A stretch of 64,000 bases of DNA from the NCBI GenBank assembly GCA_000828835.1, contig AP014633.1, positions 2,852,001 through 2,916,000 on the forward strand, given 5' to 3'. Of this stretch, positions 1-64,000 are shown one piece after another (within the stretch, counting starts at the first letter, position 1; each line of letters starts with the position of its first letter). The stretch is from Thioploca ingrica (GTDB taxonomy: Bacteria > Pseudomonadota > Gammaproteobacteria > Beggiatoales > Beggiatoaceae). Made by a program: the position numbers and the translations under genes. The notes under the pieces were generated by a model that was given only the letters and a program-made list of their open reading frames with translations, was not told where the DNA came from and did no database searches.

Positions 1-2644
<2,644 letters not shown>

Positions 2645-2737
2645 AATTGATAAGAGAAGTAACATATTGAAAGAAATAAAAGCAGAAGGTTTATATCATT
2701 TCGTCATATTCCACTTTTTATTATAAGGAAAATACTG

Positions 2738-3466
2738 ATGTGTAATCAACTCAAATCAATGGTGTTATTAACGACCTTAACGATGACGTGTATAACGTTA
2801 TTCCCTATCAATTCTACTGCAGCGGATGAGGCAAAGTCCATTTACAAACCGCTGGTGAAAAGTGCACCTAATACTCGAGTGGGAGGAGGAAGTCGTGGGA
2901 GCCGTGGAAGCCGCGGTGTAGAGGATAGTACACCGGTACTTAGCGTGTTAGCACCCGATCACACGGGACACACGATTTATTCCCAACCGACACTTTACTG
3001 GTCAACTTCTAAATTGATAAATAAACCGATTAAACTGACCATGGCTTATACAGACTTCACTTTAGGTATGGAACCGGTCATCGAAACTGAAATCAAGATT
3101 CCCCAAAATACGGGAATGCAAGCAATCGATTTAGCAAGAATTAATTGGAAAATCAAAGATAAAGGGTTAATTCCTGAGATGGAATATCAATGGTCAGTAT
3201 CTATTATTATGGACGAACAACAATCTTCCAATGATATTGTTGCTTCTGGTACGATTGAACGAGTTTCTCAAGCACTGGCTGATAAAGTGGCCGATAAAAT
3301 CGCTAAGGAAACTGATGGGAAAAAACAAGTCGCTATCTATGCTGAAAACGGTATGTGGTACGATGCCATTGCTCAATTGTCAAAACTGATTGCTCAGTAC
3401 CCTAACGATCAAAAACTGCAAAGCCAAAAAGTGAGTCTACTACAACAAGTTGGCTTAGCAAACTAA
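2738..3466 (+). CDS. DUF928 family secreted protein
   Basis: About 242 residues with an N-terminal signal peptide (hydrophobic MVLLTTLTMTCITLF, then Ala-rich cleavage region), a Gly/Arg/Ser-rich segment GGGSRGSRGSRG, and the characteristic LAPDHTGHTIYSQPTLYWS stretch of DUF928. This family is common in cyanobacteria and large sulfur bacteria and has no established function. The C-terminal third is helical with an AENGMWYDAIAQLSKLI segment resembling a single TPR-like helical pair, also usual for the family. An AAGGAAAA stretch lies upstream of the ATG. It follows the cyclase by about 90 bases and may be transcribed with it. Confidence 0.85.
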   Translation: MCNQLKSMVLLTTLTMTCITLFPINSTAADEAKSIYKPLVKSAPNTRVGGGSRGSRGSRGVEDSTPVLSVLAPDHTGHTIYSQPTLYWSTSKLINKPIKLTMAYTDFTLGMEPVIETEIKIPQNTGMQAIDLARINWKIKDKGLIPEMEYQWSVSIIMDEQQSSNDIVASGTIERVSQALADKVADKIAKETDGKKQVAIYAENGMWYDAIAQLSKLIAQYPNDQKLQSQKVSLLQQVGLAN

Positions 3467-3784
3467 AATTCTCAAGCTAATAAAATAATTAACTGGGCAA
3501 ATTAAATAAAAATAAAATCAGGAAAGGGGGATGGAGAATGAAATTAACCGTGACGAGGACACTTAAAATGGCGCAATGAGCCATAAATATTCTCCTTACC
3601 TTAGACGCTCTGGTCGAATAATCAATTTCAGTTTATTAAAATAAACTTATTCTCTAATTAACCAATTATTCTCTTCTCTTGGTCTTTCTCTGTTTATTTA
3701 ACTCGAGTTTAAACTATTTTTTTCGACCGATTCGCGCTAGTGTTTTGTCAAACCTATTTTGACGGACAACATTACAATTCGCCC
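3467..3784. other. Intergenic region between DUF928 gene and CDF operon end
   Basis: The two flanking genes converge here. I see no open reading frame or RNA gene. The only recognisable signal is the minus-strand terminator listed separately just to the right. Confidence 0.6.
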
Positions 3785-3812
3785 TAAAAAAGAGCAGACC
3801 TGCGGGTTTGCT
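3785..3812 (-). terminator. Rho-independent terminator of the CDF/TolC/adhesin operon
   Basis: Read on the minus strand, an 8-bp stem (AGCAAACC pairing with GGTCTGCT, one G-U pair, four-base loop) is followed by a run of six T. It lies about 70 bases past the stop codon of the CDF transporter gene. Confidence 0.75.
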
Positions 3813-3881
3813 TTAACTCACTGACGCTAAGCATCCTTAGAAGTTCTAATGGAATAAATTCCTCAACTGGACTACTGTCTT

Positions 3882-4787
3882 TTATTGTTGATACATTTGA
3901 TACAAAATAATGCCCCCATGTTCAGTTTTATTTTCTGGTTCCACATGAATCATCACTTTAGCCTCTGGAATATGTTGGCATAATGCTTCTTCTAAACGAT
4001 CACAAATATTATGTGCCACTTTTACGGTCATATCATCAGGAACCACCAAATGAAATTCAATAAAGGTTAGATGACCCGCGCGACGCGTTTTAATCGCATG
4101 AACCTGCAAAGCGGTTTCCATCTGACTACGAATGATTTCATATAAAGGGGCTCGTTTTTCCGGTGTCAAACCTTCATCCATTAACCCTCCCACCGATTCA
4201 CGGACTAATTGCCATCCCATCCAGAGAATATTAATGGCAACGAGAATCGCTAAGAGTGGATCAAGCATCCACCACTGGGTCAGCCAAGCTAGCCCTATCC
4301 CGATAAGTACACCTACCGAAGTAATAACATCACTTAAAACGTGTAAACCATCCGCTTTCAGGGCAATCGAGTTGGTTTTTTTGCTGATATACAACAAATA
4401 ACTGGCTAAGGCCGCATTACACAACGAAGCCAATAAGGAGATGAGAATTCCTGAACCGATTGAAGTGAGGGCTACTGGTGCCAATAAACGTTCCCAAGCT
4501 TCACGAATAATGGCTAAAGCCGCTAACACTACCAATACCCCTTCAATAACCGCTGAGAAGTATTCTGCTTTCGTATGACCATAAGGATGATTATCGTCAG
4601 CCGGTTGAGAGGAAACCCATATGGCAATAAATGCCACGAGGGCAGCCGCAACGTTGATAAAAGATTCTAGTGCATCTGAATAGAGTGCAACGGAGCCAGT
4701 CCACCAATAAGCCAGCCATTTGAGTGAAAGAACAATAACTCCAACAAATAGACTGAGAAGAGCGGTATTTAAAGCAGACATAATCAT
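3882..4787 (-). CDS. Cation diffusion facilitator (CDF) metal exporter
   Basis: 301-residue inner-membrane antiporter expected to export a divalent metal cation for protons. About six hydrophobic segments are visible, then a cytoplasmic C-terminal domain (PDDMTVKVAHNICDRLEEAL). Transmembrane helix 5 keeps the metal-site HxxxD (DGLHVLSD), and NHPYGHTKAEYFSAV is a family signature. Helix 2 reads YSDALESF, so the usual DxxxD pair has Asp then Ser, with Glu one position earlier. Metal specificity (Zn, Fe, Mn) is therefore left open. It starts 10 bases after the TolC gene stops and is the last gene before an intrinsic terminator. Confidence 0.9.
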   Translation of the reverse strand: MIMSALNTALLSLFVGVIVLSLKWLAYWWTGSVALYSDALESFINVAAALVAFIAIWVSSQPADDNHPYGHTKAEYFSAVIEGVLVVLAALAIIREAWERLLAPVALTSIGSGILISLLASLCNAALASYLLYISKKTNSIALKADGLHVLSDVITSVGVLIGIGLAWLTQWWMLDPLLAILVAINILWMGWQLVRESVGGLMDEGLTPEKRAPLYEIIRSQMETALQVHAIKTRRAGHLTFIEFHLVVPDDMTVKVAHNICDRLEEALCQHIPEAKVMIHVEPENKTEHGGIILYQMYQQ

Positions 4788-4796
4788 TCTGATCGT

Positions 4797-6107
4797 TTAA
4801 AAAGTGATTTGAGATTCTGGGGGCAAATCAATTTTCATACTTTTCAGTAATATTCCCATACTCTTCAGTACTTGTAAAATATTGAGCATTTCTGCATATT
4901 GTGCTGAAACGAGAGCAGTACGCGCATTAAACAGTTCGTTTTCTGAGTCTAAGACATCTAAGAGTGTGCGTTGGCCTAACTTAAATTGTTCTCTATAGGA
5001 TTCAAGAACTTCCGCAGTGGATTTGACATGTTTTTCCAGATGATCTAAACGTGCTCGGGTCGTGATTAAGCCATTCCAGGCTAGAAAAGTTTCTTCTTCA
5101 AGCGCTCGCTGAATTTTGCGGATCATCTCTTGAGCTGCACCCACTTGCTGAGCAGCTTCCTGTAGACGGGATTGATCAGCACCCCCACGATATAAGTTAT
5201 AACGCATTCTTAACATCGCCGTAATATCATCGTTGTTGCCATTGACGCCATCTAAATTTTGATTATCGGTAATACCCAATTCTAAATTAAACCGGGGCAT
5301 AAAAGTCGAGTTAACTTGTTGGTGTGCTGCCTGTGCGGCTTCTAATTCTGCATAAGCAATTTGTAACGCTGGATGACTATTCAGTGCTATTTCAAAAGCT
5401 TTGGTTTCACTTTGCGGTAGAGTCTTTTCTAAGGAAGTGAAGTCCGGTTGAATTAAGGCATCAGGTAATTCTCCGGTGATCCGTCGATAGGTGATTTCAG
5501 TATTACGCAAATTGCCTTGTGCATTCACTAAGCTCGATTTTGCTAATGCCAATCGGCTGGAACTTTGTTGTACATCGGCTTGACGTCCGGCACCGCCGAC
5601 TGCCAAATCACGAATTTGGTCAAGTATTTTTTGATGAATAACTACATTGTCTTTACTGAGTTCAACTAATTGTCGTCGCCGCAATATTTCTAGGTAAACT
5701 TCTGCCGTTTGTAACGCGATATCTTCACTGCTTTCTTGAACTTTATAAGCGGCTGAATTAACCAGATACTGATGTTTATTCACACTATTTTTAACTTCAA
5801 AACCATCAAACAACATTTGAGAAAGGCTTAATCCCGTTTCTCGACGGGTCAAGGTCACATCGCCACCGGCACGACGAGTAGAAACATTATCACTAATTTC
5901 TCGCCCATATCCGCCTATCAAGTCTATCGTTGGCCGATAGGCTGCTTGTGCTTGTTGCAATTGTTGCTCAACCATATAACGATTTTTAATCGTAATTAAG
6001 ATTTCCGGGTTAGTTTCTAAGGTCTGTTGAATGACTGCTGTTAAAGTTTCAGCTTGTAGCCATGATGGTAAAATTATCAACAATAAACCATAAATCAACT
6101 TTGTCAT
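4797..6107 (-). CDS. TolC-family outer membrane channel protein
   Basis: 436 residues with a signal peptide (LIYGLLLIILPSWLQAETL) and the duplicated helical TolC pattern: AYRPTIDLIGGYG near the N-terminus, LSLSQMLFDGFEVKNSV, and in the second half STFMPRFNLELG and YREQFKLGQRTLLDVLDSENELFNAR. It forms a trimeric outer membrane and periplasmic tunnel for type I secretion or efflux. It lies 130 bases downstream of the giant RTX-type surface protein on the same strand, which supports a role as that protein's exit channel. No type I ABC transporter or membrane fusion gene is nearby, so the rest of the exporter must be encoded elsewhere. Confidence 0.92.
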   Translation of the reverse strand: MTKLIYGLLLIILPSWLQAETLTAVIQQTLETNPEILITIKNRYMVEQQLQQAQAAYRPTIDLIGGYGREISDNVSTRRAGGDVTLTRRETGLSLSQMLFDGFEVKNSVNKHQYLVNSAAYKVQESSEDIALQTAEVYLEILRRRQLVELSKDNVVIHQKILDQIRDLAVGGAGRQADVQQSSSRLALAKSSLVNAQGNLRNTEITYRRITGELPDALIQPDFTSLEKTLPQSETKAFEIALNSHPALQIAYAELEAAQAAHQQVNSTFMPRFNLELGITDNQNLDGVNGNNDDITAMLRMRYNLYRGGADQSRLQEAAQQVGAAQEMIRKIQRALEEETFLAWNGLITTRARLDHLEKHVKSTAEVLESYREQFKLGQRTLLDVLDSENELFNARTALVSAQYAEMLNILQVLKSMGILLKSMKIDLPPESQITF

Positions 6108-6236
6108 GCTCTATCCTTAACTCTTGATAAACCTGCCACTTTTTTTACCAAGCCATCATGTTCCCTGATTTTGCTCAAGTTCTATTATTCAATATGACAA
6201 GATAATTAAAGTATTTATCTGTTGTTAGCTATTTTT

Positions 6237-9200
6237 TTAAGAAATAAATTGGTTACTAATGTCAACACTGACTAATAGTTCTGCGTTTTCGTGAGTATAG
6301 CGATTATATAAGCCAGTATTATCAATCCCTTCATTGTGCCAACCTTGTGAAACCGAATTTACCATACTCGTCGCGTTACCTTCAATAATTAATTGATGGG
6401 TATCAGACAAATCCAACACATCCTCAATACTTAAACGTAATTGGTTATGCCCGCTGGAATGACTGGCTAAATCAATTTTGCTGATGTTGTCTAAATTAAT
6501 TTGTTGATCAAGGGGTAACCGCTGATTGGTGATCAGATCCAGAATTTGATTGTCCGTGCCACCCAGACTCAGGGTATTAACTCCACTATCACCATTAATA
6601 TATACGCTATTAGCAATGGTTGGGTCAAGGATAAATAGGTCATTCCCTTCACCGCCGAGAAGAATATCTGAGCCTTTGCTAACGTTAAAGGTATCGTTCC
6701 CAGCTTGGCCAAGAATAATGTCTAATTTGGGGGTACCAGCCAAGTTATCATCACCTGATGTACCCATGATGACATTGTCAGGCGTAATGGTAACTGTCGC
6801 TGAATCTTCACCGTTATTGCCATCAGTCACCTTGTAATCCAAAGTAACCGGTTCAAAATGTTTAGCGGCTAAGGCGTCAATGAACAATTGGATTTCATTA
6901 CCCACTAATTTCGCTTGTACGCCATCACTTATCGGGGTTATTTCCGAGATACTCAAAATATCGGTCGGATTAATATCTTTATCATTTTGTAATAAGTCAG
7001 TGACTGCAATCGTTGTTGGGGTATTAAATGGCAGATTCACACTATCATCTTCTGCCACCGGTGGCGTATTAGTGGTTGTAATTTCAATGTCACGACTAAC
7101 CATTTCGCTGGTGCCACCGTCGCCGTCGCTCAGAGTCATTTTAACCGTTAACGTCTCTGCCAAAGGAGTCGGGGCGATATTTTTATAAGCGATTGCTTGT
7201 AACAAGGCTTCAGTATTATCTGGATTCGCGTTCTCGTTAAATTTTACCACCAAAATATGGGTAGAAAAAATCGTAAAAAAGCTGCCGATTGTAGTGCCAT
7301 TGAAGGTAATCTCACCACCACTAGGACTAGAGACATTAATGGAACCCTGATTTTGAATTTCAAGTATATCATAAGGACTTCGCTGGGGTGAAATAACAAC
7401 TTCTAAGGTTCCATCCGCAAAGTTAGGAGAATCTGGATCAGTAACGGTAGCGGCTTTATCGATGAGTAATGATTCATTTTGTACCTGATAGCTAAGGGGA
7501 GTTTGGCTATCGGGCAAGGTAATTACCGGTGGCAAATTAAGAGGTGGTGTTACGGTGATATTGACCGTGGCGGTCGCTTGAGCATCACTGGTATCCATTA
7601 TGGTGTATTTAAAGGATGCTTCACCAGTCACATTTTCTGCTGGGGTAAATAGAATTTCATTCGTTTTTAATTCCACCTCACCTTGATTTGCAGAACTGAC
7701 CCCTATCAGAGTCAATTTTTCACCAGGATCGGCATCATGATCATTGGCTAATAGATCCGTGATAGGAATAGTCAGTACCTGATTTGCCATTGTGGTAGCC
7801 GTATCATCTTGAGCAACTGGCGGCGTGTTGGTTACCATGACTTTGACTAAGGCACTATCCGTTCTGCCGGCGACATCCGTAACCGAATATTGGAATTGCG
7901 CTTCACCAACAAAGTTAGGTGCCGGTGTGAAAATAATATTACCATCAGCATCTCGTACAACGGTGCCCTGCTCCACTGGAGTCACCGCCGTTAAAGTCAA
8001 ATTGGGATCCTTATCATTGGCTAATAAATCTTTTGCCGTAATCGTAATACTCAGGTTTTTAGTGGTGTCGAGATGATCTTCATGGACAAGCCGTTCTACC
8101 ATGACGGTGACGGGTATAGTCGCTGGACTGCCACTGGTATCGGTAATGGTATAGCTAAATTGAGCCTGACCTTCAAAATCTTTTGCCGGTGTAAAGAGAA
8201 TATTATCACCGTTCAAGGTAACCGTACTCTGGTTTATTGCCGCTACGCTCACCACCGTTAACTTATCGATATCGCCATCCGGATCTTTATCATTCTTTAA
8301 CAAGTCAGCGTTGGCAATGAGCAAGGGCGTATTGCTTACTGTATCGAATAGATCAGGATTGGCGATAGGGACATGATTAATGACTTCAATCTTGACAAAA
8401 GTGGTTACATTAACACCTTGATTATTGGCAACAACATAATCAAAATGCGCTGGGCCACTAAAGTTTAATTCTGGTTTAAATACAACCTGATTATTCGCTT
8501 GATCCAGTTGAACTTCACCATGAATCGCATTGTTGACTGCTGTAACAATCAGTTCATTTTTAGGTAAATCATTGGCCAATAATAAAGCGATTGGCAATAT
8601 TAAGGTTTGATTTTTACTCGTTTCCCCTTCATCCGGATTAACTAACGGATTAACTAAAATAGTTGAACCCGTTAGAGTGACTTGAGTAGTCGCCAAACCA
8701 CCCTTACCATCAGTGATTTCATAGGTAAATCCTCCCTCTCCTTGGAAATCAGTACCACGAGTGAAGATAACATTGCCATTGCCATCCAGTGTTGCAGTAC
8801 CCTTCGCACTCTCCGTAATACGGCTCAAGGTAAGCGGATCACCATCAGGATCTGAATCATTTCCTAACAATTCCTGGATAGGAAGAGAAATCTGCTCTTG
8901 AAAAGCCATGTCAAAAGGACCATCGGGCTTTGCAATCGAGTCTAAATTGGTGTGTCCATCAGTTAAAATAACGGTAACGGTAGCAGTAGCCGTGTGATCA
9001 TGACCATCACTGAGTTCATAAGTAAATTGCTCAGAACCATTGAACGTTGGTGTTGGTGTAAAAACGATTTCACCACTATCTTGATTCAAGGTAACCTGAC
9101 TATTTAGACCATCATGAACGCTGATAATACTTAAGTTATCGTGGTCTGGATCAGTGTCATTAGTTAGTAACTGACTGGTTGTTATCTTACTTGGTTCAAA

Positions 9201-11600
9201 TGAGTTAATTTCTATAGGACCATCGGGGTTCGCCACCGGGTGTGAATTTAGTTTTAAAGTAACGATAGCGGTAGCCGTGTGATCATGACCATCACTGATT
9301 TCATAAGTAAATTGCCCATAATTATTGAACGTTGATGTTGGCGTAAAAACGATTTCACCACTAGCTTGATTCAAGGTAACCTGACTATTTAAACCATCCT
9401 GAACGCTGATAATACTTAAGTTATCGTTATCTGGATCATGGTCATTATCTAGTAACTGATTGATTGTTATCTTGGTTGGTTCAAGGTGGTTAATTTCTAT
9501 TGAATCATTTTTGGTAACTGGAAGTTGATTCGGTGGATTAGGCGGAGTCTCTTCAGTTGGAGAAGTGGGTGCTAAAGTAATGATGACCGAAGCAATCGCT
9601 GATTTATCATGACCGTCGCTCACTTCATAAGTAAATTTACCAAAACCGTTTTCAATAAAATTCGAGTGCGGAGTAAAAACAATATCACCTTGTTGATTAA
9701 AAGCAACGCTGCCATTCAAACTGGCTTGACTCACACTGATAATTTTTAAAGTATCCGCATTGGGATCACTATCATTAGCCAATAATCGACTTGTGTCTAT
9801 AGTCAATGGGGCGAGATCTCGAATGATTAGCTGATCATCGTGAGCAATCGGTGCTAAATTATGAGTGATAATCACTTCACCCGGGGTCGTTGCTTTACCA
9901 TCGCTAACGAGGTAGTTAAAGCTGCCTTGGCTAAAAGGAGTTTGCGGGGTAAAAATAATTTCAGTTTCGTTTACTAACTGGACTGCACCACTTTTAGGAT
10001 CGGTTACGGCAATAATCTGTAATGGTTCACCATCACTGTCTTGATCATTTGCAAGTAAAGTCGCCACTGGAATACTGACCGGTGTATTATCATTAACCAC
10101 AAAGGAGTCACTTTGAGTGATGGGGACATGATTTTGAGTTGTTGGCCCATGACTTTGAGTGATAATCACTTCACCTGGTGTGGTTGCTTTACCATCGCTA
10201 ACGAGGTAGTTAAAACTGCCTTGGCTAAAAGGAGTTTGCGGGGTGAAGATAATTTCGGTTTCGTTTACCAACTGGACGGCACCACTTTTAGGATCGATTA
10301 CGGCAACAATCTGTAACGGATCACCATCACTGTCTCGATCATTTGCAAGTAAAGTCGCTACTGGAATACTGACCGGTGCATTATCATTAACAACAAAGGA
10401 GTCACTTTGAGTGATGGGCACATGATTACTGGGGACCGACGGCTTTTCGGGAAGAACTTGAATAATATCGCCCTTTAAAGAAAGGATCTCATCTTCAACA
10501 AATGAAGTGTGTTTATTACCGATTAATTGTTCTTGATTAACTGATTCCCTTTGCGCTTGAATTTCATTAGTTAATCCAGTGGTAGTGAGATTATCACCGC
10601 TATCAAAGCGACTTGAGGTACTCGCTGTTCCTAAACGCGTGGTAATCGCCGATCCTGAAGAAGAGGATGGCATCCGTGATAATTCTGCTATACCGGTAAA
10701 TTGACCATATTCTCTAAGCGTTTCATGACCTGAAATGGGTTCATCAATCGATTCACCCGCATTGACATCTTTAGTGGCTGCGGCAAAAGGATTTCTAGCC
10801 CCAGCATCAGGAGTTGGTGTCGAAGAGGTATCTGGTGGTGAAGAAGAATCCGGTTGGGACTCAGAAGAATTTGGATTAACACTTTCGGGCTGCGATAACT
10901 TTTCCTCAATCACATAATCGGTGCTACCAAAAACCTCCCATCTTTGATTAATTTGTTCAATCTGAGGTTCTGTCAAAGTATTAACCATCATCGCCGAAGT
11001 ACTTTCACTCGAGATATGTATTGTCGTACCATGTTCATAAACGATTTGTTCCCCACCATGATATGGAGAGGTCACACTGATTAAGCCTGACAGGTGGACA
11101 ACGGTGGTCGATCCCTGTTCATCGACTTGAATATCGATTTCACTTCCTCTAATACCAATGTGAGCCGAAGGCGTTTTTATAAGCGTATGTTGCCCTTGGT
11201 TATGACCACTAATCTTGCCACTGATATAGCGAAAAGTACCGATAGACACCGAAGATTCAAATTCGCCCCCAACCACCGCCGGATCATAAGCGTATTTATC
11301 TAAGTGAGCACGTGATTGGGGACCTAATTGGAATACCGTCCCATCATTTAAAATCATTTTGACATAGCTATCTACGGCGGTGATAATGGTTTCATCTAAA
11401 TGAATTGGATCACCTTCTTTGAGGGTATGTGTTTGGCCATCTGTTGTTTCTGCTGTCACTGGCCCCTTTACAACCGCCGCAATCTTACCAATTGCTTCAG
11501 AATGAGCCGAATTGGTGACATTGGTTTCTGTTATCGCTTGTTGAGATGATAAGGATTGGTCAGTATTACTGATATCTTGGATATGACTAGCAACCGCCAT
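6237..11600 (-). CDS. Giant FecR-domain, tandem Ig-like/cadherin-like, RTX surface protein (probable type I secreted adhesin)
   Basis: About 1787 residues. An N-terminal FecR-type domain (roughly residues 30-190: GKIAAVVKGPVTAE, GDPIHLDETIIT, HIGIRGSEIDIQV) is followed by a low-complexity Ser/Pro-rich linker. About ten tandem Ig-like/cadherin-like repeats of roughly 95 residues follow, each with a variant of LLANDxDxDGDxL and FTYEVSDG. Near the C-terminus is a hemolysin-type calcium-binding segment (GTSGDDNLAGTP, GQAGNDTF, GGEGNDLF). No classical signal peptide is seen, consistent with type I secretion through a C-terminal signal. I chose the ATG at 11600 because a GGGGA Shine-Dalgarno precedes it at good spacing; an in-frame GTG 15 bases upstream has none. 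The adjacent TolC gene fits the same pathway. Confidence 0.9.
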   Translation of the reverse strand: MAVASHIQDISNTDQSLSSQQAITETNVTNSAHSEAIGKIAAVVKGPVTAETTDGQTHTLKEGDPIHLDETIITAVDSYVKMILNDGTVFQLGPQSRAHLDKYAYDPAVVGGEFESSVSIGTFRYISGKISGHNQGQHTLIKTPSAHIGIRGSEIDIQVDEQGSTTVVHLSGLISVTSPYHGGEQIVYEHGTTIHISSESTSAMMVNTLTEPQIEQINQRWEVFGSTDYVIEEKLSQPESVNPNSSESQPDSSSPPDTSSTPTPDAGARNPFAAATKDVNAGESIDEPISGHETLREYGQFTGIAELSRMPSSSSGSAITTRLGTASTSSRFDSGDNLTTTGLTNEIQAQRESVNQEQLIGNKHTSFVEDEILSLKGDIIQVLPEKPSVPSNHVPITQSDSFVVNDNAPVSIPVATLLANDRDSDGDPLQIVAVIDPKSGAVQLVNETEIIFTPQTPFSQGSFNYLVSDGKATTPGEVIITQSHGPTTQNHVPITQSDSFVVNDNTPVSIPVATLLANDQDSDGEPLQIIAVTDPKSGAVQLVNETEIIFTPQTPFSQGSFNYLVSDGKATTPGEVIITHNLAPIAHDDQLIIRDLAPLTIDTSRLLANDSDPNADTLKIISVSQASLNGSVAFNQQGDIVFTPHSNFIENGFGKFTYEVSDGHDKSAIASVIITLAPTSPTEETPPNPPNQLPVTKNDSIEINHLEPTKITINQLLDNDHDPDNDNLSIISVQDGLNSQVTLNQASGEIVFTPTSTFNNYGQFTYEISDGHDHTATAIVTLKLNSHPVANPDGPIEINSFEPSKITTSQLLTNDTDPDHDNLSIISVHDGLNSQVTLNQDSGEIVFTPTPTFNGSEQFTYELSDGHDHTATATVTVILTDGHTNLDSIAKPDGPFDMAFQEQISLPIQELLGNDSDPDGDPLTLSRITESAKGTATLDGNGNVIFTRGTDFQGEGGFTYEITDGKGGLATTQVTLTGSTILVNPLVNPDEGETSKNQTLILPIALLLANDLPKNELIVTAVNNAIHGEVQLDQANNQVVFKPELNFSGPAHFDYVVANNQGVNVTTFVKIEVINHVPIANPDLFDTVSNTPLLIANADLLKNDKDPDGDIDKLTVVSVAAINQSTVTLNGDNILFTPAKDFEGQAQFSYTITDTSGSPATIPVTVMVERLVHEDHLDTTKNLSITITAKDLLANDKDPNLTLTAVTPVEQGTVVRDADGNIIFTPAPNFVGEAQFQYSVTDVAGRTDSALVKVMVTNTPPVAQDDTATTMANQVLTIPITDLLANDHDADPGEKLTLIGVSSANQGEVELKTNEILFTPAENVTGEASFKYTIMDTSDAQATATVNITVTPPLNLPPVITLPDSQTPLSYQVQNESLLIDKAATVTDPDSPNFADGTLEVVISPQRSPYDILEIQNQGSINVSSPSGGEITFNGTTIGSFFTIFSTHILVVKFNENANPDNTEALLQAIAYKNIAPTPLAETLTVKMTLSDGDGGTSEMVSRDIEITTTNTPPVAEDDSVNLPFNTPTTIAVTDLLQNDKDINPTDILSISEITPISDGVQAKLVGNEIQLFIDALAAKHFEPVTLDYKVTDGNNGEDSATVTITPDNVIMGTSGDDNLAGTPKLDIILGQAGNDTFNVSKGSDILLGGEGNDLFILDPTIANSVYINGDSGVNTLSLGGTDNQILDLITNQRLPLDQQINLDNISKIDLASHSSGHNQLRLSIEDVLDLSDTHQLIIEGNATSMVNSVSQGWHNEGIDNTGLYNRYTHENAELLVSVDISNQFIS
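8986..9215. repeat. Direct repeat A, copy 1 (inside adhesin gene)
   Basis: Near-identical to bases 9271-9500, at a fixed offset of 285 bases with no length change. It encodes one Ig-like module, with the protein motif TTSQLLTNDTDPDHDNLSI on the minus strand. Confidence 0.85.
9271..9500. repeat. Direct repeat A, copy 2 (inside adhesin gene)
   Basis: Second copy of the 230-base direct repeat that begins at 8986. It shows scattered substitutions only. Confidence 0.85.
9862..10133. repeat. Direct repeat B, copy 1 (inside adhesin gene)
   Basis: 272-base repeat matching 10156-10427 at a constant offset of 294 bases with only a few percent mismatches. It encodes an Ig-like module with LLANDQDSDGEPLQI. 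High similarity at DNA level implies recent duplication or gene conversion. Confidence 0.9.
10156..10427. repeat. Direct repeat B, copy 2 (inside adhesin gene)
   Basis: Second copy of the 272-base repeat beginning at 9862. It encodes the module with LLANDRDSDGDPLQI, the outermost of the tandem Ig-like modules. Confidence 0.9.
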
Positions 11601-11615
11601 GGTTTTTATCCCCAC

Positions 11616-12229
11616 TGCTAAAAATAAAATGACTTTACTTTAAAGCATAGACGGTTTGCAGTAAATAAGCTAGTATTTATCAGTGTTGTTAGGAAAATCG
11701 TGCTATACAAAATTCCACTTACCATTGCTGTCAATTTAATTGGAAAAAGGGTCATCGGCTGTGATTGTTCGAGCAACTGGGTTTTCGGAAAAATTGTTGC
11801 CTAACTACTTAAAAAATAGGAAAAATACTCAGAATGCTTCCAGTACTTAACAAGAATAAAGGCTAATTAATTAATGGTAATTAATGGTATAACTGGATAA
11901 ATCGTGGTTTTTGGTTGATACTAAAAGTAGTAAACAATCGGTTTGAATAGCTATTGATGCACAAACCCGAGAAATTATCGGTTTACCTAGCGGTGACCGA
12001 AGCCGAAGACTTGTTATTCATTACTTTAACCTCTATATCTGAAGATAGAATGGAGATAAAGTAACCCTTTTGAATTCAGCATTAAATTTGAATTCCTCTT
12101 TTAAAAAGTAATTGATTAAATCTATTAGAAGATAGTCGGTTTAAATTAGTCTAACTCATTGAATATGATGTGGTCTAATTTATTTTATTATCCATTTTTT
12201 GTGGTTTACTCACACCGAAGGAGAAAGCC
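11616..12229. other. Intergenic region between adhesin and redoxin genes
   Basis: Divergent intergenic space that must hold the promoters of the adhesin operon (minus) and the redoxin gene (plus). It contains the decayed IS1-type transposase piece described separately. I see no intact reading frame. Confidence 0.6.
11893..12042 (+). pseudogene. IS1-family transposase remnant
   Basis: Translation from 11893 gives LDKSWFLVDTKSSKQSV, a stop, then IAIDAQTREIIGLPSGDRSR before a second stop. This resembles the catalytic core of IS1-type transposases (DExWSFVxxKxxKQWxWxAID followed by TREIIGxxxGDRS). The in-frame stop replaces the conserved Trp after KQSV, and both ends of the gene are gone. I did not find terminal inverted repeats. 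The fragment is a degraded relic and not an active element. Confidence 0.7.
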
Positions 12230-12808
12230 ATGATAGTTAGTCACTTTTTATATGTATTATTTTTATTGTTAGTCGGATGGAGTGGATCGACTCATGCGGT
12301 GAACGTCGGTTATCCGGCACCCGATTTCACTTTATTTGATACGAGTGAAGAACCCATTAGTTTAACTGATTTTCGTGGTAAATATGTGGTATTAGAATGG
12401 TTTAACCCCCATTGTCGTGCGGTACAACAGCATCGAGAAATCGTGCGTAAGTTAGCGCATCACTACCAATGGCGAGGTATCATTTGGTTAGGGATTAATA
12501 GTACCCATTATATGACGCAAGAAGATAACTTGATGTGGCAGGAGACCAACCGGTTAAATTATCGTATTTTAGATGATTTCACCGGTGAAACGGCTCGCCG
12601 CTATCAAGTTAAAATAACGCCCCAGGTTTATATTGTCAATCCAATGGGAATTGTTATTTATAGCGGTGCAGTTGATGATAATGTGCGTGGAGATAAATCC
12701 CAACCTTTTAATTATGTGGCAGTGGCATTGGAAGAAATATTAACTGATCAGCCCATTACTTATTCACAAACGCAGCCCTATGGTTGCTTAGTTCAGTATC
12801 AGTACTAA
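12230..12808 (+). CDS. Secreted redoxin/thioredoxin-fold protein (AhpC/TSA-like)
   Basis: 192 residues with a signal peptide (FLYVLFLLLVGWSGSTHA), then a peroxiredoxin-like domain: VGYPAPDFTLFDTSEEPISL, FRGKYVVLEWFNPHCRAV and a C-terminal IVNPMGIVIYSGAVDD. The active-site region has a single Cys (NPHC followed by Arg where relatives usually have Pro). A second Cys sits in the C-terminal YGCLVQY, which matches the GCsVKY tail of this family. A periplasmic thiol-dependent role is likely, but the partner is unknown. AAGGAG precedes the ATG at good spacing. Confidence 0.82.
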   Translation: MIVSHFLYVLFLLLVGWSGSTHAVNVGYPAPDFTLFDTSEEPISLTDFRGKYVVLEWFNPHCRAVQQHREIVRKLAHHYQWRGIIWLGINSTHYMTQEDNLMWQETNRLNYRILDDFTGETARRYQVKITPQVYIVNPMGIVIYSGAVDDNVRGDKSQPFNYVAVALEEILTDQPITYSQTQPYGCLVQYQY

Positions 12809-12826
12809 ATTGGTTTTATTACCGTT

Positions 12827-13444
12827 TTAAATTCGAGTTTCTATTTCTAACCAATGATTTAAGTAGTTATGAACGGCTTCAACACCCAGCCATTTCAAAG
12901 CAGAAAACAGTTGTACGGTAATTGTTCCAGAGTGGCTTTCTAAATGTCGAGTGACTTGTTGTAACGTCGTACTCGCTTTACCGTAGCTCAGTTTATCTGC
13001 TTTGGTAAGCAAGATATGTACTGGCATTTGATATAATTGACACCAATTCAGTAGTTGTTGATCAAATTCAGTGAGGGGGTGACGTATGTCCATCATGAGC
13101 ACCAGTCCACGCAAACTATGGCGAGTGTGCAGATATCCCTCTAAAGTTTGTTGCCATTGTCGTTTAATCGCTAGGGGTGCTTTAGCAAAACCATACCCCG
13201 GTAAATCCACCAAGCGGCGATGCTCATCCAGTTGAAAAAAAATAATTTGTTGGGTACGACCTGGGGTTTTACTGGTACGTGCGAGGTTTCGTTGTCCCGT
13301 AATCGCATTAATCGCACTCGATTTACCGGCATTGGATCGTCCGGCAAAGGCCACTTCCCACCCGCTATCGTTCGGCAGTTGTGATAATTGATGAGCACTT
13401 AGCCAATAATGCGCTTGTCGATAAATAGCGGTTGATTTCGTCAT
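12827..13444 (-). CDS. engB: Ribosome biogenesis GTP-binding protein EngB (YsxC/YihA)
   Basis: 205-residue TRAFAC GTPase needed for large-subunit assembly. All motifs are visible: G1 GRSNAGKSSAIN, a G2 threonine in KTPGRTQ, G3 DLPGYGFA, G4 TKADKL and G5 SALK. Length is normal. It lies 53 bases downstream of clpA on the same strand and ends 18 bases from the convergent redoxin gene. Confidence 0.96.
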   Translation of the reverse strand: MTKSTAIYRQAHYWLSAHQLSQLPNDSGWEVAFAGRSNAGKSSAINAITGQRNLARTSKTPGRTQQIIFFQLDEHRRLVDLPGYGFAKAPLAIKRQWQQTLEGYLHTRHSLRGLVLMMDIRHPLTEFDQQLLNWCQLYQMPVHILLTKADKLSYGKASTTLQQVTRHLESHSGTITVQLFSALKWLGVEAVHNYLNHWLEIETRI

Positions 13445-13497
13445 GAAAGTAGTTCTCAGTTTTCATTGGGTTTCTTAGTTATTAAGCATCATCCCAT

Positions 13498-15771
13498 TCA
13501 GGCTGGGGTAGAATCAACAATATTAATACTTTCAAAGGTAAACACTAGTTTATCATCCGTTCCTTCTATTTTGACATGTCCCCCTTTTTCGAGTTTGCCA
13601 AATAATAGCTCTTCAGCCAAAGTTTTTCTAATTTGATCTTGAATTAACCGCACCATCGGTCTGGCACCCATGAGTGGATCGTAACCCCGCTTGGCTAACC
13701 AGCGACGTGCTGCTTCATCGATTTCCAGCGTGACATGTTTGTCTTCTAATTGGGTTTCGAGTTCGATAATAAATTTATCAACCACATGGGCAATAGTTTC
13801 GGGCGTTAACGCTTTGAATTGTACAATCGTATCTAACCGATTACGAAATTCTGGGGTAAAAGTGCGTTTAATGACTTCTATTGCATCACTGGAATGATCC
13901 TGTTGTTGGAAGCCAATGGAAGGACGACTGATTTGATCAGCACCGGCATTGGTCGTCATCACTAACACGACATTGCGAAAATCAGTTCGGCGTCCATTGG
14001 TATCGGTTAATGAGCCATGATCCATGACCTGAAGGAGTAAGTTAAATACATCTGGATGGGCTTTTTCAATTTCATCTAGCAACAATACTGCATGAGGATG
14101 TTTATTAATCGCTTCAGTCAATAAACCACCTTGATCAAAACCGACATAGCCCGGTGGGGCACCAATGAGACGGGAAACGGTGTGGCGCTCCATGTATTCC
14201 GACATATCAAAGCGGACGAGTTCGATGCCCATGATTCGCGCGAGTTGGCGAGTTACTTCCGTTTTACCCACGCCGGTTGGACCCGAAAATAAAAATGAGC
14301 CAATGGGTTTTTCTTGATTACCCAAACCACTGCGCGCCATTTTTATGGCAGTGGCTAACGTGCTAATGGCTTCGTCTTGACCATAGACGACCATTTTGAG
14401 ATCGCGTTCCAGGTTCTTTAAAACATCTTTATCCGAAGAGGAGACATTTTTGGGGGGAATCCGCGCAATTTTCGCGACAATATATTCTATATCATTGATA
14501 CCAATGGTTTTTTTACGTCGCGAAGGCGGCTGTAACCGCTGGCGTGCGCCGGCTTCATCGATAACATCAATGGCTTTATCCGGTAAATGTCTATCGTTGA
14601 TATAACGAGCGGATAATTCCACGGCGGCTCGTAATGCTTGGCGGGCGTATTTAATGTCGTGATGTTCTTCAAAGCGAGATTTTAAGCCATTCAGGATTTG
14701 TACCGTTTCTTCTACTGACGGTTCGGGAACATCAATTTTTTGGAACCGACGTGATAAAGCCCGATCTTTTTCAAAAATACCGCGATATTCTTGATAAGTG
14801 GTGGAACCAATACATTTTAGTTCACCCGAAGCTAATACCGGTTTGATCAGGTTAGAGGCATCCATCGCGCCACCAGAAGCGGCACCGGCACCAATAATCG
14901 TATGAATTTCGTCAATAAATAAAATGGCATTCGGTTCTTTACGTAACTGCGCTAAAATGGCTTTAAAGCGTTTTTCAAAATCGCCCCGATATTTGGTACC
15001 CGCCAATAAAGCGCCCATATCCAGCGCATAAATAGTGCTATCGGCGATGACTTCCGGCACTTTTTTATCGGTAATAAGTTTAGCTAAGCCTTCTGCTATT
15101 GCGGTTTTGCCGACCCCGGCTTCGCCTACGAGTAAAGGATTATTTTTCCGTCGTCTACATAAGATTTGTAAAGTCCGCTCGATTTCCATCTGTCGGCCGA
15201 TAAGCGGGTCAATCTTACCTATCATGGCTTGTTCATTCAGATTGATAGTATAAGATTCTAGCGGACTTTTAGTCGGGACGGTTTCATTAGTTTGTTCTTC
15301 TTCTTGAGAGGGAGGTAGCTCAGCATGGTTATCATTATCCACTTTAGAAATACCATGAGAAATATAATTAACGACATCCAAGCGGGCAACATTTTGTTTA
15401 TCAAGGAAATACACCGCTTGTGATTCGCGTTCACCAAAAATAGCCACTAATACATTAGCCGCTGTCACCTCTTTTTTTCCCGAAGATTGGACGTGAAAAA
15501 CCGCACGTTGTAATACCCGTTGAAATCCTAAAGTAGGTTGGGTATCACGGTCATCTTTTTTAGATAATTTGGGAGTACTTTCCTCTAAAAAATTGGCTAA
15601 ATCGCGTTTAAGTACACTCAGGTCAACTCCACAAGCACGCAGAATTTGGGCCGCAGAAGCATTATCTAATAAGGCTAATAATAGATGTTCTACTGTCATA
15701 AACTCATGACGCTTTTGGCGTGCTGATTGAAAAGCATTATTCAGCGTCAGTTCCAGTTCCTTACTTAACAT
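13498..15771 (-). CDS. clpA: ATP-dependent Clp protease ATP-binding subunit ClpA
   Basis: 757-residue HSP100 unfoldase that feeds substrates to ClpP. It has an N-terminal Clp repeat domain (residues 1-140) and two AAA modules with Walker A motifs GEAGVGKT and GPTGVGKT, Walker B LFIDEIHT and LLLDEIEK, and arginine-finger regions. The IGF loop (SRPSIGFQQ) that docks ClpP is present, which separates it from ClpB. The gene follows clpS, its adaptor, in the usual gammaproteobacterial order. Confidence 0.97.
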   Translation of the reverse strand: MLSKELELTLNNAFQSARQKRHEFMTVEHLLLALLDNASAAQILRACGVDLSVLKRDLANFLEESTPKLSKKDDRDTQPTLGFQRVLQRAVFHVQSSGKKEVTAANVLVAIFGERESQAVYFLDKQNVARLDVVNYISHGISKVDNDNHAELPPSQEEEQTNETVPTKSPLESYTINLNEQAMIGKIDPLIGRQMEIERTLQILCRRRKNNPLLVGEAGVGKTAIAEGLAKLITDKKVPEVIADSTIYALDMGALLAGTKYRGDFEKRFKAILAQLRKEPNAILFIDEIHTIIGAGAASGGAMDASNLIKPVLASGELKCIGSTTYQEYRGIFEKDRALSRRFQKIDVPEPSVEETVQILNGLKSRFEEHHDIKYARQALRAAVELSARYINDRHLPDKAIDVIDEAGARQRLQPPSRRKKTIGINDIEYIVAKIARIPPKNVSSSDKDVLKNLERDLKMVVYGQDEAISTLATAIKMARSGLGNQEKPIGSFLFSGPTGVGKTEVTRQLARIMGIELVRFDMSEYMERHTVSRLIGAPPGYVGFDQGGLLTEAINKHPHAVLLLDEIEKAHPDVFNLLLQVMDHGSLTDTNGRRTDFRNVVLVMTTNAGADQISRPSIGFQQQDHSSDAIEVIKRTFTPEFRNRLDTIVQFKALTPETIAHVVDKFIIELETQLEDKHVTLEIDEAARRWLAKRGYDPLMGARPMVRLIQDQIRKTLAEELLFGKLEKGGHVKIEGTDDKLVFTFESINIVDSTPA

Positions 15772-15898
15772 GTTTTGGACCTCTTCAATTTCATGCTATC
15801 TTTAAATGTTCATTTAATAAGCTATCACTTCTCGGCAAATGAGAATTTCCCCCGGTGTGACTCATAAAAATGGTCAACCCATGAGGAAGTTAATTCGG

Positions 15899-16219
15899 TT
15901 AGGCTTTTTCCATCGTACACAGCAGCGGATGTTTATTTTCTCTAGCATAATTATTAACTTGAGCAACTTTGGTTTCAGCAATCTCGCGGGTATAGGTACC
16001 GCATATTCCTTTTCCTTGGGTATGAACTTGTAACATCACACGTGTTGCTAATACCCGATCCATAGAAAAGAAAACTTCTAACACGTGGACAACAAACTCC
16101 ATTGGTGTATAGTCATCGTTTAAGATAATGACCTTATACAATGGTGGGCGTTTCAGTTTTGGTTTAGCTTCTTGAACGACAAAGTCATCGTTATAGGTGG
16201 TATTCGGTAAATTTGCCAT
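15899..16219 (-). CDS. clpS: ClpS adaptor protein
   Basis: 106 residues. ClpS delivers N-degron substrates to ClpA. The core signatures are [20 protein letters not shown] (substrate pocket N-D-D), a [14 protein letters not shown] helix-loop, and [16 protein letters not shown]. The start ATG at 16219 gives a normal-length protein with the usual flexible N-terminal tail. It lies about 130 bases upstream of clpA on the same strand. Confidence 0.96.
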
Positions 16220-16452
16220 AGCTCTTCACATGCCGTTTATAGGGTGAACCAATGTATTTTCATGGAAGATGAAGGAAGTGACACATAAGGTTATAATGTT
16301 CTCTAGTGAATGACAATCCTCGTCAGCAATTTTTTATTGGTTCAATCGGTTAAAGTACTCATGAGTGGATTCGGTTTAAAGTGATATTATTTTACACAAA
16401 AATTTCAATCTTCTACGTTAAAGTTTGAGGTATAACTTAAGAGATTTCAAGC

Positions 16453-16884
16453 ATGGAAGAAATAGCTGTTAAAACATCTCATTCCCCAACAAGCGTTAGT
16501 TTATTCCGCCATTTTGCTGCCCTATTTTACGACAGTTTATTGTTAGTTTCGGTACTTTTTTTTGCGACGGGATTGTTTCAATGGCTAACTCAAGGAAATA
16601 GCCCGCTTATTGTATTTAGAATCTATTTGTTGATGATTTGGTTTGGCTATTTTGCATGGCCTTGGTTACGGAGTGGACAGACATTAGGGATGAGTGCTTG
16701 GCGAATTCAGTTGCAAACCACGGACGGTAAGCCATTAAGTTGGCAACACGTTGGCCAACGTTTCTTAATGGCTATCGTATCATGGTTGGTTTTGGGAATG
16801 GGATTTTTTTGGGCGGTGGTGGATAAACAACACCGAACTTGGCATGACCTCGTTTCTCATACTCGGTTGGTTTATATTTCTTAA
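16453..16884 (+). CDS. RDD family membrane protein
   Basis: 143 residues with about three hydrophobic helices. The RDD signature pair is recognisable: FRHFAALFYDSLLLVS at the N-terminus (Arg and Asp of the name) and QTLGMSAWRIQLQTTDGKP followed by WHDLVSHTRLVYI at the end. The family is widespread. Some members have been linked to ion transport, but most have no known job and none is assigned here. It is divergent from clpS with about 230 bases between them. Confidence 0.88.
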   Translation: MEEIAVKTSHSPTSVSLFRHFAALFYDSLLLVSVLFFATGLFQWLTQGNSPLIVFRIYLLMIWFGYFAWPWLRSGQTLGMSAWRIQLQTTDGKPLSWQHVGQRFLMAIVSWLVLGMGFFWAVVDKQHRTWHDLVSHTRLVYIS

Positions 16885-16898
16885 TTTGAACCGGGTTT

Positions 16899-17362
16899 AG
16901 GTGTTCCGAAATAAAGGCAAATTCATCAAATTGCGCGAGAAACCTCGTCCTTCTCGTCCTTGAGGACGGGGAGGGATAGCGCATCGGCGGAAGCCGACCC
17001 AGTTCTCGCTCCTCTGGTGGTTAGGCTATCTCGGTAAGTAAAAATGAAGTGCTGGTCTTTCCCAGCGGTCCGGCGGTTAAGCCCTCCCCTTACGGGGCTA
17101 GTGACGCGGCGGTTTCCCGCCATTTCCCTTCAACAAGGCCACCCCGCGGCTGTGGCTAGCCACGACTAAAACCTTCGGGGCTTTACCTTTCCCCAGCATG
17201 ATTTAAGCCTTTTAGAGCAGCAGACTCAGGAAGCATCTGCTGGTAAGTTTTAACGACCTCGGGGTGGCGTAGCCACTCTGACTAGCGGCTTAGTCTGGTC
17301 AACCTCGCTTTGACAAGCTCCGCCCTTGAGGGCGGGGTAGTTGACTTACTTCGGAACATCCT
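16899..17362. mobile_element. GC-rich structured element with short terminal inverted repeats, possibly IS200/IS605-derived
   Basis: A roughly 460-base block much richer in GC than its surroundings, bounded by inverted TGTTCCGAA (16902-16910) and TTCGGAACA (17350-17358). Inside are strong hairpins: CGTCC-TTGA-GGACG at 16955-16968, GGCGG-TTTC-CCGCC at 17108-17121, and an 8-bp GC stem with the same TTGA loop at 17318-17337. Longer-range complements are CCACCCCG at 17139 and CGGGGTGG at 17260. The CCGCCC-TTGA-GGGCGG hairpin resembles the right end of IS200/IS605 elements carrying tnpB, and such ends encode guide RNAs. No tnpA or tnpB frame is present. It could be a non-autonomous relic or an unrelated structured RNA. 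Confidence 0.45.
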
Positions 17363-17381
17363 AATGAGAAATTAGAACCGG

Positions 17382-20300
17382 TTATAGCCAAGATTGGTTA
17401 CCACATTCTCCACCTGGCCAGACGAAAGATTCTAAGTCATCGTAATAAGTGCCCCAGAAAGTTCGAGTCGCTTTTTCTACACGCTCGCACTTTTGCGGAT
17501 CGTAAGCAAAAATAGTGGTTTGAGTGGGTTTATCATAATCAACACCGATAAGTAAAGAACCATTGGGTTGCATATCTAAACCTTCAATTTTCCCTTCGTT
17601 AGTCACATTCTCACAAGCCACTTTCAGTTCTTGAGTCTCTGGGTCATAAAACCACAAGGTTGTTCCGGTGGCAACATATAATTTGCTCCCTTGATAATCC
17701 CAAGCTACTCCCTCCATGGTAGGAGAATCAAATTGCTTGATCATTTCGCTATGACCGGTTTCGGGATCAATTTTAATGATACCATTCCATTTGTCAGCAC
17801 TGTTTTTGCCTTGATTTCTGCCCCATCCCCATAAGGTGTTATCTTTGGGATTTAAGCCTAATCCAGAGACTTTATTAAAGCCGGTGGGACCCACTGCAGA
17901 CACTTCACCGGTTTGTCGATTGATAGTGTAAAGATAGCCTCCCCGCGGTTGACCATCTACTTTAGCATTTTCACCCGCTGTACCATATAACAAGTTTGGA
18001 TCGGAAGGATCTAACGCTAACCCTTCAATGTCGTAACCTTTGTGGAGTGGACCTAAAGGTTCCATATCACCATCTAACCCACCGCTCAGATTGATTCTAA
18101 TCAATTGGGTATCGTTTATACCGGCATCATGAACAGCATAAACAATACAAGAAGGCGGTGCTACTCCAACGTAGAATGTTATCGGTTTAACTCCATTAAA
18201 AGTAAGCGTGTTATCTTTGGTTGAACGGTAACCAATATAAAGTTCAAACTGACCAGGATAAGGACTCAAATCACCTTCAAAAGCAGTTATTTTAACCGGT
18301 TGCTTCGGGTTGAATAACAAGGGTTGGGATTGAGCCGATTTTAATGACTGAAAGTCGAAATCCCACGGTGTCCACTGTTGTTGTTGGCCGTCATATTGTA
18401 AATAATAGGGAGTACCCTCTGCTGATTGGTAGTAAGCAATCATAATTAAATCAGCCGTTTGTGAAACTGAAGTTTGATTAGTAATCGTGGCCGAGATCTT
18501 GAGAATTTCAGCATCTAAGTAAGAAAGTAAAGCACCATTAGAACGTTTCTCACCCAAGGAAGTACGAATATCTTCTTCAAATTTGGCTGATAAATTCTCG
18601 GTTTGCTGACCCGTCTTTAGATCTAGAACTTTTACCGCTGGCGTCTGTGGTTCAGCTACTGGTTCATCTTTCTGACCCAAATTTTGTTGTGTACCGGAGG
18701 TCAGTTGGATACCGGTGGCCGCCATGGTCACATTATTGCCAATCTTTAATTTGCTCCCTTTCACATTGTCACCGATAACAACATTTTCAAGGTAACTATT
18801 AGCCACAATCGCCACATTATCTAACCGAGCCGGAGATTCTGGGTCGCCAATAATTTTACCTTGTAAATTACCACCGTTAAGTGAGGTATTCGGTGCTAAT
18901 TTGACGTCACGCACGGTCCCTCCTCTGGAAGTAATAACTTGACCTGACAGAGTACCGCCAGCGAGTGTCGTTCCTTGAAATTCGATATCAGCTAGGGTGC
19001 CTTGATTCTTCACTTTTTGGCCAATAATGGCATTTTCAACATAGCCATCTTTAGCAACAGTGAGTGAATCTAAACGTGCCGGTGATTGAGCATCTCCTTG
19101 AATCTGACCGTGTAATTCGCCTCCTTTGAGTTGAGTACTGGCACCGAGCGACACATTTTCAAGGATACTACCACTCGCATTGATTTGACCTTCTAAATTA
19201 CCGCCTACCAAATGAGCTTGATTTAATTCCACATCACTGATAGTTCCGTTATTAATAATTTCATTGTTCAATACGCCACCCGTTAAGCGGCTATCTGCTT
19301 GTACCGTGATATCAGATACTTTACCTAAATTAATGACGGTACCCGCTAAGGTGGCATTGGTCAGTTTACCTTGTTCATTAATCGTTATATTTTCCAATAC
19401 TTGTCCATTGCCATTAATTTTACCAGTAATAAAAGTATCAGTAACAAAATGTGGCTGTTCAGCAAACGTAACATCAGCTGAGAATTTGAATCCTGCTGGT
19501 ACACTTACATTGCTACCAATTCTCACATTCTCGAGTTGGGTATCCGGCGTAATAATGACATTTTCTAATAGGGGTCGAGAATCACCTTTACCGGTTCCTT
19601 TAATATAACCTTGCAAGCGACCGCCATCTAGCTGAGTATTTTCAGCTAATACCACATCTTGGATAATTCCACCACTGACATTCTCGATATGTCCGGTGAG
19701 AGTACCACCGGTTAATTGGGTACCTCTAAATTGAATATCTGTTATCGTACCTTGATTGGTAATTTGACCGCCGACTTTGCCGCCCATAAGCGTGCTGTGC
19801 TCTGCTATAGTCACATCGCGGATAACGCCATTTGCCGGACTTTCATTCTCAATGGTACCGGCTAAAATGCCACCTTCTAAACTAGCACCTTTAAATTTCA
19901 CATCCCGGATTTCACCATGATTAAGGACATATCCAGTGATATTACCCCCCGTTAAGGTACTTTCCGGTTGGAGTACGAAATTGCCTATCCAACCATTATT
20001 AACGATGGTACCCTGTAATATAGCTGCAGAGATATTACCTTCTTCACCAATAGTGATATCTTTACCCGTTTGCCAATTTAAATGACAAACAACATTAATA
20101 ACCGAAGTCAGCGGACAAAGCATAATATCTGCTGGGGTCGTTTTTATGGTAGCCGGCAGTTTTTCCACACGAATAGTTGCCGTTGGTTGTGTTCCTAGCG
20201 TTGCTCCACCCGTCGGACTAGCTAAGTGAATTAAAAAGTAATCAGTATCAGTAAAGTGTTCTGGTGCAATCGTGATTGCAACCGTTTTATTGCTGTCATC

Positions 20301-23300
20301 ACCCGCTGACCATTGTAAAGTCCCTTTCAGGTTATCAATCTGAACACCTTGATCATCAACAGTGTAATAATTCACTTCGATTTTGCCTTCAGTTCCTTCA
20401 GTGCGCGTTACTGTCAGGGTTAGATCACTTGCTTGTGAATTAACCTTGAATTCAGTTTGAGCAAATTGTAACTGTCCAGCATGGGTTACAACATTTGACG
20501 TAAAAGTAATTTTGCAGACTTTATTTGCATCCAACTTAACATGACCCTGTGCATCACAATCACCACCAATTTCACTTAAACTAAAACCTTTAGCTGACGT
20601 TGCTTCTAGCGTGACTTCTGTATCGTTAGGATAGCTCGCACTACAAGTGGTATTGGAACAATCTAGTCCTTTGGGTTGACTGGTAACGGTGCCAGTACCT
20701 ATAATTTCTAGGGTCAAGATTTTTTGGTTTGGAGTAGTAGTAGGCACTACCGGTTCAAAGGTAGCAGTACAAGTTTTATTTTGACTCATATTGACGACCA
20801 CGGTAGCTTCAGTGCCGCTACAATCACCCGCCCAGTGAGTGAAAATTGAACCTTGTTTAGGAATAGCCGTTAGGGTAACGGGGGTTTCCTTTGCATAGGA
20901 GAAACAGTCGGTACCACATTTTTCAACTCTGACATTACCGGATAATTGGGGTGAAATTAAACCACTGCCGCTACCGGCGGTTGCTACCGTTAAATTAACT
21001 AATTGGTTTAAATCAACCCCAGCGCAACTTAAATTGTATTTAATAACCGAATAACTTGAATCATTGCTGGTTAAATTCAACACGGCAGTTTGTGTACCTA
21101 AGATAGCTGGGGTACATTGCATTGTCAGCGTTTGAGCCGGAGCATTATTCGCGATGATTAAAGGGAAAGTAGGACTCTTTAAGCTAAAACTATTGGGATG
21201 AGTTCCTGTAATTGGAATGGTGGCCAAATCTACTGTTAAGTCTTTAGAGCCAACCTCTTTAATTTCAAGCGTTTTACTGATAGGAGTACCGACCGGACCC
21301 GCGCCAAAGTCTATCGTACCACCGGGTAACACCGGCGAGGAACTATAACCGGGAGCGGCTACGCCAATACATTGTAAATTATAACTTACTTCCGGCAGCG
21401 TTAAATCGTTGGTCGTAAAACGGACTCGGTCAGTATAGGTGCCTTCTTGTGACGGCTGACATCGGAAGGTAACCAGCACACCGGGTTCACCATCCCGAAT
21501 TGTTAAATTGGGAAAGAAAGAAGGACTAACTAAGGTAAATTCTTTTAACAGGGGTAAATCGGCTAATTGTACTACTAAAGGAAAATTACCAATTTCTTTA
21601 ATAGTAAAAGTTTTATCACGGGATGTTTCTATCGTTACCTTTCCAAAGTCAAGCGTATCACCAGGAAAAACGGGGGTAGAATGATAACGTGCTCCAGCCG
21701 CCGGTGGACCTCCTTTACAAGTCAAGTCATAAACGGGTTCTGGATAATTAACAGCATTGGTCGTTAACTTTAATTTAGCAGTGTATATTTTGCCCTCTTC
21801 GTGTGGTTGACATTGCGCAGTAATCGCTTGGCTTTCACCACTATCATTGGCAATGGTGAGCGGAAAAGTAATTGCAACTAAGCTAAAAACCGCTTCAGCA
21901 TCATCAAGTAAAGTAGCCGACTTGATTTCTAAATCAGCCGTGCCGATTTCTTGAATTTCAAGCGTTTTTTCGCCTTCGGTTTCAATCGGTACTTCGCCAA
22001 AATCGAGTGTTCCACTGGGTGCAATGGGCTTGGAATCGTAAAGGGGTTGTACACCAGTACAGGTTAATTGATAGGTTACTTGATGTTCGATAGGCTGCGT
22101 ATTAGGAGTAGGCGACGTATTAGGATCAGTATTATATAAAATTAAAGTAGTAGTTAATTTCTTTTCAGTGGTTGGTTTACATTGAAACTTAATCTGTGTC
22201 GACTCGTTTTCTCCAAGCGTAATCGGGAGAGAAGCCTCCATAGTAAAATTATCAGTGATAAGAGTTTCTTGTCCCCTCGATAGAACTTCACTGTTTAAAT
22301 CTAATATTAAATCACTGCTTCCCTTATTTTGAATAGTCAGAATTTTTTCTGCCATTGAACCAAGTAATACTTTACCAAAATCAAGAGTACCGTTAGGAGG
22401 AACCGGTGTAGAATCATAAACAGCCGATTTACCGGTACAACTCAAAGGATATGTCACTGTTGGAATCTTTGGATCATTCGTAGTTAACTGCAAGGTAGCC
22501 TTATATACACCTTTATCCTTTTGAGGATGACATTCTATGATAACCAATTTATCCTCACCACTTGCAAGTGATAAAGGAAACGATAGATTTTCACTCAGTG
22601 GAAAGATGTTTTTATCTGTACCTGTAATAGATAGTGATTTTACTGTTAGGGGTAAGTTACCCTTATTTGTAACTGTGAAATTCCTCATCCCCCTCTCATC
22701 AGGCCACCATATCCACTCAACTTCTCCGAAATCAAGTGGTTGCCCAGGGGTTGGATCAGAACTATATTCAGGCGCTAACCCGGTGTAGCTAAAAGTGTAC
22801 TGCACACTACTTTTATCCGGGTCATTAGTCTCTAGCTTTAAAGTTGTAGAAAAATCCCCATGAGTTTGGGGAGTCAATTTGATTTTAAGTTCTTGCGTAC
22901 TTCCTTTAGAGATAGTTAAAGGTAAACTTGTCAAGATAGCAATTTCATCTACATTACCATTTGAAATAGAAGGATTTTTTATTTCCAGAGAATTATTGCC
23001 AATATTTGTAATTTGAATTGTCGTTTCACCGACTTGCCCAACGTTAATTTGGCCTACGTTTATGGTAGCGGTATTAGAAGAATCTAAAAGAGGAGTTGAT
23101 TGATAATCGGGTGCGGGTGATTGTATTTGACCGTTCAAACACCATTTTGTTATCGTCACTGGTGATGATGATGTATCGGTATTATTATTAGTTATAGCTA
23201 AAGTCCAAGTACCCTTAATTGGGCTACCAATAAATGTACTTAGGGATTGGATATCTTGTCCATTAAGATTAAGTGAAAGATTAGAAAAACTAGAAAGATC

Positions 23301-23528
23301 AGGTGTTATGGTTATACTTAAATTATTAATAATATAATCAGGTTTATCAATAATTTGAATAACTGAAGAAACTGAAGATGGAGGAGGTGTTCCTGTTGGT
23401 ATTGATAAAGAATCAGTATTACATTGAATCTGTCCATCAAAAGACTTTGCAAAAACAAAGGTGGTGTTTAAAAAAAACAGACTAATTATTAATCCTATTA
23501 AACTAGCTTGTATGGGTTTCGGATACAT
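17382..23528 (-). CDS. Giant secreted mosaic protein: P-domain, choice-of-anchor/ASH repeats, InlB-type repeats, Calx-beta, beta-solenoid and beta-propeller
   Basis: 2048 residues with a Sec signal peptide (SLIGLIISLFFLNTTFVFAKS). Regions in order: a proprotein-convertase P-domain-like module (about 35-135), then six or seven ASH/choice-of-anchor-D repeats of about 105 residues with LDFGEV and LTTNDP motifs (about 160-860). Next come two divergent bacterial/InlB-B-type repeats (GSIFTHWAGDCSGTEA) and a Calx-beta domain. A long solenoid follows, built from GGxLxGxIxNxGxIxDV units (about 1135-1610). The C-terminus looks like a beta-propeller (YDIEGLALDPSDPNLLYGT onward). A GAGG stretch precedes the ATG. 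No anchor or enzyme motif is visible; a surface or extracellular structural role is inferred. Confidence 0.88.
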   Translation of the reverse strand: MYPKPIQASLIGLIISLFFLNTTFVFAKSFDGQIQCNTDSLSIPTGTPPPSSVSSVIQIIDKPDYIINNLSITITPDLSSFSNLSLNLNGQDIQSLSTFIGSPIKGTWTLAITNNNTDTSSSPVTITKWCLNGQIQSPAPDYQSTPLLDSSNTATINVGQINVGQVGETTIQITNIGNNSLEIKNPSISNGNVDEIAILTSLPLTISKGSTQELKIKLTPQTHGDFSTTLKLETNDPDKSSVQYTFSYTGLAPEYSSDPTPGQPLDFGEVEWIWWPDERGMRNFTVTNKGNLPLTVKSLSITGTDKNIFPLSENLSFPLSLASGEDKLVIIECHPQKDKGVYKATLQLTTNDPKIPTVTYPLSCTGKSAVYDSTPVPPNGTLDFGKVLLGSMAEKILTIQNKGSSDLILDLNSEVLSRGQETLITDNFTMEASLPITLGENESTQIKFQCKPTTEKKLTTTLILYNTDPNTSPTPNTQPIEHQVTYQLTCTGVQPLYDSKPIAPSGTLDFGEVPIETEGEKTLEIQEIGTADLEIKSATLLDDAEAVFSLVAITFPLTIANDSGESQAITAQCQPHEEGKIYTAKLKLTTNAVNYPEPVYDLTCKGGPPAAGARYHSTPVFPGDTLDFGKVTIETSRDKTFTIKEIGNFPLVVQLADLPLLKEFTLVSPSFFPNLTIRDGEPGVLVTFRCQPSQEGTYTDRVRFTTNDLTLPEVSYNLQCIGVAAPGYSSSPVLPGGTIDFGAGPVGTPISKTLEIKEVGSKDLTVDLATIPITGTHPNSFSLKSPTFPLIIANNAPAQTLTMQCTPAILGTQTAVLNLTSNDSSYSVIKYNLSCAGVDLNQLVNLTVATAGSGSGLISPQLSGNVRVEKCGTDCFSYAKETPVTLTAIPKQGSIFTHWAGDCSGTEATVVVNMSQNKTCTATFEPVVPTTTPNQKILTLEIIGTGTVTSQPKGLDCSNTTCSASYPNDTEVTLEATSAKGFSLSEIGGDCDAQGHVKLDANKVCKITFTSNVVTHAGQLQFAQTEFKVNSQASDLTLTVTRTEGTEGKIEVNYYTVDDQGVQIDNLKGTLQWSAGDDSNKTVAITIAPEHFTDTDYFLIHLASPTGGATLGTQPTATIRVEKLPATIKTTPADIMLCPLTSVINVVCHLNWQTGKDITIGEEGNISAAILQGTIVNNGWIGNFVLQPESTLTGGNITGYVLNHGEIRDVKFKGASLEGGILAGTIENESPANGVIRDVTIAEHSTLMGGKVGGQITNQGTITDIQFRGTQLTGGTLTGHIENVSGGIIQDVVLAENTQLDGGRLQGYIKGTGKGDSRPLLENVIITPDTQLENVRIGSNVSVPAGFKFSADVTFAEQPHFVTDTFITGKINGNGQVLENITINEQGKLTNATLAGTVINLGKVSDITVQADSRLTGGVLNNEIINNGTISDVELNQAHLVGGNLEGQINASGSILENVSLGASTQLKGGELHGQIQGDAQSPARLDSLTVAKDGYVENAIIGQKVKNQGTLADIEFQGTTLAGGTLSGQVITSRGGTVRDVKLAPNTSLNGGNLQGKIIGDPESPARLDNVAIVANSYLENVVIGDNVKGSKLKIGNNVTMAATGIQLTSGTQQNLGQKDEPVAEPQTPAVKVLDLKTGQQTENLSAKFEEDIRTSLGEKRSNGALLSYLDAEILKISATITNQTSVSQTADLIMIAYYQSAEGTPYYLQYDGQQQQWTPWDFDFQSLKSAQSQPLLFNPKQPVKITAFEGDLSPYPGQFELYIGYRSTKDNTLTFNGVKPITFYVGVAPPSCIVYAVHDAGINDTQLIRINLSGGLDGDMEPLGPLHKGYDIEGLALDPSDPNLLYGTAGENAKVDGQPRGGYLYTINRQTGEVSAVGPTGFNKVSGLGLNPKDNTLWGWGRNQGKNSADKWNGIIKIDPETGHSEMIKQFDSPTMEGVAWDYQGSKLYVATGTTLWFYDPETQELKVACENVTNEGKIEGLDMQPNGSLLIGVDYDKPTQTTIFAYDPQKCERVEKATRTFWGTYYDDLESFVWPGGECGNQSWL

Positions 23529-24148
23529 GGTTACCCTACCTCATTGGTAAGACAATTTGCCTGTTTGACTCAGTTGGTCTCAGCTTGATCTCATTTCCTT
23601 TCTGCAATCTTGAGAGCATAAGATAAAGTTCCTGTCATCTCACAGCCAAATTGGTTGGTAAAAAAAAGTTGCTGAAAAAATATACATCTGATATTATATA
23701 TAATATAAAAAATTATTACTTTTAGCAAGTCGTTGGATAGGATAAACCAGCTACGGGAATCGTTTTATTGAAGTTTAAGTTTCTTATTGGTTTGTGATTT
23801 CGCTATCATCCCCAGCCGTTTCCCATCACTTTAAATTATTTCCAAAAAATGCTTTATCACTATTTTCTATTTAAAAATAAATAGATATCTCGGTTTATGA
23901 ATTTATTCTATCTCGATCAAACCGGGGTGAATATCAGAAATATCCTGATATTTGTAGAAACGAGTTAACCACAAATTTCCCATTTATCTTGAATAAACAA
24001 GCTGTTTTCAAATGAAAAAATCGGCTTACCTTAAATATAAAATATAGTATAACTAAACGATTTAGCAAAGTATCAAGCACTTGGAAAATTTATTTTGACC
24101 TCACGTGAGAGTGGGCAAGAGTAGCGCAAGCAGTGGAAGTACTAAAAA
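23529..24148. other. AT-rich intergenic region upstream of the giant mosaic protein
   Basis: No open reading frame of note. It should hold the minus-strand promoter of the mosaic protein gene; a very AT-rich tract lies at about 23690-23720. A small perfect hairpin (AATATCAG/CTGATATT) sits at 23930-23952 with no obvious role. Confidence 0.5.
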
Positions 24149-24385
24149 CTAGGGTGTGTCATCAATTAAAGTAATTCATTAAAAAATGAGTCAACTATCC
24201 CAAAATAAATCCATTATCTACTATGTAGGTCGGACAAAGCGCAGCGTGTCCGACGGATTCCTTTGAAAAGCTTGTCGGACACGCTACGCTTTGTCCGACC
24301 TACACGATAAATGGATTTGAATTGATTTCATTGGAACCCTTGACCGGTTGTTCAATGAGCAACCTGAATTGATGACACGCCCTAG
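24149..24385. mobile_element. MITE with IS5-type ends and nested inverted repeat
   Basis: A 237-base unit, including the target duplications, with terminal inverted repeats GGGTGTGTCATCAATT (left, 24152-24167) and GGGCGTGTCATCAATT (right, read inward from 24382). Each end is flanked by CTAG, which matches the YTAR four-base target duplication known for the IS5 family. Inside is a second inverted repeat: 30-base arms at 24225-24254 and 24274-24303 starting GTAGGTCGGACAAAGC, extended by AAATCCAT at 24207 and ATGGATTT at 24311. No coding capacity. It would have been mobilised by a transposase elsewhere. Confidence 0.78.
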
Positions 24386-24475
24386 AAGAAAACGAAAGAG
24401 AAAGGGGTTACTTGTTGGGATGATAGAGCTAATCATTCTTTTGCTCTAGTCGGGAATTCACTAAATATGAGTTGA

Positions 24476-24495
24476 GGCGAACACCTGGGTTCGCC
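24476..24495. repeat. Short hairpin repeat downstream of rpoH
   Basis: GGCGAAC and GTTCGCC arms enclose a six-base loop. It has the look of a dispersed palindromic unit and may also shape the 3' end of the rpoH transcript, but no T-run follows on the minus strand. Confidence 0.45.
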
Positions 24496-24535
24496 CCTAC
24501 CTAATTAGGAGAGAAGTAAAAATAACAACTCGTTG

Positions 24536-25396
24536 TCACGAAACGATAATATTTTTTTTGAGCTTTTTTAACGCATTCGTTTCAATTTGACGAACGCGTT
24601 CTGCTGATATGTTGTATTCAGCCGCTAATTCTTGCAAAGTCGCTTTACTCTCATTTAACCACCGCTTTTGTAAAATATCTTGGCTACGCGCATCTAATTG
24701 CCTCAATGCCTTATGCAATTGTCCACGTCCATGTGCTTCCCATTCAGTTTGTTCAATCAGATTAGCTGGATCATAACGGTGATCTTCCAAATAATTCGCC
24801 GGAGAAAAATTATCTGGGTCATCATCGGCATCACTATGGGCATCAAATGCCATATCATGGGTATTGAGGCGAGTCTCCATTTCTAACACATCTTGAGGCG
24901 TCACCCCTAAATCTTTAGCGACATTGGCCACTTCATCTTGAGTTAACCAACCTAAGCGTTTTTTAGCACTACGTAAATTAAAGAATAATTTACGTTGCGA
25001 TTTAGTGGTAGCAACCTTGACAATTCGCCAGTTGCGTAGAATATATTCATGAATTTCAGCTCGAATCCAATGTACGGCAAATGAGACTAAACGAACTCCA
25101 ACACTGGGATCAAAACGTTTAACGGCTTTCATCAACCCAATATTACCTTCTTGAATTAAATCAGATTGAGGTAAACCATAGCCTCGATAACTATGTGCAA
25201 TATAAATGACGAAGCGTAAATGCGACATCACCAATACTTTAGCCGCGTTTAGATCATTGTGAATATGTAACTGTTCAGCCAGTTGGCGTTCTTCTTCGGT
25301 GGTGAGCAAGGGAATCGATTTAATGGCTTGAGCATAGCCTTCAATGTTCTGACCCGGAACAGCAAGTTGAGTATTTAAAGTTAATGGGTATAACAT
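24536..25396 (-). CDS. rpoH: RNA polymerase heat-shock sigma factor RpoH (sigma-32)
   Basis: 286 residues, normal length. Region 2 reads [25 protein letters not shown] and [21 protein letters not shown]. The RpoH box [12 protein letters not shown] is present and separates it from sigma-70 and RpoS. Region 4.2 carries the helix-turn-helix [19 protein letters not shown]. It directs transcription of heat-shock genes such as chaperones and Clp proteases. The gene stands alone on its strand, divergent from amgK. Confidence 0.96.
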
Positions 25397-25547
25397 AATT
25401 TAAATTCTCCCCCAAATAGATAAAATGCTAAAATGACCATATTGTCAATAGCTAAATAAGCTACTCATAATAATCGAGTATATTTATCATGTATTATTAT
25501 GTCAAGTTACTTTTGGTTATCAAATTGTTTCTTAAAGTTACTGATTT

Positions 25548-26555
25548 ATGAGTAAACGTTTCAAAGAATTACAGAACTGGCTACAAACTCAGCTAGAGTT
25601 ACCACTGGCGCAATTAGTGCCCATTACCAATGATGCTAGCTTTCGCCGCTATTTTCGAGCGGTGGTCGATGGGACTTCTTATATCGTCATGGATGCCCCC
25701 CCAGATAAAGAGAATTGTGCTCCTTTTATGGATATTGCCCAACGGCTACAACAAAGCGGTTTAAATGCACCTCGAATAATTGACCGTTATTTAGAAAAAG
25801 GGTTTTTATTATTAACTGATTTAGGCTCGCAACTGTATTTATCAGCTTTAACTGAGGAAACCGTTGAAACCCTCTACACCGACGCTTTAAATGCCCTAGT
25901 CATGATGCAAACTCAAACGGCTTATGACGGCTTGCCTTGGTATGATCATCGCCTACTTCACCAAGAAATGAATTTGTTTAGCGATTGGCTGCTGGGTCAG
26001 CATTTAAAGTGGGTACTTTCACCCACTGAACAAACCGATTTAGCCACTTGTTTTGAATTATTAAGCACTACCGCACTTTCTCAACCTCAAGTCTTTGTTC
26101 ATCGTGATTACCATTCACGTAATTTAATGGTGGTTCCCCATCACAATCCCGGTATTCTCGACTTTCAGGATGCTGTTAAAGGGCCTATAACCTATGATTT
26201 AGTCTCATTATTACGCGATTGTTACATTACTTGGCCCCAGGAACAAATTCAAACTTGGGTTAGACAATACTATTCCCAAGCACAAACCGCAGGTCTTTTA
26301 AACCAAGTCACTGAATCTCAATTATTTTATTGGTTTGATTGGATGGGAATCCAGCGGCATCTTAAAGCGAGTGGCATTTTTGCGCGCTTATATCACCGAG
26401 ATGGCAAATCGGGTTATTTAAAAGATATTCCACGGACTCTAAATTATATTGTTGAAGTCAGCGCCAATTATCCGCAGCTAGCTTTCTTACATGAGTTAGT
26501 GAGTGAACGAGTATTACCCGTTTATCAACAAACTCTGCCGTGCAACGCCGCTTAA
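25548..26555 (+). CDS. amgK: N-acetylmuramate/N-acetylglucosamine kinase AmgK
   Basis: 335-residue aminoglycoside-phosphotransferase-fold kinase. It phosphorylates the anomeric hydroxyl of MurNAc or GlcNAc in the cell-wall recycling route that bypasses MurB/MurA. Markers are ITNDASFRRYFR at the N-terminus, the catalytic loop VHRDYHSRNLMV and the metal-binding GILDFQDAVKGP. It lies 41 bases upstream of murU, its known pathway partner, which makes the assignment firm. An AT-rich 150-base gap separates it from divergent rpoH. Confidence 0.93.
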   Translation: MSKRFKELQNWLQTQLELPLAQLVPITNDASFRRYFRAVVDGTSYIVMDAPPDKENCAPFMDIAQRLQQSGLNAPRIIDRYLEKGFLLLTDLGSQLYLSALTEETVETLYTDALNALVMMQTQTAYDGLPWYDHRLLHQEMNLFSDWLLGQHLKWVLSPTEQTDLATCFELLSTTALSQPQVFVHRDYHSRNLMVVPHHNPGILDFQDAVKGPITYDLVSLLRDCYITWPQEQIQTWVRQYYSQAQTAGLLNQVTESQLFYWFDWMGIQRHLKASGIFARLYHRDGKSGYLKDIPRTLNYIVEVSANYPQLAFLHELVSERVLPVYQQTLPCNAA

Positions 26556-26593
26556 CCTAATTGAAATAGAAAGATTAATAACTGAATAACTGA

Positions 26594-27265
<672 letters not shown>

Positions 27266-27365
27266 GGTGGAGTTTGACAATTTCAAAGGCAGATAGGTAA
27301 CATGCCGATGTATGTATCGGCTAAATTCATACTTAGTCTCGTATTCAACAGGACAAAATAGAATA

Positions 27366-27402
27366 GAAAAAGAGACTGCGGCGGGCAATAATACTGCCCA
27401 CC
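27366..27402 (-). terminator. Probable terminator of thrS-infC-rpmI-rplT operon
   Basis: On the minus strand an 8-bp stem (GGTGGGCA with TGCCCGCC, one G-U) with a seven-base loop is followed, after a short spacer, by five T. It starts about 10 bases after the rplT stop. The spacer before the T-run makes it less than ideal. Confidence 0.55.
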
Positions 27403-27411
27403 TTCAACTCA

Positions 27412-27768
27412 TTAAGCTAGACTGGCTTTAGATTTCTGTGCTAACACCGCAAAAGCATCTTTATTAAAGACAGCTAATTCCGCTAATATCTTTCGATCAA
27501 TCTCAACACCGGCTTTGTGTAAACCGTCTATAAAACGACTATAAGATAAACCATGCTCACGAGCAGCCGCATTAATTCTAACAATCCACAAAGCTCGAAA
27601 TTCCCGCTTCCGTTGCCGGCGGTCGCGATAGGCATATTGCCCAGCTTTAGTGACGGCTTGTTTAGCAACGCGAATGACATTGCGACGAAACCCGCGATAT
27701 CCTTTAGCAGCTTGTAAAATTTTCTTATGTCTAGCATGTGCGGTCACACCACGTTTTACTCTAGGCAT
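27412..27768 (-). CDS. rplT: 50S ribosomal protein L20
   Basis: 118 residues, full family length and highly conserved: [37 protein letters not shown] and [17 protein letters not shown]20 binds 23S rRNA early in assembly and, in studied gammaproteobacteria, represses its own operon at the mRNA level. It follows rpmI by 12 bases. Confidence 0.98.
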
Positions 27769-27780
27769 CTGTTGTTATCC

Positions 27781-27978
27781 TTATGCGTAGGGTAGTAAGC
27801 GGTTAACCATGGCGACATTGGTTTTATCTACCAGGCTAGGCGAACGTAATTGGCGTTTACGTTTAGTGCTTTTCTTAGTGAGAATATGTCGACGATAACC
27901 TTGGTTGCGTTTAAAGCCGCCGGACGCAGTACGCCGAAAGCGCTTAGCCGCAGCACGGTTCGTTTTTAATTTAGGCAT
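27781..27978 (-). CDS. rpmI: 50S ribosomal protein L35
   Basis: 65 residues, typical for L35: [37 protein letters not shown] and a C-terminal MVNRLLPYA. It sits between infC (35 bases upstream) and rplT in the conserved operon. Confidence 0.98.
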
Positions 27979-28013
27979 ATTAAAATACTCCGCATTAGCG
28001 AATCATTATTAAT

Positions 28014-28529
28014 TTATTTTTTAGGGGCAACCACCATAACCATTTGCCGTCCTTCCATTTTCGGTTGTTGCTCTACTAGGCCATAATCGGCTAAATCCGT
28101 TTCTAAACGTTTTAGCAAACTTTGTCCTAGTTCTTGGTGAGCCATTTCCCGTCCACGGAAACGTAAAGTGATTTTGGCTTTATCCCCTTCTTCTAGGAAA
28201 CGCATCAGGTTGCGTAGTTTGACCTGATAATCTCCTTCTTCAGTACCCGGTCGGAATTTAATTTCCTTAATCTGTACTTGTTTTTGTTTTTTCTTAGCCG
28301 CATGTTGCTTCTTATTTTGTTCAAATAGAAACTTACCGTAATCCATGATACGACACACGGGGGGTTTAGCAGTTGGTACAATTTCTACCAAATCTAATTC
28401 CGCTTGTTGAGCCTTTTCTTGCGCCTCACGGAGTGACACGATACCTACTTGTTCACCTTCGGTATCGATCAATCTGACTTTAGGTGCAGTAATTTCTTCA
28501 TTTAGGCGCGTGCGTTTTTCAGCAGCGAT
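28014..28529 (-). CDS. infC: Translation initiation factor IF-3, AUC start codon
   Basis: IF-3 checks start-codon pairing on the 30S subunit and keeps subunits apart. With an ATC start at 28529 the protein is 171 residues: [20 protein letters not shown], then [37 protein letters not shown] and a C-terminal [12 protein letters not shown]. No ATG, GTG or TTG lies at a suitable place; a TTG at 28472 would cut off the conserved N-terminal strand. A strong Shine-Dalgarno GGAGGA (28537-28542) sits seven bases before the ATC. Rare AUU/AUC starts are a known autoregulation device of infC. The Shine-Dalgarno touches the thrS stop. Confidence 0.93.
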
Positions 28530-28541
28530 ATAACTGTCCTC

Positions 28542-30455
28542 CTAGATAATATAATAATCAGCAACATCCGCACGGAGTTGGTCGGTAAAAGCGTCTAACG
28601 ACATAGCACCTTGATCTTCACCATTCCGCAACCGCACGGCAACTTGTTGGGTTTCACTTTCTCGTTTACCTACGACGAGTAGGTAAGGTACTTTTTGCAA
28701 AGTATGTTCGCGAATTTTAAGCCCAATTTTCTCATTTCTCAAGTCACAATTAACGCGAAAACCGGCTTTACTTAAATGAGCCTCGATTTGTCTGGCATAA
28801 GGGGCATGTTGATCGGTAATATTCAGGACGACAGCTTGTACCGGTGCCAACCATACCGGGAAAGCGCCGGCATATTCTTCGATGAGAATCCCAATAAACC
28901 GTTCTAGCGAACCTAAAATCGCTCGATGTAACATGACGGGAACTTGTTTGCTGCCATCCGCTGCCACATATTCCGCCCCTAAACGACCCGGCATAGAAAA
29001 ATCAACCTGAATGGTTCCACATTGCCAGATCCGACCGAGACAATCTTGCAGAGAAAATTCAATTTTAGGGCCATAAAAAGCGCCTTCACCCGGTTGCAAC
29101 TGCCAATCCAATTCTTTATGATTTAAAGCTAACTCCAAGGCTTGTTCGGCTTTATCCCAAACTTCATCACTGCCAATCCGTTGGTCGGGACGAGTCGATA
29201 ATTTGATCAGCACCTCATGGAAGCCAAAATCAGCATACACTTTGAGTAATAAGTCAATGAAATTGGAGACTTCACTTTGAATTTGCTCTTCGGTGCAGAA
29301 AATATGGGCATCATCTTGAACAAAATTGCGAATTCGCAATAGCCCGTGTAAAGTACCCGAAGGTTCATTCCGATGACAAGAACCAAATTCAGCCAGCCGC
29401 AAAGGCAAATCTCGATAACTTTTAAGACCTTGATTAAAAATTTGAATGTGGCAAGGACAATTCATCGGCTTGATGGCATAATCCCGATTTTCAGAATGGG
29501 TACTAAACATTTCTTTGCCAAATTTGTCCCAATGACCCGATTTTTCCCACAACGAACGATCCACCAATTGTGGCGTATGCACTTCTTGATAACCGTGTTG
29601 ACGCAAGAGGTGGCGAATATAATTCTGGATTTGTAAATAAACGGTCCAGCCTTTATTGTGCCAGAAGATCATGCCCGGCGCTTCTTCTTGCACATGAAAC
29701 AGGTCTAATTGTTTACCTAGTTTACGATGATCTCGTTTCTCTGCTTCTTCCAGGCGATGGAGGTAAAGTTGCAAATCTTTACTCTTTGCCCAAGCGGTAC
29801 CATAAATCCGTTGTAACATCTCATTGTTAGAATCACCTCGCCAATAAGCCCCCGCTAATTTCATTAATTTAAAGGCTTGGAGTTTGCCAGTACTTGGAAC
29901 ATGTGGTCCACGGCACAAGTCAATAAATTCACCTTGTTGATATAAAGAGATGGGTTCTGGTGACGGGATAGATTCAATAATTTGGGCTTTATATTCTTCA
30001 CCTTGAGCGCGAAAAAAGGTAATGGCTTCTTCCCGCGGCATGACTGAACGAGTTACCGTGAAATCTTTAGCCACGAGTTCTTCCATCGTGGCTTGAATTT
30101 TTTCGAGATCTTCTGGGGTAAAGTGTTTTTCATAAGCAAAATCGTAATAAAAACCATCCGCAATCACCGGACCGATGGTGACTTGTGCGGTTGGGAATAA
30201 TCGCTTAACCGCCTGTGCGAGTAAATGAGCGCAAGAATGGCGAATGATCTCCAAGCCTTCTGGATCGCGATCCGTGATAATGGTTAATGAAACATCTGTT
30301 TCGATCACGGTCGTGGTATCGACTAAACGATCATTGATTTTTCCAGCTATCGCTACTTTAGCTAAGCCGGTACTAATACTGGCAGCCACTTGTGCTACCA
30401 TCACCGGTTGTTCAAATTGTCGTTGACTACCATCGGGCAAGGTAATGAGAGGCAT
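28542..30455 (-). CDS. thrS: Threonyl-tRNA synthetase
   Basis: 638-residue class II synthetase: an N-terminal TGS domain ([15 protein letters not shown]), an editing domain with [12 protein letters not shown], a catalytic core with [10 protein letters not shown] and [20 protein letters not shown] (motif 2), motif 3 [13 protein letters not shown], and a C-terminal anticodon-binding domain. Zn-ligand Cys and His are in place. I chose the ATG at 30455; the frame stays open upstream but runs into a tRNA gene and a terminator. Shine-Dalgarno is weak. It is followed at 12 bases by infC, as in many gammaproteobacteria. Confidence 0.97.
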
Positions 30456-30470
30456 ACAACTCGATTCCAC

Positions 30471-30495
30471 AAAAAAAGCACTTTCGCAAGTGCTT
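30471..30495 (-). terminator. Intrinsic terminator between tRNA-Val and thrS
   Basis: On the minus strand, AGCACTT and AAGTGCT form a 7-bp stem with a four-base loop, directly followed by seven T. The T-run ends only about 15 bases before the thrS ATG, so it could end the tRNA transcript, act as an attenuator of thrS, or both. Confidence 0.8.
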
Positions 30496-30518
30496 AAAAT
30501 AGAATAGAAAAACCAAAC

Positions 30519-30593
30519 TGGTAGGCGCGAGTGGGATCGAACCACCGACCACTACCATGTCAAGGTAGTACTCTACCACTGAGCTACGCGCCT
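30519..30593 (-). tRNA. tRNA-Val (anticodon GAC)
   Basis: 75 bases including encoded CCA. The acceptor stem pairs AGGCGCG with CGCGCCT. The anticodon stem CTACC/GGTAG holds the loop TTGACAT, so positions 34-36 read GAC for valine. The D arm (GCTCAGTGGTAGAGT) and the T arm with GGTTCGATCC are canonical. Confidence 0.97.
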
Positions 30594-30806
30594 CTTAAAA
30601 AATAAACACTATACTATACTCTCAATTAGGATTCAAGCCTCTTGATATGATGCAATCAGCAAGCATTCTTAAACTCATTAAAGTCCAGCGAAGTCTGAAT
30701 ATTTCTAACCCATTGACGGGAACGCTAACGGCAGTTAAAGTTCGATTGCCAGTAGTATAGCTATCCATTAATTCATTTTTAGTATTCTGTAACACACCGG
30801 ATTATT

Positions 30807-31529
30807 ATGAAATTCATCCGCAATATTTTTGCTTTAATAATAATGATGAATATATTATTTATATCAACTAGCTTTGCGCAACAGTTTTTAGTGATTCCTA
30901 ATGTGTTTTTTTCTAATCGCAATTTTGAATATTCGGTTCCTAATGGCAATGTCAGTGGTCGTATTAGTTCTTTAGGTGGTGGGATTACCGGAATTTATCA
31001 ACATTTTTATATTGACCTGTCCGGGGAAAGAAATTTGAGTACCAATGAAGAATCGATTATTGATGGTTTATACAATACGATTAAATTTGAACGTACCGAT
31101 TTTGCTGCTTCAGTGGGTTATGCCGTTAATGAGTCCATTAGTACTTTTTTAGGTTACAAATATGGTAAATCAACTTTGACGGAATTATTTCCTTCTCCTT
31201 TTGTCGGTGCTAAAACAAGTCTCGAGGGCAATGGCTGGTTTGTCGGTGCCGGCGGGGGTTGGCCGGTGAAAAATTGGGGTACTTTTTCATTTAGTGCCGC
31301 TTATGTCAAAATGATTGCTGATTATAACTCTTTTGCGTCAGCTAGCACGGAAGGAGAAGCTTCCGGAACGAGTTTAGGGATTAAGTGGAAAGCACCTTTA
31401 GGTAACCATGTTTATTATGATTTATCTTTGCTCCGTCATGATTATTATTATGAGGATTTTGATAAAATTGATTTTGATATTTCTGAACAAATTCTTTCTT
31501 TCCGCTTAGGCTTGTCTTATCATTTTTAA
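30807..31529 (+). CDS. Predicted outer membrane beta-barrel protein, function unknown
   Basis: 240 residues with a signal peptide (IFALIIMMNILFISTSFAQQ). The rest alternates aromatic and polar residues in short strands (GNVSGRISSLGGGITGIYQH, FAASVGYAVNESISTFLGYK) and ends in LSFRLGLSYHF, a C-terminal Phe typical for BAM-assembled barrels. I do not recognise a specific family; a small porin-like or OmpA/OmpW-like barrel is possible. It converges with the J-domain/PH gene 18 bases away. Confidence 0.7.
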   Translation: MKFIRNIFALIIMMNILFISTSFAQQFLVIPNVFFSNRNFEYSVPNGNVSGRISSLGGGITGIYQHFYIDLSGERNLSTNEESIIDGLYNTIKFERTDFAASVGYAVNESISTFLGYKYGKSTLTELFPSPFVGAKTSLEGNGWFVGAGGGWPVKNWGTFSFSAAYVKMIADYNSFASASTEGEASGTSLGIKWKAPLGNHVYYDLSLLRHDYYYEDFDKIDFDISEQILSFRLGLSYHF

Positions 31530-31546
31530 AATGGATGGCAAATCGG

Positions 31547-32530
31547 TTAATCATCGTCATCACCCGTGTGTCCTAAATACTCTAAAACTTGCCAAAGAAT
31601 TTTTTTAAATTTTACCGGGGCCATGATATTAGGCACAATCGTTTTCACGCCACCCATCCCAGTAATGGTTATCGTTCCATAATTAAATAGTCTACCTAAT
31701 AAACTTTGGTCTACGGTAATACTTTCAAAACGTCGTAATTTTAATTCAATCACGGTGCGATTAAAAAAACCAAATTGAGCAATAATCCTTTTGGTCGTAA
31801 GCGCCAATTCCGTCGTTTGCTTGATAATGAAAGCTTCCCAGAGCATGAGTACACTAATAAACCATAATACCGTTAAACCCAAGTACCATACTGAAACCAT
31901 AATGGGCTGGTTAGAGACTAATTTAGGTACCCATAAAGGTAGTGTAGGGACATCTTTGCCAATGAACTGAGGATTATCTATTAACAAATAGCTGGTTCCA
32001 ATGACTAAAAGTAAAGCGCCCAAGTCGAGAAAAAAGAACCAGTGAGTATAAGCTTGGAACATAATTTTCTCACCCGGTATTAACGTATTACTAATATATT
32101 GAGTCGCCGCGCGTTGTTTAAAAACTTTCCACCCTTTCAGGGGTTGAGCCTCTCCCGTTAAACTAGATTGTTGTTTAATTTTTAATTCTTTAATGGCGTG
32201 TCGTTTTTGGTGCTGCCATTCAATGATAGCCTGATATATATTCTTAAATTCTCTAATAAACCATTCTTTTATTTGAGTTAATTTGGCTATTCTTCTAGCT
32301 ACTGCTAATTTTTCTTGATTTAATCTTAAAGAATCATCGTAACTGGCTCGTCTATAAGGACTAGATAAAACTTTGTAAGCTTCTTTAATTTGGTTAAAAT
32401 GAGCACGAGCATTTTCATTCATTTGACTTTTAGTCGCATATTTTTTACCTAAACGCACCATAGCCAATTTAATTTGCTCTGGAGTGGCCTCCGATGATAC
32501 TTCAAGTAATTCATATAAATTTTTTTTCAT
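31547..32530 (-). CDS. Membrane protein with degenerate DnaJ-like domain and bacterial PH domain
   Basis: 327 residues. Residues 1-70 resemble a J-domain (KNLYELLEVSSEATPEQIK, FNQIKEAYKVLSSPYRRASYD), but the loop that should read HPD is ATK (GKKYATKSQ), so stimulation of an Hsp70 is unlikely. Two hydrophobic segments follow (about 165-190 and 210-240). A bPH2-type PH domain ends the protein (LALTTKRIIAQFGFFNRTVIE, RLFNYGTITITGMGG). A membrane-linked scaffold role is an inference. A second PH-type protein lies at 45.6 kb. Confidence 0.82.
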   Translation of the reverse strand: MKKNLYELLEVSSEATPEQIKLAMVRLGKKYATKSQMNENARAHFNQIKEAYKVLSSPYRRASYDDSLRLNQEKLAVARRIAKLTQIKEWFIREFKNIYQAIIEWQHQKRHAIKELKIKQQSSLTGEAQPLKGWKVFKQRAATQYISNTLIPGEKIMFQAYTHWFFFLDLGALLLVIGTSYLLIDNPQFIGKDVPTLPLWVPKLVSNQPIMVSVWYLGLTVLWFISVLMLWEAFIIKQTTELALTTKRIIAQFGFFNRTVIELKLRRFESITVDQSLLGRLFNYGTITITGMGGVKTIVPNIMAPVKFKKILWQVLEYLGHTGDDDD

Positions 32531-32646
32531 GGATTAAAAATGCCCTAACTATAAAAAGTTACTTTTCTTTAATAATGGATTATTTTATTAATGTGAGTTC
32601 GATGAAGAATAGTGTTTAAAATAATCGGTTATCATTACCAGCGGTT

Positions 32647-32674
32647 CGTCATTCCAACGTCAGCAGGAATGACG
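32647..32674. repeat. Short palindromic repeat
   Basis: CGTCATTCC and GGAATGACG arms with a ten-base loop, in the 220-base gap between the J-domain/PH gene and the nitroreductase gene. CGTCATTCC-type hairpins are common dispersed repeats; no T-run supports a terminator. Confidence 0.5.
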
Positions 32675-32750
32675 TGACTTGAGTTACATCGAATTGACAT
32701 TAATTAATAAAATAACGATAAGAACATTCAGTAACTGGTTTTTACCGGCT

Positions 32751-33371
32751 TTAATCTATTGATGAAGAGTGGTTACTTGTTCCCCATCGACCGGTAAAAA
32801 ACACTTCTTCTAATGGTTTACGGTGCCGTTCGGCTAATTCGCGTTCTTGATATTTTTCTTCTAATATTTGGGGATCAGTTTGATAACCAATGGCTATCAT
32901 CGACATACAAGTAAAATCACTGGGAATGCCAAATAATTCATGCGCTTTCTGCGGATCAAATCCGCCCATTTGATGAACCCATAAACCCATACTGGTTGCT
33001 TGCAAGCAAATATTTTCATTAGCCGCTCCACAATCATGTTGTGCCCAACGATTAAGTTGACCATTATAGGTAAAGAAATTATGAGTCATTGCTAGCAACA
33101 GCACCGGCGCATTTTTGACCCAAATTTGATTCCCTTCCGCTAAACAACTAAAGGCCTGTTCCCAAGATTCAATCTCAGTGGTTTTATTAAATACCAGATA
33201 ACGCCAAGGTTGGGCATTGTTACAAGACGGCGCCCACCGTGCCGCTTCTAGTAAAGTTAAAATTTGTTCATGAGTAACGGGTCTATTCGCATCAAAAGCT
33301 AAGGAACTCCAACGGTTAGCTATAATGTCATGGATAGCAAATTGTGTCAGGGCGGTTTTTTTTAACATCAA
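32751..33371 (-). CDS. Nitroreductase family protein
   Basis: 206-residue FMN-dependent oxidoreductase-fold protein. Signatures: an FMN-binding Arg-Trp-Ser near the N-terminus (ANRWSSLAFD), LLEAARWAPSCNNAQPWRYL, QHDCGAANENICLQATSMGL and a C-terminal SMIAIGYQ. Such enzymes reduce nitroaromatics, quinones or other acceptors with NAD(P)H; the natural substrate cannot be told. It lies 57 bases upstream, in transcript order downstream, of the large signalling protein on the same strand. Confidence 0.9.
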   Translation of the reverse strand: MMLKKTALTQFAIHDIIANRWSSLAFDANRPVTHEQILTLLEAARWAPSCNNAQPWRYLVFNKTTEIESWEQAFSCLAEGNQIWVKNAPVLLLAMTHNFFTYNGQLNRWAQHDCGAANENICLQATSMGLWVHQMGGFDPQKAHELFGIPSDFTCMSMIAIGYQTDPQILEEKYQERELAERHRKPLEEVFFTGRWGTSNHSSSID

Positions 33372-33427
33372 TTTCTCCTAAGTTTTTTTAAGATCGCTAT
33401 TGAGAGTAAATAAATTAACTATCTCAT

Positions 33428-36400
33428 TTAATGAGAAAGAGTGACTCGGGTCGGTAATTGTACCGTAAAGGTAGAACCTTTCCCAACTTCACTGTTTACG
33501 GTGATATATCCTCCCATCGCTCGACATAAACGGTCACTAATCGTTAATCCTAGCCCGGTACCACCATATTCACGAGTAGGAGAATTATCAGCTTGAGTAA
33601 ACGCTTCAAAAATAGAGTCAATTCGTTCTGGTGGAATACCAATCCCCGTATCGGTAATTTGAAAAAAAATCCATTCCGATTCAATTAATTGAATATCATC
33701 TTCTGCCGCAGTAGGTTGAATCTGAAACAGCGTCTCGTGGGTGACGGTTAAGGTAATCGTTCCTTGACGGGTGAATTTAGAAGCATTGTTGAGCAGATTG
33801 AGTAAAATTTGGCCTACTTTATGGTAATCCGCATACAAAGTACCCAGATCGGGATCATATTGAATTTTTAGCGTATTGCCTTCGGTTTCTACCATGAGTT
33901 GTATCGTTGTTACCATATCCTCTACCAATTGAGTGACAGAAAATTCGGTCAAATTGAGTTCCATTTTATCAGCTTCTATTTTAGAGATATCTAAGATATC
34001 GCTGATAATACCCAGTAATTGAATTCCAGCGGTTTGAATTCTCTCTAAATCCGGTAAAATGCCTTCATAACCGAATTCTTCGGCTTCTTCTTGAATAATT
34101 TCACTATAACCTAAGATAGCATTCAGCGGAGTACGTAATTCATGGCTCATATTAGTCAAAAAAGTAGTTTTAGCTCGACTGGCTATTTCAGCTTCGTGGC
34201 AGGCTTGTTCAGCCAGATGTCGAGATTGGATTTCAGCGAAACGAGCTTGTTCAAGCTGGGTATAAAATAAGGCATTCTCAATTGAAATCGCAATTTGGGT
34301 GGCCAGTAATTTTAAAACCGTTAAGCGTTCTGAAGTAAAAGCGTTATGACTCAAGTTATTTTCTAAATAAAAAATACCAATTAACTGCTTACTTTTGAGG
34401 ATCGGCATCGCTAATACTGATAATGGTGGTTGGGGCAACTGCTGAAAATCATGAGTAAATAATCGGTAATGACTGGCTTCATTAAGAACGATAGGCATTT
34501 GGGTTTGGGCAACATGAGTAATAATTTTTCTCGATAGCGCCCGCCGCGCATGACCATTACGATCAATTGATTTTAAGCGAATTGGTTTCAGTAATTGTAC
34601 TTTTTTCAGGGTTGCATAGGCTTCAATAAATAATTCACCGTTTTTTTCCGGTTCTGGTTGAACTTCAGGTTGATTTGCTATTTCAGAATCAATCTTCAGC
34701 AGATTATTAATACTGGACTCACCCGAAGAAACCTGCGATTGGATAGTATTCTTTTTCAAAATTAACCAACCTTGTTCAGCACCCGCTTGTTCCACCACAA
34801 TTTGCATAATTTTTTTGATCAAATGGCTTTGCCTAATTTCTTCAGAAATCGCTTGTGAAGCTTCCATTATCTGCATTAAATTCAAAGTACTTTCTTTACC
34901 TAAAGCTGTTGATGAAGCGATTGCTGGAGTGATTTCCTGAACAGGACTGGTTGGAGTTTGAGAAGGGGTGGTTTCAGTACTCGTGTTAAGGTTGCTTATA
35001 TCCGTATTGATTAACCGGGTAGGGTAATGGGCTAATAAATTTTCTACCTTGTACTTTGCTCCCCAATGTTGATAATGATCATAGGCTTTGGTCAGGTAAA
35101 GTTGTGCAAAGGCGGCTTTATCCCGTTTTAACCAAAACTGAGCAGCGAGTTCATTAGCTAAAGCAGCCTCGATGATAAATTCATGCGTGATTGCCCAGTG
35201 GATAGCACTATCATATAAATCCATTGCCGCTAAAGGATTAGCAAATAAACGTGCGGTTTCGGCTGCCACTAATTCGTATTGATGTTGAAAATTATCCGGG
35301 CAAGCATCGGCACAAATTTTCAGTTGTTGTTGATGGGTGGCTATTTGAGTTTGATATTGTTGTTGTTCCTCTGAAGTCGCTTGCTTAAAAAGCGCGAGTA
35401 AAATCAAAGAACGATAACAATAATAATTCCCAAGCACCATCGGATTGGAAATAAGAGATAAATGCTCTTCCGCTCGGAGAGAACAAACGAGTGCTTCTGA
35501 GAATTGACCGTATAAATAAAGTATTTTTGCCTTAAAGATCTGATAAATACCTAGCGCCAAGCGATTAGTGTTCTGTTGGCAAGTTGTTAAATAGTGTTCC
35601 TCAGTTAAAGTATCTTGAGCAAAAACCAGTTGATTTTCAGTTTTACCCAGTAAATTACTCACTAGTAACTGATAACCACCGATGATATCGGTTGCGGGTG
35701 ACTGATGAATTTCTTGGCTGAGTGATAAAGAGTAAGTTATTTTCTCTTCAAGAAGATTAAGTGGTTCACCTTGAGAAAAGTGTATTAATATCGCATCAAC
35801 TAAAAAATGGCCTAATGATTGAAAATCACCCACTGCTAAACTCGCTTGTTGCCCTTCCTGGTTAATCATTTTAATGGTTTTAATCGATTTTACCCACGGT
35901 AATAAGTTTTCTAATATCAAATAGATTTGTGCTTGTGGTAGCCAATCGTTAAATTTTTGACTTAATTTTAGAGCAAAGTGGGCGAGTTCATAGCCGCGTT
36001 GATAATTTTTAGTGACTTGAACTAACAGTAATCCGTAATAAGCATAGCTTAATGCAGATTGTGCAACCTGCCCATATTTTAAAGATAAATGGACCACTTT
36101 GACATGAATAAAATTAAATAACGTTGGCTGAGAGGCAAGCGCTGCAGTGGCCATATAGCTTAATAAAACAATAGCGGCTTGTTTTTCCGGATGAGTCATT
36201 GCTGGCCCATCTAGTAATGTTATCAAGGCTTTATCACGCCAATACTGTTCTATAGCGAATAATTCTTGGTCAAGTGCTGCTTGAAGATCGTGTTGCGGTA
36301 ATTCCATTTGCAGTTGCTGTAATGCTTGAAAGCCAACGGTAATGGCAAAGTCAGGTTGATTTTGGTCAAGGTATTGTGTGAGTAACCCATTGTAAACTTC

Positions 36401-38908
36401 AATCTGTTCCAAAACCGTTTTAGTTTGGGCTAACATGACCTGGATTAAAATTTTTGTGGTTTCAACATTCCCATTAAGAGATTCAACCTCGGCACTGGTT
36501 TTATATAAGTCAAGCGCTAATGGCTTATGTTCTCGCCAATTTTCTGCAGTTATGCAAGCCATCCCGGCGGTTAAATAACTTTGAGCAGCGACATAAGCTA
36601 AAGTTGTTTTGGCTTTTTTGCCGGCGGCTAAATTTAACCGTGCTAATTCTAAAATTTCTTGTGGTTCAACGAGTAGGGAACGTCCAGTATTCAAATGTTC
36701 AACAATGGCAAAAATAGGATTAATTCGTTCTTCATTAGCAATATTGGCTAGCCAAAGTCGCCCAATGCGGAGATGAAGTGCTGGTTTATTCATTTTACTG
36801 GCTGCGTAAGCGGCTTGTTGTATACTATCATGATAAAAAGCAAATTGTGGTGTGAAAGCGGGAAGGTTTAGCGTTGGAGGAAATTGATATTTTATAACTA
36901 AACCTACTTTAAGTGCGGGTAACAGGTGTTGATAAGTATTAGCAATCGATTTTTCATCAATCAGTGCCAGTTGCTCAAGATCGAATTGATTTCCTATCGC
37001 TGCTGCTAAACAGAGCAGATGTTGAGTCGCCGGAGGTAGTTTTTTTATCCGCTCGGTGATTAATTCAATCCGATTAAGTGGTGAACTGTCGGATATCATT
37101 CTAGTGAGGTCCCAATCCCAATAACCTCGTTTTGGAAGTAAAACAGCCTCTTGATCTGAGTTATTTTCAGGTAAGCTCAATTGCAAATAATTTTCTTCAG
37201 CTAAGCTTTTTAAGAGTTGTTGGATAACCAGTGGATTACCTTGTGTTTGTTGTCTAATCCATTCCGCCAGTGGTTTTATTTTTTCACTATCATGAGATAA
37301 AGTTGCCATTAGCCATTCGGTAATGGCTGCAAAATTGAGTGAAGTTAACGTCAGGTGATTAACAATAACTGTTTTGGGAAGTCTATTGAGCATTGCCATT
37401 AAAGGATGGTTATGATTGACTTCATCCTCTTGATAAGCACCGATGAAAAATAGATTATTTATTTCTTGAGCAGTTATTATTAATTCGATTAACTCGAACG
37501 TGGCAATATCAGCCCATTGCAAATCATCTAAGAAAATAACCAGGGGATGTGCGGATTGACACAATACTTGAATAAATTTTAACCAGGTCCAATTAAACCG
37601 ATTTCGTGCGGCAGTAGCCCCCACTATGGGTACCGATGGCTGTTTACCAATCAGTTTTTCCAACGCGGGAACGAGTTCAATGATGAGTTGAGCATTTGGT
37701 GCTAAAGCCGCTAACAATTTATTACGCCAGTCATCCTGTTTAACTTCGCTTTCAGTAAGCCATTGCAAAATTAAATGAGTGACCGCTTGCACCAGAGCAC
37801 TTCTGGGTGTTGGGTATTGAGCCGGTTCAAATTTACCCTGGATAAAATAACCACGGGGTTGAGTAAGTAGTGGACCAATTTCCTTGACTAAAGCGGATTT
37901 ACCAATGCCAACCGGGCCGGATATCAGTACGATTTCCGGTGAGAAATGCTCACGGTTCCTATTCCGTTTTAAAACGGGTAATAAGGTATTGAGTTCCGTT
38001 GTTCTCCCATATAATTTCTGCGAAATCAATAACTGTGGAGCAATATCGAATTGACCTAACATCAATGGTTGAATCTGGTTGCTGGCTTGCCATTGTTGTA
38101 AACAGATTTGCAAATCCGCGTTTAACCCCCCAGCACTTTGATAGCGATCTTCTGCTGATTTCGCTAATAATTTCATGATAATATTTGAAATCGTCATGGG
38201 AATATTAGCATTAAGGGAACTGGGTAAAACCGGCTGTTTGGTGATATGCCAATCTATCAATTCGGGTGCATGGCCACTTTTAAAAGGCGGATGCCCGACG
38301 AGCATTTCATAAAACACCAGACCTAATAAGTAAAAATCGGTTCGATAATCGATAACTCGATTAACACGCCCCGTTTGTTCTGGTGCAAGATAGGTCAGTA
38401 TTTCTTCAAACTGAGCGTGAGGATTGATCAGTTGATATTCTTGCTGCCATCGTGACGATAAACTAAAATTAGTAATTTTAACTTGACCCGTACTTAAATT
38501 AACAAAAATATTGGCCGGAGTCATATTCTTATAAATGATAGGATAATCATGTAGATAAGCTAACGTATTAACTAATTGAATAGCCATGGGTAAAAAAGTA
38601 GTTAAATTAACTGATTCAATGGCAATCCTATTTTTTAGCAAAACCCCTTGAATATCCTCCATAATTAATACCCAAGTATGGTGGTGAGGTTGCAAATCAT
38701 AAACTTGGACAATACCCGGATAGCTTAATTGGCGATTCAATTCATATTCATCATGCCATCGTGCCACCAGCTTTGGATTAACCAATTGAGTTTTTAACAT
38801 TTTGATAATAACCCATTGCTTATTGTCAGTACGGTAGCCGCGATACATGAGCATTTCAAAATTCTCATCAATTTGGTCCGTCACGGTATAACCGGCCAGT
38901 TTAAGCAT
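33428..38908 (-). CDS. Pseudokinase-AAA ATPase-GAF-histidine kinase signalling protein
   Basis: 1826 residues. Residues 1-270 form a Ser/Thr-kinase-like fold: Lys36 (VIIKMLK) is kept, but HRD is YKN (126-128) and DFG is NFS (147-149), so both catalytic Asp are Asn. An AAA/MalT-like ATPase follows (Walker A GPVGIGKS at 331-338, Walker B VIFLDDLQWAD), then a long alpha-helical TPR-like region, a GAF domain (about 1360-1550) and a histidine kinase: H1589 in MSHELRTPLN, N-box LLNLLNNASKF, G1 DTGIGIPPE and G2 GTGLGL. AAGGAG precedes the ATG. It has no membrane segment or receiver domain, so an external response regulator is expected. Confidence 0.92.
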   Translation of the reverse strand: MLKLAGYTVTDQIDENFEMLMYRGYRTDNKQWVIIKMLKTQLVNPKLVARWHDEYELNRQLSYPGIVQVYDLQPHHHTWVLIMEDIQGVLLKNRIAIESVNLTTFLPMAIQLVNTLAYLHDYPIIYKNMTPANIFVNLSTGQVKITNFSLSSRWQQEYQLINPHAQFEEILTYLAPEQTGRVNRVIDYRTDFYLLGLVFYEMLVGHPPFKSGHAPELIDWHITKQPVLPSSLNANIPMTISNIIMKLLAKSAEDRYQSAGGLNADLQICLQQWQASNQIQPLMLGQFDIAPQLLISQKLYGRTTELNTLLPVLKRNRNREHFSPEIVLISGPVGIGKSALVKEIGPLLTQPRGYFIQGKFEPAQYPTPRSALVQAVTHLILQWLTESEVKQDDWRNKLLAALAPNAQLIIELVPALEKLIGKQPSVPIVGATAARNRFNWTWLKFIQVLCQSAHPLVIFLDDLQWADIATFELIELIITAQEINNLFFIGAYQEDEVNHNHPLMAMLNRLPKTVIVNHLTLTSLNFAAITEWLMATLSHDSEKIKPLAEWIRQQTQGNPLVIQQLLKSLAEENYLQLSLPENNSDQEAVLLPKRGYWDWDLTRMISDSSPLNRIELITERIKKLPPATQHLLCLAAAIGNQFDLEQLALIDEKSIANTYQHLLPALKVGLVIKYQFPPTLNLPAFTPQFAFYHDSIQQAAYAASKMNKPALHLRIGRLWLANIANEERINPIFAIVEHLNTGRSLLVEPQEILELARLNLAAGKKAKTTLAYVAAQSYLTAGMACITAENWREHKPLALDLYKTSAEVESLNGNVETTKILIQVMLAQTKTVLEQIEVYNGLLTQYLDQNQPDFAITVGFQALQQLQMELPQHDLQAALDQELFAIEQYWRDKALITLLDGPAMTHPEKQAAIVLLSYMATAALASQPTLFNFIHVKVVHLSLKYGQVAQSALSYAYYGLLLVQVTKNYQRGYELAHFALKLSQKFNDWLPQAQIYLILENLLPWVKSIKTIKMINQEGQQASLAVGDFQSLGHFLVDAILIHFSQGEPLNLLEEKITYSLSLSQEIHQSPATDIIGGYQLLVSNLLGKTENQLVFAQDTLTEEHYLTTCQQNTNRLALGIYQIFKAKILYLYGQFSEALVCSLRAEEHLSLISNPMVLGNYYCYRSLILLALFKQATSEEQQQYQTQIATHQQQLKICADACPDNFQHQYELVAAETARLFANPLAAMDLYDSAIHWAITHEFIIEAALANELAAQFWLKRDKAAFAQLYLTKAYDHYQHWGAKYKVENLLAHYPTRLINTDISNLNTSTETTPSQTPTSPVQEITPAIASSTALGKESTLNLMQIMEASQAISEEIRQSHLIKKIMQIVVEQAGAEQGWLILKKNTIQSQVSSGESSINNLLKIDSEIANQPEVQPEPEKNGELFIEAYATLKKVQLLKPIRLKSIDRNGHARRALSRKIITHVAQTQMPIVLNEASHYRLFTHDFQQLPQPPLSVLAMPILKSKQLIGIFYLENNLSHNAFTSERLTVLKLLATQIAISIENALFYTQLEQARFAEIQSRHLAEQACHEAEIASRAKTTFLTNMSHELRTPLNAILGYSEIIQEEAEEFGYEGILPDLERIQTAGIQLLGIISDILDISKIEADKMELNLTEFSVTQLVEDMVTTIQLMVETEGNTLKIQYDPDLGTLYADYHKVGQILLNLLNNASKFTRQGTITLTVTHETLFQIQPTAAEDDIQLIESEWIFFQITDTGIGIPPERIDSIFEAFTQADNSPTREYGGTGLGLTISDRLCRAMGGYITVNSEVGKGSTFTVQLPTRVTLSH

Positions 38909-39153
38909 GTATATTCTCCTTGTTATCAGTTATCAGTTATTATAATTAACTGTTCACAGATAATCGGTTACCAATTTAAATTTGATCAAGTATTATGCAA
39001 CAACTCAGTTTAAATAGAAGTCTTACTCTGACTTGGATAATAAGACAGCGATGATAAATAATATCCTTCTGATAAGAAGGAGGTATCCAAACAGTCAGCC
39101 CTGGTTAAGGGAACACCATTTAACTTTTTTTACCCGCTTTAAGGAAAGAAACT

Positions 39154-40050
39154 ATGGATATTAGAGAAAATAACTGGCTAGCTATTACTTTATCTTTACT
39201 GGGATTTTTATCTTCCATTTTAGGCTTTGCTATTATTATTTGGATTGTAGACAAACAAACACCCGAAATCAGTTTACCTATTTTATTAGTGACTAGCATT
39301 GTGGCTTTATTAGCCGCTTTATCTTCTATGGTAGCGGTTTTTAATTCACTTAGACTGACTAATCCAGAATATGCACTGGGGTTACCGGAAGGTACAGTAC
39401 GTGCTGTGATTGCGCTTAGCCTTATTCTCATTTTTATGACCACTTCTACTTTTTTATCTGGACAATTAAAAGGTCCAACTATGGTTTCTAAGAATTTTCC
39501 TCTAGAGCAATTGGACAATTTTAAGGACCGAGTGATATCAATTGAAACTCGAATGGAAAATAATCAGAAAGTTTATGATGTTCAGCTATTAGGTGAAATC
39601 AATGCAGCGAGTATAGACTTTGCTAAACAAATTCTCACTACCATAGGCACACTGGTTGTTGCGGTAGCTGGTTTTTATTTCGGTTCAAAAGCCTCTGGAA
39701 ATGCTCCAGTAGAACGTTTCCCCTTATTACCCTTCATCAGTAGTATTGAACCTGAAGAAGGTAAACAAGGAGAAACGATATCAATGACTATCTATGGTCG
39801 AGATTTTTATGCACCCAGGGAAATTAAGCTGATCCGGGGTAAACAAGAAATAATAGCACCCCCTAAAAATATGACCTGGAGTGCGACTATTATCCGTTGT
39901 ACTTTTGCTATTCCGCATGATGCTCAAACCGACGCTTGGGATGTCATTGTCGTGAATGAAAGTGGGCGTGAAGCACGAGAAAACGATGCTTTTACTGTGC
40001 TTCCTGCCCTAGTTAATGACCTAGTACAAAAGCCAATCGAGTCAAATTAG
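39154..40050 (+). CDS. Membrane protein with C-terminal IPT/TIG-like domain, function unknown
   Basis: 298 residues. Two N-terminal hydrophobic segments (about 8-30 and 42-65), a third (about 85-105: VRAVIALSLILIFMTTSTFL), a short helical stretch, a fourth (about 170-190: GTLVVAVAGFYFGSKAS), then an IPT/TIG-like beta domain (PFISSIEPEEGKQGETISMT onward) ending near VIVVNESGREA. It may hold the domain on one side of the membrane. AAGGAAAG precedes the ATG at good spacing. It is divergent from the large kinase gene and convergent with the HhH protein gene. I do not recognise a named family. Confidence 0.65.
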   Translation: MDIRENNWLAITLSLLGFLSSILGFAIIIWIVDKQTPEISLPILLVTSIVALLAALSSMVAVFNSLRLTNPEYALGLPEGTVRAVIALSLILIFMTTSTFLSGQLKGPTMVSKNFPLEQLDNFKDRVISIETRMENNQKVYDVQLLGEINAASIDFAKQILTTIGTLVVAVAGFYFGSKASGNAPVERFPLLPFISSIEPEEGKQGETISMTIYGRDFYAPREIKLIRGKQEIIAPPKNMTWSATIIRCTFAIPHDAQTDAWDVIVVNESGREARENDAFTVLPALVNDLVQKPIESN

Positions 40051-40108
40051 AACCAATATCACTGACTTCCTCAACATTAAAATATTAAATTTTAAAGATG
40101 AGCCATCC

Positions 40109-40141
40109 GATGGGTTAGGATTTTCTAATCCATCTTTATTT
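40109..40141 (+). terminator. Terminator between convergent genes
   Basis: GATGGGTTAG pairs with CTAATCCATC (ten pairs, one G-U) around a six-base loop, followed by TTTATTT. It lies 58 bases after the IPT protein stop. AT-rich sequence on the other side may let it work in both directions. Confidence 0.7.
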
Positions 40142-40147
40142 GAATTC

Positions 40148-40681
40148 TCAAGACCACTGGCCCAGGATTTTATCTAAACTAGGTTTAGCTAACCCTTTGA
40201 TGCGTAAAATAATATCTTCTAAAGAACTAAATTCCTTAAAATCTATTTTTTTTCTTTCTTTAACTATATTCTTGATCACATTTTGATTAGCATTGGCACT
40301 TTTTAACTTATCAGCCAATTCTGGAATGGGGAGAGTGTTAATCGCTTCTAAAAATGTAGGTGAAGATTTCTGAGAAGCGGCTGTTGATTTTTCAACGTTC
40401 ACCGTTGCGGTTTCTTTCCCAGGTGCCGTAGTCTTGGTTTCCACCGGTGCCTTCTGCTGTGTTCCTGAGGAGGATTTTTTAGTGGCTGGCTTAGTTCCAG
40501 GCTCTGTCTTAGTCAATTCTAATAGTAGGGGTTGCAACGCCTTGATTTCTTCACTCACTTGATTGAGTGTAACCATTAATGCTTTTAGTGCACCTTCTAA
40601 GGTGGTAAAGTGCTCCGGTCGGTTGTTGATAGCGATGGTATTAACCGGTTGTGGTGATTTAGTTTTAACTGAATGACTCAT
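40148..40681 (-). CDS. Hypothetical protein with C-terminal helix-hairpin-helix-like segment
   Basis: 177 residues. A helical N-terminal part (TLEGALKALMVTLNQVSEEI), a low-complexity Lys/Thr/Ser/Pro linker, and a C-terminal part (LPIPELADKLKSANANQN and FSSLEDIILRIKGLAKPSLD) that resembles tandem helix-hairpin-helix motifs used for DNA contact. I chose the ATG at 40681, preceded by AGGAG at six bases; an in-frame start 39 bases upstream has no such site. No family is recognised. DNA binding is an inference only. Confidence 0.6.
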   Translation of the reverse strand: MSHSVKTKSPQPVNTIAINNRPEHFTTLEGALKALMVTLNQVSEEIKALQPLLLELTKTEPGTKPATKKSSSGTQQKAPVETKTTAPGKETATVNVEKSTAASQKSSPTFLEAINTLPIPELADKLKSANANQNVIKNIVKERKKIDFKEFSSLEDIILRIKGLAKPSLDKILGQWS

Positions 40682-40760
40682 AATGACTCCTGGCTTAAAA
40701 AAAAGATATACTCTTTCCAAATTTCTTGTTAATTTAGAAAGCAGAATTGAGTATAATAAA

Positions 40761-40811
40761 ACCTTTTTCTCCGTTTCAAAAACGGCTTGGAGAAAAGGTG
40801 AAAGGTTTTTT
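40761..40811. terminator. Long hairpin with flanking T-runs
   Basis: ACCTTTTTCTCC pairs with GGAGAAAAGGT (one bulged T), with inner GTTT/AAAC complementarity. On the plus strand six T follow after a short spacer; on the minus strand TTTATTATA follows directly. It sits about 80 bases before the HhH gene start, so it could act as a leader or attenuator for it. The role is uncertain. Confidence 0.4.
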
Positions 40812-41512
40812 CTTACCTGTTTAGATATCTCTAAAGATTAGAATAAATTTTAAATTATATAATTTAATCAAGTAAATTACGTCATGACTAGATTTTAATT
40901 TTTCTCCCTTCGCTTAGCAAGCTATTTTATCTGTAGGTTATTATTATTTCCAAATAACTTTTGGATAAATATTTATTTTAACCGTTAAATAAAAATAATT
41001 TTTCTAAGTTAATTTATTAAAAAAATAGATGAAAAAATTCTTTTTAGTATTATTCTAGCGAATTTCTAGAAATTGTACTTAAGAATTTCTAAGGTGATTG
41101 AAATACTGATGATTGACGATAGTAGCAAAAATGATTTAGCTTTAATAATTGAGCTAAGGGAGGTTGATATTGTCTAATGATTGCAATGGAACCACGTTCA
41201 TAAAGAGAGTTTCAAATTTCTTCAGTGAGGGTTTTTTACTGCAGATGTTTATTTTTTTAGGGTTAAATTTTATTTTTTGTTATTTTTCACATTATATCTC
41301 TTGTATTTTAATAGTCCACTAATAATTATATTATCCGATTTTGGAAGCAATTGAGTATCAGTAAATAATCTTTATTGATAAATTCATTTTTTTTTCATAC
41401 TATTCTATCTAGCCTTTTTTATTTATTTGTGGTTATCACCATAATATAAAGCTCACATTTAATTTTTTATTTTATTCTTTTTAATGGTTCAAACAGTCTT
41501 TATATTAAAATC

Positions 41513-41541
41513 GGTGTGTTACGACTATCACCTAACACACC
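41513..41541. repeat. Degenerate dispersed inverted repeat
   Basis: GGTGTGTT and AACACACC arms separated by 13 bases and followed by CTAC. It has the layout of the common GGTGCGTTACG-type dispersed palindromes of cyanobacteria and large sulfur bacteria (recalled, not searched). Confidence 0.45.
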
Positions 41542-42064
41542 CTACCGCACACTGCCATTAAGTTAGTGATTGGAGTACAAGCTTGACTTGCTCGACAAGG
41601 CAGGCAAAGCTTGCACTTTAGCAGTGGTTACTTTGACAAGATATCGCTAAACAGAATAAAATGATTTTCATATATAACTTATTAATTTTTAATATATTAA
41701 CTGTATTAAAACCTAACTATGCGCTTTTTTTACCCTATTTTTCTTTCATTGAACTTAACTTCGTTTAGTCAAGGGGCACCCTTTTGCACTCTGAGAACAA
41801 ATTCATTTATTCCCCAACCTAACTGCAACCAGAGTAATAAAATTTACCCATCATGATAAAACGATTGGATTAGGCATTTTTAGCTTGGGATAGAGTATTA
41901 TTTTACAATAACAATGGCTGAAACAATGCAAAATTTTTTTCGAATACTTTTATTCAAAATAACCACTAAAAAAATTCACCAGACCTATTAACTCTAAACG
42001 ATGAGTATCCATGATGGTAAGTCATTCTCTTGCTTAAATTATAAATTGACATGATAATTTTAGC

Positions 42065-42499
42065 GTGATGATCCCACTAGAAAAAATCATTGTTCTTAAT
42101 AAAGTGCCTTTGTTTTCTATGTTGAAAACTGAGGATATTCATATGATATCAACGATCGCCACTGAAGAAGCCTATGAAGATAGACATATTTTATTTTATG
42201 AAGGTGATATTGGTGATAGACTATTTATTGTTGTTTCAGGTAATGTTTTGATCATTAAAAATAAAAATGGAATTGAAACCCCGCTGGCTACTCTAAAAGA
42301 AAACGATTTTTTAGGAGAACTTTCGTTGTTTGATGCGGAAACCCGTACTGCTACTGCGCGCTGTTCTGGGCGTTGTACTTTTTTAGTGATTGAACGTAAC
42401 GATATGGAACAATTAGCTCATGAATACCCGGCTATTGCTTTCGGTTTTATTAAGGTATTAATTAGCCGAATGCGCGATATGCTGCTTAACAAAACTTAA
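42065..42499 (+). CDS. Cyclic nucleotide-binding domain protein
   Basis: 144 residues forming one CNB fold with no helix-turn-helix after it. The phosphate-binding cassette reads FLGELSLFDAETRTATARC, keeping the Gly-Glu and the Arg needed to bind the cyclic phosphate. The N-terminal VPLFSMLKTEDIHMI is also typical. It may start at GTG 42065 or ATG 42068. It lies 184 bases upstream of the transporter/HEAT gene on the same strand. In other bacteria similar CNB domains are joined to that transporter type (recalled), so a functional link is plausible. A regulatory ligand-sensing role is inferred. Confidence 0.85.
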   Translation: MMIPLEKIIVLNKVPLFSMLKTEDIHMISTIATEEAYEDRHILFYEGDIGDRLFIVVSGNVLIIKNKNGIETPLATLKENDFLGELSLFDAETRTATARCSGRCTFLVIERNDMEQLAHEYPAIAFGFIKVLISRMRDMLLNKT

Positions 42500-42683
42500 C
42501 TCGTTTATCTTCGGGTTAAACAATTTATAATAGATTATTTTCCAAATTAATAACTATTGAATACGCTAAATGAGTTCACCTAATTTAACTCGTTATTACA
42601 ACTCGATGCTTCTAAAAATTAGGGCAATAACTGGGAAATAAACCAGAGTGAACTAGGTAGTTAACTAAATAACGCTTCATTTT

Positions 42684-45530
42684 ATGGTAGTCCGTTTTCT
42701 AAGTCAGTTACTGTCTATAAAACCCAGTGAATGGGATGGAGTACTCTATTTTTTCTTAGTACTATTAATATTCTCTTTTGGTGCTAGTTTTGCGCGTAGC
42801 ATTGGCATGACCTTGCTAGTTGAAAAAGTAGGTGGTGATAAATTACCTATTATGTTTATATTAATAGATATGTTAGTGATGTTAGGTTCATTACTCTATG
42901 CGCACTATACTAAAAAATCGACCGGACTTGCTATTTTAGGTTTTTTTTTATTATCGACCGCACTTTTTTCGGTATTAGCCCAATTTCTATTTTTCTTAAC
43001 TCATTATTGGGGAAATCAACTGCGGTGGGTCTATGGATTTTTCTTTGTCGGTTTTTCTTTCTTTCAGATTTTTATTTCTATTCATGTTGGCAGTGTAGTC
43101 GCTTCTTATTTTACTGCCGTTCAAGTTAAACGGGTCACGTCGGTAATTAACGCCGGTATTCCGATTGGTGGTGTTTTTGGGGGAACTACCTTAATTATTT
43201 TGTTAAGAGTTTTTCACTTTCAACCGCAACAATTAGTGGTGATATTAGGTTGGGCTTGTCTGGCTGCTTTTGCCCTCTTGCATATCATTAATGCTCGTCT
43301 TAGTCCAGTTCGGTCCGGTATGTCGCAATGGCGAGGTCATAAAAATCCGCTGCTCGAATTCAGGGCGGCTTTTAATTATATCGTTGGCTCGCCATTGATG
43401 ATTTTTATGTCCTTAGGACTTATTTTATTTGTCATTGGTAACAAACTTTTAGAATATCAATATCAAACCACTATTTATTATGAAATTTTTCCTGATTCTA
43501 CTAAAAGAGCTACTTTTTTTGCCATCTATGAGATTTTCGCTAACTTAGCTTGGTTGTTTATTCAATTATTGTTTACTTCCCGTCTAATTATGAGACTAGG
43601 AGTGGGTGCTAGCAATATACTTTATCCCATTCTTTCTGCCATAGCTTCTTTAGCCTTATTTAGCTATTTTTACTTAAAAGCTCAAAACTACCTATCTGAT
43701 AGCCTGATAATCATGTTGACTTTAGGTATTTTTTCGCAATTCATTAACCAAGAAATGCGTGGTGCTTTGCGAACACCCGCTAATAATTTACTCTTTAATG
43801 CGATTCCCCCGAACCGTTGGGGAATCAATAAGGCTTTTCTTAATGGGATTGTCTTTCCACTCGCCACCGTCATTGCGAGCACCTTTTTAATTGTAATTAC
43901 CGGTACCGGTGCTGAATCGTCCATAACCGAACTCAAATCCGCTTTGCCGGAAGAACAAGTCCATTTTATTGTACCGTTGATGGCTTTTATTATTTCAATA
44001 CTCGGCATTATAGTAGCTTTTCCACAAGCGTCAGCGTATAACAAAGGCGTGTTTGGTTTACTTAACCGTGAACTCTTCAATAAACGGGATCACTTCAACA
44101 AGGTGGGGGGTAAAAACAGTAGTAGTCTTAAACAAGTGATAGAGGAAAAACTTAACAATCCGGATCCCTATCATGTCATTGCTGCTTTAGAGATGATTCG
44201 GGTACTGCGATTAAATACCTTTATTAATCAAGTCGGTCACTTGTTACTTAAACCGCAACCATTTGAAATCAAAAAATACTGTCTTTCGACTTTAGCGGCT
44301 TTGCCACAATCTCACACCAATTTAACCTATTTAATCGAAACGTTACAAACAGAACAAAATGCTCAGGTATTAGCCTTAATCCTGAAGAATTTATCCAAAT
44401 TTAAATCCATTAGTTTAGATAACACCATAGAAAATTTACTTTCTCACCCCTCACCCACCGTGTTTGTAGAAGCCTGTCTGTGTTTATACAACCATCCGCT
44501 GTATCGCCATAAAAAATCGATTGAAAATCAAATATTAGCTCGATTGAACCATCCACCTGGTCCAGAAACAGAACTGTATTTGTACGCCTTAGGTGAATTA
44601 CAACAGCCCGGTTATAGCGACAAGGTATTGCCATTTCTTGATAGTGATCATGCTAACATTCGCTTAGCGGCATTCACCGCTTTTATCCGGATGTTAGAAG
44701 GACAACTTGAAGCACACAAACCACTGTTACTGCGTGCTTTAACGGCAACTGATAAAGAAATGAAGATTGTAGCGCTGCGAGCACTCAAAGAATGTCAATC
44801 ATTAGAAGATTGGTCCCCCATTATTCAGTTATTAAGTAGTAAGGATAGAAATTTAGTTAATGAAAGTAAAGAGTTATTGCGACTCAGTTTAGGAATCTGT
44901 AAAAACGATTTAATCAAACAAGCCTTTGCTGAAACTATCTCTACACAACAGCGATTTGAAATTTTGTCACTGATTTATACCAAACTGTCTGATGAACAGC
45001 AGCGGCGTTTACGGCAGGGTGCCGATGAAGCATTAAAGAAATTTGTCCACATCAATGGATTATTAAAATTACACTTATCATTAGAACCCGCTAACAAAAC
45101 CCACGAGCTAATAACCAAAGTATTACAAGAAATTGCCGAAGAACATCTTCTTCATGTCTTAACAGTCATTACTTTTGCTTCTGAGCAAAATATGGAATTT
45201 TATCAACGTGTCAGTCGAGGGTTACTCTCATTAAGTCGTGCTAACCAGGGAAATGCGTTGGAAGTACTTTCTAATGCGCGGGAAAAATACCTCGTTAATC
45301 GCGTACTCAAATACTTTGACGAACGCTTAAATGACATTAAAGCCGTTAGCCGCATCTACTTCGCTCTATTTGGCGAAACGTTAAGAATCACCCGCAGTAA
45401 CTATGAAACCCGCTTGCTGGCTTTAAATAACAATATGATTAAGGCTTGCTTACTTTATCTTGACCAAGAAAAAACCGGGATATTACCTTTAGAAAAGGTT
45501 AATGAATCCGTTCGAAAATTGTTAACATGA
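42684..45530 (+). CDS. ATP/ADP translocase-like (Npt/NTT) membrane protein with C-terminal HEAT-type repeats
   Basis: 948 residues. Residues 1-440 hold about eleven to twelve hydrophobic helices with NTT/Npt-like features (FSFGASFARSIGMTLLVEKV, VKRVTSVINAGIPIGGVFGG, ALRTPANNLLFNAIPPNRWG). Residues 470-940 are helical pairs of HEAT type (DPYHVIAALEMIRVLRL, LAAFTAFIRMLEG, MKIVALRALKEC). True NTT proteins exchange ATP for ADP in intracellular bacteria and plastids; many relatives in free-living bacteria have no tested substrate. The soluble half is likely a regulatory or scaffold part. No Shine-Dalgarno is obvious at the ATG. Confidence 0.8.
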   Translation: MVVRFLSQLLSIKPSEWDGVLYFFLVLLIFSFGASFARSIGMTLLVEKVGGDKLPIMFILIDMLVMLGSLLYAHYTKKSTGLAILGFFLLSTALFSVLAQFLFFLTHYWGNQLRWVYGFFFVGFSFFQIFISIHVGSVVASYFTAVQVKRVTSVINAGIPIGGVFGGTTLIILLRVFHFQPQQLVVILGWACLAAFALLHIINARLSPVRSGMSQWRGHKNPLLEFRAAFNYIVGSPLMIFMSLGLILFVIGNKLLEYQYQTTIYYEIFPDSTKRATFFAIYEIFANLAWLFIQLLFTSRLIMRLGVGASNILYPILSAIASLALFSYFYLKAQNYLSDSLIIMLTLGIFSQFINQEMRGALRTPANNLLFNAIPPNRWGINKAFLNGIVFPLATVIASTFLIVITGTGAESSITELKSALPEEQVHFIVPLMAFIISILGIIVAFPQASAYNKGVFGLLNRELFNKRDHFNKVGGKNSSSLKQVIEEKLNNPDPYHVIAALEMIRVLRLNTFINQVGHLLLKPQPFEIKKYCLSTLAALPQSHTNLTYLIETLQTEQNAQVLALILKNLSKFKSISLDNTIENLLSHPSPTVFVEACLCLYNHPLYRHKKSIENQILARLNHPPGPETELYLYALGELQQPGYSDKVLPFLDSDHANIRLAAFTAFIRMLEGQLEAHKPLLLRALTATDKEMKIVALRALKECQSLEDWSPIIQLLSSKDRNLVNESKELLRLSLGICKNDLIKQAFAETISTQQRFEILSLIYTKLSDEQQRRLRQGADEALKKFVHINGLLKLHLSLEPANKTHELITKVLQEIAEEHLLHVLTVITFASEQNMEFYQRVSRGLLSLSRANQGNALEVLSNAREKYLVNRVLKYFDERLNDIKAVSRIYFALFGETLRITRSNYETRLLALNNNMIKACLLYLDQEKTGILPLEKVNESVRKLLT

Positions 45531-45609
45531 GAAGACGAGGTTATTTTTATCCAAAGAAGTTGTTTAGCAAAAAAATCTAAACAACTTTTCCGGAAAAAGT
45601 TAATTGAGT

Positions 45610-46008
45610 TTAATCTAAGGCTGACAAATTTTTACGGCGATATTCATCTATCAATCTTTTCACCTCATAGGGATTAGGGATACCACTAATGGAAATTTCC
45701 GCATCTGCAGCAGCAGCACTGGATATTTCTACCTTACCCGTATTGAAAATTCGTTGTTGAAAAGTTTGATCAATTTCGATACTGCGAATATCAGATAAGA
45801 AAATTTCCCGAATGTTTTTAGCTAAAATGCCGGTCTTAAACGTTACCCTTTCATTGGTGACGGTAAGCCGTGTATTACTAGCCAACAACCACCATGGTAG
45901 TAAAATCAAAATAATACCCACGCCGGTAATCAAACCAATGAGAAACAATATGGGTCTATTGCGGAACATAGCAGGGGTTGTATCGTAAAGTACTTTTTCT
46001 TCATTCAC
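45610..46008 (-). CDS. Small membrane protein with bacterial PH domain
   Basis: 132 residues. One or two membrane segments (PILFLIGLITGVGIILILLPWW) are followed by a bPH2/YdbS-type domain: RLTVTNERVTFKTGILAK, FLSDIRSIEIDQTFQQRIF and GKVEISSAAAADAEI. It resembles the C-terminal part of the J-domain/PH protein at 31.5 kb. The ligand is unknown. It converges with the transporter/HEAT gene. Confidence 0.85.
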   Translation of the reverse strand: MNEEKVLYDTTPAMFRNRPILFLIGLITGVGIILILLPWWLLASNTRLTVTNERVTFKTGILAKNIREIFLSDIRSIEIDQTFQQRIFNTGKVEISSAAAADAEISISGIPNPYEVKRLIDEYRRKNLSALD

Positions 46009-46257
46009 TTTGAATTATCCTTGTTAAATAATAACAAACCAACTTTTACCACCAGCCCACTTTAAAAACGGCTTGGCTTTCCGATTTGACACTGTTACCT
46101 CCCAGCGTTCATGATAATGCTTTACTCAAGTCTCTTGAGGAGTTAAGTGACACATCCGATATAAAAATAATAACCTGATGTTCCACTCGGTTCAACTCAA
46201 GCGATTTTTTTCCAAATTAAGTCTTCTTTTAAGCATTGTGGCATAAAGGGTTTGCTT

Positions 46258-47202
46258 ATGTCTCGACAAGTAGCAGTTTATGTGGGTGACAGCTTAAAGC
46301 GTTACGGTTTTGGACCGGGTCATCCACTCAATCAACAGCGATTAGGTGCATTTTGGCAAGCGATGCAGCGTAGCGGTTTCGATCAACAAGTCATTGTTTG
46401 CGAACCCGTTCAAGCAGAACAGCAAATCATTGAACGTTTTCATGAACATGATTATGTAGAGCGTGTCAAAGCACAATCTCGTTTAGGCAGCGGTTTTTTA
46501 GATTATGGCGATACCCCGGCTTTCCCAGGTATTTATGAGGCGGCGGCTACGGTAGTTGGCTGTGCGGTGGACGCTACGGAAAAAATTCTGGCGGGAACTT
46601 ATCAGCGGGCATTTGTCCCTATCGGTGGTTTGCACCATGCCCGTCGAGATACGGCTGCCGGTTTCTGTGTATTTAACGACTGCGGGGTTGTGATTGAAAC
46701 TTTGTTAAAACATCACCAGTTGACTCGAATTGCGTATGTCGATATCGATGCCCATCATGGCGATGGCGTATTTTATGCTTTTGAAGCCGAACCGGCTTTG
46801 TATTTTGCGGATGTGCATGAAGATGGGCGCTATCTTTACCCTGGAACCGGTTCAGCGGCAGAAATCGGACAAGGTATCGCCAAAGGAACTAAATTGAATA
46901 TTCCTCTACCGCCTTATGCAAAAAACGAAGATTTTAAGCAGGTATGGAATTTTGTTGAAAATTTTATTGTGCAAGCGGAACCAGAATTTATTATTTTCCA
47001 ATGCGGAGCAGATAGCCTCGCGGGAGATCCGATTACCCATCTAAAGTACACCTTTGAAGCCCACGCTCATGCTGCCCAACGGTTATGCGCATTGGCTGAT
47101 CGCTATTGTGCGGGGAAAATTTTAGGCTTAGGTGGGGGTGGATACAATCCCGAAAATCTAGCTACCGCTTGGACTGCAGTGGTGGCGGCTTTTTTAGGTT
47201 AA
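46258..47202 (+). CDS. Histone deacetylase / AcuC / acetylpolyamine amidohydrolase family protein
   Basis: 314-residue zinc-dependent deacetylase. The catalytic His pair is in GGLHHARRDTAAGFCVFND, zinc ligands lie in YVDIDAHHGDGVFYAF, and a third in FQCGADSLAGDP; GLGGGGYNPE matches the C-terminal glycine motif. It would remove acetyl groups from protein lysines or small amines; the substrate cannot be predicted. I chose ATG 46258, preceded by AAAGGG; an in-frame TTG six bases earlier is unlikely. The stop TAA overlaps an ATG of a 37-codon frame. Confidence 0.93.
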   Translation: MSRQVAVYVGDSLKRYGFGPGHPLNQQRLGAFWQAMQRSGFDQQVIVCEPVQAEQQIIERFHEHDYVERVKAQSRLGSGFLDYGDTPAFPGIYEAAATVVGCAVDATEKILAGTYQRAFVPIGGLHHARRDTAAGFCVFNDCGVVIETLLKHHQLTRIAYVDIDAHHGDGVFYAFEAEPALYFADVHEDGRYLYPGTGSAAEIGQGIAKGTKLNIPLPPYAKNEDFKQVWNFVENFIVQAEPEFIIFQCGADSLAGDPITHLKYTFEAHAHAAQRLCALADRYCAGKILGLGGGGYNPENLATAWTAVVAAFLG

Positions 47203-47315
47203 TGGCACAAGTTGAACACGCATGGGGCGTTAATCCCCATCCGATTTTGAGTCGGCGCCGTTATGATGGCTTTGGTACCTTTCCAGCGGTGGCTGTTAAA
47301 ATAACCCATCGTTAA
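47202..47315 (+). CDS. Possible small protein (37 residues) coupled to the deacetylase gene
   Basis: Its ATG overlaps the deacetylase stop as TAATG, a layout often used for translational coupling. The product is basic (ILSRRRYDGFGTFPAVAVKI in its middle and end) with no family I recognise. Its end overlaps the end of the convergent Uma2 gene by 4 bases. It could equally be a chance frame or a remnant of a longer gene. Confidence 0.35.
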   Translation: MAQVEHAWGVNPHPILSRRRYDGFGTFPAVAVKITHR

Positions 47316-47890
47316 TATTGGTCAAAGGTAATTTTTTCATAGACTTCCACCAGGAGTAATTGGCAAGCGAGTGTGTCCAAGCGGATCACGCCTTCAGTTC
47401 CTTTGGCTTCATTGAGTAGCCAACTATCTTTGTCGTAGCGTTGGTAATGTTCAATATGGATTTCGTCTTGAGCGACCAACAAATAATCGTTCAGTGAATC
47501 CAAACTGCGGTAATGTTCAAATTTCTTGCCTCGATCATAACGCTCAGTGGATTCTGATAGGACTTCAATGAGTACGGCTGGATTAAGTAGCGTATCTTTA
47601 TGCTGATCATCAAATTGCGGTGAATCACAAACGACCGCAAGATCCGGGTAAGTATACAGACCGGTCGTGCTGACTTTAACTCGCATATCGTTGGCATAAA
47701 TTTCACAGGGTCGTTGACGCAATTGGTTGTAAAGCAAAGTTGCGATACTAATAACAATCAGGTTATGTGCCCGGCTCGCCCCGGTCATGGCGAAAATTTC
47801 ACCTTGATAGTATTCGTGCTTGATTGGCGCTTGGCGTTCAAATTGTAGATAATCGGCTAGCGTTAGGTCAGTTTTGGGCTGCACCGTCAT
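47312..47890 (-). CDS. Uma2 family (DUF820) PD-(D/E)XK-type endonuclease
   Basis: 192 residues. The family pattern is complete: LTLADYLQFERQAPIKHEYY, MTGASRAHNLIVISI, YTYPDLAVVCD with the catalytic Asp, then VLIEVLSESTERYDRGKKFE with the E-x-[ST] motif, and YLLVAQDEIHIEHYQR. Uma2 proteins are found in many copies in cyanobacteria and large sulfur bacteria, often near mobile DNA; the biological role is not settled. A restriction-like nuclease activity is inferred from the fold. Confidence 0.9.
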   Translation of the reverse strand: MTVQPKTDLTLADYLQFERQAPIKHEYYQGEIFAMTGASRAHNLIVISIATLLYNQLRQRPCEIYANDMRVKVSTTGLYTYPDLAVVCDSPQFDDQHKDTLLNPAVLIEVLSESTERYDRGKKFEHYRSLDSLNDYLLVAQDEIHIEHYQRYDKDSWLLNEAKGTEGVIRLDTLACQLLLVEVYEKITFDQY

Positions 47891-48019
47891 GAGTATGTTG
47901 CTCCTGATAGAATTTTTCCAATTAAATCAAGACGGTGCATAGGACGCACCCGACCAAATCTAATGGCAGTGAAGGTGCGCAAACATTTTTAGGCTTGCGC
48001 ACGTGGAACATACCGTTTG

Positions 48020-49429
48020 CTACCGGGTTAGCCATTGTTCTCCGATCCATTTATTCCTACCCGGTCGAGGGGTGATATAAATCTGACCGGAAGGAATTTC
48101 TTGGATTCCATAACACCCGTTGAGATTCACTGCAACAGCGGCTTGATAAGCTTCCCCTTGAACTTCACTGCCTTTAGCCGAAATCGGTTTGGAGATAACG
48201 AGTTGTGGATTGGTAAACGTTTCACAAGTTCCGGCGACCACCGGTTCTGCCTGCCAAAGGTAAAATCCTTGAGTTCCTTGTTCTGCTAGCGTTTCCCATC
48301 TAATGGCATTGGACTCGATGGTGATAGATTCTAAGGTTGCCAAAGCGGGTTTCTGATATTCATAAGCGCCAATATCACAATGATTTCCGGCTGAACTTCC
48401 AAAGCGAGGAACACCACGTTGATCCAGACCATTTACGGGTTCAGCCGCACAAATCGTGTCATCACCAGCATCAATAGCCGGACTGCCTCGCAGTAAAGCA
48501 TGAGTGAAAGTTGGACCACCGTTATTGGCCAAGATACCCAGTTTAGGGTCACCACTCCAGGTGGGGTTACAGCTACCGTCTTCAATTAAAGTATTCTTGA
48601 TGGCCTCCGATTCGAAGCCGTCACAATCACCCCCCTCAATACTATTAGCAATGATGGTGTTAGTGAGGGTTAAGAAGTTATAGTTTTTAATGCCACCACC
48701 GTACTTAGCTGAATTCCCCGACAAGGTACTATTGGTGACAGTTATGATGTTTGTGCCAATGCTCTGATTGTAAATACCACCACCGACCCACTTAGCTGAA
48801 TTCTCCGACAAGGTGCTGTTGGTGATTACGATGCGATTAATGATATTATTAACACCGCCACCAGAAAAAGCCGAATTCCTCAATAAGGTGCTGTTGATAA
48901 TGATTAAGGCGCCAGAATTGGCGATACCACCTCCGCCACTAGCCGAATTTCCTGACAAGGTACTATTGATAACAGTTAAGATGCCAGAATTGTAGATGCC
49001 ACCACCATACTCAGCACTGCCCCTAGTAATAGTTACCCCCTTGATTTCAACCGGTGTACTGCTGTTGACCCAAAAAACGCGATATTTATCATCACCACTC
49101 AAAGTCAGCTTCTCCGCCCCCGGCCCTTCCAAAATCAAATTGCTCGTAATTTCCAACTGAGCAGATAACGTGATAGTTCCCTCTAAGCCCGTTAAATCAA
49201 TGACATCGTCACCACTGCCGGCAATACAATCGCCTACCCCAGCCGTATCTTGATTCGCATTATTCAAAGCTTCTCGTAAAGTACACTGACCGTCGGCTAG
49301 CGTCGTATCCTCCAAACTATTGACGATTATAGTTGCGGCGAATAGCGATTGACCTAAACCACTTAACATCAGTAACCCCGTGGCTAAGTAGTGGTCTCTT
49401 AACCAGCGGGGAAGTTGGGTTAGATTCAT
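48020..49429 (-). CDS. Secreted CSLREA-domain beta-helix protein (choice-of-anchor Q type)
   Basis: 469 residues with a signal-like hydrophobic start (LATGLLMLSGLGQSLFAAT), a CSLREA motif (DGQCTLREALNNAN), then a right-handed beta-helix built of repeated VINSTLSGNSASGGGGI-type coils (about 150-260). A choice-of-anchor-Q-like segment follows (NNGGPTFTHALLRGSPAIDAG, LDQRGVPR, CDIGAYEY), and a C-terminal beta domain ends the protein. Start ATG 49429 has AAGGAGAG at about eight bases; an in-frame codon 51 bases upstream does not. An extracellular or surface role is likely, but no enzymatic residues are evident. Confidence 0.85.
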   Translation of the reverse strand: MNLTQLPRWLRDHYLATGLLMLSGLGQSLFAATIIVNSLEDTTLADGQCTLREALNNANQDTAGVGDCIAGSGDDVIDLTGLEGTITLSAQLEITSNLILEGPGAEKLTLSGDDKYRVFWVNSSTPVEIKGVTITRGSAEYGGGIYNSGILTVINSTLSGNSASGGGGIANSGALIIINSTLLRNSAFSGGGVNNIINRIVITNSTLSENSAKWVGGGIYNQSIGTNIITVTNSTLSGNSAKYGGGIKNYNFLTLTNTIIANSIEGGDCDGFESEAIKNTLIEDGSCNPTWSGDPKLGILANNGGPTFTHALLRGSPAIDAGDDTICAAEPVNGLDQRGVPRFGSSAGNHCDIGAYEYQKPALATLESITIESNAIRWETLAEQGTQGFYLWQAEPVVAGTCETFTNPQLVISKPISAKGSEVQGEAYQAAVAVNLNGCYGIQEIPSGQIYITPRPGRNKWIGEQWLTR

Positions 49430-49454
49430 GGTTTGAACTCTCCTTTTTAGATTC

Positions 49455-49517
49455 GTAGGGTAGAACAACGTCACTACCACCGTTATGGCGGGTTTCGCTG
49501 CGCTCTACCCACCCTAC
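49455..49517. repeat. Dispersed-type inverted repeat (GTAGGGT ends)
   Basis: Perfect 7-base arms GTAGGGT (49455-49461) and ACCCTAC (49511-49517) bound 63 bases. The right half (GGCGGGTTTCGCTGCGC then CTACCCACCCTAC) looks like a common dispersed repeat; the left half has diverged. Confidence 0.5.
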
Positions 49518-49666
49518 TTTAATAATTGCAGAACCAAATTAAGCCGAAACATTGTTGCACACCCGCGATTTTTTGTCTGTTACTCAACGGTCTAATTGAC
49601 GTAATAATTTGATAAATAATCTTTTTTCTAAAACTTAATCATTAATGATGTGGTTTATTGCGGCGG

Positions 49667-49773
49667 AATTTGACGATGGTGTCAAATTGGACTAATTAAA
49701 GGGTAAAAAAAATTGGACAGAAATGTCAAATTGGACAAAGTTTATGCCAACTCATTTGACAGATCTGTCCAAT
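49667..49773. promoter_or_regulatory. Cluster of TGTCAAATTGGAC sites in direct and inverted order
   Basis: The 13-mer TGTCAAATTGGAC occurs at 49680 and 49724. A 20-base pattern ATTGGACAGANNTGTCAAAT occurs at 49712-49731 and again, inverted, at 49754-49773. An extra inverted pair AATTTGAC/GTCAAATT lies at 49667-49688. Such multiple phased sites fit either a DNA-binding regulator or a worn end of a transposon whose transposase binds several sites. No matching protein gene adjoins it. Confidence 0.5.
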
Positions 49774-50103
49774 AGCAAATTTAGTGTGGGAATTAATTGT
49801 TGATGAAATTTTTTTATTCATAGATAAATAAATGTTATAATTAATTAGCGTAAAGTTCAACTTCGCTCTTCTCACCCTACAAAGTAGAAATTTTCCCTTT
49901 GGCGGTATTTATTTTGCTAAGGGGTAAGCTATTCTGACATCCGACTTCATTCCTGGTTAAAGGGGTGAATTAAACAGCGATCGGAATTCGATGAGAAGTA
50001 ACCTTGATGAAGTCTCGATCTAACCGCCTAATTTAACCCCCATTTAACCCCATTGAAGGTAGGAATGTCATCACAAATCATGTTTTGTTTAAAAGGTTTG
50101 ACT

Positions 50104-50592
50104 ATGAAAAATTCTTGTTATTTCAATTCACCTTCAATGACCAAAAGAAGGAATAGTACTCGGATAATATTTTTGCTGGTTTTATTATTAATATTAATCA
50201 GTTATATTGCAATTCCCCAAGTGATTAATTCAGCTCCAATAGCGGCTGTTGAAAATTCAACTACACAAGTGGTTAAAGTCATTCCATTACCGGATTTGAA
50301 TAAAATAAAAATGGCCCAACAGCAAGTTGAATCCGAGCAGGAAGTAGCCCATTTATTACACCAACAACATCTGGATCCTTTGGCGAAGTATATTGAAATT
50401 AATCATCTCAATGAAGCCAAAACTCCCTATGTTGAAAAAGTTAAAATGGAATTGGCGCAAAGATGTAGCGAAGTTGAAAACCACTATCAATCGATAAAAA
50501 CCGACCGGGTTACCTTAAAAAATTTGAAACAAGGGTATGGGTATGCTTGCCCAGCGGTGGTTGAGCGGTTAACAAAAACCTTAACTAAATAA
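50104..50592 (+). CDS. Hypothetical single-pass membrane protein
   Basis: 162 residues from ATG 50104 (in-frame ATG at 50065 and earlier codons are alternatives; AAAGG precedes 50104). A basic N-terminus (MTKRRNSTR) leads into one hydrophobic helix (IIFLLVLLLILISYIAIP), then a soluble, mostly helical part with Gln/Glu-rich heptads (MAQQQVESEQEVAHLLHQQH) and two cysteines near the end (QRCSEVENHY, GYACPAV). The layout suggests a membrane-anchored periplasmic protein. I recognise no family. Confidence 0.6.
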   Translation: MKNSCYFNSPSMTKRRNSTRIIFLLVLLLILISYIAIPQVINSAPIAAVENSTTQVVKVIPLPDLNKIKMAQQQVESEQEVAHLLHQQHLDPLAKYIEINHLNEAKTPYVEKVKMELAQRCSEVENHYQSIKTDRVTLKNLKQGYGYACPAVVERLTKTLTK

Positions 50593-50667
50593 TTTTAGTT
50601 AGGTAGCATGGCGTGTCGGCAACCCAACCCTTTGCCGACCGACTACAGAATTACCAACCTCCAAGGG

Positions 50668-51063
50668 TTACCAAATTCTTTTTATAGATCTATTCTCTAA
50701 ATAGACATCGAAAATTGTGTCACAACTTATCAAATTCATATTCTCAATAATAGCTTGTGAAACAATAATACGATCAAATGGGTCACGATGATAGAAAGGA
50801 AGTTTATATTGTGTCAAGGTGTGAGAGAAATTAATGGGTAAGATTTCAATTTCGTTATCTATTACATCATCGATAACGGTTTCGTATTCACCTAGGATAG
50901 GTAACCTACCAATAGCTGATTTAATAGAGATTTCCCATAAACTTGCAATGCTAATGTAAATATCATGGTAACCGTTTTCAATGTGTTCTCTTGCTACTTG
51001 ACTTAATTCAACTGAACCGGAAACGAACCATAAAAAAGTGTGCGTATCGATGAGAAATTTCAT
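50668..51063 (-). CDS. PIN-domain toxin (VapC-like ribonuclease)
   Basis: 131 residues. Acidic active-site residues are in place: FLIDTHTFLW (Asp near the N-terminus), SLWEISIKSAIGRL (Glu), RDPFDRIIVSQA (Asp) and ISCDTIFD. PIN toxins of this kind cleave RNA, often tRNA or rRNA, and are held inactive by a partner antitoxin. The start overlaps the stop of the antitoxin gene by four bases (ATGA), a typical toxin-antitoxin layout. Confidence 0.93.
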   Translation of the reverse strand: MKFLIDTHTFLWFVSGSVELSQVAREHIENGYHDIYISIASLWEISIKSAIGRLPILGEYETVIDDVIDNEIEILPINFSHTLTQYKLPFYHRDPFDRIIVSQAIIENMNLISCDTIFDVYLENRSIKRIW

Positions 51064-51281
51064 GACATATAATCTTTAAAATCATCTAAGGATTCATCAA
51101 AATCAGCAGCCAGTTGGTATTTACCTTTTGCACTGCCAAAGATACGCTTTTTAGGGTAATTTTTCTGCTGAGTTTGATTGACCTGTTTCTGGACTAAAAA
51201 TTCTATATAATCGAAAACTTCCTGTTTTAAACTGTCAGGAAGTTGGGAAAGTTGAGAGTAAATTAGTTTTTCTGTCATCAT
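51060..51281 (-). CDS. DUF2281-type antitoxin (VapB-like)
   Basis: 73 residues. The N-terminal half (LIYSQLSQLPDSLKQEVFDY) is helical, and the C-terminal FGSAKGKYQLAADFDESLDD is the DUF2281 signature that likely wraps the toxin. The gene begins ATGATG with GGAG a few bases upstream; either ATG could be used. It sits directly before the PIN toxin and would be translated first. Confidence 0.88.
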   Translation of the reverse strand: MMTEKLIYSQLSQLPDSLKQEVFDYIEFLVQKQVNQTQQKNYPKKRIFGSAKGKYQLAADFDESLDDFKDYMS

Positions 51282-51431
51282 GCTTGCTCTCCAAAATTGA
51301 TAAAAGAACCTTTATAATTATAGCATTGCAAACCTGGCTCGTAAGCTAGACGGAATATATAAAAATATAGCCGGTTATTAAAACAACAGAAATCAGTATA
51401 ACTTTACTCTTTTTTACACGGATGAAGGGAT

Positions 51432-53351
51432 TTAATAGGTAGGCAAATAAGTTTGTAAATCATCCGGAGCATTAGGTAATCCACCTCGACCGGTTAAGGT
51501 GAAACGACTCAATTGAGTATCGGATCGATTAGCACACTGCTGCTTTATTAAGTTACTGGCATCAAGAAACTCGACGGGTAAGGTACTGGGATCAACGCTA
51601 TAAATATTATCAATTTTGACATCACCATCTAATCCTGTTTCCGATGAAGCCGTTATGGAACTCCCCATCAATTCCATAGGGGTAGCGGCAATAATTAACA
51701 CTAATCCACCATCTCCAGCACTGGCATTGGCTATGATTTTGCTGTCCTGCAAGCGAAATAAAGAGGGACTCCCGATGGCTAAATTCCCCCCTTTGCCTTG
51801 TCCGGCGCTAACTGTCGCACTGATTTGGCCATGATTCACCTCAACACGGTTATGCGCACCAATAACGATATTACCTCCTTTTGCTCTATCCGCTGCGGTA
51901 GAAATACGACCTTGGTCTATTGCTAAAGCATTGGTACTAATATAAATATTCCCGGCGTTACCGGTTCCCTTGCTATCTGCTGAAATGAAGGCATCATCAC
52001 AGATACGTAGGGTATTACCCATTTGCAGATGAATACTACCGCCTTGTCCACTACCGGAAGTGCTGTTATCCACTTTACTATTAGCACCGCTCAAATTGAA
52101 TTCTTTAGCCTTAATGGCGATACGACCGGCGTTACCAGCTTGCTCTTGATTGCCCTCTGAACTCGCTTGAATCGCTGCGGAAGAGTCCGTTGTACTAGTT
52201 AGGGAAATATTGTCACTGGCTTCGATAGTAATATTACCTCCCTGCCCAGGACCAAAAGTAGTCGTGCTGATAGAACTATTTTCCAAATCTAAATACTGCA
52301 CTTTTAAGGTAACATCACCGGCATTACCCGATTGCGGTTTAGTTCCCAAGGAACTGGTAACAATGGTACTGTCTCCAGATAGTGTCGCTTTACCGTCAAC
52401 TTCGATAGCAATTTGACCACCTTTTCCAGGACCAAACACGCGACTATCAATGCTGGAACGATTGTTTAGATGCAATTCATTGGCTTTAATGGCGATGATG
52501 CCCCCGTTTTGGTCCGCTTCGGTATTGGCAATAATGGCACTATTATCAATTTCAAATTGACCACCACGAATGTAAATGTCACCGGCACCTTGTTTACCAA
52601 CATCAATAGCGGCATCATTGGCTAAAGTAATTTTACCGAGTTGCTCTTGAGTATTGACGACTAAATCGTGAGGGGTAGTTGTTATCTGATTAGCCGAATT
52701 GACTGCGGCTAAATTGATACGTCCAGAAATCGCCCGTAGGTGACCGCCATCAATAGTGATATCACCACCTAATAACGATAAACTTTTGCCCGTGCGAGTC
52801 ACTAATTCACTCTCCTTAACTTCAATTGAACCCGGTATGGGATCTAAAAAACCAAAGGCGGAAGGCGGGGCACTGACTAAAAGACTCTGTGCTAATTGGC
52901 GCGTTTCAACGATACCGGCTTGACCTAAATACAGTTGAGTCGCTGTACTAATATGTAAAGCACCCGGCAAATCCAATTGAGTATGTGGCCCAAAAATAAA
53001 ACCATCTGGATTAATGAGATATAAATCCGCTTGCGGAATGTCAGCTTCGATCTTGCCATCAATAATAGAACGTTCGCCGCCGGTAATTCGACCGATAATA
53101 TTTTCAACCGTGGATGGTCCAGAGAAAGTGGCTGTCTCTTCTTTATTTAAATTAAAGAATTTAAAACTATGAAACAAATTACCACCTTGTTGTTGTCCCA
53201 GATCGGCAGTGATATCGAAGCGGGGTCCGGGTAACGTGGTCGCCGGACCTAAAGTGCCATCCAGGACGACTTCAGCTAACAATGAAGATGTTTTTAACAG
53301 CAATAATCCTAAACCGATTCCCCAAGCTAGCCAACGAATGCGATTTGGCAT
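51432..53351 (-). CDS. Two-partner secretion (TpsA) filamentous hemagglutinin-type exoprotein
   Basis: 639 residues. A signal peptide (LAWGIGLGLLLLKTSSLLAE) leads into the TPS domain: VVLDGTLGPATTLPGPRFDI, LGQQQGGNLFHSFKFFNL, FSGPSTVENIIGRITGG and the NPDGFIFGP box near residues 135-145. The rest is a beta-helix of short Asn/Gly/Asp-rich repeats with many GGxIxI or GNAG turns. I chose ATG 53351 because residues encoded upstream break the signal peptide. Such proteins are exported by a TpsB (FhaC-like) porin, which is not in the window. It follows the CHAT protein gene on the same strand. Confidence 0.9.
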   Translation of the reverse strand: MPNRIRWLAWGIGLGLLLLKTSSLLAEVVLDGTLGPATTLPGPRFDITADLGQQQGGNLFHSFKFFNLNKEETATFSGPSTVENIIGRITGGERSIIDGKIEADIPQADLYLINPDGFIFGPHTQLDLPGALHISTATQLYLGQAGIVETRQLAQSLLVSAPPSAFGFLDPIPGSIEVKESELVTRTGKSLSLLGGDITIDGGHLRAISGRINLAAVNSANQITTTPHDLVVNTQEQLGKITLANDAAIDVGKQGAGDIYIRGGQFEIDNSAIIANTEADQNGGIIAIKANELHLNNRSSIDSRVFGPGKGGQIAIEVDGKATLSGDSTIVTSSLGTKPQSGNAGDVTLKVQYLDLENSSISTTTFGPGQGGNITIEASDNISLTSTTDSSAAIQASSEGNQEQAGNAGRIAIKAKEFNLSGANSKVDNSTSGSGQGGSIHLQMGNTLRICDDAFISADSKGTGNAGNIYISTNALAIDQGRISTAADRAKGGNIVIGAHNRVEVNHGQISATVSAGQGKGGNLAIGSPSLFRLQDSKIIANASAGDGGLVLIIAATPMELMGSSITASSETGLDGDVKIDNIYSVDPSTLPVEFLDASNLIKQQCANRSDTQLSRFTLTGRGGLPNAPDDLQTYLPTY

Positions 53352-53433
53352 GATAACCCAGAAATGTGCTGAAGATACAGTTGAATTGATTTCATAACAA
53401 ATCCATAACCCATTATCCAAAATAATTTATTGG

Positions 53434-55863
53434 TTATTGCCAATGACCGATTAACAAAAAAGGTGCCCATAAAGCCGGGTGTTGATAACGACTATCCTGC
53501 AATAAAAATTGTTGCGCCAGTTGTAAAGATCTCGCTTTAGATTGTTTTTGTTGATGTAATTGGCGATAAAATTCCCCAATCAAAATCGCCGTGGCTTTAT
53601 CATCAATGAGCCACAAAGTGGCTAAGGCACTTCTGGCGCCGGCTTTGAGAGCAATCCCCGCTAATCCTAATGCCGCTTGTTCATCCCCGACGGCTGTTTG
53701 ACAAGCACTTAAGGTTAATAATTCTACCGGTTGATTGCGACGTTCGTGAAGTTGAATAAACTGTTCTAATTGATTAATGGTGAGTTTCCCATCATAAGTG
53801 AGTAAAAAAGTTTTTTGTGGATCGCTATCAAATTGACCATGAGAAGCGATATGTAGAATAGAGTAAGGCGTATTTTTTAAAGCTTGGGCGAGATTATCTA
53901 CGGTAAATTCTTGATCCAACAGCAATGAAGAATTTTCTTGATATAATTGTTGAATATCACGGGTTTCTGCAATGACATTAGCTAATGCCGGATAATCTTG
54001 TACACTTTGCGATAACCCACTAATAAGAATTTTCACTGCCGCTGGGGAATTAGAATCGGGTGCCGCTAAAGTGAGGCTAGGAATGGTCGCTATCGCATAT
54101 TGAGTAATCAAAAATTCTTTACCATCATGCAAAGCGGCAAACGGAATCGTGCGCAATACGCCATCTGGAACGATAATCAAAGTCGTAATTTGATGAGTAG
54201 TCAACGTAGTTTTTAGTGGTGCTATCAACCAACGGTATAAACGTTGGGCATAAGGTAAAAAAGCCATCGTTTCCCGAGTTTCTAATTCAAACCGAAATTC
54301 ATTGACTTCATCTTTTAAAACGGCTGCTGGAATGGGTATACTGACTCGTTGAATTAAACCATTGCCTAAACTCAACAGCCACTCAGTCCGATCAGTTAAT
54401 AAAATGGGATAAAGTAAGGCCGTGTGGGCCGGTTGGAATTTTAGAATCGGTTGTTTATAATTATTTTGTGTAACACATTCATCGCGAAAGTAATCTTGTA
54501 ATTCAAAGGTTTTCATTAACTCTATCGTATCAAGCACTTGCTTAAACCAAGGTTGCGGATCGTTTGCTTGCTCAGCACGTTGTAACAGTAACTCAGCGAG
54601 TTCCAGATAAATGGGGCCTAACCGTTCTCGAAAAGGCTGTGAGGTTTTACGGTAACCAATCGCTAATTCCTGGCGAACCGGTTGTAAACTATCCACTGCA
54701 TTTTGATAAGCTTGAATGGCTTCATCGAAGTGTTGCTGCTGTTTAAATAATCGTCCTAATTGCCAGTACCAACGATAAAGAATTTCTGAACCTTGTTCAG
54801 CTTGACTGAAAAAAGAATTTTCATCTTGGTTAGCATAAAAAATGGCTTGGCGAGTTAAGCGTAAAGCTTCTGTATCGTGTTGTTCTATTTCATTTAAATG
54901 TCCTAGATAACCGTAAGCATAAGAAATAAGACGTGAATGAACCCGTTGTTTGGCAATCTTCAGCCCAGCGGTTAAAGTATGATATGCTATTTTTTGTAAA
55001 TCAGCTCGAGTTTGAATGACGGTTGCTGGGAGTGAATTCAAAAAGCGAGCATCTAATTGGCTATGGATATGTTCAGCCCAAGCACCGATGCTAATTAAGC
55101 TAAAGGCTTTGTCGTAATTATCCGCAACCGATTCCAGTTGTTGTTGAGCTAATTGTAAACTGGTTACCGCTGGATCCCATTGCGCTAGTTTTAAATAAGC
55201 ATAAGCTTTATTAGTGAGTGTACGGGTAGCCAACAGCCGGTCGCCTGCTTGATCAGCTAAGCGGATACCTTGATCATAAGCGGCAAGTGCTTTAGCATAA
55301 TAAGCTTCTGCTGCTAACACATTCCCTTCCTGATTCAATAGGGTAGCTTGTATTAACAGCGATGCTTGAGAAGACAAGAGCGATTTGCCTTGGTTAAGAT
55401 ATTCACGTGCGGGTTTATCCTGACGTTGAGCCAGTGAGATATCGCTCAAGCTGATAAACAATTTCACCCCTATCCCAGCCAGTTCCTCTTTCATAGCGGC
55501 AGCGGTTGAGGTATGATTTTGAGTCGCTAGAAACAGCGACTTAGCTTGTAAGAGAGCATCCAATGCGGGTGGAGATAACCCTAATGCTTGATAAGCATTG
55601 CCCATTTGGATCCAAAGATTAATTTGTTGGGAAGTGCTCAACTTATCAGTCGCTAACAGCGATTGCCACTGACGAATAGCTTGTTCAAATTGTCCCCGTT
55701 GTGAAGGGATCGTTCCTGGTTCCAATGCCGGATTCGCTAGTACTGACAACACTAACAAGCCATTTAAACCCAGTATCATTCCAACTTGAGGTGGCTTAAA
55801 CACGAAAGCAAGCCATTGAGATAATAAGTGAATCACAATCAATAACACAGCCAGGATTATCAT
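53434..55863 (-). CDS. TPR-CHAT (caspase-like) protein
   Basis: 809 residues. An N-terminal hydrophobic segment (MIILAVLLIVIHLLSQWLAF) is followed by a long TPR array (about 60-430, e.g. YYAKALAAYDQGIRLADQAG) and a C-terminal CHAT domain. The protease dyad is visible: H675 in LHIASHGQFD and C721 in LTLSACQTAVGDEQAALGL; GARSALATLWLIDD follows. I chose ATG 55863 over an in-frame TTG 12 bases upstream. CHAT proteases are often activated by partner proteins; TPRs commonly bind the target. It lies 82 bases upstream of the TPS exoprotein, suggesting a shared operon. Confidence 0.9.
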   Translation of the reverse strand: MIILAVLLIVIHLLSQWLAFVFKPPQVGMILGLNGLLVLSVLANPALEPGTIPSQRGQFEQAIRQWQSLLATDKLSTSQQINLWIQMGNAYQALGLSPPALDALLQAKSLFLATQNHTSTAAAMKEELAGIGVKLFISLSDISLAQRQDKPAREYLNQGKSLLSSQASLLIQATLLNQEGNVLAAEAYYAKALAAYDQGIRLADQAGDRLLATRTLTNKAYAYLKLAQWDPAVTSLQLAQQQLESVADNYDKAFSLISIGAWAEHIHSQLDARFLNSLPATVIQTRADLQKIAYHTLTAGLKIAKQRVHSRLISYAYGYLGHLNEIEQHDTEALRLTRQAIFYANQDENSFFSQAEQGSEILYRWYWQLGRLFKQQQHFDEAIQAYQNAVDSLQPVRQELAIGYRKTSQPFRERLGPIYLELAELLLQRAEQANDPQPWFKQVLDTIELMKTFELQDYFRDECVTQNNYKQPILKFQPAHTALLYPILLTDRTEWLLSLGNGLIQRVSIPIPAAVLKDEVNEFRFELETRETMAFLPYAQRLYRWLIAPLKTTLTTHQITTLIIVPDGVLRTIPFAALHDGKEFLITQYAIATIPSLTLAAPDSNSPAAVKILISGLSQSVQDYPALANVIAETRDIQQLYQENSSLLLDQEFTVDNLAQALKNTPYSILHIASHGQFDSDPQKTFLLTYDGKLTINQLEQFIQLHERRNQPVELLTLSACQTAVGDEQAALGLAGIALKAGARSALATLWLIDDKATAILIGEFYRQLHQQKQSKARSLQLAQQFLLQDSRYQHPALWAPFLLIGHWQ

Positions 55864-56016
55864 GCTGCTTAGCAATCCTATGGTTTTTCAAGCGAAAGTA
55901 TGACACGACACCAAAAAAAAGATTATAATTCATTTGAACTAAAACAAGTTAAACTTCCTAACTTGCCGTAAATTGGCATAAATTATTACGAGCGAATTGA
56001 CGATTTGCAAATTTTC

Positions 56017-56952
56017 ATGAAGCAACTGGGTATTTTCTTAATGGGACCGACTGCGGCCGGCAAAACTGACTTGGCGGTTACTCTCGTGAAACAGTTGCCG
56101 TGTGATATTATTAGCGTTGATTCGGCGATGATCTACCGAGAGATGAATATTGGCACCGCTAAACCCAGTGCGGAAGTTCTTGCGCAAGCACCACATCGTT
56201 TAATTGATATCCGCGATCCGTTAGAATCTTATTCAGTCGCGCAATTTTGCCAAGAAGCACTGACTGAAATTCAAGCGATTCAGTCAGTCGGTCGGATTCC
56301 CTTGTTAGTGGGTGGCACCATGCTTTATTTTCATAGTTTACAACAAGGGTTATCTCCGTTGCCACCGGCTGATTTGCCAGTGCGACAGCGTCTGCAACGG
56401 GAAGCTGAAGAATTAGGGTGGCCAGCTTTACATCAGCGTCTGGTTCGGATTGATCCACCTTCAGCACAACGGATTCACCCCAATGATTCTCAACGTATTC
56501 AACGGGCACTTGAAGTTTACGAAGTATCTGGCTATACCATGACCGCATGGTATGCTCAAGCCATAACTCAACCCCGGTGGCAACCCCTGTTGAAATTAGT
56601 GCTTTGTCCAGAGCAACGTTCGGTTTTACATGCTAAAATAGCACAACGGTTTGAAGTGATGTTGGCTCAAGGTTTCATTGCCGAAGTAGATAATTTATTT
56701 CGCCGGGGTGACTTAACCGCGGATTTACCCGCTATGCGTTGTGTCGGTTATCGACAAGTTTGGCGCTATTTAATGGGTCAGCTCGATTATAACAACCTGA
56801 TAGAAACAGCGATTAGCGCCACGCGTCAAATGGCCAAGCGGCAACTGACTTGGTTACGTACTCAAGCGGATGCGATTTGGTTTGATAGTGAACAACCACA
56901 GGTGAGCAAAAATATCTTGAATCAGATAGAAAAAAACGTTACTTTTTCCTAA
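56017..56952 (+). CDS. miaA: tRNA dimethylallyltransferase MiaA
   Basis: 311 residues. Adds a dimethylallyl group to A37 of tRNAs reading U-starting codons. Walker A GPTAAGKTDLA, the DSAMIYREMNIGTAKPS segment, APHRLIDIRDPLESYS and LLVGGTMLYFHSL are all clear. I chose ATG 56017; an in-frame TTG 12 bases upstream is less likely. It precedes hfq, the usual gammaproteobacterial neighbour. Confidence 0.96.
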   Translation: MKQLGIFLMGPTAAGKTDLAVTLVKQLPCDIISVDSAMIYREMNIGTAKPSAEVLAQAPHRLIDIRDPLESYSVAQFCQEALTEIQAIQSVGRIPLLVGGTMLYFHSLQQGLSPLPPADLPVRQRLQREAEELGWPALHQRLVRIDPPSAQRIHPNDSQRIQRALEVYEVSGYTMTAWYAQAITQPRWQPLLKLVLCPEQRSVLHAKIAQRFEVMLAQGFIAEVDNLFRRGDLTADLPAMRCVGYRQVWRYLMGQLDYNNLIETAISATRQMAKRQLTWLRTQADAIWFDSEQPQVSKNILNQIEKNVTFS

Positions 56953-57065
56953 ACCGGTTAAAACCGCCATTCATTAAGTGTACAATAAAACCTGGATAAA
57001 TTAATAGGCATCAAGCAAAACCATGCGAGGGAACTAGTATCAATGATAATAATATGGAGAATATT

Positions 57066-57344
57066 ATGAGTAAAGGGCAATCACTACAAGACCCTTTTTT
57101 AAATGCATTACGTAAAGAACGGGTACAAGTTTCTATTTATTTAGTCAATGGCATCAAGCTACAAGGCTATGTAGATTCATTTGACCAATTTGTCGTGTTA
57201 CTTAAAAATTCAGTCAGTCAAATGGTATATAAACATGCTATTTCTACTATCGTGCCCGCACGAAATGTCAAAATTAGCCATGAGGAAGAAGGCGGTACTC
57301 CGGCTGAAGAAGAAGTGCCACCACCGCCACCCACTCCTGAATAG
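57066..57344 (+). CDS. hfq: RNA chaperone Hfq
   Basis: 92 residues. Sm1 and Sm2 motifs are intact: [39 protein letters not shown] and [15 protein letters not shown]. The C-terminal tail is short and acidic/proline-rich (PPPPPTPE). GGAG lies seven bases before ATG 57066, favouring it over the ATG at 57054. It pairs small RNAs with mRNAs. Confidence 0.97.
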
Positions 57345-57428
57345 CGACGGGTTAGAGAACCTCACTTTATCAAACCTGAGGAGGAAGAAATCGCTTGCTC
57401 TGGTGAACTTAACTAAGAGGTAATCGGT

Positions 57429-58730
57429 ATGTTTGAGCGACCTCGCCAAGGTGAACGGGCTATCTTAGTGCATATAAATATGATAGGGATGTTTGAACCA
57501 GCGACTCTATCTGAATTTGAAAAGTTAGCTCGTGCGGCCGGGGCGATAACCGTCGGACAAATCACCGGAACACGTCAAAGTCCGGATCCCGGTTATTTTG
57601 TCGGTAAAGGTAAATTACAAGAAATAATAGCACTCGTTCAAGCACAAACAGTTGAAGTGGTGTTATTTAATCATACCTTAACCCCAACACAAGAACGTAA
57701 TCTGGAACAGAGCCTCGGTTGTCGGGTGGTGGATCGCACGGGTGTTATCTTAGATATCTTTGCCCAGCGAGCTCGCTCTTTTGAAGGTAAATTACAAGTT
57801 GAGTTAGCCCAACTCAACTATTTATCCACTCGGTTAGTACGGGGTTGGACTCACTTGGAACGACAACGCGGGGGTATTGGTCTACGCGGTCCCGGTGAAA
57901 CCCAGTTAGAAACCGACCGTCGTTTGATTGCGGAACGGATTAAAACTATCAATAAACGCCTAGAGAAAGTCACCCAACAACGAGAATTGGGCAGAAGAGC
58001 CAGACAACGGGCACAATTACCCGTGGTTGCTTTAGTGGGTTATACCAATGCGGGTAAATCAACTTTGTTTAATCGCTTAACCACCGCCAAAGCTTATGTT
58101 GCTGATCAATTATTTGCAACTTTAGATGCGACCTTACGTCGGATCCAGTTGCCCAATAAAATGAGTGTGATTTTGGCAGATACGGTTGGTTTTATTCAAC
58201 AATTACCTCATGATCTGGTTGCGGCATTTCGAGCCACGTTAGAAGAAACTCGTCAGGCGAGCTTGTTGCTACATGTCGTTGATGCCAGTGATACTGATCG
58301 ACAATGGCGTATAGAACAAGTTAACCAAGTATTGGCTGATATTGATGCGGCCGAAGTACCGCAACTGATTATTTATAATAAAATTGATAAATTACCCCCA
58401 GGTTCAGTACCAGATGAAAGTAGTCATACTCAGGTGAGTAAAATTTGGTTGTCAGCTAGCCAAGGAAAGGGAATTGATTTGTTATATACGGAATTAGCCA
58501 AATACTTTGATAAAGAGATGGTACATTACTGGGTAAAAGTGCCGGTGCAAGCCGGTGAACTGCGAGCGCGTTTATTTACTTTAGGAATGGTATTGCAAGA
58601 ACAATATACTGACAATGGTGATAGTTTATTAGAAATACAGATGTCAGCAGTCTATTTTAACCAATTAATTAAAGCTGAACCGGCCTTGCAACTTATCCAA
58701 CCTCTTGCCAGTGTTTATCAAGCTTCATAA
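57429..58730 (+). CDS. hflX: GTPase HflX
   Basis: 433 residues. The N-terminal HflX domain (GTRQSPDPGYFVGKGKLQEI, LTPTQERNLEQSLGCRVVDR, RGGIGLRGPGETQLETDRRL) is followed by the G domain: VGYTNAGKSTLFN (G1), a G2 segment ATLDATLRRI, ADTVGFIQQLP (G3) and YNKIDKL (G4). It can rescue or split stalled ribosomes under stress. It stands between hfq and hflK, as in E. coli. Confidence 0.97.
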   Translation: MFERPRQGERAILVHINMIGMFEPATLSEFEKLARAAGAITVGQITGTRQSPDPGYFVGKGKLQEIIALVQAQTVEVVLFNHTLTPTQERNLEQSLGCRVVDRTGVILDIFAQRARSFEGKLQVELAQLNYLSTRLVRGWTHLERQRGGIGLRGPGETQLETDRRLIAERIKTINKRLEKVTQQRELGRRARQRAQLPVVALVGYTNAGKSTLFNRLTTAKAYVADQLFATLDATLRRIQLPNKMSVILADTVGFIQQLPHDLVAAFRATLEETRQASLLLHVVDASDTDRQWRIEQVNQVLADIDAAEVPQLIIYNKIDKLPPGSVPDESSHTQVSKIWLSASQGKGIDLLYTELAKYFDKEMVHYWVKVPVQAGELRARLFTLGMVLQEQYTDNGDSLLEIQMSAVYFNQLIKAEPALQLIQPLASVYQAS

Positions 58731-58940
58731 AATCCACAGTGGGAAAGCATTGTTTTATCGCTATCGGCCACTAACTGGCTTTCAATTATAACCATTTTTA
58801 GGCGTTAACATACTAAATTAAATATGAGAAATCATATGCCGATGATTGCAATTGAGGACAAGGTGGTTTTCCTAAATGAGAGAGATACTTACCGCAACAT
58901 GATTAGCTACATTAATATAAGCAAGCTTTAAGGAGTATAC

Positions 58941-60098
58941 ATGGCCTGGAACGAACCGGGTGGTAATGGGAGTAAAGATCCTTGGGGCCACCGTAAAAAC
59001 GAACAAGGTCCACCAGATTTAGATGAAGTGATAAAAAAAATGCGCGATAAACTCGGTGGGTGGTTTGGAGGCAATCCCAACAGACCCATAGGGGGTAGCG
59101 GCGATAATTTGAGTGGCTTAACTGTCACTATTTTAATGGGGGCTTTACTTGGCATTTGGCTGTTATTTGGCTTCTACATTGTACAACCCGCTGAGCGGGG
59201 AGTCGTTACTCGGTTTGGTCGTTATCAACAAACCACTGACCAAGGGTTACATTGGCATTTACCTTATCCGATTGAAGATGTTCAAAAAATCGATGTTCAA
59301 CAAGTCCGTGCTATCAATCATAAAGCGTTGATGCTCACTGAAGATGAAAATATCGTGGAAATTGAACTGGTTGTCCAATACCAAGTGGGTGAAAATGAAA
59401 CGGATGCCAAGAATTATCTCTTCAATGTGTTGGAGCCAGATAATACGTTACATCAAGCGACCGAAAGTGCTTTACGGGAAATTGTGGGATCAAGTAATAT
59501 GGATGCTGTATTAACCAATGAACGCGATCGCGTTACGGCTGATGCTACCAAATTAATTCAAACGATTGTAAACAATTACCAAACTGGCTTAAAAGTTATC
59601 AGTGTCAATATGCAAAATGCTCAACCACCGGAAGCGGTTCAATCCGCATTTGCCGATGTGATTAAAGCCCGTGAGGATGAAGAAAGAAGTAAGAATAAAG
59701 CTCAAACTTATAAAAACGGAGTCGTTGAACAAGCAGGTGGTACGGCTGGTAAACTCATTGAAGAAGCCAAAGCTTATAAATCAATGGTCGTTGCCCACGC
59801 TCAAGGTGAAACCCAACGCTTTGCCAAAATTTTAACTGAATATGAAAAAGCGCCAACAATTACACGACAACGTTTATATTTAGAAGCAATGGAAGCGGTG
59901 TTAGATAATACCAGTAAAGTCCTAGTTGATATACCAGGAAATAATAATCTTATGGTATTACCATTGGATAAAATCTTGACTTCCTCCCAGTTGACTGAAG
60001 CCGCGAAACTAACACCGACTTTACCCTCAACCACGAACATGCCTTCTCAATCAGAGAATAATAAAGAGAATGATCCCCGTAGCAGAGGAGAACGCTAA
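58941..60098 (+). CDS. hflK: HflK, membrane-bound regulator of FtsH
   Basis: 385 residues. A Gly/Asn-rich N-terminus (WNEPGGNGSKDPWGHRKNEQ), one transmembrane helix (LTVTILMGALLGIWLLFGFY) and an SPFH/band-7 domain (AERGVVTRFGRYQQTTDQGL onward) with a helical tail. HflK and HflC form a large ring cage around the FtsH protease. AAGGAG precedes the ATG. The stop overlaps the hflC start (TAATG). Confidence 0.96.
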   Translation: MAWNEPGGNGSKDPWGHRKNEQGPPDLDEVIKKMRDKLGGWFGGNPNRPIGGSGDNLSGLTVTILMGALLGIWLLFGFYIVQPAERGVVTRFGRYQQTTDQGLHWHLPYPIEDVQKIDVQQVRAINHKALMLTEDENIVEIELVVQYQVGENETDAKNYLFNVLEPDNTLHQATESALREIVGSSNMDAVLTNERDRVTADATKLIQTIVNNYQTGLKVISVNMQNAQPPEAVQSAFADVIKAREDEERSKNKAQTYKNGVVEQAGGTAGKLIEEAKAYKSMVVAHAQGETQRFAKILTEYEKAPTITRQRLYLEAMEAVLDNTSKVLVDIPGNNNLMVLPLDKILTSSQLTEAAKLTPTLPSTTNMPSQSENNKENDPRSRGER

Positions 60099-61084
60099 TG
60101 ATGCCAAAGCCAGCTATACTCGGATTAATGGTGATAGTGTTCACCGTTGGATTAATGGCCGCTTTTATCGTCAAAGAAACTGAATTACCGCTGATATTGC
60201 GCTTAGGGAAAATCATTAGCCCCCAAATTGTTGGCATTGATGAATTAAGCCCAGGGCTACATTTTAAATGGCCCGTGTTTGACAAGGTGGTTAAATTTGA
60301 TAAGCGTATTCACAATTTGGATGTCCCGTCAGAACATTTCTTAACCATTGAAAAGAAAAACTTAATTGTGGATTCTTTTATCAAGTGGCGAATCGTTGAT
60401 GTCATTAGCTATTTCAAAACCATGGGTGATAATTCTGAGCGTGCTGAACAACGTGCTAAACAACGCTTAGGAGAAATTATTGCGAATGGATTACGTAATG
60501 AATTTGGTAAACGTACTATTAACGATGTGGTTTCTGGGGAGCGTTCTCAAATCATGGATCGGGTCACTACAATCGTTTCGGAACGTGCTAAAGAATTTGG
60601 GATGAAAATTATTGATGTTCGTATCAAACGGATCGAACTACCCAAAGAAGTGAGTAGCTCAGTTTATCGACGGATGGAAGCAGAACGTGAACAATATGCC
60701 AAGAAATTACGTTCGCAAGGCGAAGCGGAAGCGGTTCGCATTCAGGCTAATGCTGACCGTGAAAGCATCGAAATTATTGCCAAAGCCGAACGTGATGCCG
60801 AAAGGATCCGAGGTGAAGGTGATGCTACCGCCAACGGAATTTATGCTAAAACCTTCAACCAAAATCAGGAATTTTACGCCCTATATCGTAGTCTCAATGC
60901 TTACAAAAAGATTTTCGACAATAAGAGTGATATTTTAGTCATTCAACCTAACTCCGAATTTTTTAACTACTTTAATAATAATATGGGAAGAGTAACTTCC
61001 TCCTTAACTACCGAATCAGCTGCTAAAACAGTCACGAACCACCCAATTATTTCCCCTTCCCAACCAACCGGGACTGATAAATAA
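60098..61084 (+). CDS. hflC: HflC, membrane-bound regulator of FtsH
   Basis: 328 residues, normal length. An N-terminal transmembrane helix (ILGLMVIVFTVGLMAAFIVK), a band-7 domain (LRLGKIISPQIVGIDELSPG, FDKRIHNLDVPSEHFLTIEK) and a helical region with EREQYAKKLRSQGEAEAVRI are typical. Translationally coupled to hflK by a one-base overlap; two ATG codons are adjacent at the start. Confidence 0.96.
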   Translation: MMPKPAILGLMVIVFTVGLMAAFIVKETELPLILRLGKIISPQIVGIDELSPGLHFKWPVFDKVVKFDKRIHNLDVPSEHFLTIEKKNLIVDSFIKWRIVDVISYFKTMGDNSERAEQRAKQRLGEIIANGLRNEFGKRTINDVVSGERSQIMDRVTTIVSERAKEFGMKIIDVRIKRIELPKEVSSSVYRRMEAEREQYAKKLRSQGEAEAVRIQANADRESIEIIAKAERDAERIRGEGDATANGIYAKTFNQNQEFYALYRSLNAYKKIFDNKSDILVIQPNSEFFNYFNNNMGRVTSSLTTESAAKTVTNHPIISPSQPTGTDK

Positions 61085-61224
61085 GTAATTCATCACGAGT
61101 AAATGCGATTGCTCAGCAGAAAAATCTTGGATCGTTCGATGACCAGAAGGAGAGCCAGGAATAAAATCGGTTCTGGAATCGATAATATCTAAGGTGAGTT
61201 GGTTTGAATTCTCCAAGGAACATT

Positions 61225-61410
61225 ATGTGGCAACAATTTGGGATTGCTATCGCTTTGTTGTTGGTGATTGAAGGTATAATTCCTTTTCTCAGTCCAACCG
61301 GATGGCGTAAAACCTTACAAGTCATTAGCGAAATGCCCGATGAGAAAGTCCGCTTAATCGGTTTTGTTAGTATGATATCCGGTGTAATACTTTTATATCT
61401 AATCCATTGA
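61225..61410 (+). CDS. DUF2065 (YjeT-like) small membrane protein
   Basis: 61 residues with two hydrophobic helices (FGIAIALLLVIEGIIPFLSP and LIGFVSMISGVILLYLIH) around a conserved WRKTLQVISEMPDEKVR loop. It often sits between hflC and hisZ or purA in gammaproteobacteria; the function is unknown. I chose ATG 61225, preceded by AAGGAA, over an earlier in-frame codon. Confidence 0.9.
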   Translation: MWQQFGIAIALLLVIEGIIPFLSPTGWRKTLQVISEMPDEKVRLIGFVSMISGVILLYLIH

Positions 61411-61448
61411 ACTGCTCCCACGACAGCAATTAACTATTGATAACAAAC

Positions 61449-62696
61449 ATGAGCTATCAAGATCGTTGGTTATTACCCGCCGGCATTATCGACAGCCTAC
61501 CAGAAGAATCGGCTCACTTGGAAAAATTACGTCGCCGTTTGATCGACGTTTACGCCACTTGGGGTTATGAACTGGTTATCCCCCCACTAATTGAATACTT
61601 AGAATCTCTCTTAGTGGGTACCGGACAGATACTCGATTTGCAAACCTTTAAATTAACTGATCAATTTACCGGCCGGCTAATGGGAATTCGTGCGGATATG
61701 ACACCACAAATCGCACGTATCGATGCTCATCGCCTGCGGCGAGAAGTACCCACTCGATTATGTTATTTGGGAAGTGTATTACACACTCGTCCTAATCCAT
61801 TTGCCGGTTCACGTTCCCCCTTTCAAGTGGGTGCAGAATTATTTGGTTATCAAGGAGTTGATAGTGATATTGAAATTCTCTCTTTAATGCTAGAGACGCT
61901 AGAAATAACGGGCATTACCGATTTCCATATCGATATAGGACATGTTGAAATTTACCGCTGTTTAGTAGCACAAGCTAAACGTGAAATCAAACAAGCGCAA
62001 CAGCCTATCCCAACAACGGCAATTCCAGCGGAAGGCGAAGAATCCCTATTTGACTTTGAAGAACAATTGTTCGATGCGATTAAACGCAAAGCGGATACTG
62101 AGGTAAAAACGTTATTATCTCAATGGAATATTTCCCACCCGTTACGCCAAATGTTAAGTGAACTACCCCAACTTCATGGTGATGCGCAAGTTTTGCAAGC
62201 AGCACGTCGATTATTTAATCGAGATCAACACGGTGTCCATGCTGCCCTGGATGAATTAGAGCAACTACAAACACAATGGCGTGGAGTACCACTACATTTC
62301 GATTTAGCTGAATTGCGTGGTTATAGTTATCATATGGGCGTTATTTTCGCCGCTTATGCTCCCCAACATGGGCAAGCTGTTGCTAAAGGCGGGCGTTATG
62401 ATATTGGCAAAGCCTTTGGTTACTCTCGACCCGCTACCGGCTTTAGTACCAATTTAAGAACCTTAGTGGCTCTTCAGCCCGAGATACCCGCCACTAAACC
62501 GACCGCCATTTTTGCGCCACCAACCCCGACTGACGCGATTTTAGCCGCTACCTTAGCAACGACAATTAAGCAACTGCGAGCACAAGGAGAAATGGTTATT
62601 GGTAGGTTACCTCATCAAATTGGTGATGCCCAAGCGATGGGATGTGACCGTGAATTGCGTTTAACCGCAACTGGGTGGCAAGTTACCCCATTATAA
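61449..62696 (+). CDS. hisZ: ATP phosphoribosyltransferase regulatory subunit HisZ
   Basis: 415 residues. A histidyl-tRNA synthetase paralogue that regulates the short form of HisG in histidine synthesis. Class II-like segments LRRRLIDVYATWGYELVIPP, GIRADMTPQIARID and GGRYDIGKAFGYSRPATGFS are present, without an anticodon-binding domain. I chose ATG 61449; a TTG 12 bases upstream is the alternative. It sits directly upstream of purA. Confidence 0.95.
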   Translation: MSYQDRWLLPAGIIDSLPEESAHLEKLRRRLIDVYATWGYELVIPPLIEYLESLLVGTGQILDLQTFKLTDQFTGRLMGIRADMTPQIARIDAHRLRREVPTRLCYLGSVLHTRPNPFAGSRSPFQVGAELFGYQGVDSDIEILSLMLETLEITGITDFHIDIGHVEIYRCLVAQAKREIKQAQQPIPTTAIPAEGEESLFDFEEQLFDAIKRKADTEVKTLLSQWNISHPLRQMLSELPQLHGDAQVLQAARRLFNRDQHGVHAALDELEQLQTQWRGVPLHFDLAELRGYSYHMGVIFAAYAPQHGQAVAKGGRYDIGKAFGYSRPATGFSTNLRTLVALQPEIPATKPTAIFAPPTPTDAILAATLATTIKQLRAQGEMVIGRLPHQIGDAQAMGCDRELRLTATGWQVTPL

Positions 62697-62731
62697 TAAA
62701 TTGCCCTTTTTCTACTTTTTTCCATTCTTAA

Positions 62732-64000
<1,269 letters not shown>

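Follow-up and report, generated by a model that had tools for sequence, protein, structure and literature searches.

An ORF-less HEARO element in Thioploca ingrica and its possible role as a guide served in trans by IscB

In the Thioploca ingrica DNA studied here, the GC content rises from ~0.35-0.44 upstream to 0.55-0.58 over positions 16900-17300 and then drops back (positions refer to the window, i.e. the whole stretch of 64,000 nucleotides that was analysed). This block, which contains no ORF of note, raises the question of what kind of element it is and what keeps it in the genome.

Identity and architecture of the element

The block can be assigned with near certainty to an ORF-less HEARO element. 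Its scaffold matches the Rfam model RF02033 over the full length (model positions 1-211) at 100.5 bits, above the curated gathering score of 83 (E 1.7e-19). HEARO RNA is the guide RNA (omegaRNA) of IscB nucleases (PMC9755519). Rfam assigns it without regard to the ORF, so membership holds for the RNA and fails for a complete IscB locus: an HNH endonuclease/IscB ORF is absent directly downstream of the scaffold in the window copy and in 15 others, and present in 2 of the 18 copies found in the genome. The window copy, with no intact iscB inside the element, is therefore not a complete IscB OMEGA locus. It retains both element ends and the full HEARO/omegaRNA scaffold, and is best explained as an IscB-branch member of the IS200/IS605-like elements that is non-autonomous and has no ORF. 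The RNA strand (17361-17051, minus) folds at -127 kcal/mol vs -112 kcal/mol for dinucleotide shuffles (z = -2.93; 1 of 100 shuffles is equally good). No sigma-70-like promoter for the RNA was found in the region. The features of the locus are as follows:

16927..17345, minus (RNA sense): ORF-less HEARO/IscB omegaRNA element, 419 bp, from the alignment of 18 copies and the orthologous empty site in the congeneric genome G001
17119..17345, minus: HEARO (IscB omegaRNA) scaffold, full-length match to the Rfam model
17293..17345, minus: 5' terminal stem with TTGA-loop hairpin, z = -3.56 as ssDNA
17320-17335: TTGA-loop hairpin CCGCCC-TTGA-GGGCGG
17086-17097: hairpin CCCC-TTAC-GGGG
17051..17066, minus: terminator-like hairpin GCTGG-GAAAGA-CCAGC with a T-rich tail, in place of iscB, from a terminator scan
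16927..17050, minus: RE-like 3' end domain, which holds the second TTGA-loop hairpin and is common to iscB-bearing elements
16955-16968: TTGA-loop hairpin CGTCC-TTGA-GGACG
16923..16926, minus: ATGA target/TAM tetranucleotide at the element 3' end, invariant in 18/18 copies
17346..17361, minus: predicted 16-nt guide GGATGTTCCGAAGTAA, derived from the host flank, on the 5' side of the scaffold, where IscB omegaRNAs have the guide
16902..16910, plus: left arm of a host palindrome, TGTTCCGAA, outside the element, uninterrupted at the G001 empty site
17350..17358, plus: right arm of the host palindrome, TTCGGAACA, outside the element, supplying most of the guide

In the alignment, the element begins with GTCAACTACCCC (window 17345, minus strand) and ends with GCGCAATTTG, after which ATGA follows in every copy (window 16926-16923, minus). 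The same ends are found in all 18 copies, the insertion is precise beside the fixed ATGA (18/18) and without target duplication, and the junctions agree with the empty sites. Subterminal hairpins are present at both ends, as in IS200/IS605-type elements. The 5' terminal stem probably serves both as the transposase-recognised end and as the first omegaRNA helix. The 3' end domain aligns with the right ends of the two iscB-bearing elements of the genome (L043/L044), and with those of Chromatiales IscB elements it shares 83-88% identity over 52-63 bp. Integration before ATGA or GTGA was reportedly noted when HEARO was discovered.

Where HEARO RNAs are otherwise followed by an HNH/IscB ORF, 16 copies here have a short conserved structured segment, which carries the terminator-like hairpin. 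The hairpin is present in all ORF-less copies, with a single base altered in one of them, and its stem (helix 15) is preserved in 79 of the 80 cells that it occupies in the alignment of these 16 copies; the terminator scan is weak alone, as shuffles yield 0.8 such sites per region by chance. In the window copy, 9 bp of the 3' hairpin are duplicated in tandem (region 16941-16968), a change absent from the other 15 ORF-less copies, and 6 nt of one helix are missing. In view of these two changes it may be decaying.

An earlier note on this DNA had described a GC-rich block with two TTGA-loop hairpins near opposite ends and a third strong hairpin. The block and all three hairpins are real; the extent needs correction, to 16927-17345 for the element proper.

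The empty site, the palindrome and the predicted guide

The TGTTCCGAA inverted repeats (16902-16910 and 17350-17358), previously proposed as the boundaries of the block, lie outside the element and were rejected as its ends. At the orthologous site of G001, aligned collinearly over 801 bp at 91%, the element is absent and the sequence reads ..GGATGTTCCGAAGTAA|CTGAATTTGTCTTTATTTCGGAACACC... Because the repeats are intact at this element-free site, they represent a pre-existing host palindrome that the element has split. The genes on either side of the palindrome (16453-16884, plus; 17382-23528, minus) converge on it.

G001 contains no HEARO copy at all. Further sites of the element are also empty there (L028, L030, L034, L037, L039, L040 and others), and the junctions are exact in most of them. 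At two G001 loci (L094, ~1233-1516; L097, ~1234-1500) an unrelated extra sequence of ~265-283 bp is observed at or adjoining the orthologous place of the element.

In IscB omegaRNAs the guide of ~17 nt is a 5' extension of the RNA, with the TAM on the 3' side of the target (PMC9640706). The predicted guide of the window copy matches the G001 empty allele at 16 of 16 bases, followed by CTGA. The predicted guides of eight sites match the G001 empty alleles at 14-16 of 16 bases, and the TAM position is occupied by ATGA in 6 of the 8, by CTGA at the window's site and by ATAA at one; as G001 is a different species, it serves here as a proxy for the empty allele, not as a proven target. As a sequence relation, this is the arrangement of an IscB OMEGA guide, with the guide taken from the 5' flank and the TAM found 3' of the target at empty sites. 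In its own genome, with up to 3 mismatches allowed, the window guide finds its own locus, where GTCA replaces NTGA at the TAM position, and no second target. GTCA vs NTGA would provide the discrimination between self and empty site that is expected of a homing-type guide.

Copies, iscB partners and compensatory changes

The genome, searched as a single contig of 4.81 Mb, contains 22 places detected by DNA similarity and 18 copies detected by the HEARO model (17 above the cut-off and one at 80.8 bits), along with two element remnants (L045, L046). Sixteen of the 18, the window copy included, are ORF-less, 407-427 bp long, with the conserved 3' domain instead of iscB. In the other two an intact iscB directly follows the HEARO RNA. 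These are the only RRXRR/iscB genes of the genome; both have uninterrupted frames, and both products carry the RRXRR/RuvC and HNH domains. The PDB relatives of the one IscB that was searched are mostly named IscB, and the nearest named IscBs come from purple sulfur gammaproteobacteria. In its 3' hairpins the scaffold of the ORF-less copies departs from that of the two copies with iscB, and IscB may therefore not load both kinds equally. Near one iscB element (L044:7921-9618) a replicative helicase-like ORF with apparent intein-type insertions was recognised by eye.

Compensatory changes were counted in two alignments. With the Rfam-derived structure on all 18 copies, 89% of the cells are paired and 23 of the 73 pairs show two-sided changes, a number reached by none of 500 shuffles (slid controls give 2-5). 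In the 16 ORF-less copies alone, folded with RNAalifold, two-sided compensatory changes are found in 28 of the 112 consensus pairs (0/500 shuffles; slid controls 2-6); this structure was derived from the same alignment, which biases the percentage of paired cells upward and makes the two-sided counts the stronger evidence. The changes are located mostly in internal helices and not at the ends, with A3 helices 4, 5, 7, 8 and 10 accounting for 21 of the 28 pairs. Helix 14 (columns 272-284), situated within the iscB-replacing segment that is found only in ORF-less copies, also covaries, from GC/GC to AU/CG in six copies. Because of the 28 two-sided pairs and the absence of comparable shuffles (0/500), the RNA structure is considered to be maintained in the ORF-less copies.

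For the 16 ORF-less copies (alignment A3), the scaffold (columns 1-226) and the 3' tail (271-433) yield conflicting trees, which suggests that copies have recombined or undergone gene conversion. Some of the covariation could thus have been imported from iscB-bearing elements and not have arisen in the ORF-less copies.

The earlier note had considered that the block might be a non-autonomous element and yet give rise to a structured RNA, a view to be abandoned if no other copies, no conserved folding and no match to a tnpB right end were found. The first two of these points do not apply. With 18 copies, 16 of them ORF-less, the HEARO match and the strong two-sided covariation, the sequences speak in favour of such an element.

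Proposed mechanism, alternatives and related systems

The identity of the element, its copies, ends and empty sites, the compensatory evolution, the intact iscB genes and the guide-target/TAM relation are read directly from the DNA; transcription, loading in trans, cleavage and homing, as well as the kind of transposase at work, are inferred. The mechanism that we favour, and consider somewhat more probable than all others together, is retention of the element as a guide served in trans. A Y1-type transposase would mobilise the element ends in trans. The scaffold would be transcribed from the host flank, so that the ~16 bases upstream of the insertion become the guide, and the IscB encoded by one of the intact genes would load the ORF-less RNA. 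The complex would cut alleles that keep the guide sequence together with [A/C]TGA, i.e. the empty site, while the occupied locus would escape cutting by having GTCA in place of the TAM. Repair off the occupied copy would then restore or spread the element. We prefer this mechanism because of the covariation, the intact IscB partners, the guide/TAM logic and the analogy with TnpB, for which omegaRNA-guided retention, or gene drive, of IS200/IS605 elements has been described (PMC11870625). That system has the same flank-derived guide, a target with a TAM at the empty site and no TAM at the occupied site; here, in contrast, the nuclease is IscB and the guide element is without a nuclease gene of its own.

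No cognate transposase is encoded in the element, and the Y1 tnpA loci elsewhere in the genome, considered as donors of the element ends, were rejected as they share only chance matches of 9-13 bases with them. The lack of an end-matched transposase is common in the HEARO group, in which few nucleases adjoin TnpA (PMC9755519). Counted against the mechanism is the absence of any HEARO copy from G001, so that spread by homing is not observed.

The main rival is a DNA-only, MITE-like parasite, the ends of which are recognised by a transposase while the HEARO scaffold is an inert passenger unused by IscB. The ends are indeed the most invariant part of the element and form DNA hairpins, the elements are without an ORF, and the omegaRNA overlaps one end and would thus be partly kept anyway. 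Selection on the ends only, however, predicts no internal covariation, and most of the two-sided pairs are found in internal helices far from the ends, in copies without iscB. The prediction would change if recombination with iscB elements had reseeded the copies repeatedly, a scenario that fits the discordant core and tail trees. On balance, we regard a DNA-only parasite as unlikely, with some weight left to it. MITE-like IS200/IS605 derivatives are similarly short and ORF-less, with the ends kept and mobilisation presumed to occur in trans, but the element described here keeps, besides the ends, a complete covarying guide RNA. A different descent, from a tnpB right end together with the guide RNA encoded there, had been raised in the earlier note. 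The resemblance to IS200/IS605 ends holds, with TTGA-loop subterminal hairpins, and five tnpB-type zinc-ribbon matches are present in the genome; the family, on the other hand, is IscB/HEARO and not TnpB, judging by the Rfam match and by the cis-linked gene of the full copies. Between the block and the three tnpB loci compared, the matches (10-18 bases) do not exceed chance, and a tnpB leftover can practically be dismissed.

The positions of the insertions bring in a regulatory alternative. In 9 of the 18 cases the element lies exactly between an upstream leader and the ATG of the downstream gene (L037:2004, L039:2006, L031, L033, L034, L036, L028, L029 and L043), compared with 14.6% of the ATGA sites available outside coding sequence in the window (binomial p ~4e-4); this background is rough, as it covers the window only and uses approximate gene calls. 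The genes downstream are VgrG-like, DnaJ-domain, DUF945, sulfotransferase, AccD-like (at L037), ferredoxin-like (nuoI-like, at L039, probably NuoI itself), DUF4124 and two others, and some of them are probably essential. In the reconstructed junctions a Shine-Dalgarno-like AAGGA is often seen upstream, where the element parts it from the start codon. The copies at start codons might function as 5' leaders, or might guide repression of the gene downstream in the manner of the nuclease-dead relatives of TnpB, and be kept for that; the exact placement before real genes, the accD-like, nuoI-like and vgrG genes among them, agrees with such co-option. Nonetheless, the window copy is found between convergent genes with no start codon involved, both IscBs, with their RRXRR/RuvC and HNH domains, are not obvious repressors, and no orthologous copies are kept in the congener. 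The preference for ATGA together with avoidance of coding sequence could also account for part of the bias. Regulatory co-option is thus considered improbable, more so than the DNA-only parasite.

Guidance in trans remains the preferred reading. Among the known systems closest to the element are the IscB elements of Chromatiales. Those of Allochromatium humboldtianum (L056/L059) share the 5' end GTCAACTACCCC, the 3' end hairpin and the GCGCAA..ATGA junction, and start-codon insertion is found there too; they differ in being ~1.7 kb long and in carrying iscB, which is 62-65% identical to iscB here. IscB elements of Allochromatium, Rhabdochromatium and Lamprobacter have the same 3' end, followed by ATGA or GTGA.

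HEARO RNA, IscB and non-autonomous IS elements were already known. Apparently new are the dominance of guide-only copies with a 3' domain of their own, the bias towards start codons and what looks like a second origin within the family. It is possible, and we propose it tentatively, that the ORF-less omegaRNA element is a recurrent guide-only life form, which by exchanging iscB for a terminator becomes a free-standing gene for a guide RNA and parasitises IscB in trans, with at least two origins within a single bacterial family. Many self-programming guides across the chromosome would in that case share one nuclease. IscB is the likely ancestor of Cas9. A genome in which ORF-less copies guide a few IscBs in trans would resemble an array of dispersed guides with one effector, and would thereby stand logically between the self-homing OMEGA elements and CRISPR-Cas9, in which effector and guides are separate. 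The 16:2 ratio, the intact partners and the element-free congener make the idea of guidance in trans directly testable.

The second origin concerns HEARO copies without an ORF in G035 (L078, L082, L086, L090) and G031 (L069, L077), which represent other genera of the family. As in T. ingrica, a terminator-like hairpin takes the place of iscB behind the scaffold, and in these copies it is much stronger, with 10-11 pairs. The copies differ in belonging to another HEARO subfamily, with unrelated ends and scores below the Rfam gathering score; no ATGA junction was seen at them, and they apparently have an independent origin. Most HEARO-rich relatives keep iscB, by counts 5/5 in G003, 14/18 in G018 and 12/16 in G017. 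The four ORF-less copies of G035 are near-identical and have thus spread recently.
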